Made by a program: the position numbers and the translations under genes
From: Oceanispirochaeta sp.
Lineage (GTDB): Bacteria > Spirochaetota > Spirochaetia > DSM-2461
Assembly (NCBI RefSeq): GCF_027859075.1
Contig: NZ_JAQIBL010000136.1
Coordinates: 1-38,830, forward strand
Reading direction: 5' to 3'
Length of the DNA stretch: 38,830 bases
In this document: in pieces, positions 1 through 38,830 of the stretch
Layout of the letters: each line of letters starts with the position of its first letter
How positions within the stretch are numbered: the first letter of the stretch is position 1
The notes under the pieces: generated by a model
Told to the model about the DNA's origin: nothing
Seen by the model: only the letters and a program-made list of their open reading frames with translations
Database searches by the model: none

Positions 1-1218
1 CTGGATGTGATCAATGTGATTCGATCTCAAAAAGATATGACTTTCAATAAAGAATTGATTGAATTGCTGATTCAAAATGAAAATACCGAAATAAACAGAG
101 CCATCCTGGACTATTTTGGCACTCAGAAGGTAGATCTGGCAGAAGAACAGGCCCTGCTCCTTCTGCAGAATCATCTGGAAGACTATGAATATTCGACAAA
201 TCTTCTTCTGGCAGCCGTCAGTTATCTGGGAAGTATTGAGTCTGCCGATGCGGCCGCACTTTTTTATGATCTTCTGAAAGACAACGATCAAACCCTTGCT
301 TCCGCGGCTCTGAGAGGGATCGGAAAGCTGAAAGATGATTCAAGAGTCGATGAAATCATGGAATTATTGGATGAGTATTCGGGTGACTCTGAATATCAGG
401 ATTTTTCAGCCAGTGCCATCCTGGTTCTGGGCGAACTGAAATACCAGAAGGCTCAATCTTTAATGGAAAACATTCTTCAGGATGAAGATGCACCGGCTTC
501 TCAGCGTCAGTTTTCGGCGATTGCCCTTGGTCAGTTGAATAAGTCTGAAAGTTTGGATCTTCTCATGTCGATGTACATAGCCTCGGAAAATAGTCTGCTC
601 CGATCATATATCCTGAAAGGGATAACAGAGTTTGAGGGGAAGGAGGTAGAAAAGCTCCTGCTCACTGCTCTCAGAGACTCATTCTGGCGTATCAGAGTGG
701 CTGCATCAGAAGGCCTTGCTGAAAGGAAAACTGTCGAAGCCGTCGATATTCTGGAGTATAAAGTGAAGAAGGATCCTGTCAGACAGGTCCGGTATTCATC
801 CCTGGAGGCTCTGGCGAAGATCAACAACTCTCAGGCAGCAGAATTCATAATCAGCCAGTTTGAAGGTGAGAGAATCCCCTTTGATATTAGACAAAAAGCA
901 CTCAGTCTTATAGTAGAAAATAAAATCACCGGTTCTATTGAATCTCTTGAAAAGTTTTTTGAACCAAAATGGGGAATAGATAAGGACAATGAGCTGGCTC
1001 CTTTTTGTAAAATACTGAGTACCAGCGAGTGGGAGAGTCTGAAGCCTCTCTTTGAAAAAATGCTGAGTCATCCTGATTATATAGTCAAAATATATGGCAT
1101 CCGGGGTGCAAAACTGAATAAATTATCTGTATTGAAAGAAAATATATCCGGATTGGACATTGAAGGTCAGCAAATTAATGTCCGTCGGGAAGCCAAGGCT
1201 GCCTTGGAAAGTTTTTGA
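1..1218 (+). CDS. HEAT-repeat protein, 5' end cut off by the window
   Basis: The reading frame is open from the first base of the window, so the true start lies upstream; a GTG at 7 is only the first possible internal start. The roughly 400 visible residues are a string of 30-35-residue two-helix repeats of HEAT/PBS-lyase type, rich in Ala, Leu and Glu. Typical helix pairs are ASAALRGIGKL, SAIALGQLNK and IRVAASEGLAE, and they continue to the C-terminus (AKAALESF). Such solenoids usually serve as protein-protein scaffolds. No catalytic motif or membrane segment is visible in this part, and the N-terminus is missing, so location and partner are unknown. It ends about 120 nt before the next gene, with no obvious terminator between. 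The repeat call is firm; the function is not recognised. Confidence 0.75.
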   Translation: MDVINVIRSQKDMTFNKELIELLIQNENTEINRAILDYFGTQKVDLAEEQALLLLQNHLEDYEYSTNLLLAAVSYLGSIESADAAALFYDLLKDNDQTLASAALRGIGKLKDDSRVDEIMELLDEYSGDSEYQDFSASAILVLGELKYQKAQSLMENILQDEDAPASQRQFSAIALGQLNKSESLDLLMSMYIASENSLLRSYILKGITEFEGKEVEKLLLTALRDSFWRIRVAASEGLAERKTVEAVDILEYKVKKDPVRQVRYSSLEALAKINNSQAAEFIISQFEGERIPFDIRQKALSLIVENKITGSIESLEKFFEPKWGIDKDNELAPFCKILSTSEWESLKPLFEKMLSHPDYIVKIYGIRGAKLNKLSVLKENISGLDIEGQQINVRREAKAALESF

Positions 1219-1222
1219 TCTC

Positions 1223-1252
1223 TTGATTGCCAAATTAAAGAAATAATTATAC
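1223..1252 (+). promoter_or_regulatory. Candidate promoter of the lyxose isomerase operon
   Basis: TTGATT (1223-1228) and TTATAC (1247-1252) are separated by 18 nt, a sigma-70-like arrangement. The downstream edge of the -10 element touches the palindrome at 1252-1275, so the start of transcription would fall inside it. The leader to the ATG at 1338 would be about 80 nt. This is pattern-based only. Confidence 0.5.
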
Positions 1253-1275
1253 AATGCTTACCTAGGTTAGCATTG
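1252..1275. promoter_or_regulatory. 24-nt near-perfect palindrome, candidate operator
   Basis: The arms CAATGCTTACCT and AGGTTAGCATTG pair at 11 of 12 positions; only the T/T pair at 1259 and 1268 breaks the symmetry. There is no loop and no T-run follows, so it looks like a dimeric repressor site rather than a terminator. It covers the predicted transcription start of the isomerase operon. It differs in sequence from the inverted repeat in front of the ROK gene (5836-5860), so a different regulator is likely. Confidence 0.55.
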
Positions 1276-1337
1276 ATGTCTTTCTCATCAGTATGATTCA
1301 AGCAACCTCCAATCAAAAAGAAAGGACAAGTGAAAAA

Positions 1338-2024
1338 ATGAAGCGAAGTGAAATAAACAGCATCATGAAGGATGCCCTGGAGTTTCTGGAAGAGTTCAGT
1401 TGGAGCCTTCCAGAGTGGGCCTCCTGGAGTCTGGAACAGTGGCAGGAACATTACCGTGTCTGTGAACAGATCTTCAAATGCAATCTTGGCTGGGATATTA
1501 CAGATTTTGGTTCAAACGACTTTAAGAGAAAAGGCTTATTCCTTTTTACACTCCGCAATGGAATTTATGGAAAAAGTGCCAAAACCTATGCAGAAAAAAT
1601 CATGATTGTCAGGGAAAACCAGGAAACTCCTCTGCATTTTCACTGGAACAAGATGGAAGACATTATAAACAGAGGGGGTGGTAAGCTACAATTTCAGCTC
1701 TATAAAGCCTCGGAGAATGAAGAACTCTCTGATGAATCCTTTGATGTATATTTAGATGATAGAAAATACCATATAAGTGCAGGTGAAACAATTTCCCTGA
1801 ATCCCGGACAGAGCCTTTGCCTTGAGCCCTTTGTGTATCACCGGTTTTATGGTGCTCCCGGCGAGGGAGATGTCCTGGTGGGTGAAGTGAGTCAGGTGAA
1901 TGATGATTCCCGGGATAACCGTTTTTACGACAATGTTGGTCGCTTTCCTCTCGTTGAGGAAGACGAAAAGCCTCTACACTATCTTGTCTCAGATTATGAG
2001 GCATTTAAAAAAGAATTCTTATGA
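1338..2024 (+). CDS. D-lyxose isomerase (D-lyxose/D-mannose ketol-isomerase), cupin fold
   Basis: This 228-residue protein matches the D-lyxose isomerase family, cupin metalloenzymes that interconvert D-lyxose with D-xylulose and D-mannose with D-fructose in the cytoplasm. The family's N-terminal motif (KRSEIN) is present. The metal site is readable: His100 and His102 in TPLHFHW, Glu107 in the KMEDIINRGGG segment, and His168 in EPFVYHRF. I start at the ATG at 1338, which has AAAGGA about 11 nt upstream and fits the family length; the frame is open 15 codons further up. The stop overlaps the next start (ATGA at 2021-2024), so it is translationally coupled to the PfkB kinase. The family is clear; whether lyxose or mannose is the real substrate cannot be read from the sequence. 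The kinase and the mannitol-1-phosphate-dehydrogenase-like neighbour make a hexose role plausible. Confidence 0.87.
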   Translation: MKRSEINSIMKDALEFLEEFSWSLPEWASWSLEQWQEHYRVCEQIFKCNLGWDITDFGSNDFKRKGLFLFTLRNGIYGKSAKTYAEKIMIVRENQETPLHFHWNKMEDIINRGGGKLQFQLYKASENEELSDESFDVYLDDRKYHISAGETISLNPGQSLCLEPFVYHRFYGAPGEGDVLVGEVSQVNDDSRDNRFYDNVGRFPLVEEDEKPLHYLVSDYEAFKKEFL

Positions 2025-3244
2025 AAAAAATAATTTCTTCCACTGGGTGCTGTCTTTTAGATTATATCTATACAGATTTTTCATTCAACAATGCTGAGTT
2101 TAAAAAATACAGTTCAAGACAATCCGGTGACGGAGGACTGATCCCGGGACATCTTGTTTTTGCAGAAGATCTGGCAGAATTTGCAGGTGAAACTGAAGAT
2201 GAGGTTTTGAACCAACTCTGCCGGGGCAAGTCTCCGGATACTGTCAATCTGGGAGGACCGGGCGTCGTCGCCATGGTCCATGCTTCACAAGTCCTGTTCT
2301 CTGAAGGATGGGATTGCACCTTCTATGGCGTTTACAATCAATCAGAGGAATTTCGGGAGCTGCAGAAGTTTTTAGACTGGTTTCCTCTGAAATACATCCC
2401 TCTGGAAGCCGCCGGAGCTGTCCCTTCCACAACTGTTTTGTCCGATCCGGGTTTCAAGAACGGATCGGGAGAGCGTACCTTTATTAACAGACTTGGTGCG
2501 GCCGATCATTTTAATACAGACCTTCTGGATCAGACTTTTTTTAATGGGGACATCATTTTATGGGGCGGTTCAGCCCTGGTTCCTCCTCTCCATGACAATC
2601 TGACAGAGCTTCTTAAAAAATCAAAAAATTTGGACCGTATCAATATTTTGGGAACGGTTTATGACTTTCGGAATGAATCAAAAAATCCTATTGCTCCCTG
2701 GCCACTGGGAGGTGGGGAGGGCCAGGCTTATCCCTACATTGACCTTATGATGACTGATTATCAGGAGGCCCTCAGGTTATCGGGAACCGGGAACCTGGAC
2801 GACGCAGCCGATTTCTTCAAAAACTCGGGTTTGGGTGCCTTTATAATTACGAGAGGACGGGATGATCTGTATCTGTATTCAAATGAAAACGGCCTTTTTA
2901 AGGGTTGTTCCGGCATTTATCTACCTGTCAGTCCCTATGTTGATGCTGATTTAGTCGTTCATCCCGAAAAGAAAGGGGATACAACGGGATGTGGTGATAA
3001 TTTTATGGGTGGAGTCCTCGTTTCCATCGCCCGGCAGCTTGATGCTCAAGGCATCGGTCCACTTGATCCGGTACTGGCCGCCATAGAAGGGATCTGCAGC
3101 GGTGGTCTGGCTCTTTACAGCAAGGGTGGGTGCATCCGGGAATCTCATCCCGGCGAGAAGGAAGAACATCTCAGGCGCATCCGTCAGGACTATCTTGAAA
3201 ATACTCTTCCCGGCATCAACGGTCCCATTAAAGGAATGGATTAA
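2021..3244 (+). CDS. PfkB-family carbohydrate kinase
   Basis: A 407-residue ribokinase-fold enzyme expected to phosphorylate a sugar with ATP in the cytoplasm. The PfkB signature 2 is clear near the C-terminus: DTTGCGDNFMGG, with the catalytic-base Asp at about residue 326. The glycine pair that closes on the sugar is seen as LGGPGVVA near residue 78. At 407 residues it is longer than typical fructokinases or ribokinases (about 300-330). The extra length lies before the LGGPG motif and in mid-protein segments, so this is a divergent branch. It overlaps the isomerase by 4 nt and the following dehydrogenase by 1 nt (TAATG), so the three are surely co-transcribed. The likely substrate is the ketose made by the upstream isomerase (fructose or xylulose), which is inference from context. 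Confidence 0.85.
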   Translation: MKKIISSTGCCLLDYIYTDFSFNNAEFKKYSSRQSGDGGLIPGHLVFAEDLAEFAGETEDEVLNQLCRGKSPDTVNLGGPGVVAMVHASQVLFSEGWDCTFYGVYNQSEEFRELQKFLDWFPLKYIPLEAAGAVPSTTVLSDPGFKNGSGERTFINRLGAADHFNTDLLDQTFFNGDIILWGGSALVPPLHDNLTELLKKSKNLDRINILGTVYDFRNESKNPIAPWPLGGGEGQAYPYIDLMMTDYQEALRLSGTGNLDDAADFFKNSGLGAFIITRGRDDLYLYSNENGLFKGCSGIYLPVSPYVDADLVVHPEKKGDTTGCGDNFMGGVLVSIARQLDAQGIGPLDPVLAAIEGICSGGLALYSKGGCIRESHPGEKEEHLRRIRQDYLENTLPGINGPIKGMD

Positions 3245-4407
3245 TGAAACAGGCAGTACTCTTCGGCGGAGGAAATATCGGCCGGTCCTTTATCACTCCT
3301 GTATTTCAGGATGCCGGTTATAAAATGACCATCATTGACATGAACAGGGAGTTGATCCAGGACTTGAGGGATAAAAAACAGTATACCATTATCATCTGTG
3401 AGAATGATAAACAAACAGAGACTGTCATTAATGGGTTTCAAAGCCTCTCCCTGGATGAGTCGGTGCAAATACGTGAAGTCCTTCTATCCGCGGATATTGT
3501 GATTTCCTCGGTTGGCCAATGGGGGCTTCCTGCCGTCATGGCACTGATTGCCAAAGTTCTTCCACAGCGGATAGAGAACAGTGTGAATCATCCTCTGGAC
3601 ATAATACTTGCCGAAAATATACCCGGAGGAGGGGAATATTGCCGCTCTTTTCTCAGAGAGCAACTGTCTGCGGAATTTCCCCCTGAAAAAATTCCGGGAA
3701 TTGTAGAAACGAGCATTGGGAAAATGGTTCCTTTCATATCGGAAGATGACCGGGCCATTGATCCCCTTCGGGTCTATGCAGAACCCTACAATACATTAAT
3801 CCTGGATCGTGAGGGTTTTAAGGGTGAATATCCCATCAGTCAAGATATAAAACTTGTCAGTCCTATTCAGGCCTATGTGGACAGAAAACTGTACATCCAC
3901 AATCTGGGTCATGCGGCAGCGGCCTATCTGGGTAGATCTTCTCATTCTGAGATGAAAACCATTTGTGAGGTACTGGCAGATCCGGAGATTTTGAATAAGG
4001 TACGATCGCTTATGCTGCAGTGTGCCGCGGCCCTGATCCAGGAATATTCCGGGGTTTTTACCCGGGAGGAACTGGAGGAGCATGTTGAAGATCTACTGTT
4101 CCGGTTTAGAAATCCCTCTCTGGGCGATAGTGTTCAAAGGGTGGGCCGGGATCTGAAAAGGAAGCTGGCTCCCCAGGACCGAATCTGCGGTGCCATGAGA
4201 TTGATTTTGAAGCATCAGATGCCTGCCGATGCACTCGGGGAGGTATACCGTGCTTCATTGAGCTTCGGTTTGTCAAATGAGGCTGATCAGGAAGACCGTG
4301 AAATTTGCAGAGACGCTGCGGCACAGGGAATCATAGGGATTTATAGATCTTTGTCATCCCTGGGAGATAAATGGGATAAGCAGATTGAAAACCTCTTAGT
4401 TTTATAA
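3244..4407 (+). CDS. Mannitol-1-phosphate 5-dehydrogenase-like polyol dehydrogenase
   Basis: A 387-residue member of the long-chain mannitol dehydrogenase family, close in length to MtlD (about 382). The N-terminal NAD-binding loop is FGGGNIGR (residues 7-14). The catalytic triad K-x4-N-x2-H is present as Lys215, Asn220 and His223 (KLYIHNLGH). Family members reversibly oxidise mannitol-1-phosphate to fructose-6-phosphate, or act on uronates and polyols. Length and N-terminus favour the phosphate-specific MtlD branch, but substrate is not settled and I withhold the gene symbol. It is the third gene of a tightly coupled trio. No mannitol PTS or other transporter is nearby, so any mannitol-1-phosphate would have to come from elsewhere in the genome. 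Confidence 0.8.
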   Translation: MKQAVLFGGGNIGRSFITPVFQDAGYKMTIIDMNRELIQDLRDKKQYTIIICENDKQTETVINGFQSLSLDESVQIREVLLSADIVISSVGQWGLPAVMALIAKVLPQRIENSVNHPLDIILAENIPGGGEYCRSFLREQLSAEFPPEKIPGIVETSIGKMVPFISEDDRAIDPLRVYAEPYNTLILDREGFKGEYPISQDIKLVSPIQAYVDRKLYIHNLGHAAAAYLGRSSHSEMKTICEVLADPEILNKVRSLMLQCAAALIQEYSGVFTREELEEHVEDLLFRFRNPSLGDSVQRVGRDLKRKLAPQDRICGAMRLILKHQMPADALGEVYRASLSFGLSNEADQEDREICRDAAAQGIIGIYRSLSSLGDKWDKQIENLLVL

Positions 4408-4415
4408 TCATTCTT

Positions 4416-4445
4416 TTTACAAAACAGTGGATTTTCCTTTATAGT
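4416..4445 (+). promoter_or_regulatory. Weak candidate promoter before the mutarotase-fold gene
   Basis: TTTACA (4416-4421), an 18-nt spacer and TATAGT (4440-4445) lie in the 55-nt gap. A start near 4452 would leave almost no leader and would cut into the ribosome site GAGGAGG (4451-4457), so simple read-through from the upstream operon is just as likely. Confidence 0.3.
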
Positions 4446-4462
4446 AATCCGAGGAGGATTGT

Positions 4463-5701
4463 ATGAATATTAAAGAAACAACAGATATAGGTGCCAGAGA
4501 GAGCGTTCTCCTTGAAAATGATTCTTTCAGGGTTTTGGTGAACAATGATAAGGGTATGGTGCCCGAGCTCAGTTCCCGGAAAGACAAGGCCTGGATAAAT
4601 GCCCACTGGCAGCCCTGGTTCAGGAATACTTCTTCCTCAAAATGGTCCGCCCATGAGCATGAAGCCTTCTGGAAAGTTCCTTTGCTTTATGATATTGCCG
4701 GAAATTTTCCCTGCTGCCCCAATTTCGGCCCCGGTCATACCTGGAAGGGATCAGAAATGCCTCCCCATGGCTTTACCAGTTTTATGAACTGGGAGTGCCT
4801 GGACATGATGAAAAAAGAGAACTCCGTCTCTGTTCACTGGGAGCTGACACCGCCGGATCAGCCCTTAAGGTATCAAAAAATCGATATGATCCGCAAAGAT
4901 GAAAATGTCCACTACGCCAGTCTGACCGTGACAAATCGTTCTGATGGTAAGGAAGAGATGAATATCGGCTGGCACAATACGGTGGGAGCTCCTTTTCTGG
5001 AATCAGGATGTCTTATCTGTAATAATTCCGAAGAATTTGCTGTTCCTCCCCTGGGTACTGAATTTGATACAACCGGGCAGCTGGAGCCGGGCTCCAGGAG
5101 CAGATCTCTCTCTGAAATGCCCTTGAGAACCGGAGGAACTGCTGATTTTTCCAGAGTCCCGGGAGTCACGGGTTTTACTGATTTTGTCGCTGCAAAGGTA
5201 CCCGATGATTGTCGGATCGGCTGGACCGCCATCATTAATCCTCGTCAGAAACTGGTCTACCTTTCCTGGTTTACCGGTCCCGGGTCGGTGACAAAGGCTG
5301 AAATCCCCTTGTATTTCTACAATTACTGGATGAACTACGGGGGCCGACCCTTTCAACCCTGGGCAGCACAGGATGGCGGGAGTGACAGATCCTTCTGTCT
5401 CGGTTCAGAGAATTCCGTCAGTTTTTATGCTAATGGCCTTGAAGAGTCTGTAGATCATCCATCCTTAATGGGTCATCCTACCCATCTTGTACTGAATCCG
5501 GGAGAATCCAGAGTTCTGAATTATGGTACAGCCTTTTTTTCCTATGAAGAGGATATTCTTGATGAAGGAATATATGACCTTGAGCTCTCTGATAACAGTC
5601 TGATACTTCATGGGTCACAAGAAGGTTCCATCGTGAAAGTAAAGGCTCAAGGGACTTTTGATGAGTTGAAAAAACTCAACGCCACCTCTCTACAGCATTG
5701 A
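4463..5701 (+). CDS. Aldose-1-epimerase (galactose-mutarotase-fold)-like protein of unknown substrate
   Basis: A 412-residue soluble protein without signal peptide or membrane helix. Beta-rich stretches, the segment FGPGHTWKGSEMPPHGF (about residues 92-108) with a PPHG motif, and a second histidine context (IGWHNTVGAPF, about residue 174) resemble the carbohydrate-binding beta-supersandwich of aldose epimerases and related DUF4432-type proteins. It would bind or epimerise a sugar, possibly the one handled by the isomerase and kinase upstream. The start ATG has an excellent ribosome site, GAGGAGG, 5 nt upstream. It follows the dehydrogenase by 55 nt and is closed off by a hairpin plus T-run before the ROK gene. 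The fold assignment is from motif impression only; the catalytic role is not established. Confidence 0.5.
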   Translation: MNIKETTDIGARESVLLENDSFRVLVNNDKGMVPELSSRKDKAWINAHWQPWFRNTSSSKWSAHEHEAFWKVPLLYDIAGNFPCCPNFGPGHTWKGSEMPPHGFTSFMNWECLDMMKKENSVSVHWELTPPDQPLRYQKIDMIRKDENVHYASLTVTNRSDGKEEMNIGWHNTVGAPFLESGCLICNNSEEFAVPPLGTEFDTTGQLEPGSRSRSLSEMPLRTGGTADFSRVPGVTGFTDFVAAKVPDDCRIGWTAIINPRQKLVYLSWFTGPGSVTKAEIPLYFYNYWMNYGGRPFQPWAAQDGGSDRSFCLGSENSVSFYANGLEESVDHPSLMGHPTHLVLNPGESRVLNYGTAFFSYEEDILDEGIYDLELSDNSLILHGSQEGSIVKVKAQGTFDELKKLNATSLQH

Positions 5702-5736
5702 GATAGAATCTTCCAATATTTGAAAACAGATACATT

Positions 5737-5771
5737 AACCGGGATTCAATTTGTGTATTACCGGTTTTTTT
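5737..5771 (+). terminator. Candidate terminator of the first sugar operon
   Basis: AACCGG (5737-5742) pairs with CCGGTT (5761-5766) across an 18-nt loop, and a T-run (5765-5771) follows directly. The stem is short and the loop long, so termination may be partial. It lies 35 nt after the stop of the mutarotase-like gene and upstream of the ROK promoter. Confidence 0.5.
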
Positions 5772-5805
5772 GTATTTGAAAGGAAAGCCAAATAATAAGA
5801 CTTCC

Positions 5806-5834
5806 TTGACAAAAGGAGAGATCAAAAATAGAAT
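5806..5834 (+). promoter_or_regulatory. Strong promoter of the ROK operon
   Basis: A perfect -35 box TTGACA (5806-5811), a 17-nt spacer and TAGAAT (5829-5834, 5 of 6 to consensus). It is one of the two best sigma-70 promoters I see in the window. Transcription would start near 5841, inside the adjacent inverted repeat. Confidence 0.75.
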
Positions 5835-5835
5835 G

Positions 5836-5860
5836 TGTTTGTTGATGCAACCAACAAACA
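5836..5860. promoter_or_regulatory. Inverted repeat at +1, likely auto-operator of the ROK repressor
   Basis: Perfect 9-bp arms TGTTTGTTG (5836-5844) and CAACAAACA (5852-5860) flank a 7-nt spacer. It begins 2 nt after the -10 box and ends 17 nt before the ROK start codon. In layout and core sequence it resembles the GTTTGTTT/AACAAAC operators of Bacillus XylR, itself a ROK repressor. Binding here would block the promoter, so self-repression of the operon is the natural reading. Confidence 0.65.
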
Positions 5861-5877
5861 GGTTGATGAGGATGTAT

Positions 5878-7002
5878 ATGTCTGAAAATAAAGCTCAGGA
5901 AGGGAACCTCAACAGGAGCAGAACAATCGACCTGATCAGAAACAGGCCCGGAATCAGCCGTATAGAGGCCTCAGGACTCCTGGGACTCAACAGGTCTACC
6001 CTGACACATATTGTTAATGATCTCCTGGCCGATGGTTTTGTCAGGGAAGAAAAGACCGGGAAAGCAGGTGAACGGGGAGGCCGTATTCCCATAGGACTCA
6101 GAATCGAGGAAAAGTTGATTCTAGGAGTCGAGTGGCAGGACTCCTATATTCGCTTCAGTCTGAACAGTTTATCCGGAGAGACCCTGAAACAGGATATAAT
6201 AAAACTGACAGAAAATTCTGTTCCTCATTTGATATCGGTTCTTAAAAAACTAATCCAGGACCTGGAAACAAAGTTTTCAGCACCTATCTTCGGCATGGGG
6301 ATGGGTCTTCCCGGCAGGATAAACCCGGATCAAGGAGTTGTCTTATTATCCCTGCCACTGGTCCTCTCTCAAAAGGAGCTCGCCCGGGATCTCAGGGAGA
6401 GCCTGGGCATCCCCGTCCTGATAGAAAACGACGCCAATTGTTTTGCCTGGGGAGAAATCATGGGGCGACGGGAGTTTGAAGGTAATCTGGTTTGTCTTCT
6501 CCTACAGTTCCATTCCAATATAAACAGGCAGACCTGGGACCAGGAAATCGGGATTGGCATTGTCCATCATGGAAGTGTTTACCGCGGCTCCAGCTATGCG
6601 GCAGGAGAGCTCAGGGTCTCTCCGGTCAGTGATGATCTTCGGGATAAATTCCTCGATGAGCTGAATCGGGATGATTCTTCCGCCACCAGGGCATCAGAGG
6701 AATATATTACTTCGCTTTTTAAAACGATCAACCCCGTACTATCTGCCCTGGATCCTCACAAGGTGATTCTGGGAGGAGACTTTTTTCTGCATGGAATCAA
6801 ACTGGAAGGGATACTCAAAAAGACTCTTCCCTTCAGCTGGAGTTATTCAGAGAATGGAATCTGGGAAGTTGCTCAGGGTGGGGCATCTTTTTTTATCAAA
6901 ACGATCTTTACTCTTCCCGGATTCAAAGAATCCTCTCTTCTGAAGGGGCAGTGGGAAGTTGTCTTGAATCAGAAAAAAACATTGGGAGTTTTAAATGCTT
7001 AA
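5878..7002 (+). CDS. ROK-family transcriptional repressor (XylR/NagC type)
   Basis: A 374-residue protein with an N-terminal winged helix-turn-helix (about residues 14-65, with the recognition region SRIEASGLLGLNRSTLTHIV) and a C-terminal ROK sugar-kinase-like domain. ROK marks include IENDANCFAWGE, IGIGIVHHGSVYRGSSYAAGEL and the late VILGGDF. The Cys-rich zinc motif of ROK kinases and of NagC is not seen. I chose the ATG at 5878 because GAGG lies 6 nt upstream and translation then begins just before the HTH; the frame is open to 5770, but that would place the start upstream of the promoter. The 3' end overlaps the phosphofructokinase by 8 nt. It probably represses its own operon through the repeat at 5836-5860 until a sugar or sugar phosphate binds. 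Confidence 0.88.
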   Translation: MSENKAQEGNLNRSRTIDLIRNRPGISRIEASGLLGLNRSTLTHIVNDLLADGFVREEKTGKAGERGGRIPIGLRIEEKLILGVEWQDSYIRFSLNSLSGETLKQDIIKLTENSVPHLISVLKKLIQDLETKFSAPIFGMGMGLPGRINPDQGVVLLSLPLVLSQKELARDLRESLGIPVLIENDANCFAWGEIMGRREFEGNLVCLLLQFHSNINRQTWDQEIGIGIVHHGSVYRGSSYAAGELRVSPVSDDLRDKFLDELNRDDSSATRASEEYITSLFKTINPVLSALDPHKVILGGDFFLHGIKLEGILKKTLPFSWSYSENGIWEVAQGGASFFIKTIFTLPGFKESSLLKGQWEVVLNQKKTLGVLNA

Positions 7003-8197
7003 AGGTAAAGCGGTGATCGGACAATCCGGCGGACCCACATCTGTCATTAATTCAAGCCTCGCAGGAGTCATTTCAAAGGCTCTGGAAAATCAGGACATTA
7101 CAAGGGTCCTTGGTATGAATTACGGGATAGAGGGGTTCATGAAGGAACAATTTTTTGATCTGACAGCCCAGAGTCCCGCCATCCTGGAAGGATTGCGGGT
7201 CACCCCATCCTCGGCCCTCGGTTCTTCCCGTCATAAACTGGTGGAAGAAGATTTCCCCATTATTCTGGATGTGCTAAAAAAATATGATATCCGGTTTTTT
7301 TTCCTGATCGGCGGTAATGACACCATGGATACGGTTCACCGGGTCGAATCTTATTGCCGAAAACAGAATTATGATCTCAGAGGAATCGGCATCCCCAAGA
7401 CGGTGGACAATGATCTGTTTGGAACGGATTTTACTCCGGGATTTCCATCGGCTGCACGGAGTAACATCCTGAATGTTCTGCAGGCCGGCGTTCTGTCCCG
7501 GGATATGAAAAAAGTAGATCAATTTGTCATTTATCAGACCATCGGAAGAGATGCAGGATGGCTTGCCGCTTCAACGGCTCTGGCCAGAAACAAAGAGGGG
7601 GATGCCCCTCATCTCATTTATTGTCCCGAAAAGCCTTTGAAACCTGATCAGCTCATCAGTGATGCAAAAGACTGCGTCAAGAAATATGGATGGGTCTCTA
7701 TCGTTGTCAGTGAGGGGCTTTTATATGAAGACGGAACTCCTGTGAGTGCAGCCCGGAACAAGGATAAATTCAATAATACCGAGTTCGGGGCCATGGGTGG
7801 AGCCAGTGTGGCCCTGAATGTCCATAAAATTCTAACAGATGCACTGGACGGGGCCCGTGGAGAGTTTCAGATCACCGAATCACTCATCATGAGCGCCTTT
7901 GACCGAAGCGAACCCCTGGATCTGGACCTGGCATATGCCTGTGGCCAGAGGGCTGTGACGCTGGCCTGTGAGGGAACAACCGGCGTGATGGTCAATATCA
8001 AACGCAGCAACAGCGATGAGTTTTCCCTGGGTCAGGTTCCCCTTACAGATGTAGCCGTCAAAGCAAGAGTTCTACCTCAGAATTTTATTAATGAGAGAGG
8101 GAATGATGTTACATCAGATTTTATCAGATATCTGTCTCCCCTGATTTCCACTCTCCCCCGCTTTGTAGAATTAGAACAGAAATTTCATAAGGAATAA
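6995..8197 (+). CDS. 6-phosphofructokinase, probably pyrophosphate-dependent
   Basis: A 400-residue PfkA-superfamily enzyme that phosphorylates fructose-6-phosphate at C1. The N-terminus has the phosphoryl-donor loop (GQSGGPTSVIN). GGND at residues 106-109 puts an Asp where ATP enzymes carry Gly, and PKTVDND at 134-140 puts a Lys where ATP enzymes carry Gly (PGTIDND). Both changes mark the PPi-using type; Asp138 is the catalytic base. Substrate binding continues in the TDFTPGFPSA region. PPi enzymes are reversible and some also accept sedoheptulose-7-phosphate. The start overlaps the end of the ROK gene by 8 nt and the stop is 3 nt before the PIG-L gene, so it belongs to the ROK operon rather than standing alone as a glycolytic gene. 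The subfamily is firm; donor specificity is inferred. Confidence 0.87.
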   Translation: MLKGKAVIGQSGGPTSVINSSLAGVISKALENQDITRVLGMNYGIEGFMKEQFFDLTAQSPAILEGLRVTPSSALGSSRHKLVEEDFPIILDVLKKYDIRFFFLIGGNDTMDTVHRVESYCRKQNYDLRGIGIPKTVDNDLFGTDFTPGFPSAARSNILNVLQAGVLSRDMKKVDQFVIYQTIGRDAGWLAASTALARNKEGDAPHLIYCPEKPLKPDQLISDAKDCVKKYGWVSIVVSEGLLYEDGTPVSAARNKDKFNNTEFGAMGGASVALNVHKILTDALDGARGEFQITESLIMSAFDRSEPLDLDLAYACGQRAVTLACEGTTGVMVNIKRSNSDEFSLGQVPLTDVAVKARVLPQNFINERGNDVTSDFIRYLSPLISTLPRFVELEQKFHKE

Positions 8198-8200
8198 GGT

Positions 8201-8971
8201 ATGACTGATTTCAATAAAAATGTACTGGTGGTCCAGGCGCATCCTGATGATGCAGAAGCCTGGTGTGCCGGAACCCTGGCCCTCTTGAAAAACGCAGGTT
8301 TTAAAATTTCCATCGCCACCATGACGGCCGGCGGCATGGGTGGGATGAGCGGGAATGAGGATGAAACAATCTGTGTTCGTAAAAAAGAAGCCCGAAAGGC
8401 TGCGGCTCTCCTTGATGCCGACTATTACTGTCTGGATCAGAGGGATGGATTTGTCTTTGATCATGAAGAGGTCAGAATCAGGATGGTGGATATAATCCGC
8501 AAGACAAAAGCGGGCATAGTTATCACACATCTCCTTAATGATTATCATGCAGATCATAGAGCCACAGGAGCCATCTGCGATGCTGCCGCCATGATCTCTT
8601 CCCTGCCCAATGTGCCCTCCAGGGAGGAGGCCCTCCCTGTTACCCCTCTATTGTATCATAGCGCTCCCATGAGCTTAAGCGACCCCCTGGGCTTTCCCAT
8701 GGCATCTCCCCATTTCTATGTAGATATAGGTTCTACCATTGATGTGAAATTGAAAATGCTGGGCTGCCATGAATCGCAGATTCAGCTGATGAAGCATATG
8801 CATAAGATTGATGATTTCTTTGGAGAAATGAAGAAATTCAGCCATGAACTGGGAATAGGGGTGGGTGTGGACTACGCAGAATGCTTCTGGCAGCATCTGG
8901 GTGGGGGGTTTCAGAAAAACCCGCTCATTCAGGATGTCCTGAAAAAACATATTATCCTAAAGGAAAAATAA
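8201..8971 (+). CDS. PIG-L/LmbE-family deacetylase
   Basis: A 256-residue zinc-dependent de-N-acetylase-like protein. The hallmark AHPDDAE is at residues 13-19 (His14, Asp16, Asp17) and the second motif HADH gives His116 and His119; His14, Asp17 and His119 are the expected metal ligands. Members remove acetyl groups from N-acetylglucosaminyl compounds. There is no signal peptide, so it acts in the cytoplasm. It sits 3 nt after the phosphofructokinase and is immediately followed by the SIS gene, which suggests de-N-acetylation of an amino sugar before isomerisation or deamination. BshB-like thiol metabolism is another known role in this family, but nothing nearby supports it. Confidence 0.87.
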   Translation: MTDFNKNVLVVQAHPDDAEAWCAGTLALLKNAGFKISIATMTAGGMGGMSGNEDETICVRKKEARKAAALLDADYYCLDQRDGFVFDHEEVRIRMVDIIRKTKAGIVITHLLNDYHADHRATGAICDAAAMISSLPNVPSREEALPVTPLLYHSAPMSLSDPLGFPMASPHFYVDIGSTIDVKLKMLGCHESQIQLMKHMHKIDDFFGEMKKFSHELGIGVGVDYAECFWQHLGGGFQKNPLIQDVLKKHIILKEK

Positions 8972-9985
8972 ATGAATCAAGATGAAAAATATCAGAAATT
9001 TGCCTTATGCAGAGAAATGCTTGAAACTCCCCGAGTCATCCGGAGTCTCAATATCCCCCATCTACAGCACTTCGTTGATGCCGTTTCTCAGTCTCAGGAT
9101 GTTCTCCTTACCGGAGAAGGCTCCAGTAGAATATTTCCTGGAAAGAGAGCCATTACCCAGTCCCTGATGAAGGGAGAAACGACCAGATTTTTCACAGAGG
9201 GATCAACCCAGGCAATGGACTATGATCTGAAGGACCGTGCTGTTTTTGGATCATCCAATTCTGGGAAAACGAAGGAACTGATCAGACTCTTTCATAAGCT
9301 GGGAAAAGACTCTCATCAAAGACTTTTTGGTATTACCGCCTCTGAAAATTCTCCATTGGAATCCCTCTGTCAGACCACGTATGTATTGAGATGCGGAGCC
9401 GAAAAGGCTGTGGCTGCGACAAAGAGTGTGGCCGAACAGGCTCTTTTTTATGATGCTCTGAGAGCAGGCTTAAGGAATGAAACTCTAAAAGGTCTTGATC
9501 AGGCGGCAGAGTCTGTAGAAAAAGCCCTCAAAATGGAAATAGATCCGTCTCTTATTAATTTGATCGCCTCAGCGGATATGATATATTTTTCAGGACGCAA
9601 TAACGGAGTAGCCGAAGAACTGACTCTGAAAACAAATGAGATAACCCGGAAAAAATCGGATTTCCTTGAAGGGACCTACGCAGCCCATGGCATCGAGGAA
9701 GTCATGAATTCAAAGGATATTCTTGTTGTTATCGACCCCTTCAGAGAGGAAGAGGAAAAGTTTCTGGAATGTCTGACAAAGGGGGTAGGGGTTCAGATTA
9801 TTTCAATTGCCTCAAGGAAAACATCATTCACCCATAGCATTGTGATCCCCGAAGCCGGAGATTTTCAAAACTATGTTGAACTCGCGGCGGGATGGAATCT
9901 TCTGGTGGAAACAGGTTTGTCCCTTGGAATTGATCTGGATACGCCCGTCAGGGCCAGAAAAGTTGGAAACGAATACATAGAATAA
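8972..9985 (+). CDS. SIS-domain sugar isomerase/deaminase
   Basis: A 337-residue protein with two SIS folds, the arrangement of the GlmS isomerase half and of AgaS/FrlB-type enzymes. Phosphosugar-binding motifs include LLTGEGSSR (about residues 45-53), GSSNSGKTKEL (about 90-100), and the GlmS-like AVAATKSVAEQALF (about 146-159). No glutaminase domain is present, so it would act on an amino-sugar phosphate or a glycated compound rather than make glucosamine-6-phosphate from glutamine. Its ATG directly follows the PIG-L stop codon. Together with that gene a route from N-acetylated amino sugar to fructose-6-phosphate can be drawn, ending at the phosphofructokinase of the same operon; this is inference. 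Confidence 0.8.
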   Translation: MNQDEKYQKFALCREMLETPRVIRSLNIPHLQHFVDAVSQSQDVLLTGEGSSRIFPGKRAITQSLMKGETTRFFTEGSTQAMDYDLKDRAVFGSSNSGKTKELIRLFHKLGKDSHQRLFGITASENSPLESLCQTTYVLRCGAEKAVAATKSVAEQALFYDALRAGLRNETLKGLDQAAESVEKALKMEIDPSLINLIASADMIYFSGRNNGVAEELTLKTNEITRKKSDFLEGTYAAHGIEEVMNSKDILVVIDPFREEEEKFLECLTKGVGVQIISIASRKTSFTHSIVIPEAGDFQNYVELAAGWNLLVETGLSLGIDLDTPVRARKVGNEYIE

Positions 9986-10017
9986 GATAGATAATAGGTT
10001 CTGCCGGAAATATTCGG

Positions 10018-10470
10018 CTAGTCCTCTGTGGAGTGCATCAACAATTCATATTCGCTTGTTGAGAGGCTGGATGCGTCTTCCGTTGAGTTTTCCAGCTTCT
10101 CACTGATTTCCTTGCGAATATTCTGAACATCTGCCAGATGGGATGCCATTTTCCTTTTCAATTCAGGAAAACGCTCGGCATCTTTTTCAGAAAAGAAGGA
10201 TTTTTTTTCTTCTACTGTCTCTATCAGTTTTGAAAGTCTGGTTTTTAGTTTCTGAATGGAGAAGAGGAAATCGTTGCGTCTGATCAAATATGGGTTTTCC
10301 TTGAGAAGATCATAGTGGCGGTTCAGGACTGCATCTATTGCAAAAATCTGACTTATCATCCTGGAAGCAAAAAATTCTTTGTCAATGGACAGTTTTAATC
10401 CGTTCTGTATATTGATAATCTCCGTATGCAGATAAAAGAGGTTATCTTCATAATGAACCATCTCGCTCAT
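10018..10470 (-). CDS. Hypothetical helical/coiled-coil protein
   Basis: This protein of about 150 residues is not recognised. It is almost entirely helical and charged, with likely coiled-coil stretches (for example KLKTRLSKLIETVEEKKSFF and the region around VQNIRKEISEKLE). It has no Cys pairs, no signal peptide and no membrane helix. I prefer the ATG at 10470 because GGGAG sits 6 nt before it; the frame is open to an ATG at 10521, which would give 167 residues but has no close ribosome site. It is convergent with the sugar operon (33 nt gap) and divergent from rpsF. The single-gene position gives no functional clue. Confidence 0.65.
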   Translation of the reverse strand: MSEMVHYEDNLFYLHTEIINIQNGLKLSIDKEFFASRMISQIFAIDAVLNRHYDLLKENPYLIRRNDFLFSIQKLKTRLSKLIETVEEKKSFFSEKDAERFPELKRKMASHLADVQNIRKEISEKLENSTEDASSLSTSEYELLMHSTED

Positions 10471-10526
10471 CTTTCGCTCCCAGTCCTTATTTCCTGTTAT
10501 ATGTTTCGGCAACATGGGCATTTAGC

Positions 10527-10555
10527 TTGACATCAATTAGCTCCTATGCTATTTT
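10527..10555 (+). promoter_or_regulatory. Promoter of the rpsF ribosomal operon
   Basis: Perfect TTGACA (10527-10532), a 17-nt spacer and TATTTT (10550-10555). Transcription would start near 10562, leaving a leader of about 54 nt that contains a small CTCC-cta-GGAG inverted repeat (10575-10585). If the upstream minus-strand gene began at 10521 rather than 10470, the promoter would abut it. Confidence 0.65.
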
Positions 10556-10615
10556 TTCACAGCCTCTTTATTTGCTCCCTAGGAGTAAATCATACAAGTC
10601 CGCAAGGAGGATATA

Positions 10616-10897
10616 ATGAGATCCTATGAATTTACAGCAGTTTTCCGCGTAAAGGAAGACAACTATGCTACCGGTCTGAAAAATGTTAAAGAAATTTTTG
10701 AGAAAAACGGTGTAACAACCCTATCTGAAGAAGATATGGGTGACAGATTATTGGCCTACCCAGTCCTAAAAGACGAACGTGGTCATTACCATCTGCTCAA
10801 TATCGATGCAGATCCTGCAGGAATCCTTAAAATTGAAAATGCTCTGAAACTTCAGACATCTCTTCTCAGATATCTTTTCGTTAAAAAAGAAAAGTAA
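10616..10897 (+). CDS. rpsF: 30S ribosomal protein S6
   Basis: A 93-residue protein of normal S6 length with the family opening (RSYEFTAVFRV) and the LAYPVLKDERGHYHLLNI strand. S6 binds the central domain of 16S rRNA as a heterodimer with S18, whose gene lies two positions downstream. AAGGAGG precedes the ATG by 6 nt. It is the first gene of the ribosomal/replication operon and is 9 nt from ssb. Confidence 0.95.
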   Translation: MRSYEFTAVFRVKEDNYATGLKNVKEIFEKNGVTTLSEEDMGDRLLAYPVLKDERGHYHLLNIDADPAGILKIENALKLQTSLLRYLFVKKEK

Positions 10898-10906
10898 GGA
10901 GTTTCC

Positions 10907-11389
10907 ATGGCAGAAGATTTAAATCGCGTAATTCTCGTCGGAAGACTGACTCGAGATGCCGAACTCCAATATACAAATACGGGTTGGGCTATTTGCAAAA
11001 TGGGACTAGCTGTAAACCGGAGACGGAAACAGGGAGATCAATGGGTTGATGAGGCCAACTTTTTTGATGTCACTCTTTTCGGTAAACGGGCAGAATCCCT
11101 GAATCAGTACCTCAGTAAAGGAACGCAGCTTGCTGTTGAAGGTCATCTCCGGCAGGAACGCTGGGAGCAGGATGGCAACAAACGCAGCAAGGTGACAATC
11201 GAAGCCACAAATATCCAGCTACTTGGAAGTAAAAACGACCGAGGGCAGACGGGAGATTCTTCCCATCAGGGTAATCAACAGGGAACATCAACCCCCAGAA
11301 ATTCTCAACCTTTTGAGTCATACAGTAAACCTGAAAAGAGTTCGGGCGGAGGACAGGCAGATCGGTTTGAGGATGATATACCATTTTGA
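10907..11389 (+). CDS. ssb: Single-stranded DNA-binding protein
   Basis: A 160-residue SSB. The N-terminal OB fold (about residues 1-110) starts with LNRVILVGRLTRDAELQYT and has the WVDEANFFDVTLFGKRAE strand pair. A Gly/Gln/Ser-rich flexible linker follows (about 111-150). The C-terminal tip is DDIPF, the acidic peptide that recruits replication and repair proteins. It protects single-stranded DNA at forks. Its place between rpsF and rpsR is the widely conserved arrangement. Confidence 0.96.
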   Translation: MAEDLNRVILVGRLTRDAELQYTNTGWAICKMGLAVNRRRKQGDQWVDEANFFDVTLFGKRAESLNQYLSKGTQLAVEGHLRQERWEQDGNKRSKVTIEATNIQLLGSKNDRGQTGDSSHQGNQQGTSTPRNSQPFESYSKPEKSSGGGQADRFEDDIPF

Positions 11390-11411
11390 TTCTTCAGCCC
11401 CCAGGGTGAAC

Positions 11412-11471
11412 ACTGAAAAATGTGCGGTGCACACAGTTCGTAAAGAAGATCTGAGTTGTTAAAGACTCAGA
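11412..11471 (+). promoter_or_regulatory. Two hairpins in the ssb-rpsR gap
   Basis: The first is TGTGC-GGT-GCACA (11421-11433), extended by ACTG (11412-11415) and CAGT (11434-11437) with a five-A bulge on the 5' side. The second is TCTGAGT (11450-11456) pairing with ACTCAGA (11465-11471) around an 8-nt loop. Neither is followed by a T-run, so they are not simple terminators. They may be an RNA processing site or a ribosomal-protein binding leader for rpsR. Confidence 0.4.
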
Positions 11472-11512
11472 CATTGAATGGATATTGAAATTATGAAATA
11501 GGAGAAAATGAC

Positions 11513-11839
11513 ATGTCTGAAGATAATCAGAGTGCAAGTACCGGACAGGCAAGTTCTGTCAGTGCAAGACCTTCCGGATACAGATCCGGTGGTCAGGATA
11601 GAGGTTCAGGAAGCAGACCTCCCAGAAGAACATTTTACAAGAAAAAAGTATGTAAGTTCTGTAAGAATGGATTGGAAGTCGATTACAAAAAACCAGATTC
11701 ATTGCGTCGTTTCATCACAGAAAGAGGTAAGATCCTTCCCAGAAGAATCACCGGCACCTGTGCAAAACACCAAAGAATGCTGACAACAGAAGTTAAGAGG
11801 TCCAGAGCTCTGGCTCTTCTTCCTTTTGTTACAAAATAA
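11513..11839 (+). CDS. rpsR: 30S ribosomal protein S18
   Basis: A 108-residue protein. The conserved S18 core starts near residue 40 ([10 protein letters not shown]) and includes [20 protein letters not shown]. Cys47, Cys50, Cys83 and His86 form the zinc-binding set of C+ type S18 proteins. The N-terminal 38 residues are a Ser/Gly/Arg-rich, probably disordered extension that most S18 proteins lack. The ATG at 11513 has AGGAGAAA about 7 nt upstream. S18 pairs with S6 on the 30S platform. The 123-nt gap from ssb holds two hairpins. Confidence 0.95.
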
Positions 11840-11853
11840 TCTAAGGTTGTGAA

Positions 11854-12816
11854 TTGAAAACAAGAGAGATTGGAAAGATTACTGGTATCTCACTCATTAC
11901 GGCTCTGCTGTATAATGTGGGAATACTATGCCCCTTTTTCGCCGTACCACTGCAATTTTCTGCAGCAGGCAAAAATAGGAGTTCTTTTATACTGTCTTCT
12001 CTGGTCTCAATTTTCTTGATTCTAATATTCAGAATCATCGTTCTGAGCCCTTTACAGGCTCTGGGTTTTGTCTATATTGATGGTTTTATTTTATTCCTTG
12101 CAGTTGCTGGACTATACGTCTGTAATTTTGAGTTGAAAGATTTTTCACTTCCTGTCCGTATTGCTTTCATAACAGCAGCAGCCGGCGTCTTAAGCCTGTT
12201 GGTACTGCCGAAGGCATATGGATTAAAGGATCAGATTATTCTTTCTCTCGATCAGATCCTGATGGTCAGCCGCGGGCTGAATCTGTCGGAAGCTATGACA
12301 GGGAGTAGTACAGCTTTAAATGGTGAGACTCTGTTTCTCATTTTGCAGGACCTGATTGGCAGTACTGGATTTGTTTGGTACTACTTTTTCATAACTTTTT
12401 CCTATTGGATGGGTTCACAGTTGATGAGCAGGTCAAAAGGGATTCAAACCGTTAAAGAATCGTTTAGTTGGGATTTGCCCGATATTTGGGTATGGTTTCT
12501 TTTTATACCGCTGACTCTTTTTTTACTGGATAAGCTGTTTGTGATGCGGGGTATACATTTATTGGGGACTATTCCCCATTATGCTGTGACCAACATTATT
12601 TTAATTTCTGCAGGGGCTTATGCTTTAAGAGGAATTAAAATTATTCAGTTTTTCTTAAAGAAGAGGGAAGTGTCCCGTCTGATGCAGCGAATGATGCTGA
12701 TGACTACGGGATTTCTGATTGTAATGCCGGGTGTCAATCTGGCTCTATTGATATTGATTGCAGGGCTCGGTGTATCCGAACTCTGGGTAAATTACAGACT
12801 ATTTGACAAGGAGTAA
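11854..12816 (+). CDS. DUF2232/YybS-like membrane protein
   Basis: A 320-residue integral membrane protein with about eight hydrophobic helices (for example around residues 7-27, 44-66, 68-85, 99-116, 205-222 and 284-310). It is of the DUF2232 type often found between rpsR and rplI. I take the TTG at 11854 as start because AAGG lies 7 nt upstream and the first helix follows directly. It ends 4 nt before rplI, so it is co-transcribed with ribosomal and replication genes. Biochemical function is unknown; some DUF2232 proteins resemble transporter membrane subunits. The family call rests on topology plus position. Confidence 0.65.
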   Translation: MKTREIGKITGISLITALLYNVGILCPFFAVPLQFSAAGKNRSSFILSSLVSIFLILIFRIIVLSPLQALGFVYIDGFILFLAVAGLYVCNFELKDFSLPVRIAFITAAAGVLSLLVLPKAYGLKDQIILSLDQILMVSRGLNLSEAMTGSSTALNGETLFLILQDLIGSTGFVWYYFFITFSYWMGSQLMSRSKGIQTVKESFSWDLPDIWVWFLFIPLTLFLLDKLFVMRGIHLLGTIPHYAVTNIILISAGAYALRGIKIIQFFLKKREVSRLMQRMMLMTTGFLIVMPGVNLALLILIAGLGVSELWVNYRLFDKE

Positions 12817-12820
12817 ATCC

Positions 12821-13417
12821 ATGAAGATTATATTAAATCAGGATATGTCCAGCCTTGGTGAAGAAGGGGACGTAAAAGTTGTTGCTGACGGTTACGCCAG
12901 AAACTTCCTTATACCTAAAAAAATGGCTGTTGCATACAACAAAGCTAACTTGAACATGTTTGAACAGAAAAAAGTATCTATCGAGAAAAGAAAAGAATCC
13001 AAGAGAAAAGATGCTATGGGTCTTAAAGACCGCCTGAGCAACGAAACTCTGATCATCGATATGCCTGCCGGTGACAAAGGTAAACTTTTCGGTGCAGTAA
13101 CACCAGCGACCATCGTTGATGAACTAAACAAAATCGGTCTTGTCATCGAAAAGAAAAAGATCGAAATTTCTGGAAACTCTATAAAACTGACAGGGTCATT
13201 CACTGTAAAAGTCAAACTTTACGGCAATGAAACTGCAGATCTGAAAGTGACCATTAATGGTATTCAGACTGAAGGTTCTGAGTCTAGATCTTCTCGTAAA
13301 GCAGAAACCAAAGTAGAGACAGCTGCTGTTGCAGAAGAGTCTACTGCAGCCGAAGTTACTGAATCTTCAGCAGCAGTTGAAGATGCAGAAACTGTTTCAG
13401 AAAACACAACCGAATAA
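12821..13417 (+). CDS. rplI: 50S ribosomal protein L9 with an acidic C-terminal tail
   Basis: A 198-residue protein. The N-terminal 23S-binding domain has the L9 signature (GEEGDVKVVADGYARNFLIP, residues 11-30), followed by the long connecting helix and the C-terminal domain to about residue 148. The last 50 residues are an Ala/Glu/Thr/Ser tail (for example VETAAVAEESTAAEV) not found in most L9 proteins, so the protein is longer than the usual 148-150. The start is the ATG at 12821 with AAGGAG 7 nt upstream; the frame is open 6 codons further but without support. Confidence 0.94.
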   Translation: MKIILNQDMSSLGEEGDVKVVADGYARNFLIPKKMAVAYNKANLNMFEQKKVSIEKRKESKRKDAMGLKDRLSNETLIIDMPAGDKGKLFGAVTPATIVDELNKIGLVIEKKKIEISGNSIKLTGSFTVKVKLYGNETADLKVTINGIQTEGSESRSSRKAETKVETAAVAEESTAAEVTESSAAVEDAETVSENTTE

Positions 13418-13429
13418 TCGCGGGAGTTT

Positions 13430-14770
13430 ATGGATTCAGGTTCCCTGAAAGACAAAATACCCCCCTATAACGAAGATGCCGAATCTGCGGTATTGGGGTC
13501 GCTTCTCATTAATTTTACTCTCGATGCCCTGGATACTGTTCGTATGTATCTGGGAGTCGGGGATTTTTTCAGGACGGCTCATCAGTATATTTTTCATGCT
13601 GTTGAGCAACTTGAAAAAAAAGGAAGTGGTGTCGATCTTCTGACACTCATAGAAGAGCTGAAATCAGAGGCCCTTCTTGAAAAATCCGGTGGCGTTGCTT
13701 ATATTTCGGGACTGACATCATCCGTTCCTACCACAGCAAATATCGAATATTATTCCAAGATCGTGCAGGAGTGCAGTGTTAGACGCAGATTGTTGACAAT
13801 CAGCGCTAATATACACGCCCAGGCCCATGATGATTCAAAAGATACTGCAGAAATACTGGAAGAAGTAGAACGCCAGGTTTTTGATATTAACGATCAAAGA
13901 TCCGTAGACTCCATAAAATCAGCCGGGGATGTTATAAAAGACGCGATCTATGTCATAGAGCAGCGTTATTCTCAAAAAGGTGATTTTACCGGTATTCCCT
14001 CGGGTTTCGATGATCTTGATGCCTTGACCACGGGATTTCAAAAATCTGAAATGATTGTCATCGGGGCCCGACCTTCTGTAGGTAAAACAGCATTTGCTTT
14101 GACCCTAGCCGCCAATATTGCGATCAAAAATAAAATAAACTGCGGTTTTTTTACTCTGGAAATGACAACTCTATCAGTCATGCAGAGGCTCCTGTCCCTT
14201 CAGGCAAATATTAATTCCAATAAGATTCGTACAGGATTGCTGAAACCTTCCGACTTTAATAGCCTCACAGATGCTGCCAGCAGTATTTATGATGCTCCCC
14301 TGTGGATTGATGACACTCCCAATATGAAGCTTCTGGATTTAAGAGCCCAGGCCAGAAGAATGGTCAGTAAGTATGATGTAAAGATTCTTTTTGTCGATTA
14401 TCTGGGTCTTATAACTTTTGAAGATAAGAGGATTCCCCGGCATGAACAAATGGCGGAAGTCAGCCGTTCATTGAAGGCATTGGCCCGTGAATTGGATATT
14501 CCTATTATTGCTCTGTCCCAGGTCGGCCGTCAGACTGAGGGAAAGGCTCCCGGACTGGCAGACCTCCGTGAATCAGGAGCGATCGAACAGGATGCTGATG
14601 TCGTTATGTTTCTCCATCGTGAACGAGGGATTGACAATCATGAAGGAACACCTGAAAATATAGAAACTGAGCTTATCATAGCCAAGCAGCGAAACGGACC
14701 TGTGGGTGTGGTTAAAATGGCATTTATACCACATTTTACCAAGTTTGTTCCCCTGGCATACAGCAGTTGA
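13430..14770 (+). CDS. dnaB: Replicative DNA helicase DnaB
   Basis: A 446-residue hexameric fork helicase. The N-terminal domain opens with PPYNEDAESAVLGSLL (about residues 8-23). The RecA-like domain has Walker A GARPSVGKT (212-220, Lys219), Walker B ILFVDYLGLI (about 321-330), and the DnaB motifs IIALSQVGRQ and DLRESGAIEQDADVV. Length is normal and no intein interrupts the P-loop. GGGAG precedes the ATG; the gene follows rplI by 12 nt, the conserved rplI-dnaB pairing. Confidence 0.96.
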   Translation: MDSGSLKDKIPPYNEDAESAVLGSLLINFTLDALDTVRMYLGVGDFFRTAHQYIFHAVEQLEKKGSGVDLLTLIEELKSEALLEKSGGVAYISGLTSSVPTTANIEYYSKIVQECSVRRRLLTISANIHAQAHDDSKDTAEILEEVERQVFDINDQRSVDSIKSAGDVIKDAIYVIEQRYSQKGDFTGIPSGFDDLDALTTGFQKSEMIVIGARPSVGKTAFALTLAANIAIKNKINCGFFTLEMTTLSVMQRLLSLQANINSNKIRTGLLKPSDFNSLTDAASSIYDAPLWIDDTPNMKLLDLRAQARRMVSKYDVKILFVDYLGLITFEDKRIPRHEQMAEVSRSLKALARELDIPIIALSQVGRQTEGKAPGLADLRESGAIEQDADVVMFLHRERGIDNHEGTPENIETELIIAKQRNGPVGVVKMAFIPHFTKFVPLAYSS

Positions 14771-14780
14771 GGGAGATTCA

Positions 14781-15080
14781 ATGAGTTTTTTTGAAGATTA
14801 CAATCTTGATGAGATAAAAAATGAGGTTGAAGAGGTTGCTTTTAGAGAGCTGGAAAGACAGCTTAGAGCAATTCGAAATGAAGATATATGTAAATGCATA
14901 GATTGTGTGCAGGATATGGCTTGTTTTGCCTTAAACCAGATAAAACCACGTTATGCAGTTTCACTTCTTGGTAGTATATTCACAAAAGTTGAAACAGAAA
15001 CACTGATCAAAGATATTGAGACGGTTGTACAAAAGTCCATTGAAAAAATAAGCCAGAACCCGCTTCACAGCAAATCCTGA
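14781..15080 (+). CDS. ComFB-family small cysteine protein
   Basis: A 99-residue protein resembling the late-competence ComFB family. An acidic helical N-terminus is followed by Cys37, Cys39, Cys42 and Cys48 (ICKCIDC and MACFALNQ), then the family's NQIKPRYAVSLLGS stretch. The cysteines could bind a metal. ComFB-type proteins have recently been linked to cyclic-dinucleotide sensing and type IV pilus function; I cannot see a binding site that proves this here. The ATG at 14781 has GGGAG 5 nt upstream and lies 10 nt after dnaB, so it is the last gene of the ribosomal/replication operon. Confidence 0.7.
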   Translation: MSFFEDYNLDEIKNEVEEVAFRELERQLRAIRNEDICKCIDCVQDMACFALNQIKPRYAVSLLGSIFTKVETETLIKDIETVVQKSIEKISQNPLHSKS

Positions 15081-15103
15081 CTCACTCATATAATGTGGAT
15101 TCA

Positions 15104-15149
15104 GATCCAGTCTCCTTTAAAGGAGAACCTGGATCAGTCCTCTTTTTTT
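15104..15149 (+). terminator. Rho-independent terminator after dnaB-comFB
   Basis: GATCCAG (15104-15110) pairs with CTGGATC (15129-15135), and inside it the 16-nt palindrome TCTCCTTTAAAGGAGA (15111-15126) continues the stem with a 2-nt bulge. A run of seven T follows at 15143-15149. The right arm overlaps the stop codon of the convergent minus-strand gene, and the T-run encodes that gene's C-terminal lysines. Confidence 0.8.
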
Positions 15150-17272
15150 GTGTCCATGATTTGAAACTGTGTCCTTACAGCCCGTCCTGTGGCCTGGGAA
15201 AAAGAATTGATACTTAGAGCAGCATTTCTGCTGCTTATATAGGGGTTTTCAGTATTTCCCGCGGATATGGCAATCCAGTTGTTATCACTGAGCATATAAT
15301 AATCAACAATTTTTGTGCCTCTTTGCGGATCAAAGAGAGTGAGGGATCCATCACTATTTATAATATAGAGTATGGACTCATGGTAAAACATGTTGTCTAT
15401 ATTTCTGTCATACTCCCATACTTTTTTCTGAGAACCTCTCAACCTGATGATATCTCTACCGCTGATACTGCCGTAAAGAGTGGGAGTATAAGAGGATGAA
15501 TCAACGGTGAGAATGGAGTTAATCCATTCTCCATCTCTTCTGTAAAGTGTTGTGACCTGAGACGGATTGTTTTTCTGATGACTTCTGATCTGTGTTTCTG
15601 TGGAACCATCACTATTCGACAACAGACCGACTGTATATATACTATTCCCATTCTCCGGGCTGAGAATGTTATGAACCAGGAATCTGTTATCTTCAAAAGG
15701 TATAATTTCTCCTGTATTGGTCTGTACAGTGAAGAGGGGATTCCTACTTGTCTTCATAAGAGATTTTCCTGCCATGAGCATTGTATCATCTACAAAGTTC
15801 AGACTGACCATTCCCAGAGCTGAGAAATCAAATTCCTTAATGCCCGTATGGATATTGCTGAGAGATGCTTCACCACTGCTTTCCAAAGCCAGCACCTGAT
15901 TGTTTCGGACATGGATCTGTATCAGCGACGACTTGTAACTGTTGTTGCTGTTAATGACCGAATCCATTACTGGATCATAGAGAACGTATCCTTTTCCTTT
16001 GTTTTCAGTAGACCAGATAAGCAGGCGTTCCTGATCATAACCTTCCATATAGGACTCTCCGGGAAGAGGGTTCATAGAGAATCCTATGGTCAGATCGCTC
16101 AATCGGTTTAAGCTGTGAACACGAGAGGAAACAAAAAAATTGCTTTTCAAGTTGATTATATCTTTTTCCGACAGCATATACAGCTTGTCCGCATTAAAGC
16201 TCAGATCATGAATGGGTGAAATAATATTTTTTTTGAAGATCTCCGGTTTCAGACTATCCTTGTTGATCTGCCAGATTGTTCCACTACTGTCGGAGAGGAA
16301 TACCCGGTTTTCCGCACTCAGGATATCTCTGAAGGAATCAGTGATTCTGAAATATCCGGTATCCCTTGTCATGTCTTCACTGAAAGGGCGGGAGTTGTTT
16401 AAATAGCTTGAGGTTGAAAGGGGAGTGAACCTGGCTCCTGTTGTGTCGGTCTGACTGATACTCAGTTTACCGGTTTCCGATTCCTTAATGATACTGAGTA
16501 CACCCTTGTTCTGATCAATAGAGTATGAAACCATCCTGGCAGTAGTCAAGGAATCCCTTACTTCTCCGGTCAGGCGGTCAACCATGAAAAGATTATCCTC
16601 TTTTCTGGCGATAATATATCTTTTTCCCTCAGTCTGAAGCACTGTGATATCCCTTAAATCCTCTAAAGTAGTCGATTCATTTTGCAGGGATCCAGTACGA
16701 ATATCATAAAAGCGGAAGTAACCAGAATTGCTATATGCCATGATGGTTGTCTCTTTAGAACCGATATAGGCGGAACTGAATAAACCGTTCAATCGTTTCA
16801 AGTAAGAAAACTCCCTGCCGCTTTGACTGTCATAGAGAATTATACTGGGAGTACCGACACGGACAATGAAAAGAAATTTGCCACTACCTGAATATTCAAA
16901 CTGTACAGGCCGGTTTGTGAGACTCTTAGTAAACAAGTTGCGCCCGGTTTTCCAATTCCAGACTGAAAGTCCGCTGTATCCAGGACGTGTGATCAGGATG
17001 GCAATTTCAGTTTTCAGAGGATGAACCTTGATTTCAAGAGATCCCTTTAGTCCTGTATCTACCTGATATTCCAGTTTTTCACTCTCTAAATCCCATATTT
17101 TAATCAGACCTGATTCGTCTGCCGAAACCAGCTTTCCGCTCATTTCATGATATTCCAGAGAGGCAACGGATTTATTGTGCCCTGAATCTATGATGATTCT
17201 ATTACTCTGAGCCATAAGATTGAAAGAGAATGTCATAAGCAGAGAGAGTATTATCATTTTTAATTTATGCAT
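15134..17272 (-). CDS. Secreted WD40/beta-propeller-like protein
   Basis: A 712-residue exported protein. Residues 1-21 form a Sec signal peptide (hydrophobic core IILSLLMTFSF, likely cleavage after LMA). The mature part is a string of beta-rich repeats. The first is clearly WD40-like: HNKSVASLEYHEMSGKLVSA followed by SGLIKIWDLES. Later repeats (for example GSIWNWK-like, LIWSTENKGKG and GSLTLFDPQRGTKIV) are more divergent, fitting one or two seven-bladed propellers. No lipobox cysteine is seen, so periplasmic or surface location is expected. It starts 3 nt after the stop of rseP, with GAGGA about 8 nt before the ATG, and is therefore the last gene of the frr-rseP operon. A role in envelope function or protein assembly is inferred only from position. 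Confidence 0.75.
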   Translation of the reverse strand: MHKLKMIILSLLMTFSFNLMAQSNRIIIDSGHNKSVASLEYHEMSGKLVSADESGLIKIWDLESEKLEYQVDTGLKGSLEIKVHPLKTEIAILITRPGYSGLSVWNWKTGRNLFTKSLTNRPVQFEYSGSGKFLFIVRVGTPSIILYDSQSGREFSYLKRLNGLFSSAYIGSKETTIMAYSNSGYFRFYDIRTGSLQNESTTLEDLRDITVLQTEGKRYIIARKEDNLFMVDRLTGEVRDSLTTARMVSYSIDQNKGVLSIIKESETGKLSISQTDTTGARFTPLSTSSYLNNSRPFSEDMTRDTGYFRITDSFRDILSAENRVFLSDSSGTIWQINKDSLKPEIFKKNIISPIHDLSFNADKLYMLSEKDIINLKSNFFVSSRVHSLNRLSDLTIGFSMNPLPGESYMEGYDQERLLIWSTENKGKGYVLYDPVMDSVINSNNSYKSSLIQIHVRNNQVLALESSGEASLSNIHTGIKEFDFSALGMVSLNFVDDTMLMAGKSLMKTSRNPLFTVQTNTGEIIPFEDNRFLVHNILSPENGNSIYTVGLLSNSDGSTETQIRSHQKNNPSQVTTLYRRDGEWINSILTVDSSSYTPTLYGSISGRDIIRLRGSQKKVWEYDRNIDNMFYHESILYIINSDGSLTLFDPQRGTKIVDYYMLSDNNWIAISAGNTENPYISSRNAALSINSFSQATGRAVRTQFQIMDTKKED

Positions 17273-17275
17273 GCT

Positions 17276-18622
17276 TCATTTCCTCGAGAAAAATAATATA
17301 TCGTTCATGGTGGCAAATAGTATAAGAGCAAAAACAAGGACCGTTCCTATCATCTGGTATCTGTATAATACAGCTGGATTCGGTTTTCTACGTGTCAAAC
17401 CCTCTATCAGAAACAAAAGAATCTGCCCTCCATCCAGAACGGGAATGGGAAGGAGATTCATGATAAACAAAGCTATATTAATGAGAGCCAGAAAGCGGAA
17501 AAAGCTTAGAAACCCTTCGGAAATTCCATGACTGAATCCTGAAAATGCCAGATCTCCTGTCATATAGGTTATCCGCAGGGGACCCGACACGGCAGACTGC
17601 AGGTTGATTCCCTTAAATAGCAGAGTTAATCCTTTTAAAGAATTTTTGACTGTTGAGTATGTTTCGGAAGAACTTTCAGAGAAAGATTTCATGATCTGTC
17701 CAGATTCTGTTCTCATTGTCAAATAATCAAATTGGATTCCTGCATTTTCTATCACCTTCGACTGATCCAGAAGGAGGTTCTTTTCGAAACCATTTCTGAT
17801 TACAGAAATAGATTTTATACCTTCATTTCCCAACAGACTGCTTATCTCCAGGGCATGATGTACTTCCACTCCGTTGACTGATGTGATCCTGTCCCCCCCG
17901 AGCAGACCAAAAGAGTGAAACTCAGAATCTTCTGAAAGGGATCTGACTACAGGATCTATCCAGGGGTAAATTCCCAGAGTTCCGGCGCCGCTGTCTTTAT
18001 TCAATTCCGGACGTACTGATATAGTCTTTTCCAAGCCATTCCGGAGGATGGTCAGGGTTATATCCTCGTCTGGATGAAGGATGATCGCTTCCTGAAGCTG
18101 ATCAAAGCGCTCAATGTCCTTGTGATTAACTGCAATAACATAATCACCGCTTTGAAGTCCGGCAGAATCGGCTGGATAGTCGGTACGGTCAGTGTATTCC
18201 GAGGCCAGAACTATTTGAGAGGGGTAAAAGTAAATATTATATCCTATAAGACTGACAGAAAAGAATATCACTGCGGCAAAAATCAGATTCATTACAGGAC
18301 CGCTGATTGATACAATGATACGCTTCCACCAGCTGGCTCCGTACATGTCACCATGGGCACTTTCAATTGTTTTGGATTTACTTTCCCAGGCCTGAATCAT
18401 GGCCTGTTCTCCCTGCATTTTGCAGTACCCCCCCAGGGGGAAGAGGGAAAGGCGGAACTCGGTTCCTTTCCACATCTTGGTATAAATGATTTTACCCCAA
18501 CCAATGGAAAAGGCTTCCACTTTTATACCCGATAGTCTGGCGGCAATTAAATGACCGGCCTCATGAACGACGACAACAATGGACAGTCCGAAGAGTCCAA
18601 AGAGTATTTTCAGTATTATCAT
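17276..18622 (-). CDS. rseP: RIP zinc metalloprotease RseP (site-2 protease family)
   Basis: A 448-residue inner-membrane protease that cuts substrates within the bilayer. The active site HEAGH is in the first helix (His20, Glu21, His24), and the third zinc ligand is in NLLPIPVLDGGQ near the C-terminus (Asp397). Between them lie two tandem PDZ domains, marked by SGDYVIAVNHKDI and GGDRITSVNGVEV. The last helices are near residues 372-390 and 423-440. The family controls envelope-stress anti-sigma cleavage and signal-peptide clearance. It overlaps dxr by 4 nt. No anti-sigma/sigma pair is in this window, so the substrate is unknown. Confidence 0.94.
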   Translation of the reverse strand: MIILKILFGLFGLSIVVVVHEAGHLIAARLSGIKVEAFSIGWGKIIYTKMWKGTEFRLSLFPLGGYCKMQGEQAMIQAWESKSKTIESAHGDMYGASWWKRIIVSISGPVMNLIFAAVIFFSVSLIGYNIYFYPSQIVLASEYTDRTDYPADSAGLQSGDYVIAVNHKDIERFDQLQEAIILHPDEDITLTILRNGLEKTISVRPELNKDSGAGTLGIYPWIDPVVRSLSEDSEFHSFGLLGGDRITSVNGVEVHHALEISSLLGNEGIKSISVIRNGFEKNLLLDQSKVIENAGIQFDYLTMRTESGQIMKSFSESSSETYSTVKNSLKGLTLLFKGINLQSAVSGPLRITYMTGDLAFSGFSHGISEGFLSFFRFLALINIALFIMNLLPIPVLDGGQILLFLIEGLTRRKPNPAVLYRYQMIGTVLVFALILFATMNDILFFSRK

Positions 18623-19749
18623 GTCTTAAGAGTCCTTATATATGATTCCGCAATTTCTCTGGACTTCCTGTCGCTTTCCAGAATTTCATCTACTGTATTA
18701 TGCTGTTTAAACCAGTCAAATTCCAGTGTATGTGCCGTGACATCAGCAATGGCAGTAAAACCTATTTTCTCCTTCAAAAAGGCATCCACGGCTACTTCGT
18801 TGGCACCATTGTAGGCAATCGGGCTGGCTGCTCCCTGGCGTGCACATTCGAATGCATGATGGAGCATGGGGAATTTTTTCAAGTCAGGTTCATTGAATTC
18901 CAGTGTCTTCCCTGCCAGATCAAGGTATGTCCAGGGCACTTTTCTCATCTGAGGATAAAAAAGGGCATCTTGTATGGGCAGTCTCATATCGGGTTCGCTG
19001 ATCTGTGCATACAGAGCCATGTCTTTTGTTCTGATGAGGGAGTGAACATAGCTTTGTGGATGAATCAAAACCTTGATTCTATCCACATCAAAATCAAAAA
19101 GCTGTTGTGCTTCTATTACTTCAAGACCTTTGTTAGCCATAGTGGCCGAATCTATTGAGATTTTCCGGCCCATTGACCAGGTTGGATGAGCGAGAGCCTC
19201 ATCTATGCTGATGGAACTGAACTCTTCCAATGATTTATTTCTGAAGGGTCCGCCTGATGCAGTGAGGATTATTTCTGAAACATTTTCTTTTCTCTGATTT
19301 TCCAGCAGCATAAAAAGGGCCGAATGTTCAGAATCTACAGGTAATAAACGGCAGTTGTTCACCGATGCCAGATGTTTTATAAGTGATCCTGCCAGAACCA
19401 TCGATTCTTTATTGGCCAGGGCCAGGTTCATGCCGCATTCCAGTGATTTGACCGAGGGGCCTAAACCGCTGGCACCGACAATACCATTGACAACAATATC
19501 GGCACGGGAATCCTCAATTAATTGAAGAATCCCAACACCGCCTTGATATGAGATCAGCTGAGAATCGGGTCTTCTGCCGCTCAGGCAGAGGAGGGCATGG
19601 GGAAATTCTGCTCCATTCTGGAGCAGAAGGGGCTCATTACTGTGAGCCTGAAGCCCGACAAGAAGGAACTCTTCGGTATATAGACGGATAATATCCAGTG
19701 TGTTCTGGCCGATGGATCCTGTTGAACCCAGTAATAATACTTTTTTCAT
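18619..19749 (-). CDS. dxr: 1-deoxy-D-xylulose-5-phosphate reductoisomerase
   Basis: A 376-residue enzyme of the non-mevalonate pathway that turns DXP into MEP with NADPH. The Rossmann motif GSTGSIGQNTLDII begins at residue 8. The metal/substrate motif PVDSEHSALF and the flexible-loop region LTASGGPFRN are intact, as is HPTWSMGRKISIDSATMANKGLE. Length is normal. It overlaps rseP by 4 nt and follows cdsA by 20 nt. Its isoprenoid product ultimately feeds UppS in the same operon. Confidence 0.96.
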   Translation of the reverse strand: MKKVLLLGSTGSIGQNTLDIIRLYTEEFLLVGLQAHSNEPLLLQNGAEFPHALLCLSGRRPDSQLISYQGGVGILQLIEDSRADIVVNGIVGASGLGPSVKSLECGMNLALANKESMVLAGSLIKHLASVNNCRLLPVDSEHSALFMLLENQRKENVSEIILTASGGPFRNKSLEEFSSISIDEALAHPTWSMGRKISIDSATMANKGLEVIEAQQLFDFDVDRIKVLIHPQSYVHSLIRTKDMALYAQISEPDMRLPIQDALFYPQMRKVPWTYLDLAGKTLEFNEPDLKKFPMLHHAFECARQGAASPIAYNGANEVAVDAFLKEKIGFTAIADVTAHTLEFDWFKQHNTVDEILESDRKSREIAESYIRTLKT

Positions 19750-19769
19750 GTTCTATCCTGTAAGGAAGC

Positions 19770-20615
19770 TTATACGATTGCATAGTTCAGCAGATAATAA
19801 AACACAGGAGCTGTCAAAAGAAGTGAGTCTATGGAATCCAGAAGACCCCCTCTCCCCATAACGATGCTTCCCGAGTCCTTCACACCTGCCGACCTTTTTA
19901 TTCCTGATTCTACAAGGTCACCCAGAATCGTTGTTATTCCAGCGAGAAGTCCCAGAAAGATCATCGACCATAAAGGTCCATTGAATATATGATGTAAAAG
20001 AAACCAACTGCAAATGGTTACAAACAATGATGCTATAATACCCCCGCCAAAACCGATAAGGCTTTTATTGGGGCTGACATGAAAAATATTTCTTTTTGAA
20101 TTTTTTCCAAAAAAAACACCCATAAACCAGGCAAAGGAATCATTGAAATAGACGGTGAGCATAAATACAATGAGGATATAACTTGCAAAATCAAAGCTGG
20201 AAAATCTGATGATGAAAGTCAGAAAAAACCCGGGATAAATGAGGCATAGCAATGAACTGGCTGCCGATTCTATGATTCCCTTGAACTGAACAGTTGCCAT
20301 GGTAAAGGCAGGAATCACAAGGATAAGCGTTGCTGCTGCCAGAAAATAGAAAAGAATGGCACTCTCCGGGAGAACTCCCATCACGATCAGGTAGGTGATG
20401 ACCGGCAGAATGGCTGAAGAAGTCGTCACTGTTTTAACATGGATGAAGATTCCAGCAGCCTTTATCATTTTAGCCATTTCATGGGTTCCGACTATTGTGA
20501 TCAGAAGAACAATAGTATTAATGGCAAGATGCTTCGCATAGGGGATTACAATGAGCAATGCCAAAATTGGCAGAGCTGTTCCAAATAATAGAAAACGCTT
20601 TTGGATATGTGTCAT
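19770..20615 (-). CDS. cdsA: Phosphatidate cytidylyltransferase
   Basis: A 281-residue inner-membrane enzyme that makes CDP-diacylglycerol from phosphatidic acid and CTP, with about eight hydrophobic helices. The C-terminal signature is recognisable as KRSAGVKDSG followed by GRGGLLDSIDS, but it departs from the classic PGHGGILDRIDS: Pro is Met, His is Arg and Arg is Ser. The acidic residues of the D...D pattern are kept. It overlaps uppS by 4 nt, the common uppS-cdsA coupling. Confidence 0.93.
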   Translation of the reverse strand: MTHIQKRFLLFGTALPILALLIVIPYAKHLAINTIVLLITIVGTHEMAKMIKAAGIFIHVKTVTTSSAILPVITYLIVMGVLPESAILFYFLAAATLILVIPAFTMATVQFKGIIESAASSLLCLIYPGFFLTFIIRFSSFDFASYILIVFMLTVYFNDSFAWFMGVFFGKNSKRNIFHVSPNKSLIGFGGGIIASLFVTICSWFLLHHIFNGPLWSMIFLGLLAGITTILGDLVESGIKRSAGVKDSGSIVMGRGGLLDSIDSLLLTAPVFYYLLNYAIV

Positions 20616-21313
20616 TTTTTAACTCCGCCGAAACGTCTGTCCCGGTTTTTAAATGAATCGACTGCTTCCCGCAGATCTTCTGCAGACCAGTCCGGCCAGA
20701 GTTTTTGTGAGAAATATAACTCCGCATAGGCCGTCTGCCAGATAAGGAAGTTGCTAATTCGTTTTTCACCACCTGTCCGTATAAGAAGATCAACCGGTGG
20801 CAGATCTGGATTGTCTAGATGAGATTGAAGTTCATCCACTGTCAGGTCTGTGTCGGGATTTTCATGGATATGCCTGTTGACTGCCCGGACAATTTCATCC
20901 TGACCGCCATAATTGATGAGTAGGTTCACCGTTAGACCCTTGAAATGAGAAGTCTGTTCCATGACTGAGGATAACTCTTTTTGAATATCAGAAGGAAGCC
21001 TCTCCAGGTCACCACTATGAACCACTCTGATTGAGTTGTCCTTGTAGAACTGGTATTCTTTTTTCAGATAGCTTTTAATAAGAACCATCAAAAATGAAAT
21101 TTCATCTTCTGTTCTTTTCCAGTTTTCCGTCGAAAAGACATAGAGTGACAGGTTTTTAAGACCCATATCCGACGCTGCCTTGACGATTGCCTTGGCTGCA
21201 GTCAGCCCTTCTTTATGACCGACAGAACGGATCTGACCCCGGTTTTTAGCCCAACGACCGTTTCCATCCATAATGATTCCTACATGGGAAGGACAGCTTT
21301 CCTGGGAAATCAT
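20612..21313 (-). CDS. uppS: Undecaprenyl (polyprenyl) diphosphate synthase
   Basis: A 233-residue cis-prenyltransferase that makes the lipid carrier for peptidoglycan and other glycans. The N-terminal P-loop-like motif IIMDGNGRWA carries the catalytic Asp16; conserved LSLYVFSTENWKR, LLINYGGQDEI and the late LLIRTGGEKRISNFLIWQ with the AYAEL segment are all present. Length is typical. Its ATG shares one base with the frr stop (TAATG). Confidence 0.96.
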   Translation of the reverse strand: MISQESCPSHVGIIMDGNGRWAKNRGQIRSVGHKEGLTAAKAIVKAASDMGLKNLSLYVFSTENWKRTEDEISFLMVLIKSYLKKEYQFYKDNSIRVVHSGDLERLPSDIQKELSSVMEQTSHFKGLTVNLLINYGGQDEIVRAVNRHIHENPDTDLTVDELQSHLDNPDLPPVDLLIRTGGEKRISNFLIWQTAYAELYFSQKLWPDWSAEDLREAVDSFKNRDRRFGGVKK

Positions 21314-21855
21314 TAAATTTCCATTATTTCTTTTTCTTTTTCATCAATAATGATTCCGATATCCTTAATGTACTGATCAGTCAGTTTCTGAATGTCATCC
21401 ATTCCTTTCTTTTGTTCATCTTCTGTGAAGTCACCTTTCTTGATGAGCTCATTCACATCACGACGGATGTTGCGGATGGAAACGCGGCTGTTTTCACCCA
21501 CATTTTTGGACTGTTTTACCAGATCTTTGCGCCTTTCTTCTGTGAGAGGTGGAATATTAATGCGAATGACCTTTCCATCATTGTTTGGATTCAGAGATAA
21601 TTCGGATGTCAGTATAGCTTTTTCAATTCCACTCAGTGCATTTTTATCAAAGGGTTGAATTACAATCAGTCTGGCTTCGGGAATTGAAATATTAGCCACC
21701 TGATTCAAAGGTGTAGGTGTTCCATAATAATCGACGTGAAGTTTGTCAAAGAGGTTTGCTGAGGCTCTTCCTGTTCTGATCGTATTGAAATCTTCTTTCA
21801 ACGCCTTGACAGTTTTTTTCATTTTTTCTTCTGCAATTTTTTTTATAGTATCCAT
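21313..21855 (-). CDS. frr: Ribosome recycling factor
   Basis: A 180-residue factor that splits post-termination ribosomes together with EF-G. Family landmarks: the TGRASANLFDKLHVDYYGTPTPLNQ region, IPPLTEERRKDLVK, and VSIRNIRRDVNELIKK. Length is close to the usual 185. The ribosome site AGGAATG is weak but close. It heads the frr-uppS-cdsA-dxr-rseP set, separated from tsf by a 133-nt gap with a terminator-like hairpin and its own promoter candidate. Confidence 0.96.
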   Translation of the reverse strand: MDTIKKIAEEKMKKTVKALKEDFNTIRTGRASANLFDKLHVDYYGTPTPLNQVANISIPEARLIVIQPFDKNALSGIEKAILTSELSLNPNNDGKVIRINIPPLTEERRKDLVKQSKNVGENSRVSIRNIRRDVNELIKKGDFTEDEQKKGMDDIQKLTDQYIKDIGIIIDEKEKEIMEI

Positions 21856-21888
21856 TCCTAATTCACTCCCTTGTGTGCATTTATGCTC

Positions 21889-21894
21889 ATTATA
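21889..21894 (-). promoter_or_regulatory. Candidate -10 box for frr
   Basis: On the minus strand a perfect TATAAT lies 33 nt upstream of the frr start codon, with a weak -35 (TTTATA, 16-nt spacer, near 21911-21916). It would restart transcription after the hairpin behind tsf. Confidence 0.4.
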
Positions 21895-21942
21895 TGGACC
21901 AATGGCTGGGTATAAACTCTATTAACCCAGGAATACTTATAA

Positions 21943-21980
21943 ATATTAACACCCCCTGTTCATAACAGGGGGTGTAATAT
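21943..21980 (-). terminator. Perfect 12-bp hairpin after tsf
   Basis: ACACCCCCTGTT (21949-21960) and AACAGGGGGTGT (21964-21975) pair completely around a 3-nt loop, and ATATT/AATAT extend the stem with one bulged base. On the minus strand it starts 14 nt after the tsf stop. The following tract is TTAATATTT rather than a pure T-run, so it may terminate only partly or stabilise the rpsB-tsf mRNA end. Confidence 0.7.
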
Positions 21981-21988
21981 CAAATTAT

Positions 21989-22834
21989 TTATTCTTCTTC
22001 TTCGCCAACCAACATATAGATGTAGTCAGTCAGTTCAACTTTTCCACCCACAGCCTTGGCTACTTCGGCCACTGCCTGGGAAACAGACAGTTTGTCATTC
22101 TTGACAAAGGACTGATCAACAAAACAAATCTGAGAAAGATGTTTGTTAAGTTTTCCTTTCACTATGCCGGCAACAACCTTTTCAGGTTTATCAAGATTGG
22201 CAGCCTGTACCTTGAAAATACTTTCCTGTTCGGAAATATAGTTGGCATCCACTTTGTCACGGTTCAGGTAGGAGGGATTAAAAGCCGCTGCGTGCAGAGC
22301 AAGATCCATTCCCAGTGCCTTTACTTCGTCTTTACCAGCGGTTTCGGCACTGTCACAGCTAAGTTTTACCATAACACCGATCTGTCCGTTGTTGTGAAGA
22401 TAATCCACAACTGTATCCGATTCGGAAACTTTCAGGGAAGCAATTCTTTTGACAGACATATTTTCTTTAAGGATGGAGATGACTTCTTTAACAAGAATCT
22501 CCACTTCGCTGTTTACTTCTGTATATTTCTTTTCAGCAACAACAGCTGCAATTTTTGAACCTGCACTGGTGAATACAGCATTCTTGGCTACAAAATCTGT
22601 TTCACAGCTCAGCTCTATTGCGGCTGCTGTGTCGCCGACAACGGCTGTGAATACGGCACCCGAATTTGTTGACCGTCCACTTCTTTTATCAGCACTTGCC
22701 AGACCCTTTTCTTTCAGAATCTTTTCGGCAGCTGCAAAATTTCCATCCGCCTCAACAAGTGCATTTTTACAATCCAGCATTCCTGCCAGAGTTTTGTCTC
22801 TAAGTTTTTTAACGTCAGCTGGTGATACTGCCAC
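21989..22834 (-). CDS. tsf: Elongation factor Ts
   Basis: A 281-residue nucleotide-exchange factor for EF-Tu. The N-terminal UBA-like domain (VKKLRDKTLAGMLDCKNAL, about residues 9-27) and the core EF-Tu contact motif ELSCETDFVAKN (about 73-84) are intact. It follows rpsB by 12 nt with an AGGAG-type ribosome site in the gap, the standard rpsB-tsf pair. Confidence 0.96.
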   Translation of the reverse strand: MAVSPADVKKLRDKTLAGMLDCKNALVEADGNFAAAEKILKEKGLASADKRSGRSTNSGAVFTAVVGDTAAAIELSCETDFVAKNAVFTSAGSKIAAVVAEKKYTEVNSEVEILVKEVISILKENMSVKRIASLKVSESDTVVDYLHNNGQIGVMVKLSCDSAETAGKDEVKALGMDLALHAAAFNPSYLNRDKVDANYISEQESIFKVQAANLDKPEKVVAGIVKGKLNKHLSQICFVDQSFVKNDKLSVSQAVAEVAKAVGGKVELTDYIYMLVGEEEE

Positions 22835-22846
22835 AATTTTCTCCTC

Positions 22847-23731
22847 TTAGTCTGTAGTGTACACAACATCGCTGTCATCAGCCTTGGCAGCTTTAACAGG
22901 AGTTTCTGTTTCTTTGATTTCAACAGGAGCTTTAGCTGCTTTAGGAGCTTCAGCTGCTTTAGGAGCTTCAGCTGCTACAGGAGCTTCAGTTGCTACAGCT
23001 TCTTCTTCAGCTTCTTCTTCCTGAAGGCTTTCAATGACTTCGAGTCCGATTTCATTATCAGCTTCTACGACTGCATTGGCTATAATCTGTGTGAAAAGAC
23101 TAATCGCTCTGATTGCATCATCATTTCCGGGGATGGGGTAGTTGATTCCTTCAGGATTACAGTTTGTATCAACAACTGCAATGATAGGAATGCCCATTCT
23201 TTTTGCTTCTGCCACTGCAATGGCTTCTGTCTTGGTATCAATAATAAAAATCACTCCGGGGAGTTCAGACATGTTCTTGATTCCGCCAAGGTTTTTTTCA
23301 AGATTTCCTTTTTCTTTCAGGAGCTTGGAAACTTCCTTTTTGGTCAGCTGTTCAAAAGTTCCGTCAACTTCCATTTTCTCAATTTTCTTGAGCTGATGAA
23401 GAGATTTTTTAATGGTTGAAAAGTTGGTCAGCATTCCACCGAGCCAGCGATTGTTGACATAAAACATGTCACAGCGTTCCGCTTCTTTGGCAATGGCAGC
23501 CTGTGCCTGTTTTTTCGTACCTACAAAAAGAACAGATTTTCCATCCAGTACGGTTTTACGAACAACGTCATAAGCCTCACGGATTGAAACGATTGTTTTT
23601 TGAAGGTCGATAATATGAATCCCGTTTCTTTGTGAAAAAATAAATTTTTTCATTCTGGGATCCCAACGTTTGGTCTGATGACCAAAATGTACACCTGACT
23701 CGAGCAGGTTCTTCATTGTTACTACAGCCAT
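22847..23731 (-). CDS. rpsB: 30S ribosomal protein S2 with extended Ala/Pro/Glu tail
   Basis: A 294-residue S2. The conserved start is [18 protein letters not shown], and later landmarks are [21 protein letters not shown] and [24 protein letters not shown]. The core ends near residue 225; the rest is a tail of EAP-[KV]AA repeats and acidic stretches encoded by an 18-bp tandem repeat, absent from most S2 proteins. I start at the ATG at 23731 because TAGGAG lies 5 nt upstream; the frame is open 8 codons higher. S2 sits on the 30S near the mRNA exit. Confidence 0.95.
22935..22988. repeat. 18-bp tandem repeat, three copies, inside rpsB
   Basis: The unit GCTGCTTTAGGAGCTTCA occurs at 22935-22952 and 22953-22970 identically and at 22971-22988 with two changes (ACA for TTT region); degenerate copies flank it. 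On the coding strand each unit encodes a six-residue EAPKAA-type block of the S2 tail. Copy number could vary by slippage. Confidence 0.8.
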
Positions 23732-23783
23732 GTAGTCTCCTATATCCACTATCAAAAAGAAAGTGGTCCTTCGCTTAGTCTCA

Positions 23784-23819
23784 GTTGCAGTAAAGATTTA
23801 AATGAAAATCTTTTGCAAC
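23784..23819 (-). promoter_or_regulatory. Long inverted repeat upstream of rpsB
   Basis: Nested arms GTTGCA/TGCAAC (23784-23789 and 23814-23819) and AAAGATTT/AAATCTTT (23792-23799 and 23806-23813) make a 14-bp stem with a 2-nt bulge and a 6-nt loop. On the minus strand it lies between maf and rpsB, about 50 nt before the S2 start codon. It could be an S2-responsive leader structure if transcription starts upstream. Alternatively TTGCAA and TTTACT within it could be the promoter itself. Confidence 0.45.
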
Positions 23820-23829
23820 CGGAAATTTT

Positions 23830-24417
23830 TTAGTTGCCGAAATTCAGCAGCCTTAAGATGCCATAGATTAGATTTATTGGCAACCCCATAACATTGTAGT
23901 AAGTGCCATTAAGAGAAGAAACATATTTCCCTCCCTGCTCTTGTATCCGGTAGGCTCCGGCGACTCCAATCCATTCTCCTGTATCGAGATAATCATCAAT
24001 TTCCATGGAGTCCATGGATGAGAAAGTCACGTCTGTACTCTCATGCTCTGTGACATAGGTCCTGCTCCGGGGGGAATAAATACTGAAAGCTGTGATGACC
24101 TGGTGTGTCCTGCCCTGAAGAAGATTCAATATCCTGGCGGCATCCTCCCGGTTGTATGCTTTTCCTATCTTTTCATCACCCAGGACAATCAGGGTATCTG
24201 CCGTTAATATCCAGGCATCATCCCTCAGTTCCGGCCTCTGATTCAGGCAGGCTATCATTTTCCGTTCCGAGAGATTTTTTGCCAGATCCAGGGCATACCA
24301 AGTCTGATCCATCGGTTCATCAACATCTACGCCAATGACTGTACATCTCAGACCCATCTGTTCCAGGAGGAGCTTTCTTCGGGGAGAGGCAGATGCCAGA
24401 TGGATTGCTCCTTTCAT
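23830..24417 (-). CDS. maf: Maf family nucleotide pyrophosphatase
   Basis: A 195-residue house-cleaning enzyme that hydrolyses non-canonical or dTTP/UTP-type nucleoside triphosphates. The signature LASASPRRKLLLEQ is at residues 7-20, and ILTADTLIVLGDEKIGKAYN with the catalytic Asp and the downstream GRTHQVITAFS motif are present. The length is typical. It sits 28 nt after the TRIC-type gene and about 98 nt upstream of rpsB. Substrate subclass (YhdE-like versus YceF-like) is not assigned. Confidence 0.93.
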   Translation of the reverse strand: MKGAIHLASASPRRKLLLEQMGLRCTVIGVDVDEPMDQTWYALDLAKNLSERKMIACLNQRPELRDDAWILTADTLIVLGDEKIGKAYNREDAARILNLLQGRTHQVITAFSIYSPRSRTYVTEHESTDVTFSSMDSMEIDDYLDTGEWIGVAGAYRIQEQGGKYVSSLNGTYYNVMGLPINLIYGILRLLNFGN

Positions 24418-24445
24418 TTTAAATCCTGATATTTCGGCTCATTAA

Positions 24446-25075
24446 TCATGAATCATGATCCCGTTTATTGACTAATAAGGAGGGCATCTGGAGGTTGAAG
24501 AAAATCGCCAATGACCGAAATACAAATATAAAAGATATGGCTGTGAAGGCTGGTAGGGGAGAATCCGGGATAAAAAACCTTAATACACCATAAAGGATAA
24601 TCCCCAGCAGAGCAGGTGAAGCATAGAGTTCTTTCGTGATAAGCAGGTTGGGTCTTCCTGTGAGTACGTCTCTCATGACACCGCCCCCCATGCCTGTGAT
24701 CATGGCCATTGCCAGAGCCACCGGAAATTTATATCCCAGATTGATTGTTTTTTCGAAGGCCTGAATACAAAAATAAGCAACCCCCAGGGCATCAAAGTAG
24801 AGGAGCATTCTGTAACGGGCCTGGTTGATTCTGGATATTTTTAAAAGAAAAAATATAAGAACCGATGCCGTCAGGGCCACGATTATATATTTGAAATCCT
24901 GAACCCAGAATACGGTGACATTTAATATTGTGTCTCTGATCGTCCCGCCACCGATGGCTGTAATCACTCCCAATACGGCCAGGCCGAGGATGTCTCTGTC
25001 TTTTCTGACGGCTCCCAGGACTCCCGTGATTGCAAAAACGGCTACCGCTGCCTGACCCATTATATATTCAATCAT
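24446..25075 (-). CDS. TRIC/UPF0126-type seven-helix membrane protein
   Basis: A 209-residue membrane protein with about seven hydrophobic helices and the two-fold repeated motif of the bacterial TRIC cation-channel (YadS/YicG, UPF0126) family. Repeat one has GVITAIGGGTIRD and repeat two has MITGMGGGVMRDVLTGRPNLL, each with a paired-glycine kink; FDALGVAYFCIQ lies between. Archaeal and bacterial TRICs conduct monovalent cations, mainly K+. There is no ribosome site before the ATG at 25075, but TATAAT lies 9 nt upstream. Neighbours are dinB and maf, which give no functional link. Confidence 0.85.
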   Translation of the reverse strand: MIEYIMGQAAVAVFAITGVLGAVRKDRDILGLAVLGVITAIGGGTIRDTILNVTVFWVQDFKYIIVALTASVLIFFLLKISRINQARYRMLLYFDALGVAYFCIQAFEKTINLGYKFPVALAMAMITGMGGGVMRDVLTGRPNLLITKELYASPALLGIILYGVLRFFIPDSPLPAFTAISFIFVFRSLAIFFNLQMPSLLVNKRDHDS

Positions 25076-25084
25076 AATAGCAGT

Positions 25085-25090
25085 ATTATA
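25085..25090 (-). promoter_or_regulatory. -10 box 9 nt before the TRIC-type gene
   Basis: A perfect TATAAT on the minus strand with only 9 nt to the ATG and no Shine-Dalgarno. The -35 region is poor (TGGAAA at a 17-nt spacer). It would give a transcript with almost no leader. Confidence 0.4.
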
Positions 25091-25126
25091 GAGGGCAAGT
25101 GAGAGGTTTTCCAGATGTTCTGATGA

Positions 25127-26218
25127 TTATGGATTTTCTGAGGCAAAAAGATTTAATTCCATCTGAGCCTGGGGTTCTTTGTATAAATCACCCTGAAGTT
25201 TTCCAAGAGATAATCCCAGGAGTCTGACTGGAATGGCTCCAGCCTCCGTTTTATTTAACAGATCCGGGACAAGGCTGAGAATATCCTCCTTGTTCCTCAA
25301 GATGGTCGGGCTTTGTACAGAGCGGGTGCAGAGTCTGAAATCATGGTATTTTACTTTCAGTGTCAATTGTCTGGCCTGGACATTCTGGTTTCTCAGGTCC
25401 TCTTCAATGCGTGCGCCGATTTGTTCCAGTTCTGCCATAATCTCATGGCTGTCCGTCAGATCAGAAGAAAATGTATTTTCCCTTCCCAGTGACTTTCTTG
25501 TATGTTCCGGTTCAACCCTGCGATCATCAATGCCCCTTACTGCATTATAATAATAGCTGCCTGATTTACCGAACAAATCCAGAAGCTCATACATTTCCAG
25601 CTTTTTCAGATCCGAGCCCCACTCAATCCCCAGCTGTTTCATCCGTGCTTCTGTTTTTTTTCCAATCCCCCAAAATTTGCCAATGGGCAATTTTTCCAGA
25701 AAAACTTCTGCTTCTTCGGGCCTGATCACTGTCATGCCCTTGGGTTTATGAATGTCAGAGGCAATTTTGGCAATGAATTTGTTATAAGAGACCCCAGCAG
25801 AGGCGGTGAGATGAGTTTCATCAAAGATCCTTTTCAGAATTTCCTGAGCTATTCTGGTCGCCGAAGGATTGTTCATCTTGTTTTCTGTAACATCAAGATA
25901 GGCTTCATCCAGACTCAATGGCTCCACCAGATCGGTGTAGGAGAAAAAAATACTCCGGATAATGTCTGAGGCTTCCTTGTATTTGCTGAAATTATGATGT
26001 GTCACAAAGATGGCCTGGGGACAGAGCTTATAGGCCTGGGTAGAGGGCATGGCTGAATGAATCCCGTAGACTCTGGCCTCATAGGAACAGGTGGATACAA
26101 CACCCCTGCTGTTAGGAGGTCCACCCACCACAACCGGTTTTCCTCTTAAGGCCGGATTGTCTCTTTGTTCAACCGATGCGTAGAATGCATCCATATCAAC
26201 ATGAATGATTTTTCTCAT
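25127..26218 (-). CDS. dinB: DNA polymerase IV (Y-family translesion polymerase)
   Basis: A 363-residue error-prone polymerase. The catalytic palm has VDMDAFYASVEQRDNPAL (Asp8 as first metal ligand) and SLDEAYLDVT (Asp/Glu near residue 104). The thumb/HhH segment FWGIGKKTEARMKQLG and the little-finger domain (about residues 235-345) follow, and it ends in QMELNLFA, which resembles a beta-clamp-binding peptide. There is no Shine-Dalgarno before the ATG; the promoter lies directly against the start codon (see 26225-26254). Confidence 0.95.
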   Translation of the reverse strand: MRKIIHVDMDAFYASVEQRDNPALRGKPVVVGGPPNSRGVVSTCSYEARVYGIHSAMPSTQAYKLCPQAIFVTHHNFSKYKEASDIIRSIFFSYTDLVEPLSLDEAYLDVTENKMNNPSATRIAQEILKRIFDETHLTASAGVSYNKFIAKIASDIHKPKGMTVIRPEEAEVFLEKLPIGKFWGIGKKTEARMKQLGIEWGSDLKKLEMYELLDLFGKSGSYYYNAVRGIDDRRVEPEHTRKSLGRENTFSSDLTDSHEIMAELEQIGARIEEDLRNQNVQARQLTLKVKYHDFRLCTRSVQSPTILRNKEDILSLVPDLLNKTEAGAIPVRLLGLSLGKLQGDLYKEPQAQMELNLFASENP

Positions 26219-26224
26219 ATATTT

Positions 26225-26254
26225 ATACTACACCTTAGTTAAGTGTTTTATCAA
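26225..26254 (-). promoter_or_regulatory. dinB promoter with embedded inverted repeat
   Basis: On the minus strand, TTGATA (26254-26249), 18 nt and TAGTAT (26230-26225) are followed by just 6 nt and the dinB ATG, so the transcript would begin at or next to the start codon. The imperfect inverted repeat with ACAC/GTGT arms and a CTTA/TAAG core (26230-26246) fills the spacer, an ideal place for a repressor. A LexA-type role is plausible for dinB but the site does not match a consensus I know. Confidence 0.55.
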
Positions 26255-26296
26255 GTCTGACATTGAATTTTGAATGCTTCATCTGATCATAAATTA

Positions 26297-26346
26297 TCAC
26301 CCGCCGGGGTGAATCAGAACAAAAGAACGAAATCACCCCGATCGGG
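26297..26346. repeat. Two GC-rich palindromes in the dinB / membrane-protein gap
   Basis: TCACCC-GCCG-GGGTGA (26297-26312) and, 24 nt later, the perfect 10-bp palindrome CCCGATCGGG (26337-26346). Both are preceded by or contain the word ATCACCC. They lie between divergent genes and upstream of the small membrane protein gene, so paired regulator sites are possible. The remainder of this 179-nt gap shows nothing else clear beyond the dinB promoter. Confidence 0.4.
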
Positions 26347-26397
26347 TCATTGATGAAATCGTCCTGAAGAGGAATATTGATAATGCGGGAGGTCAAG

Positions 26398-26643
26398 ATG
26401 AAGAAAAAATATATTCTGACAGGACTTATAGCATTCCTGTTTCTCTTGTTTCTTGCCTGGACTCTGATGGTTTCCATCTGGGGCATCAATCAGGATCAAC
26501 AGATTCCCGGCTGGGTAAAAGCAGGTTATCTGGGCACTACTATCCTGATCATTGTTCCCATTATGATCATGATGATTGTCACCGCGGTGAGAAGAAAAAA
26601 AGAGATAGATGAGGAGGATGAAGATGATCTTAGTCAATACTGA
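26398..26643 (+). CDS. Small two-helix membrane protein
   Basis: An 81-residue protein, not recognised. It has two hydrophobic helices (about residues 6-29 and 43-64) joined by a short polar loop (GINQDQQIPGW), then a basic stretch (RRKKE) and an acidic C-terminal tail (DEEDEDD). The ATG at 26398 has GGGAGG 5 nt upstream; the frame is open 7 codons further without support. Its 3' end overlaps the start of the YbjQ-family gene by 20 nt, so the two are translationally coupled. The tails suggest a bitopic hairpin with both ends in the cytoplasm. Confidence 0.7.
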   Translation: MKKKYILTGLIAFLFLLFLAWTLMVSIWGINQDQQIPGWVKAGYLGTTILIIVPIMIMMIVTAVRRKKEIDEEDEDDLSQY

Positions 26644-26935
26644 AGGAATTTCTGAAAAAAAACTGGAAATGCTGGGAATTGTGAAGGGGAGTACCGTACA
26701 ATCACGGAATGTTGGTAAGGATATAATGAGCGGCTTGAAAACCCTTGTTGGGGGTGAAATCACAGCTTATGCCGACATGCTGGATAAAGCCCGGGCTCTG
26801 GCTACCAAAAGAATGGTGGCAGAAGCGGAAGCGTTGAACGCCGATGGGGTTGTTAATATTCGCTATGCCTCCAGTTCGGTTATGCAGGGGTCTGCAGAAG
26901 TCATGGTCTATGGTACGGCCGTAAAATTTCTTTAA
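26624..26935 (+). CDS. YbjQ family (UPF0145/DUF74) protein
   Basis: A 103-residue protein of the YbjQ/DUF74 family, small beta-alpha proteins that form pentameric rings and have been called putative heavy-metal-binding. Landmarks are the N-terminal ILVNTEGI strand, GIVKGSTVQSRNVGKDIMSGLKTLVGGEI, and DGVVNIRYASSSV. The start at 26624 is chosen because GAGGAGG (26611-26617) is 6 nt upstream; ATGs at 26609 and 26618 are too close to or within that site. It is encoded inside the tail of the small membrane protein gene, a pairing that suggests joint function at the membrane. Biochemical role unknown. Confidence 0.85.
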   Translation: MILVNTEGISEKKLEMLGIVKGSTVQSRNVGKDIMSGLKTLVGGEITAYADMLDKARALATKRMVAEAEALNADGVVNIRYASSSVMQGSAEVMVYGTAVKFL

Positions 26936-26969
26936 TCCTAAAAAATCAACAGATATTGGAACAGGATTA

Positions 26970-26980
26970 TGGTATATAAT
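26970..26980 (+). promoter_or_regulatory. Extended -10 promoter against the LuxR start codon
   Basis: TG-G-TATATA (26970-26978), with an overlapping TATAAT (26975-26980), ends 8-10 nt before the ATG at 26989. There is no good -35 and no Shine-Dalgarno, so an extended -10 promoter giving a near-leaderless mRNA fits best. Confidence 0.4.
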
Positions 26981-26988
26981 CATACATT

Positions 26989-27810
26989 ATGGATTCACTG
27001 TATGATTCACTCTACAAAATGGAGATAAGGAAGGGAGAAGAGGAAGCCTGCCGCATCAGATTCCTCATTCTGGGAATATTGATGACAGGCTTCTTTCTTT
27101 ATCTTCAATATGGAGCGCTCCTTGTTTCCGGATGTCTTTTTATTTCCAACTATTTTTACCTGAGAAGAATCGTAAAAGAAAAAAAAGTACTTTCCCCCTA
27201 TATTCTTATATTTTTGGAGATCTTACTGATTGGGGGAACGTCTTTGATTTTAAAAGAATCAGATTTCCAAATTCTCCTTGTCTGCCTCTACCTTATCATT
27301 CTATATTCCGCATCTCTGCGTCTCAGGGATAGTCTCATCCTCTTCTCCGGAATTCTCATCATTCTGATCATGAATCTGGGATTCTTTCTTTCCCTCTATA
27401 AGATACGAAACAATCTGAATCCTCATATTATGGAGTGGCCGGGTTTCAAGACTCAGATACTATTAACACTCTCTGTTCTTCTTTTTTCATTAGCCGTATT
27501 AAGCAGGCCTCATCTCATTAAGAGGATACTCTCGAATCAACAGCTCTTTTTTGACAGGATCAGCAGTGAAAATTATTCACTGGTGGAATCCCTTGATTCT
27601 TTCTGCACCGATTATGGTTTAAGCGAGAGAGAATCCGAGGTCCTGGGAATTCTTATAAGAGGAAAAACATACAGAATGATCGCCGGAGAGCTCTTTATTT
27701 CTCTGGATACAGTGAAAAGTCATATCAAAAGCATTTATAGGAAAACTGCGGTCCGGGGCAAATCAGAACTCATAATAAAACTCAGAAATACCGCCCTTGT
27801 CCGCCGCTGA
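26989..27810 (+). CDS. Membrane-anchored LuxR-type transcriptional regulator
   Basis: A 273-residue protein. About six hydrophobic helices (for example residues 24-36, 41-58, 68-82, 86-103, 112-137 and 154-170) are followed by a cytoplasmic linker and a C-terminal LuxR/GerE helix-turn-helix (about 205-265: LSERESEVLGILIRGKTYRM, then LFISLDTVKSHIKSIYRK). There is no receiver domain, so the signal is probably sensed by the membrane domain and passed directly to the DNA-binding part. No ribosome site precedes the ATG. The target is unknown; the nearest candidates are the adjacent genes. The domain architecture is clear, the ligand is not. Confidence 0.82.
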   Translation: MDSLYDSLYKMEIRKGEEEACRIRFLILGILMTGFFLYLQYGALLVSGCLFISNYFYLRRIVKEKKVLSPYILIFLEILLIGGTSLILKESDFQILLVCLYLIILYSASLRLRDSLILFSGILIILIMNLGFFLSLYKIRNNLNPHIMEWPGFKTQILLTLSVLLFSLAVLSRPHLIKRILSNQQLFFDRISSENYSLVESLDSFCTDYGLSERESEVLGILIRGKTYRMIAGELFISLDTVKSHIKSIYRKTAVRGKSELIIKLRNTALVRR

Positions 27811-27825
27811 AATTCCGACTAATAT
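27797..27825 (+). promoter_or_regulatory. Candidate promoter directly before hrpA
   Basis: TTGTCC (27797-27802), 17 nt, TAATAT (27820-27825), then 8 nt to the ATG. The -35 lies inside the end of the LuxR gene. The GGGAC before the ATG is not a convincing Shine-Dalgarno, so this may again be a near-leaderless start. Confidence 0.35.
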
Positions 27826-27833
27826 GGGACATT

Positions 27834-30800
27834 ATGTCTGAACCCGAAAAAACATCCCCCCGGGGAAAAGATATTCATCACCGAAAATCCTCTGGGATCA
27901 ATCCCCTGCTGATACCCCTGCAAAAAGATTTAAAGAAGGTCCGGGGCTGTGATTTTCATGCCTTGAGAAGGGATTTAAACCGCCTGGAAAATAATAAAAA
28001 ACTCACAGAAGAGTCACAGGATCTAATCAGTCTGAAAAGAAAAATTCTCAGCTCTGAAGAAGAGAAACAAAGGCGGCTCCTCCGAAAACCCCGGTACAAC
28101 TGGAATCCTGATCTTCCTATAAGCTCCCGGAAAGATGAAATCATTCAATCTATCAGAGATAATCAGGTCATTGTTCTGGCAGGTGAAACCGGGAGTGGAA
28201 AAACGACCCAGATTCCAAAATTCTGTATGGCCGCCGGCCGGGGCATTGAAGGCAAAATAGGATGTACCCAGCCCCGTAGAATTGCCGCCTTAACCGTTGC
28301 CGAGAGGATCGCTCAGGAACTGGGAGAACAACCCGGACAGAGCGTGGGATATAAAATTCGTTTTCAGGATAAGGACAAGGCGACAAGTACCATCAAAATC
28401 ATGACAGACGGGATTCTATTGGCGGAAACCCAGCGGGATGCCTTCTTAAATGAATATGACACCCTGATTATTGACGAGGCTCATGAGCGCAGCCTGAACA
28501 TAGACTTTATTCTGGGTTATCTCAGACAGCTTCTGAAAAAAAGAAAGAATTTAAAGCTTATTATTACTTCGGCGACCATTGATACAAAAAAGTTTTCACA
28601 GGCTTTCGACAATGCTCCGGTCATTGAGGTTTCCGGCAGGACCTTTCCTGTAGAACTCCGCTATGATGATGAAGACCTCAGTGAAGAGGGCTCTCTGGCC
28701 GAAAGAGCCGCGTCGGCGGTTCAATCCCTTGTTTCAAGAGACTCCAGAGGGGATCTTCTGATTTTTATGCCTACCGAGCAGGATATTCGGGAGTGCTGCG
28801 ATATACTCACGGGGCAGCAGAAGAGTGCCCTCATACTGCCTTTGTACGCCCGTCTTTCCTCTTCGGATCAGAAAAAAGTATTTGCCTCATCGGGCAGCCG
28901 TAAAATAATCGTATCTACAAATGTGGCCGAAACATCCCTGACCATTCCCGGGATCAAATACGTCATTGATACGGGTATGGCTCGCCTGGCCCAGTATTAT
29001 CCTTCTACGGGTACATTTGCCCTGCCGGTCATCCCCGTTTCCCGGAGTAGTGCGGATCAGAGGAAAGGCCGCTGCGGTCGTGTGGAAAATGGGATTTGTA
29101 TCCGTCTCTATACTGAAGAGGATTTTGAAAGCCGTCAGGAGTTTACTCCTGCTGAGATTCTGAGAACCAATCTGGCCGAGGTCATTCTGAGAATGCTCTC
29201 TCTCCGATTGGGAGAGCCGGGAGATTTTCCCTTTATCGACCCCCCGACCTCCACAGGAATCAGTGACGGGTATAAAACACTCCTGGAGCTGGCAGCTGTT
29301 GAGAATAGAGGGAGTGGGAAAAACAGAGCCTACGCTCTGACTCCCCTTGGCAAAACAATGGCGTCCATGCCCATCGACCCCAGACTGGCCCGGGTCATAC
29401 TGGAAGCCTCCAAAGAACGCTGCCTGGAAGAGGTTCTGATCATCGCGTCCTCCCTGAATGTTCATGATCCCCGGGAAAGGCCTCAGGATAAGGCTGGTTC
29501 GGCAGATCAGGCGCATGCCAAGTTCAGACACGATGAATCGGATTTTATGACCAGACTCAATATCTGGCGGTATTTTGAAAAAAACTATGACACCAGCAAG
29601 ACGGGAAATCTCAGAAAATTCTGCAAAGAGAATTATATGTCTTTCAGGAGGATGAGGGAGTGGCAGGATATTTTCCGCCAGCTGAAACTCCAACTGGAGG
29701 GAATGGGATATAAAGTCAAAGCCTACGAGGGGAATGAAGACAACTATTTCCCCTCCATTCACAGGTCTATCCTCTCAGGATTTCTGTCTCATATTGCCTT
29801 GAAAAAGGAAAAGGTATACTACAAAGCCACCAGAAACAGGGAGCTCATGATCTTTCCCGGATCCGGTCTCTTCGGCGGTCAGAGGGCTGGAGTCTGGATT
29901 GTCTGCGGAGAGATTGTGAAAACCTCTAAACTCTTTGGCCGGATTATCGCTAATATTGATTCTGCCTGGCTGGAGGATCTGGGTGCCCATCTCATGACAG
30001 AGAGTTACCATAGTCCTGTCTGGTCACAGGATAAGGGGGCTGTACTGGCTGTGCGTCAGAAGAGGCTCTTCGGATTTATCATTGCCGAGGGGACCGTACC
30101 CTACGGTCCTGTCAATCCCGGCGAGTCTACGGATCTGATGATTCGGGGTGCTTTTCTGGAGGGTGCCATCAGGGACAGGTCTAACTACCCTTTCCTCGAG
30201 AAAAATATAAATCTTATAGATTCCATCGTTAATATGGAAAATAAAATCAGAAGGCGGAATCTTCTCGTTACCGATGAAGAGTTGTTTCTCATCTATAAGG
30301 AACGCCTGGGAGATCAGGTGTATGATCTGGGTCTTCTTGAGAAGCTTCAGAGAGAAAAAGGCCCTGACTATCTGGTTATCAGTGAAGAAGATCTGCTCAA
30401 GGGGCAGACGGATATGAATATTCTGGCCCAATTTCCGGACACTCTGAGCATCGGGAATGTGGATGTTTCGGTGGAATATAATTTTGAACCGGGAAAAGAT
30501 GAGGACGGTGTCACCCTGCAGATTCCCGTTCAGGACGCTACAAGAGTTCAGGCCTCTCAGCTGGATTGGGCTATTCCAGGTCTTCACCGGGAACGGGTCA
30601 GTGCCCTCCTCAAGGGACTGCCAAAAAAAACAAGAAAACAGTTGACCCCCATTAACTCAACGGTTGATGAAATCGAAAAGAAAATGAAAATACAGGATGA
30701 TCAGCGCCTGACCAGGGCCCTCAGTGAGTTTCTCTACAAGGAGTGGGGTATCAATGTTCCTCTGAGTGACTGGGATGAGAATGCCCTGCCGGAGCATCTG

Positions 30801-31808
30801 AAAATCAGAATTGCCGTGACGGATGAGCAGGGCAAGGTGATCGAAACGGCCCGTGATACTGAGGTCCTCTATAAAAAACATGATGCTTCCATAGATCTCA
30901 AAGTCTTGAAAAACAGCCGGAGAGAATGGGAACAGACAAATCTCCGATCCTGGGACTTTGGTACTCTCCCGGCAGAGATCACAAAAACCGGTAAAAAAGG
31001 AGTCATTTACAGACTTTTTCCGGCCTTGAAAGACTGCGGGGATGACAGTGCCGCCATTGTCCTGCTGGAGAATAAGGATGAAGCCGCCGATATTCATCAT
31101 AAGGGTGTGGCTCTGATGCTGCGTCTGAGTTATACAAAAGAAGTCAGATCCTTTAAACAGGAACTTTCAGGGATTTTTCCCTTTACCGATGGAGCGGCGT
31201 ATTTTGGCGGCCGGAAAGACCTGGAAAAAAGGATTTGTAATCGAATTTTTTGGGAGATCAGTTCATCCGGGATCAGAACAGAAGTTGAATTTCTGTCGTT
31301 GAAGAAAAACACGGCTCCTGAATTATATGCAAGGGCGGAGATCATCTATCGTCAAACCAGCCTGATTATCGATGAATTTAGAGGTACCCGGCTCTACCTT
31401 TCTCAAGCAGAAAGGAAGGGGCGGGGAAAAACATATATCGAGGCTAGACGGCAGGAGCTTGAAGAATTGATACCCAGGAATTTTATAGACCGTTATCCCG
31501 CGGAACGGCTGGTTGAACTGATCAGGTATATGAAGCTGATACGTCTCCGCGCCGAAAAGGGAATTCTGAATCCGGGGAAAGATCTGGATCGGGATACAAG
31601 GTTTCAGCGCTTCTGGAACAGGTATCAGAAAATAGTTGCAGGGCTCCCTGAATGGATTTCTCCCGAAAGGCGGGCCGAAGTGGATTCCCTCTGGTGGTAT
31701 TTTCAGGAGTATAAAATATTTCTGTTTGCTCAGGAGATGAAAACAAAGGAAAAAGTTTCCGAAGAGAGAGTCGAAAAAAGAGTGGAAAATCTGCAGGTAA
31801 TGTTGTGA
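27834..31808 (+). CDS. hrpA: ATP-dependent RNA helicase HrpA
   Basis: A 1324-residue DEAH-box helicase of HrpA size (about 1300). Motif I is GETGSGKTTQIP (117-128), motif II DEAH (214-217), motif III is SAT in ITSATIDTKKF, and motifs V and VI are seen as STNVAETSLTIPG and QRKGRCGRV. After the two RecA folds come winged-helix/ratchet and OB-fold regions and the long C-terminal DUF3418-type region typical of bacterial HrpA. HrpA remodels mRNA and helps rescue stalled ribosomes. Its stop overlaps the GTG start of the K+ channel gene by 4 nt, an unusual partner, so the two are co-translated. Confidence 0.94.
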   Translation: MSEPEKTSPRGKDIHHRKSSGINPLLIPLQKDLKKVRGCDFHALRRDLNRLENNKKLTEESQDLISLKRKILSSEEEKQRRLLRKPRYNWNPDLPISSRKDEIIQSIRDNQVIVLAGETGSGKTTQIPKFCMAAGRGIEGKIGCTQPRRIAALTVAERIAQELGEQPGQSVGYKIRFQDKDKATSTIKIMTDGILLAETQRDAFLNEYDTLIIDEAHERSLNIDFILGYLRQLLKKRKNLKLIITSATIDTKKFSQAFDNAPVIEVSGRTFPVELRYDDEDLSEEGSLAERAASAVQSLVSRDSRGDLLIFMPTEQDIRECCDILTGQQKSALILPLYARLSSSDQKKVFASSGSRKIIVSTNVAETSLTIPGIKYVIDTGMARLAQYYPSTGTFALPVIPVSRSSADQRKGRCGRVENGICIRLYTEEDFESRQEFTPAEILRTNLAEVILRMLSLRLGEPGDFPFIDPPTSTGISDGYKTLLELAAVENRGSGKNRAYALTPLGKTMASMPIDPRLARVILEASKERCLEEVLIIASSLNVHDPRERPQDKAGSADQAHAKFRHDESDFMTRLNIWRYFEKNYDTSKTGNLRKFCKENYMSFRRMREWQDIFRQLKLQLEGMGYKVKAYEGNEDNYFPSIHRSILSGFLSHIALKKEKVYYKATRNRELMIFPGSGLFGGQRAGVWIVCGEIVKTSKLFGRIIANIDSAWLEDLGAHLMTESYHSPVWSQDKGAVLAVRQKRLFGFIIAEGTVPYGPVNPGESTDLMIRGAFLEGAIRDRSNYPFLEKNINLIDSIVNMENKIRRRNLLVTDEELFLIYKERLGDQVYDLGLLEKLQREKGPDYLVISEEDLLKGQTDMNILAQFPDTLSIGNVDVSVEYNFEPGKDEDGVTLQIPVQDATRVQASQLDWAIPGLHRERVSALLKGLPKKTRKQLTPINSTVDEIEKKMKIQDDQRLTRALSEFLYKEWGINVPLSDWDENALPEHLKIRIAVTDEQGKVIETARDTEVLYKKHDASIDLKVLKNSRREWEQTNLRSWDFGTLPAEITKTGKKGVIYRLFPALKDCGDDSAAIVLLENKDEAADIHHKGVALMLRLSYTKEVRSFKQELSGIFPFTDGAAYFGGRKDLEKRICNRIFWEISSSGIRTEVEFLSLKKNTAPELYARAEIIYRQTSLIIDEFRGTRLYLSQAERKGRGKTYIEARRQELEELIPRNFIDRYPAERLVELIRYMKLIRLRAEKGILNPGKDLDRDTRFQRFWNRYQKIVAGLPEWISPERRAEVDSLWWYFQEYKIFLFAQEMKTKEKVSEERVEKRVENLQVML

Positions 31809-32821
31809 ACCCATTTCAAAGGTTTTTACTGGCCCTGGGCCTTATCGTCATTCTTATTTTCTCGGGAGTCACAGGGTATATGGTGCTGGAGGGCTGGGAG
31901 TTCAGCGACAGCCTTTATATGACCTTTGTCACTATCTCAACCGTCGGATTCGCCGAGGTTCATCCTCTGACCACAGAAGGCCGCTACTTTACCATCGCTC
32001 TGATACTGGTGAGTCTGCTGGTCATCGGTTATATCATTACTACACTGATGTCCTTCCTCTTTGAAGGGCAGCTGCTTCATGCTATGAGGGAGAGAAGAAT
32101 GAAACATTTTTTAATGCAGATGAAAGATCATTTTATTATCTGCGGATTTGGTGAGGTCGGTAAAGAAACGGCGGAAGAGTTGAACCGGCATAAGATCCCC
32201 TTTGTCATTGTGGACCTCAGTCTGACAGAGGCTGACAAGAGCCGATACTCCAGCTATGCCATGATTCAAGGGGATGCTTCTGAAGAGGAGATTCTGGATC
32301 AGGCAAAAATCATGAAAGCCCGGGGGCTGATCAGCTGCCTTCCTGAAGATCCTCAGAATGTTTTTACCGTACTCACAGCCAGACAGATGAATCCGGATCT
32401 TCAAATTGTATCCAGAGCCTCTCTTAAGAGGACAGTCCAGAAATTGATAAAGGCCGGTGCAAACAGGGTCATCACACCCAAAGCCATCGCAGGAAAACAA
32501 CTGGCGACAGTGAGCATCAAACCTCAGGTCATGCAGTTCCTGGATACCATCTCTTCCGGTGAAAATGAAGAGATCCATATTGAGGCCTGCTCTCTGGAAA
32601 AAGAATCCGGTCTGATAGGAAAATCTCTTCGAGAGAGCAATATCGGTCAGCACACAGGTGCCGTTATCATTGGAATCCTCGATGGCGAAGGTCGTCTTAA
32701 GAGTAATCAGTCCAACCGGAGTAACATCGCCACCATTGAACTCGAAGAAGGGGATGTTCTTATGGCCATGGGAAGCGAAGAACAGCATAAATCCCTGTTG
32801 AGATTTTCGAGGGAAAAATAA
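31805..32821 (+). CDS. Two-helix potassium channel with RCK (TrkA-N/TrkA-C) domain
   Basis: A 338-residue channel subunit of the MthK/KvAP-like type. Two membrane helices (about residues 7-28 and 63-86) flank the pore loop TISTVGFAEVHPL, where the filter reads TVGFAE (46-51) instead of TVGYGD or TVGFGE. The RCK domain follows with the nucleotide-binding motif IICGFGEVGKET (GxGxxG 114-119) and an acidic residue ending beta 2 (IVD), then a C-terminal TrkA-C subdomain (about 250-338). Such channels are gated by Ca2+ or nucleotides and assemble as tetramers. The start is GTG at 31805, overlapping the hrpA stop (TTGTGA). The missing second filter glycine makes K+ selectivity uncertain. Confidence 0.87.
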   Translation: MNPFQRFLLALGLIVILIFSGVTGYMVLEGWEFSDSLYMTFVTISTVGFAEVHPLTTEGRYFTIALILVSLLVIGYIITTLMSFLFEGQLLHAMRERRMKHFLMQMKDHFIICGFGEVGKETAEELNRHKIPFVIVDLSLTEADKSRYSSYAMIQGDASEEEILDQAKIMKARGLISCLPEDPQNVFTVLTARQMNPDLQIVSRASLKRTVQKLIKAGANRVITPKAIAGKQLATVSIKPQVMQFLDTISSGENEEIHIEACSLEKESGLIGKSLRESNIGQHTGAVIIGILDGEGRLKSNQSNRSNIATIELEEGDVLMAMGSEEQHKSLLRFSREK

Positions 32822-32851
32822 AAGACTCCCCGAGTGTCTCCGGGAGTCTTT
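32821..32851. terminator. Bidirectional terminator between the channel gene and aconitase
   Basis: AAAGACTCCC (32821-32830) and GGGAGTCTTT (32842-32851) form a perfect 10-bp stem around an 11-nt loop. A-rich and T-rich flanks on both sides let it end both the plus-strand channel transcript and the minus-strand aconitase transcript. Confidence 0.85.
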
Positions 32852-32867
32852 ATCTCACATCAGATAA

Positions 32868-35132
32868 TTAACTCTCTTCTCTTAAGAGGTTCAGGGCAGA
32901 ACCAGCCATGAACCAGCGTATCTGTTCTTCATTCAGTGTATGAACCGCTGTGACTGTTTCGATCGATCCGTCTTTGTGTGACAGAATCACCTGGATTGAT
33001 GAGGATGGTGCCAGATTGCAGACGCCGGTCAGTGAAATACTGTCCTCTTCCTGAACCTTCTCATAATCTTCCGGGTTTTTAAAAGTCAAAGCCAGGAGTC
33101 CCTGTTTCTTTAGATTCGTTTCATGAATACGGGCAAAACTTTTAACGAGAACCGCCCCGCAACCCAGGAGCCTGGGGCTCATGGCCGCATGTTCTCTGCT
33201 GCTTCCCTCTCCATAGTTTTCATCTCCCACAATGATGAAGGATAGACCTTGTTTCTTATAAAACCGGGCATTTTCTGCAAAGGTTCTGGAGCTCTCCCGG
33301 TTGATCAGGTTTCTCCCTTTCCCTGTTTCTCCACTGAAGGCATTGACCGCACCGCTGAGCATGTTGTCAGAAATGTTATCCAGATGACCTCTGAACTTCA
33401 GCCAGGGGCCGGCAGGACTGATGTGATCGGTGGTACACTTACCCCTGGCTTTACACAGAAGGGGCAGGTTCATGTAGTCCTTGCCATCCCAGGGGGCAAA
33501 AGGTGTCAGGAGTTGAAGACGTTTGGAATCATCGGCCACAATGACATTTGTATCAGCACCAGAGGGAGTTCGATATCCTGTTTTACTGTCCTCATATCCT
33601 TTCAGAGGGAGTTCATTTCCTTTGGGTACATCAAATTGTACCTTTTCTCCCTTTTCATTGAGAACCCAGTCTGTGAGAGGATTGAAGTCCAGTTTCCCCG
33701 TGATTCCCATGATGGTGACCATCTCGGGGCTGGCAATAAATGAAAGGGTTTCAGGATTTCCGTCATTCCGGCCTCTAAAGTTCCTATTGAAACTGTTGAC
33801 CAGTGAATTTCTAACCCCCTTCTCAACATCCTCTCTCTGCCACTGACCGATACAGGGGCCGCAGGAATTGGAGAGGATTGTGGCTCCGCCCTTAATCAAA
33901 ATATCCATCTGACCGTCTCTTTCCAGGGTCTCTTTCACTAGTTGTGACCCCGGAGAAATCAGGAGGGGGAGGGCCGGTTTTATTCCCTTTTCAAGAGCCT
34001 GGGTGACAATAGAGGCTGAGCGGTCAATGTCTTCATAGGATGAGTTGGTACAGCTGCCGATAAGAGCCGCCGTGAGAGTGGTGGGCCAGCCTTCTCTGAG
34101 AGCTTTCTCTTTCATGTCTGAGAGGGATGTCACCGCATCCGGGGAATGAGGTCCTGTAATTTGCGGCTCCAGATCACTCAGATTGATTTCGATAAGCAGA
34201 TCATAATAATCTGCAGGATTCAGAGCGACTTCATCGTCGGCACAGAGGATGTCCCTGTTCTGATCTGCTGCCGATGCCAGGGCTTCTCTCCCTGTAGACT
34301 TTAAGAAGGCATTCATTTTTGCATCATAGGGGAAGAGGGAACAGGTTGCTCCCAGTTCGGCTCCCATATTGGTAATGGTGGCCTTACCCGTACAGCTGAT
34401 GCTCCCGCATCCCTCTCCGAAATATTCGATAATCCTGTTGGTTCCGCCTTTGACAGTCAGAATTTCAAGGAGTTTGATAATGACGTCTTTGGGGGAGGTC
34501 CAACCGCTGAGTGATCCCGTCAGTTTTACACCGACAATCCCCGGATTTTTAACCTCCCAGGGTAAACCGGCCATGACATCAGAGGCATCCGCGCCGCCCA
34601 CGCCGCTGGCAATCATTCCCAGGCCTCCGGCATTGGGGGTATGAGAGTCGGTTCCGATCATCAATCCCCCGGGATAAGCATAATTTTCCAATACGATTTG
34701 ATGGATGATTCCGGCACCGGGTTCCCAGAATCCAATATTGTAGCGGCTGGAGGCAGAGGAAAGAAACTCGTAGACTTCCTTGTTTTCATCCTTGGCTCTG
34801 GCCAGGTCTTCCTCATTCCCTGTGTAGGCTCTGATCAGGTGGTCACAGTGAACTGTTGCAGGAACCGCCGATTCCTTCCTGCCGCTGAGCATAAACTGGA
34901 GGATTGCCATTTGAGCCGTTGCATCCTGCATGGCGACCCTGTCAGGCTGAAGGAGAAGAAAGCTTTCAGACCTGGTTAAGTCCTGGTTTTCAGGATCTCT
35001 TAAATGTCCATAAAGTGTTTTTTCGCTCAGGCTTAAGGGTCTGCCCAGTCGTTTTCTGATGATTTTCAGATTGGAACGGGTCAGGTTATAGGTCTTTTCT
35101 ACTAGGGACAGGGGGCTTGTACGGTTCGCCAT
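32868..35132 (-). CDS. Aconitate hydratase, mitochondrial-type
   Basis: A 754-residue [4Fe-4S] enzyme that interconverts citrate and isocitrate. The length and the N-terminal segment match the mitochondrial/AcnA-like aconitases rather than AcnB. Cluster ligands are visible: the Cys of GSCTNSSYEDIDR and the CxxC of SNSCGPCIGQW. The substrate-contact motifs GTDSHTPNAGGLG and the swivel-domain SRTFAENARFYKKQG and GSSREHAAM are intact. GAGGAG precedes the ATG by 5 nt. It stands alone, with no other TCA genes in the window. I withhold acnA because several subfamilies share this architecture. Confidence 0.93.
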   Translation of the reverse strand: MANRTSPLSLVEKTYNLTRSNLKIIRKRLGRPLSLSEKTLYGHLRDPENQDLTRSESFLLLQPDRVAMQDATAQMAILQFMLSGRKESAVPATVHCDHLIRAYTGNEEDLARAKDENKEVYEFLSSASSRYNIGFWEPGAGIIHQIVLENYAYPGGLMIGTDSHTPNAGGLGMIASGVGGADASDVMAGLPWEVKNPGIVGVKLTGSLSGWTSPKDVIIKLLEILTVKGGTNRIIEYFGEGCGSISCTGKATITNMGAELGATCSLFPYDAKMNAFLKSTGREALASAADQNRDILCADDEVALNPADYYDLLIEINLSDLEPQITGPHSPDAVTSLSDMKEKALREGWPTTLTAALIGSCTNSSYEDIDRSASIVTQALEKGIKPALPLLISPGSQLVKETLERDGQMDILIKGGATILSNSCGPCIGQWQREDVEKGVRNSLVNSFNRNFRGRNDGNPETLSFIASPEMVTIMGITGKLDFNPLTDWVLNEKGEKVQFDVPKGNELPLKGYEDSKTGYRTPSGADTNVIVADDSKRLQLLTPFAPWDGKDYMNLPLLCKARGKCTTDHISPAGPWLKFRGHLDNISDNMLSGAVNAFSGETGKGRNLINRESSRTFAENARFYKKQGLSFIIVGDENYGEGSSREHAAMSPRLLGCGAVLVKSFARIHETNLKKQGLLALTFKNPEDYEKVQEEDSISLTGVCNLAPSSSIQVILSHKDGSIETVTAVHTLNEEQIRWFMAGSALNLLREES

Positions 35133-35387
35133 GGAGACTCCTCATATTTTTTTATGTATTTTAAAGCACTTCACAACAGGCATAACAGAATATTGAGGGA
35201 AGGCTTGTTCCACAATTCTGATTAATTATTACAGGAAAATGAATAAATAATCAATTTATCCCTCCATAACTGTATAAATATTGAATCCACAGAATATAAA
35301 AATCCATACCCTTTAGATACTTATTGTTTTCCATGGTGTTTTTTTTTATATTTATAAAATGCTGAAACATCCTCAGGAGCCAGACTA
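35133..35387. other. AT-rich divergent intergenic region, aconitase / sppA
   Basis: 255 nt without a plausible gene. It must hold promoters for both directions. The plus-strand candidate is listed separately. On the minus strand TTGTGA with a following TAAAAA at a 16-nt spacer (about 35150-35177) is a weak possibility for aconitase. I see no strong palindrome here. Confidence 0.5.
35324..35352 (+). promoter_or_regulatory. Candidate promoter of sppA-nfeD-SPFH
   Basis: TTGTTT (35324-35329), a 17-nt spacer containing a T-run, and TATATT (35347-35352). A leader of about 30 nt with CAGGAG before the ATG at 35388 follows. Confidence 0.45.
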
Positions 35388-37160
35388 ATGAAAACAACTC
35401 AGAGAAAAGGTTTCTTTTCTCATTTTTTCTCTTCTTTAAATCTTATACGGCTCATTTTTATTAATCTCCTGTTCTGGGGAGTTGTCGTTTTTATCCTCTT
35501 TTCCATACTCCCCCGGAAGGTGCATGTTCCCGAGGATGCATTGCTTTACTTGAAACCCCTGGGGACTCTCGTTGAAAAAAATGACGGTGCGTCTATGCCG
35601 GAATGGATGGAAGCTCTGACCGGTCCCATATCGGAAACATCCGCTTTTCGTATCTCCAGGTTGATTAGAATGGCCGGTGATGACCAGAGGATCAGGATCT
35701 TAGTCCTGGATTTATCAGAACTTCAGTATGCCTCTTTGGCAGTTCTTCAGGAAATTGAATCGGACATTCAGTATTTCAGGACCCAGGGGAAGGCTGTTTA
35801 TGCCTGGGCTGATCACTATAACCTCTACAGTTATTATCTGGCTTCGGCGGCCGACGCTGTCTATATGGATCCCATGGGACAGGTCCTTCTGCCTGGTTAC
35901 AGCCTGTACAGATCCTATTATGGAAATGCCATGGAAAAATGGAATCTGGAGATGGCTTATTTTCATGCCGGTGAGTTCAAGTCTTATGGGGATTCCTATA
36001 TTGCATCCGCCATGTCTGATGACATGAAAAAAGAAAATCAGCGTTGGTTGGACCATCTCTGGTCTCAGTATCTGGAGAGGGTGGGAGAGAACAGAAATCT
36101 GAGCCGGGGGGCATTGGAATCCTGGATAAAAAAATATCCTGACGACATTGGAAAACAAGGCAGTTCGGAGGCTCTTTCGGCTCTGTCATCAACAATTCTG
36201 GATGGACTCCTCAGTTTTACCGACTTTGACAGGGAAATGATGAAAAACCTGGAAGGCGGTGACAACTCTGTCCTGTCCTGGTATGAATATGACAGACTCC
36301 TTGATTTTACTGATGCCCAGCCAGGTGAAAAAACTGTGGCCGTTATCACAGCCTCCGGACAAATCCATCAAGGTGAATCCTCACCCTGGTCAATCGGGTC
36401 TGATTCTCTGATCTCTCATCTGGATGAAATCGGGAATGACAGCTCCGTAAGGGCTCTCGTGCTGAGACTGGATACAGGGGGAGGAAGCGCCTATGCCTCT
36501 GAGCTGATACGGCGAAAGCTCATTGAATTGAAATCCCGGGGAGTGACTATCCTGGTTTCCATGGGAGGAGTCACTGCCTCAGGAGGGTATTGGATTGCCA
36601 CGGCTGCCGATGAAATCTGGACAGCCCCCGGGACGATTACCGGCAGCATCGGAGTCTTTACACTCATTCCCCAGCTAGCCGCCTTTGCCGATGAGACACT
36701 GGGAATCCGCTCTGACGGAGTGGGGACTACCTGGATGAGCGGACAGGACAGGATCGATCAGCCCCTGAATGACCAGTCCCGCAGCTTGTATCAGGGAACA
36801 GTGGATAATACATATAATCAGTTTCTTACACTCGTATCAGAAAGCAGAAATCTGCCTCTTAAAAGCCTGCTGCCCCTGGCGGAAGGCCGTATCTGGAGTG
36901 GCGAAGAGGCCCTGAAGAATGGTCTGGCCGATCATTCCGGTACCATGCAGCAGAGTATTACCGCTGCCGCGGCTCTGGCCGGTCTGGAAGACTATCACAT
37001 CCGCTACCAGAGAGATGAAAACCTGAACCTCCGTCAGTATCTGATGAAGATGCAGCAGGGGAATTTCTCCCTGTCAAAATATTTCACCGGAATTGATATT
37101 TCACTTCCCCCAATAATCCCCGGAAGGGTCTATGCCCTGTCACAGATAGGGAACAAATAA
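35388..37160 (+). CDS. sppA: Signal peptide peptidase SppA, 67K (double-domain) type
   Basis: A 590-residue membrane-anchored serine protease that degrades cleaved signal peptides and membrane protein remnants. One N-terminal helix (about 18-40) anchors it. The two tandem S49 folds are visible. The catalytic Lys198 lies in the first (AGEFKSYGDSY, after the conserved PMGQV). The nucleophile Ser398 is in the second (MGGVTASGGYWIA, after LRLDTGGGSAYASE). This Lys/Ser dyad split over two halves is the E. coli-type arrangement. It is followed after 32 nt by an NfeD gene and then an SPFH gene, so it probably works with that membrane-microdomain pair. Confidence 0.94.
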   Translation: MKTTQRKGFFSHFFSSLNLIRLIFINLLFWGVVVFILFSILPRKVHVPEDALLYLKPLGTLVEKNDGASMPEWMEALTGPISETSAFRISRLIRMAGDDQRIRILVLDLSELQYASLAVLQEIESDIQYFRTQGKAVYAWADHYNLYSYYLASAADAVYMDPMGQVLLPGYSLYRSYYGNAMEKWNLEMAYFHAGEFKSYGDSYIASAMSDDMKKENQRWLDHLWSQYLERVGENRNLSRGALESWIKKYPDDIGKQGSSEALSALSSTILDGLLSFTDFDREMMKNLEGGDNSVLSWYEYDRLLDFTDAQPGEKTVAVITASGQIHQGESSPWSIGSDSLISHLDEIGNDSSVRALVLRLDTGGGSAYASELIRRKLIELKSRGVTILVSMGGVTASGGYWIATAADEIWTAPGTITGSIGVFTLIPQLAAFADETLGIRSDGVGTTWMSGQDRIDQPLNDQSRSLYQGTVDNTYNQFLTLVSESRNLPLKSLLPLAEGRIWSGEEALKNGLADHSGTMQQSITAAAALAGLEDYHIRYQRDENLNLRQYLMKMQQGNFSLSKYFTGIDISLPPIIPGRVYALSQIGNK

Positions 37161-37192
37161 AAGGATGGATTATACTGATAATTGGAGTTAGA

Positions 37193-37666
37193 TTGATAGG
37201 TATGGAAATAATACTGCCCCTTTATCTGGTGAACAATATGCCCTGGGTCTGGCTTGGAATTGCCGTGATCATGACCATCATTGAAGGACTGACCATGGGG
37301 CTGACGACTGTCTGGCTCGCCCTGGCTGCTCTTGTTTCTATGGTGCTGGCTTTTTTTATACCATCCCTTACCACCCAGATTACGGTATTCCTGATCCTCT
37401 CTATTCTTATGCTTGCATTTACACGGCCTCTGGCTGTCAATAAAATGAAAATGGGGAAGGAAAAAACCAATGCAGACCGGCTCGTCGGTATGACAGGAAT
37501 CGTGAAAATCCCTGTATCCAGTGATCAGCCGGGTCAAGTCAAGGTGGCAGGACAGATCTGGACCGCCCGTCCTGAAGAGTTTGAAATGAAATTTGCCATT
37601 GGAGAGGAGATTCAGATCATTCGGATTGAGGGAGTCACCCTTATAATCAGTAAACCGGCAGAATAA
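37193..37666 (+). CDS. NfeD-family membrane protein (short form)
   Basis: A 157-residue protein. Three to four hydrophobic helices occupy residues about 15-80 (VWLGIAVIMTIIEGLTMGL, VWLALAALVSMVLAF, ITVFLILSILMLAF), and a C-terminal OB-fold domain (about 92-155) has the motif LVGMTGIVK and GEEIQIIRIEGVTLIISK. This short NfeD lacks the ClpP-like protease domain of the long form. I take the TTG at 37193 because GGAG is 5 nt upstream; the ATG at 37202 would be too far from any ribosome site. NfeD proteins are regular partners of the SPFH gene that follows 26 nt later. Confidence 0.88.
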   Translation: MIGMEIILPLYLVNNMPWVWLGIAVIMTIIEGLTMGLTTVWLALAALVSMVLAFFIPSLTTQITVFLILSILMLAFTRPLAVNKMKMGKEKTNADRLVGMTGIVKIPVSSDQPGQVKVAGQIWTARPEEFEMKFAIGEEIQIIRIEGVTLIISKPAE

Positions 37667-37692
37667 CTGCCTAAAATATATAGGAGTTGAAC

Positions 37693-38613
37693 ATGAATTC
37701 ATCCTGGCTGATCATAGCCTTACTTCTCTTCTTACTGATCCTTCTGATTAAAAATATCAGGATTGTCCCTCAGGCAAATGCCTTTATTCTTGAAAGACTG
37801 GGAGCCTACCAGACAACCTGGGAAGTCGGACTTCATGTCAAGATTCCTCTAGTGGACAGAGTCTCCAATAAAGTGTCTATGAAAGAGAATGTCATCGATT
37901 TTGATCCCCAGCCTGTTATAACTAAAGACAACGTCACCATGCAGATCGATACGGTTGTGTATTATCAGATTACAGATGCCAAACTCTTTACCTATGGGGT
38001 GGACAGGCCTATCTCGGCGATTGAAAATTTAACGGCGACCACATTGAGAAATATCATCGGAGACCTGGAACTGGATGAGACCCTGACCTCCCGGGATGTT
38101 ATCAATACCAAAATGCGGGCCATCCTGGATGAAGCCACCGATCCCTGGGGTATTAAAGTCAACCGTGTGGAAGTTAAGAATATTCTCCCACCCGCAGACA
38201 TTCAGGAAGCCATGGAAAAACAGATGAGAGCGGAGAGGGGGAGACGGGAAGCTATACTGAGAGCCGAAGGTGAAAAGATGTCTGCCATTCTTATGGCTGA
38301 GGGAGTGAAGCAGTCCACCATTCTGAAGGCGGAAGCTGATAAAGAGTCGGCCATCCTTAACGCGGAAGCGACAAAAGAGCAGTCTATCAGAGAAGCAGAA
38401 GGAGAAGCGGAAGCCATCCTGAAGGTACAGGAGGCAACAGCCAAGGGATTGTCCATGCTCAAGGACGCTCAGGTTGATGATGCGGTTATTAAACTTAAGA
38501 GCCTGGAAACATTGGCGAAAGTGGCGAATGGGCAGGCGACAAAGATCATCATTCCATCGGAAATTCAAAATCTGGCAGGACTGGTGACTTCGATGAAAGA
38601 AGTCAGCAATTAA
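37693..38613 (+). CDS. SPFH/band 7 (stomatin/paraslipin-like, QmcA-type) protein
   Basis: A 306-residue scaffold protein of membrane microdomains. An N-terminal helix (about 4-21) is followed by the SPFH domain (VPQANAFILERLGAYQTTW, about 27-45, through VNRVEVKNILPP) and then an Ala/Glu-rich coiled coil of roughly 10-residue units (AEGEKMSAIL, AEGVKQSTIL, AEADKESAIL, about 190-245). Such proteins form large oligomers that recruit or restrain proteases. The ATG at 37693 has AGGAG 6 nt upstream; a TTG two codons earlier is less likely. It forms one operon with the short NfeD and sppA. Confidence 0.93.
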   Translation: MNSSWLIIALLLFLLILLIKNIRIVPQANAFILERLGAYQTTWEVGLHVKIPLVDRVSNKVSMKENVIDFDPQPVITKDNVTMQIDTVVYYQITDAKLFTYGVDRPISAIENLTATTLRNIIGDLELDETLTSRDVINTKMRAILDEATDPWGIKVNRVEVKNILPPADIQEAMEKQMRAERGRREAILRAEGEKMSAILMAEGVKQSTILKAEADKESAILNAEATKEQSIREAEGEAEAILKVQEATAKGLSMLKDAQVDDAVIKLKSLETLAKVANGQATKIIIPSEIQNLAGLVTSMKEVSN

Positions 38614-38630
38614 GCAAACTCCAATGATAC

Positions 38631-38659
38631 AGCCCGATTCCTGATAAGGTTCGGGCTTT
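38631..38659 (+). terminator. Terminator after the sppA-nfeD-SPFH operon
   Basis: AGCCCGA (38631-38637) pairs with TCGGGCT (38651-38657), with an inner CCT/AGG pairing and a short TTT tail. The T-tract is weak but the position, 18 nt after the stop, fits. Confidence 0.65.
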
Positions 38660-38716
38660 AATATTCTAATCATCTACCTGGAATGACTCTTTTCGGGAGA
38701 ATGCTCTCTAAAATTA

Positions 38717-38746
38717 TTGATAATCCAATTCAAATAGCATTATAAT
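38717..38746 (+). promoter_or_regulatory. Promoter abutting the response-regulator start codon
   Basis: TTGATA (38717-38722), an 18-nt spacer and a perfect TATAAT (38741-38746), then only 6 nt to the ATG at 38753. No Shine-Dalgarno can fit, so the transcript should be leaderless. The geometry is identical to that of dinB. Confidence 0.65.
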
Positions 38747-38752
38747 TAACAT

Positions 38753-38830
38753 ATGCAAGATACAAAGATTCCTATTGATTATGAATTATCACATATCCTG
38801 ATTGTCGATGACGATGAAATATTAAGAGAA
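38753..38830 (+). CDS. Response regulator receiver protein, 3' end cut off by the window
   Basis: Only 26 codons are visible. After a short N-terminal lead, HILIVDDDEILRE shows the first beta strand and the acidic pocket (DDD) of a CheY-like receiver domain, so this is the start of a response regulator or a hybrid signalling protein. The output domain lies outside the window. Expression probably starts from the adjacent promoter without a leader. Confidence 0.75.
   Translation, partial: MQDTKIPIDYELSHILIVDDDEILRE

Follow-up and report, generated by a model that had tools for sequence, protein, structure and literature searches.

The four genes from a ROK-family regulator to a SIS-domain enzyme (positions 5806 to 9985, promoter included) in a 38,830-nucleotide stretch of an Oceanispirochaeta genome (the stretch is here called the window, the genome G000) appear to form a self-contained, self-regulated operon for breaking down an N-acetylated amino sugar, with GlcNAc or glucosamine as the likeliest substrate; we give this reading a probability of about 0.5. 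The ROK protein would repress from a palindrome just 3′ of the −10 box until the sugar, or the phosphate of that sugar, released it. The PIG-L protein, judging by its family and context, would take off the acetyl group, and the phosphofructokinase (PFK) paralogue would use PPi to phosphorylate the still unphosphorylated amino sugar (plausibly glucosamine). The pocket of this paralogue has Glu/Glu/Ser/Met in place of the basic 6-phosphate ligands. The SIS enzyme would then convert glucosamine-6-phosphate (GlcN6P) to fructose-6-phosphate (F6P) and ammonia, replacing NagB. A literature search found no direct match to a described operon or to a PFK-family hexosamine kinase.

All eight open reading frames listed in an earlier note on this DNA were confirmed; they follow one another head to tail, all on the + strand (1293/1338 to 9985; Table 1). 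The two-operon arrangement and the lack of a transporter (0/8 genes) are borne out, and the family assignments agree with Pfam and NCBIfam scores and, for the mutarotase fold, with an AlphaFold2 model. The LyxI start at 1338 is probable because homology begins at residue 16. As for the note's overall reading, the amino-sugar route through PIG-L and SIS is supported, whereas the single two-operon module and F6P as the PFK substrate are not.

Table 1. Predicted features of the two operons, numbered from the first letter of the window
Feature	Positions	Strand	Evidence
LyxI, D-lyxose/D-mannose isomerase family cupin (accessory operon 1)	1338..2024	+	PF07385, 310 bits
PfkB/ribokinase-family sugar kinase, divergent (accessory operon 1)	2021..3244	+	PF00294, 41 bits
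MtlD-like polyol-phosphate dehydrogenase (accessory operon 1)	3244..4407	+	PF01232 + PF08125 (Mannitol_dh, 95+73 bits)
Mut4, aldose-1-epimerase/mutarotase-fold protein	4463..5701	+	No Pfam match; fold from model
Sigma-70-type promoter of ROK operon, TTGACA-17-TAGAAT	5806..5834	+	11/12 consensus matches
Probable ROK operator, 25-bp palindrome TGTTTGTTGATGCAACCAACAAACA	5836..5860	.	Unique in window, 0 expected
ROK-family winged-HTH regulator	5878..7002	+	PF00480 + HTH_24
PFK paralogue, PPi-type donor site, 6-phosphate pocket lost	6995..8197	+	E290, E295, S296, M299
PIG-L zinc deacetylase, predicted amino-sugar deacetylase	8201..8971	+	PF02585, 88 bits
SIS enzyme, predicted GlcN6P deaminase replacing NagB	8972..9985	+	SIS, 45 bits

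Gene neighborhoods show that ROK-PFK-PIG-L-SIS is a conserved unit and LyxI-PfkB-MtlD a separate three-gene operon. The former is conserved in Spirochaetes, Bacteroidales, Planctomycetes, Fibrobacteres, and others; in G003, G005, G007, and G012, as in every other phylum seen, no LyxI-PfkB-MtlD adjoins it. In G002 and G004, the latter lies about 850 kb and about 11 kb, respectively, from the ROK operon; in G007, the two are on different contigs. PFK was found within 3 kb of the SIS gene, on the same strand every time, in 50/70 loci; a PIG-L gene was present in 47 of these 50, versus 2 of the 20 loci without PFK. This coupled gene order is not due to chance. Aldose 1-epimerase genes also adjoin the module, which implies a free aldose. 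NamZ/peptidoglycan recycling, which adjoins the module in one genome (G009, locus L125), was set aside because it is on the opposite strand and in that genome only. A mannose substrate, suggested by GH125 (exo-alpha-mannosidase) in Bacteroidales, was likewise rejected, as GH125 was seen here in that lineage only.

From its translation, in which the kinase-type DxGGT motif is absent, the ROK protein is a regulator and not a kinase. Its start is probably the ATG at 5878 rather than the TTG of a longer open reading frame, because the promoter and operator lie inside the latter; homologous N termini were also used. The promoter has aligned counterparts in G001, G002, G004, G005, and G007. The palindrome recurs at the same position and with the same sequence type in G001, G002, and G004 and is degenerate in G005 and G007, and G000, G001, G002, and G004 each have one strong site, at the ROK promoter. 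With a winged HTH and a conserved palindrome at its own promoter, the protein is a predicted repressor. One extra site with two mismatches occurs in G000 just 5′ of another ROK regulator and is functionally little informative.

The SIS enzyme is very probably a GlcN6P deaminase in place of NagB, on account of its phyletic pattern with nagB, its modeled fold, and its invariant residues. Of the 115 spirochaete genomes that carry nagA, nagB alone is present in 87, SIS alone in 21, both in 3, and neither in 4 (Fisher P = 4e-16); across 248 genomes of the class, SIS occurs in 62, nagB over the cut-off in 112, and both in 4 (5e-14). Kinship was handled only by collapsing to genus, which left 11 with SIS only, 35 with nagB only, 3 with both, and 2 with neither (5e-7). 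Module PFK was found without SIS in five genomes, four of which have nagB (G045, G083, G172, and G177), while in the fifth the PFK is at a contig edge; 11 genomes have SIS without module PFK, several with DUF4954 instead. The best PDB match of the SIS model is the Pyrococcus furiosus GlcN6P deaminase 2cb0; GlmS isomerase domains come next. Residues S51, S95, S97, T100, K220, E223, H239, and K330, among them the C-terminal Lys and the catalytic Lys/Glu/His, do not vary in 42 sequences, and we take them to be equivalent to the catalytic and phosphate-binding residues of the GlmS/GlmD type. The enzyme scores below the cut-offs for NagB-II (NF046059; 33 < 430 bits) and GlmD (NF041128; 30 < 580). 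An AgaS/GalNAc-tagatose route is not favored, there being no AgaS model among the NCBIfam matches. The predicted deaminase would close the pathway gap left where nagA occurs but nagB does not, as in many spirochaetes and probably other anaerobes as well.

The preceding gene encodes a PIG-L superfamily protein with AHPDD at residues 13 to 17 and HxDH at 116 to 119; its score is below the cut-off for the bacillithiol deacetylase BshB1 (TIGR04001; 106 < 182.5 bits). Sequence similarity was too weak to assign its substrate. In relatives G026 and G059, PIG-L is fused to NagB, which links PIG-L to the GlcN6P deaminase reaction. With PIG-L and SIS together, the amino-sugar route to F6P claimed in the earlier note gains support, the SIS assignment now being much stronger.

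The PFK paralogue scores 144 bits against Pfam PFK and 382 bits against PRK14072 (“diphosphate-F6P phosphotransferase”), and module PFKs form their own clade in the tree (support, 1.0). PPi-type donor residues are kept (D104 is D in 53/56 and K124 is K in 56/56; D109 and K135 in the window protein), as are catalytic residues D127, D129, R72, R171, and E222 and the sugar-ring residues. However, R243 is replaced by E, H249 by S, and R252 by M in 56/56 and R162 by Q in 41/56, and these are exactly the four 6-phosphate ligands named previously (PMC7319554). A second Glu has been gained at 248 and is invariant across phyla; the E/E/S/M pattern of the window protein (E290/E295/S296/M299) holds in 56/56, and E at R243 and M at R252 also occur in seven PFK rows from another set of loci. 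In a PPi-PFK examined previously, R162 and H249 were changed and the other nine F6P residues were shared (PMC10339645). The 6-phosphate ligands Arg243 and Arg252, not reported as changed in true PPi-PFKs (PMC10339645), are absent from the module PFKs.

These replacements suggest that the module PFK is probably not an F6P kinase; F6P as its substrate, as the earlier note had it, is probably wrong, the 6-phosphate pocket being lost in every module PFK examined. It may be an amino-sugar kinase; in Atribacteria, the gene order is ABC transporter-PFK-SIS, and no further kinase gene was seen alongside. Slightly more tentative is a broader proposal, in which the whole clade annotated as PPi-PFK would consist of kinases that use PPi on an amino sugar not yet phosphorylated. 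Acidic and neutral residues would have taken the place of the arginines in the phosphate pocket, and these kinases would have been inherited together with a PIG-L deacetylase and a new SIS-type GlcN6P deaminase in FCB, PVC, and spirochaete bacteria. The automatic label of glycolytic PPi-phosphofructokinase is probably wrong for this multiphylum clade, which may be an unrecognized sugar kinase, and metabolic models crediting PPi-dependent glycolysis would therefore be distorted. A kinase of this kind would, to our knowledge, be the first case of a PFK-family enzyme taking on a free hexosamine as substrate and would make amino-sugar catabolism ATP saving and PPi driven.

Several observations count against the amino-sugar operon as proposed. 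Two ROK glucokinase-like kinases adjoin PFK in Bacteroidales clusters, and G045 carries a glucokinase; in these cases, PFK is not necessarily the sugar kinase. The acidic pocket might bind neutral hydroxyls and not an amine, and R304, invariant in module PFKs, could give a different phosphate site. NagA is also present in G000 and others, making PIG-L partly redundant, although the nagA match of G000 carries an in-frame TAG. An unlikely, but the least unlikely, alternative is that PFK is still an F6P phosphotransferase in a linear channel from GlcNAc6P/GlcN6P through F6P to FBP, with other residues binding the 6-phosphate. Gene order, a PRK14072 score above the cut-off (382 > 273), the retained sugar-ring, catalytic, and PPi residues, and the probable production of F6P by SIS all agree with it, but it has to accommodate the replacement of four ligands across phyla (R162 mostly), one by an acidic residue, plus the Glu at 248, as well as true PRK14072 enzymes coexisting with module PFK in G019, G023, and G025 and three other PFK-family matches in the window genome.

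An acidic pocket could also suit an Amadori/fructosamine route, in which PFK would phosphorylate O6 of 1-amino-1-deoxyfructose, flipped in the furanose pocket so that the Glu residues take the amine, and SIS would be an FrlB-like deglycase. SIS deglycases share the SIS fold, and the pseudosymmetry of fructofuranose would make the flip sterically plausible, but we consider this route improbable: the strict complementarity with nagB among nagA-positive genomes is left without a reason, fold and HMM matches favor GlmS, NagB-II, and GlmD, and PIG-L has no obvious role. Still less credible is a biosynthetic module, with SIS operating backward and supplying GlcN6P for a glycoconjugate (a bacillithiol-like thiol, for example) that PIG-L would process. 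BshB1 is nearest to PIG-L, and DUF4954 (beta-helix repeats) and a GATase1-like protein neighbor SIS in some lineages; against this, PIG-L is far under the BshB1 cut-off, and the clusters look catabolic, with ABC or SSF transporters, GH2, GH4, GH125, mutarotases, and ROK regulation. We regard as equally improbable the earlier note's model of the whole locus, in which the two operons would form a single module that salvages mixed mannose, mannitol, and amino-sugar material by routes meeting at F6P. The operons are adjacent in G000 and G001, and the mutarotase-fold gene adjoins ROK in G002 too. However, neighborhood comparison, the note's own check, shows the halves scattered in most relatives, the window contains a single ROK operator, with none upstream of operon 1, and PFK is unlikely to use F6P.

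The step order proposed for the amino-sugar operon is closer to that of archaeal chitin breakdown, in which a PIG-L deacetylase, a GlcN kinase, and the SIS deaminase GlmD act in turn, than to NagK-NagA-NagB. The archaeal and proposed routes both have a PIG-L deacetylase and an SIS-type GlcN6P deaminase (Dac TK1764 and GlmD TK1755 in Thermococcus [PMC6579819]). Deacetylation can precede phosphorylation in both, and the best structural match of the SIS model is the Pyrococcus GlmD-type enzyme. In contrast to the archaeal GlcN kinase, which is ADP dependent and of ribokinase fold, a PFK-family protein is in the kinase slot here; SIS is only about 22% identical, and the module is bacterial, ROK regulated, and without an exo-glucosaminidase in the operon. 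Predicted conversion of GlcN6P to F6P and ammonia and ROK regulation are shared with NagK/NagA/NagB and with NagB-II (SO3506-type SIS deaminase), and NagB1/NagB2 nonorthologous displacement is an established concept (PMC5583593). The SIS enzyme is not NagB-II by score, PIG-L replaces or accompanies NagA, and a PFK paralogue is present. PRK14072 PPi-PFKs (3k2q and 3hno) share full-length homology, PPi-type donor residues, and the catalytic Asp pair with the module clade, which differs in lacking R243, H249, and R252 (E, S, and M) and in its invariant E295 and R304. Bacteroidetes-type NagB-PIG-L fusions also couple PIG-L to a GlcN6P deaminase, but that domain is of NagB fold, not SIS, and is fused, with no PFK.

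LyxI-PfkB-MtlD is a separate operon for a predicted ketose/polyol pathway and adjoins the ROK operon in G000 and G001. “Mannitol-1-phosphate dehydrogenase” and “lyxose/mannose isomerase” should be read as names at the level of the family only, because both proteins score below NCBIfam equivalog cut-offs: MtlD has M1PDH (mannitol-1-phosphate 5-dehydrogenase) as its best match (212 bits; cut-off, 356), and LyxI reaches 264 of 350 for D-lyxose/D-mannose isomerase (LyManIsomGneg), with PF07385 matched and D-lyxose isomerase 3kmh as the nearest solved structure (E = 5e-63). The PfkB kinase weakly matches YdjH (3h49/3in1); its relatives occur in 54/248 spirochaete genomes, mostly adjoining LyxI and/or MtlD in the loci read. 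The Mut4 model (pLDDT, 91) has aldose 1-epimerases and galactose mutarotases as its best Foldseek matches (TMt of about 0.7), and His102/His171 are mostly kept. Mut4 adjoins ROK in G000, G001, and G002 only.

The main value of this region lies in a widespread PFK-PIG-L-SIS module with a predicted NagB replacement and a remodeled PFK. Relatives of the SIS protein, at ~50 to 78% identity, occur in Spirochaetes, Bacteroidales, Planctomycetes, Fibrobacteres, Cloacimonadota, Atribacteria, Ignavibacteriae, and others. Of the 70 SIS loci flanked by 2.5 kb or more on each side, 50 had a PFK gene within 3 kb of the SIS gene and in the same orientation; a PIG-L gene was present in 47 of these 50. The setting around this core varies between lineages (see table). 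In Planctomycetes-type modules (L070, L072, L081, L093, L101, and L107), PFK and SIS were accompanied by a GATase1-like protein (PF07090) and, in most cases, by a divergent PIG-L gene. A DUF4954/DUF6819 protein (~735 aa; beta-helix with eIF2B-epsilon-like repeats) is encoded next to SIS in many loci, most of which lack PFK (L104, L106, L108, L121, L124, L126, and others), and is probably tied to amino-sugar phosphates.

Features of the window and arrangements of related loci
Feature	Coordinates	Strand	Setting or gene order
LyxI-PfkB-MtlD operon	1338-4407	+	
Mutarotase-fold protein Mut4	4463-5701	+	
Promoter of ROK operon	5806-5834		between Mut4 gene and ROK
25-bp palindrome	5836-5860		between Mut4 gene and ROK
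Probable ROK start codon	5878	+	ATG
ROK-PFK-PIG-L-SIS module	5878-9985	+	
167-aa ORF, no Pfam match	10018-10521	-	between module and ssb
Bacteroidales locus			GH125-ROK kinase-CBM9-like-PFK-PIG-L-SIS-ROK kinase
Locus in several spirochaetes			PFK-SIS-PIG-L-aldose epimerase
Atribacteria locus			RbsB-type ABC transporter with PFK-SIS
Other Atribacteria locus			GH4 alpha-glucosidase-type enzyme with ROK and PFK-SIS
G045 and G083 locus, without SIS			GH2-SSF symporter-glucokinase-type gene-PIG-L-PFK (order read in both; GH2 and glucokinase domains established for G045)

ORF reading and family profile searches recovered all eight ORFs in the window with the families named in the earlier note, and no transporter is among them, as it had said. 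Mut4 had no Pfam match, and the PDB matches of its AlphaFold2 model (pLDDT 91) were aldose 1-epimerases and galactose mutarotases. The proposed unity of the two operons as a single salvage locus was not borne out: among the six same-genus genomes examined, LyxI-PfkB-MtlD adjoins ROK-PFK-PIG-L-SIS only in the window's genome (G000) and the related genome G001, and in G002 the two are separated by ~850 kb. ROK-PFK-PIG-L-SIS was present in all six of these genomes and is probably its own transcription unit, since a promoter and a palindrome separate it from the Mut4 gene. A small ORF, ssb, rplI, and dnaB adjoin the module in both the window and G045, which suggests an old location. Short ORFs of ~150 aa occupy the place of the window's 167-aa ORF in relatives (L111, L114, and L187).

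The missing NagB (glucosamine-6-phosphate deaminase) is very probably the module's SIS. Among 61 relatives, SIS was present in every genome with nagA and without nagB. Across a larger set of 248 genomes (101 genera), with nagB counted over cut-off, 62 had SIS and 112 had nagB, and only 4 had both. The nagA-positive genomes (n = 115) had nagB only in 87 cases, SIS only in 21, both in 3, and neither in 4 (Fisher P = 4e-16); by genus, the corresponding counts were 35, 11, 3, and 2 (P = 5e-7). Module PFK occurred without SIS in five genomes, four of which had nagB, and in the fifth the PFK was cut by a contig end. The SIS AlphaFold2 model (pLDDT 92.7) best matched Pyrococcus furiosus glucosamine-6-phosphate deaminase (2cb0), followed by GlmS isomerase domains. 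The phosphate-binding Ser/Thr, Lys220, Glu223, His239, and C-terminal Lys330 were invariant in 42 sequences, and we take these to be the equivalents of GlmS catalytic residues. In an equivalog profile search, SIS fell outside the curated NagB-II and GlmD equivalogs and thus represents a distinct SIS lineage. NagB-PIG-L fusion proteins of 639 to 664 aa in two spirochaetes (G026 and G059; L233 and L234), with the PIG-L domain C-terminal, independently couple PIG-L to the glucosamine-6-phosphate deaminase reaction. The earlier note was right in its interpretation of an amino-sugar entry to fructose-6-phosphate (F6P).

Its assignment of F6P as the phosphofructokinase substrate is probably wrong, because the 6-phosphate residues are replaced, the enzymes form a separate clade, and other PFKs coexist in the same genomes. 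Module PFK exceeds the cut-off of PRK14072, the PPi-phosphofructokinase family model, and retains the residues for donor binding and catalysis, R72, D104, K124, D127, D129, R171, and E222 (E. coli PfkA numbering, checked against these motifs). The 6-phosphate of F6P is held by His249, Arg252, Arg162, and Arg243 (PMC7319554); in a studied PPi-PFK, Arg162 and His249 are changed and 9 of 11 F6P residues are common (PMC10339645). All 56 module PFKs had Glu243, Glu248, Ser249, and Met252, and 41 had Gln162; a further seven PFK rows, including genomes without SIS, had an identical 6-phosphate-pocket pattern. Phylogenetically, module PFKs formed one clade (support 1.0; branch 0.72) alongside canonical PRK14072 enzymes. 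Both kinds coexist in genomes such as G019, G023, and G025, and G000 has three other PFK-family matches. Judged by sequence, module PFK is probably no ordinary phosphofructokinase. Atribacteria module PFKs (L085 and L094) have GGNG where others have GGND, an ATP-type donor residue, which suggests a PPi-to-ATP donor switch within the clade.

The simplest pathway with all three enzymes, and without another kinase, would run from PIG-L through the PFK paralogue to SIS. PIG-L would convert an N-acetyl amino sugar to the amino sugar, the PFK paralogue with PPi would yield the amino sugar-6-phosphate, and SIS would convert this to F6P and NH3. We infer the acetyl substrate of PIG-L, which sugar PFK binds, the direction in which SIS runs, and the ROK ligand; the observed basis of the pathway is linkage, conservation, residue changes, nagB complementarity, and a conserved operator. 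The archaeal chitin route includes a GlcN kinase. Its step order is alike, and it also uses a PIG-L deacetylase and an SIS deaminase (PMC6579819). Weak points of the proposed pathway are the ROK or glucokinase-type kinases adjoining PFK in Bacteroidales and G045 and the co-occurrence of NagA in many genomes. The only G000 nagA match over cut-off (C132:17016-18158; L181) contains an in-frame TAG that could reflect mutation or misassembly. An HTH-ROK gene and a sugar ABC transporter precede this match, and no kinase gene adjoins it.

The ROK palindrome has one copy in the window. G001, G002, and G004 each had a single site at up to 2 mismatches, located at the ROK promoter, and in G003 the site was at the start of another contig. 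G000 has one additional site (C310:33477; L275 near 1501), a 25-bp TGTTTGTT-type palindrome with 2 mismatches. A different ROK-HTH regulator gene begins shortly downstream of it, and the site is possibly a paralogous operator.

PfkB relatives were found in 54 of the 248 class genomes, and in the loci read their neighbors were mostly LyxI and/or MtlD. An AraC-type gene diverges from LyxI in G001, and ABC transporter genes lie near LyxI-PfkB-MtlD in G002 and G004. LyxI and MtlD scored under curated equivalog cut-offs and the PfkB match was remote, so mannose and mannitol are candidate substrates at most; this operon can defensibly be described as encoding an aldose-ketose isomerase together with a kinase for a ketose or polyol and a dehydrogenase of the polyol-phosphate type. 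In G002, two more Mut4 paralogues (L239 and L240) share a neighborhood with LyxI-PfkB-MtlD and a pair of Rbs-type ABC transporters, which suggests that Mut4 generally belongs with sugar uptake loci.
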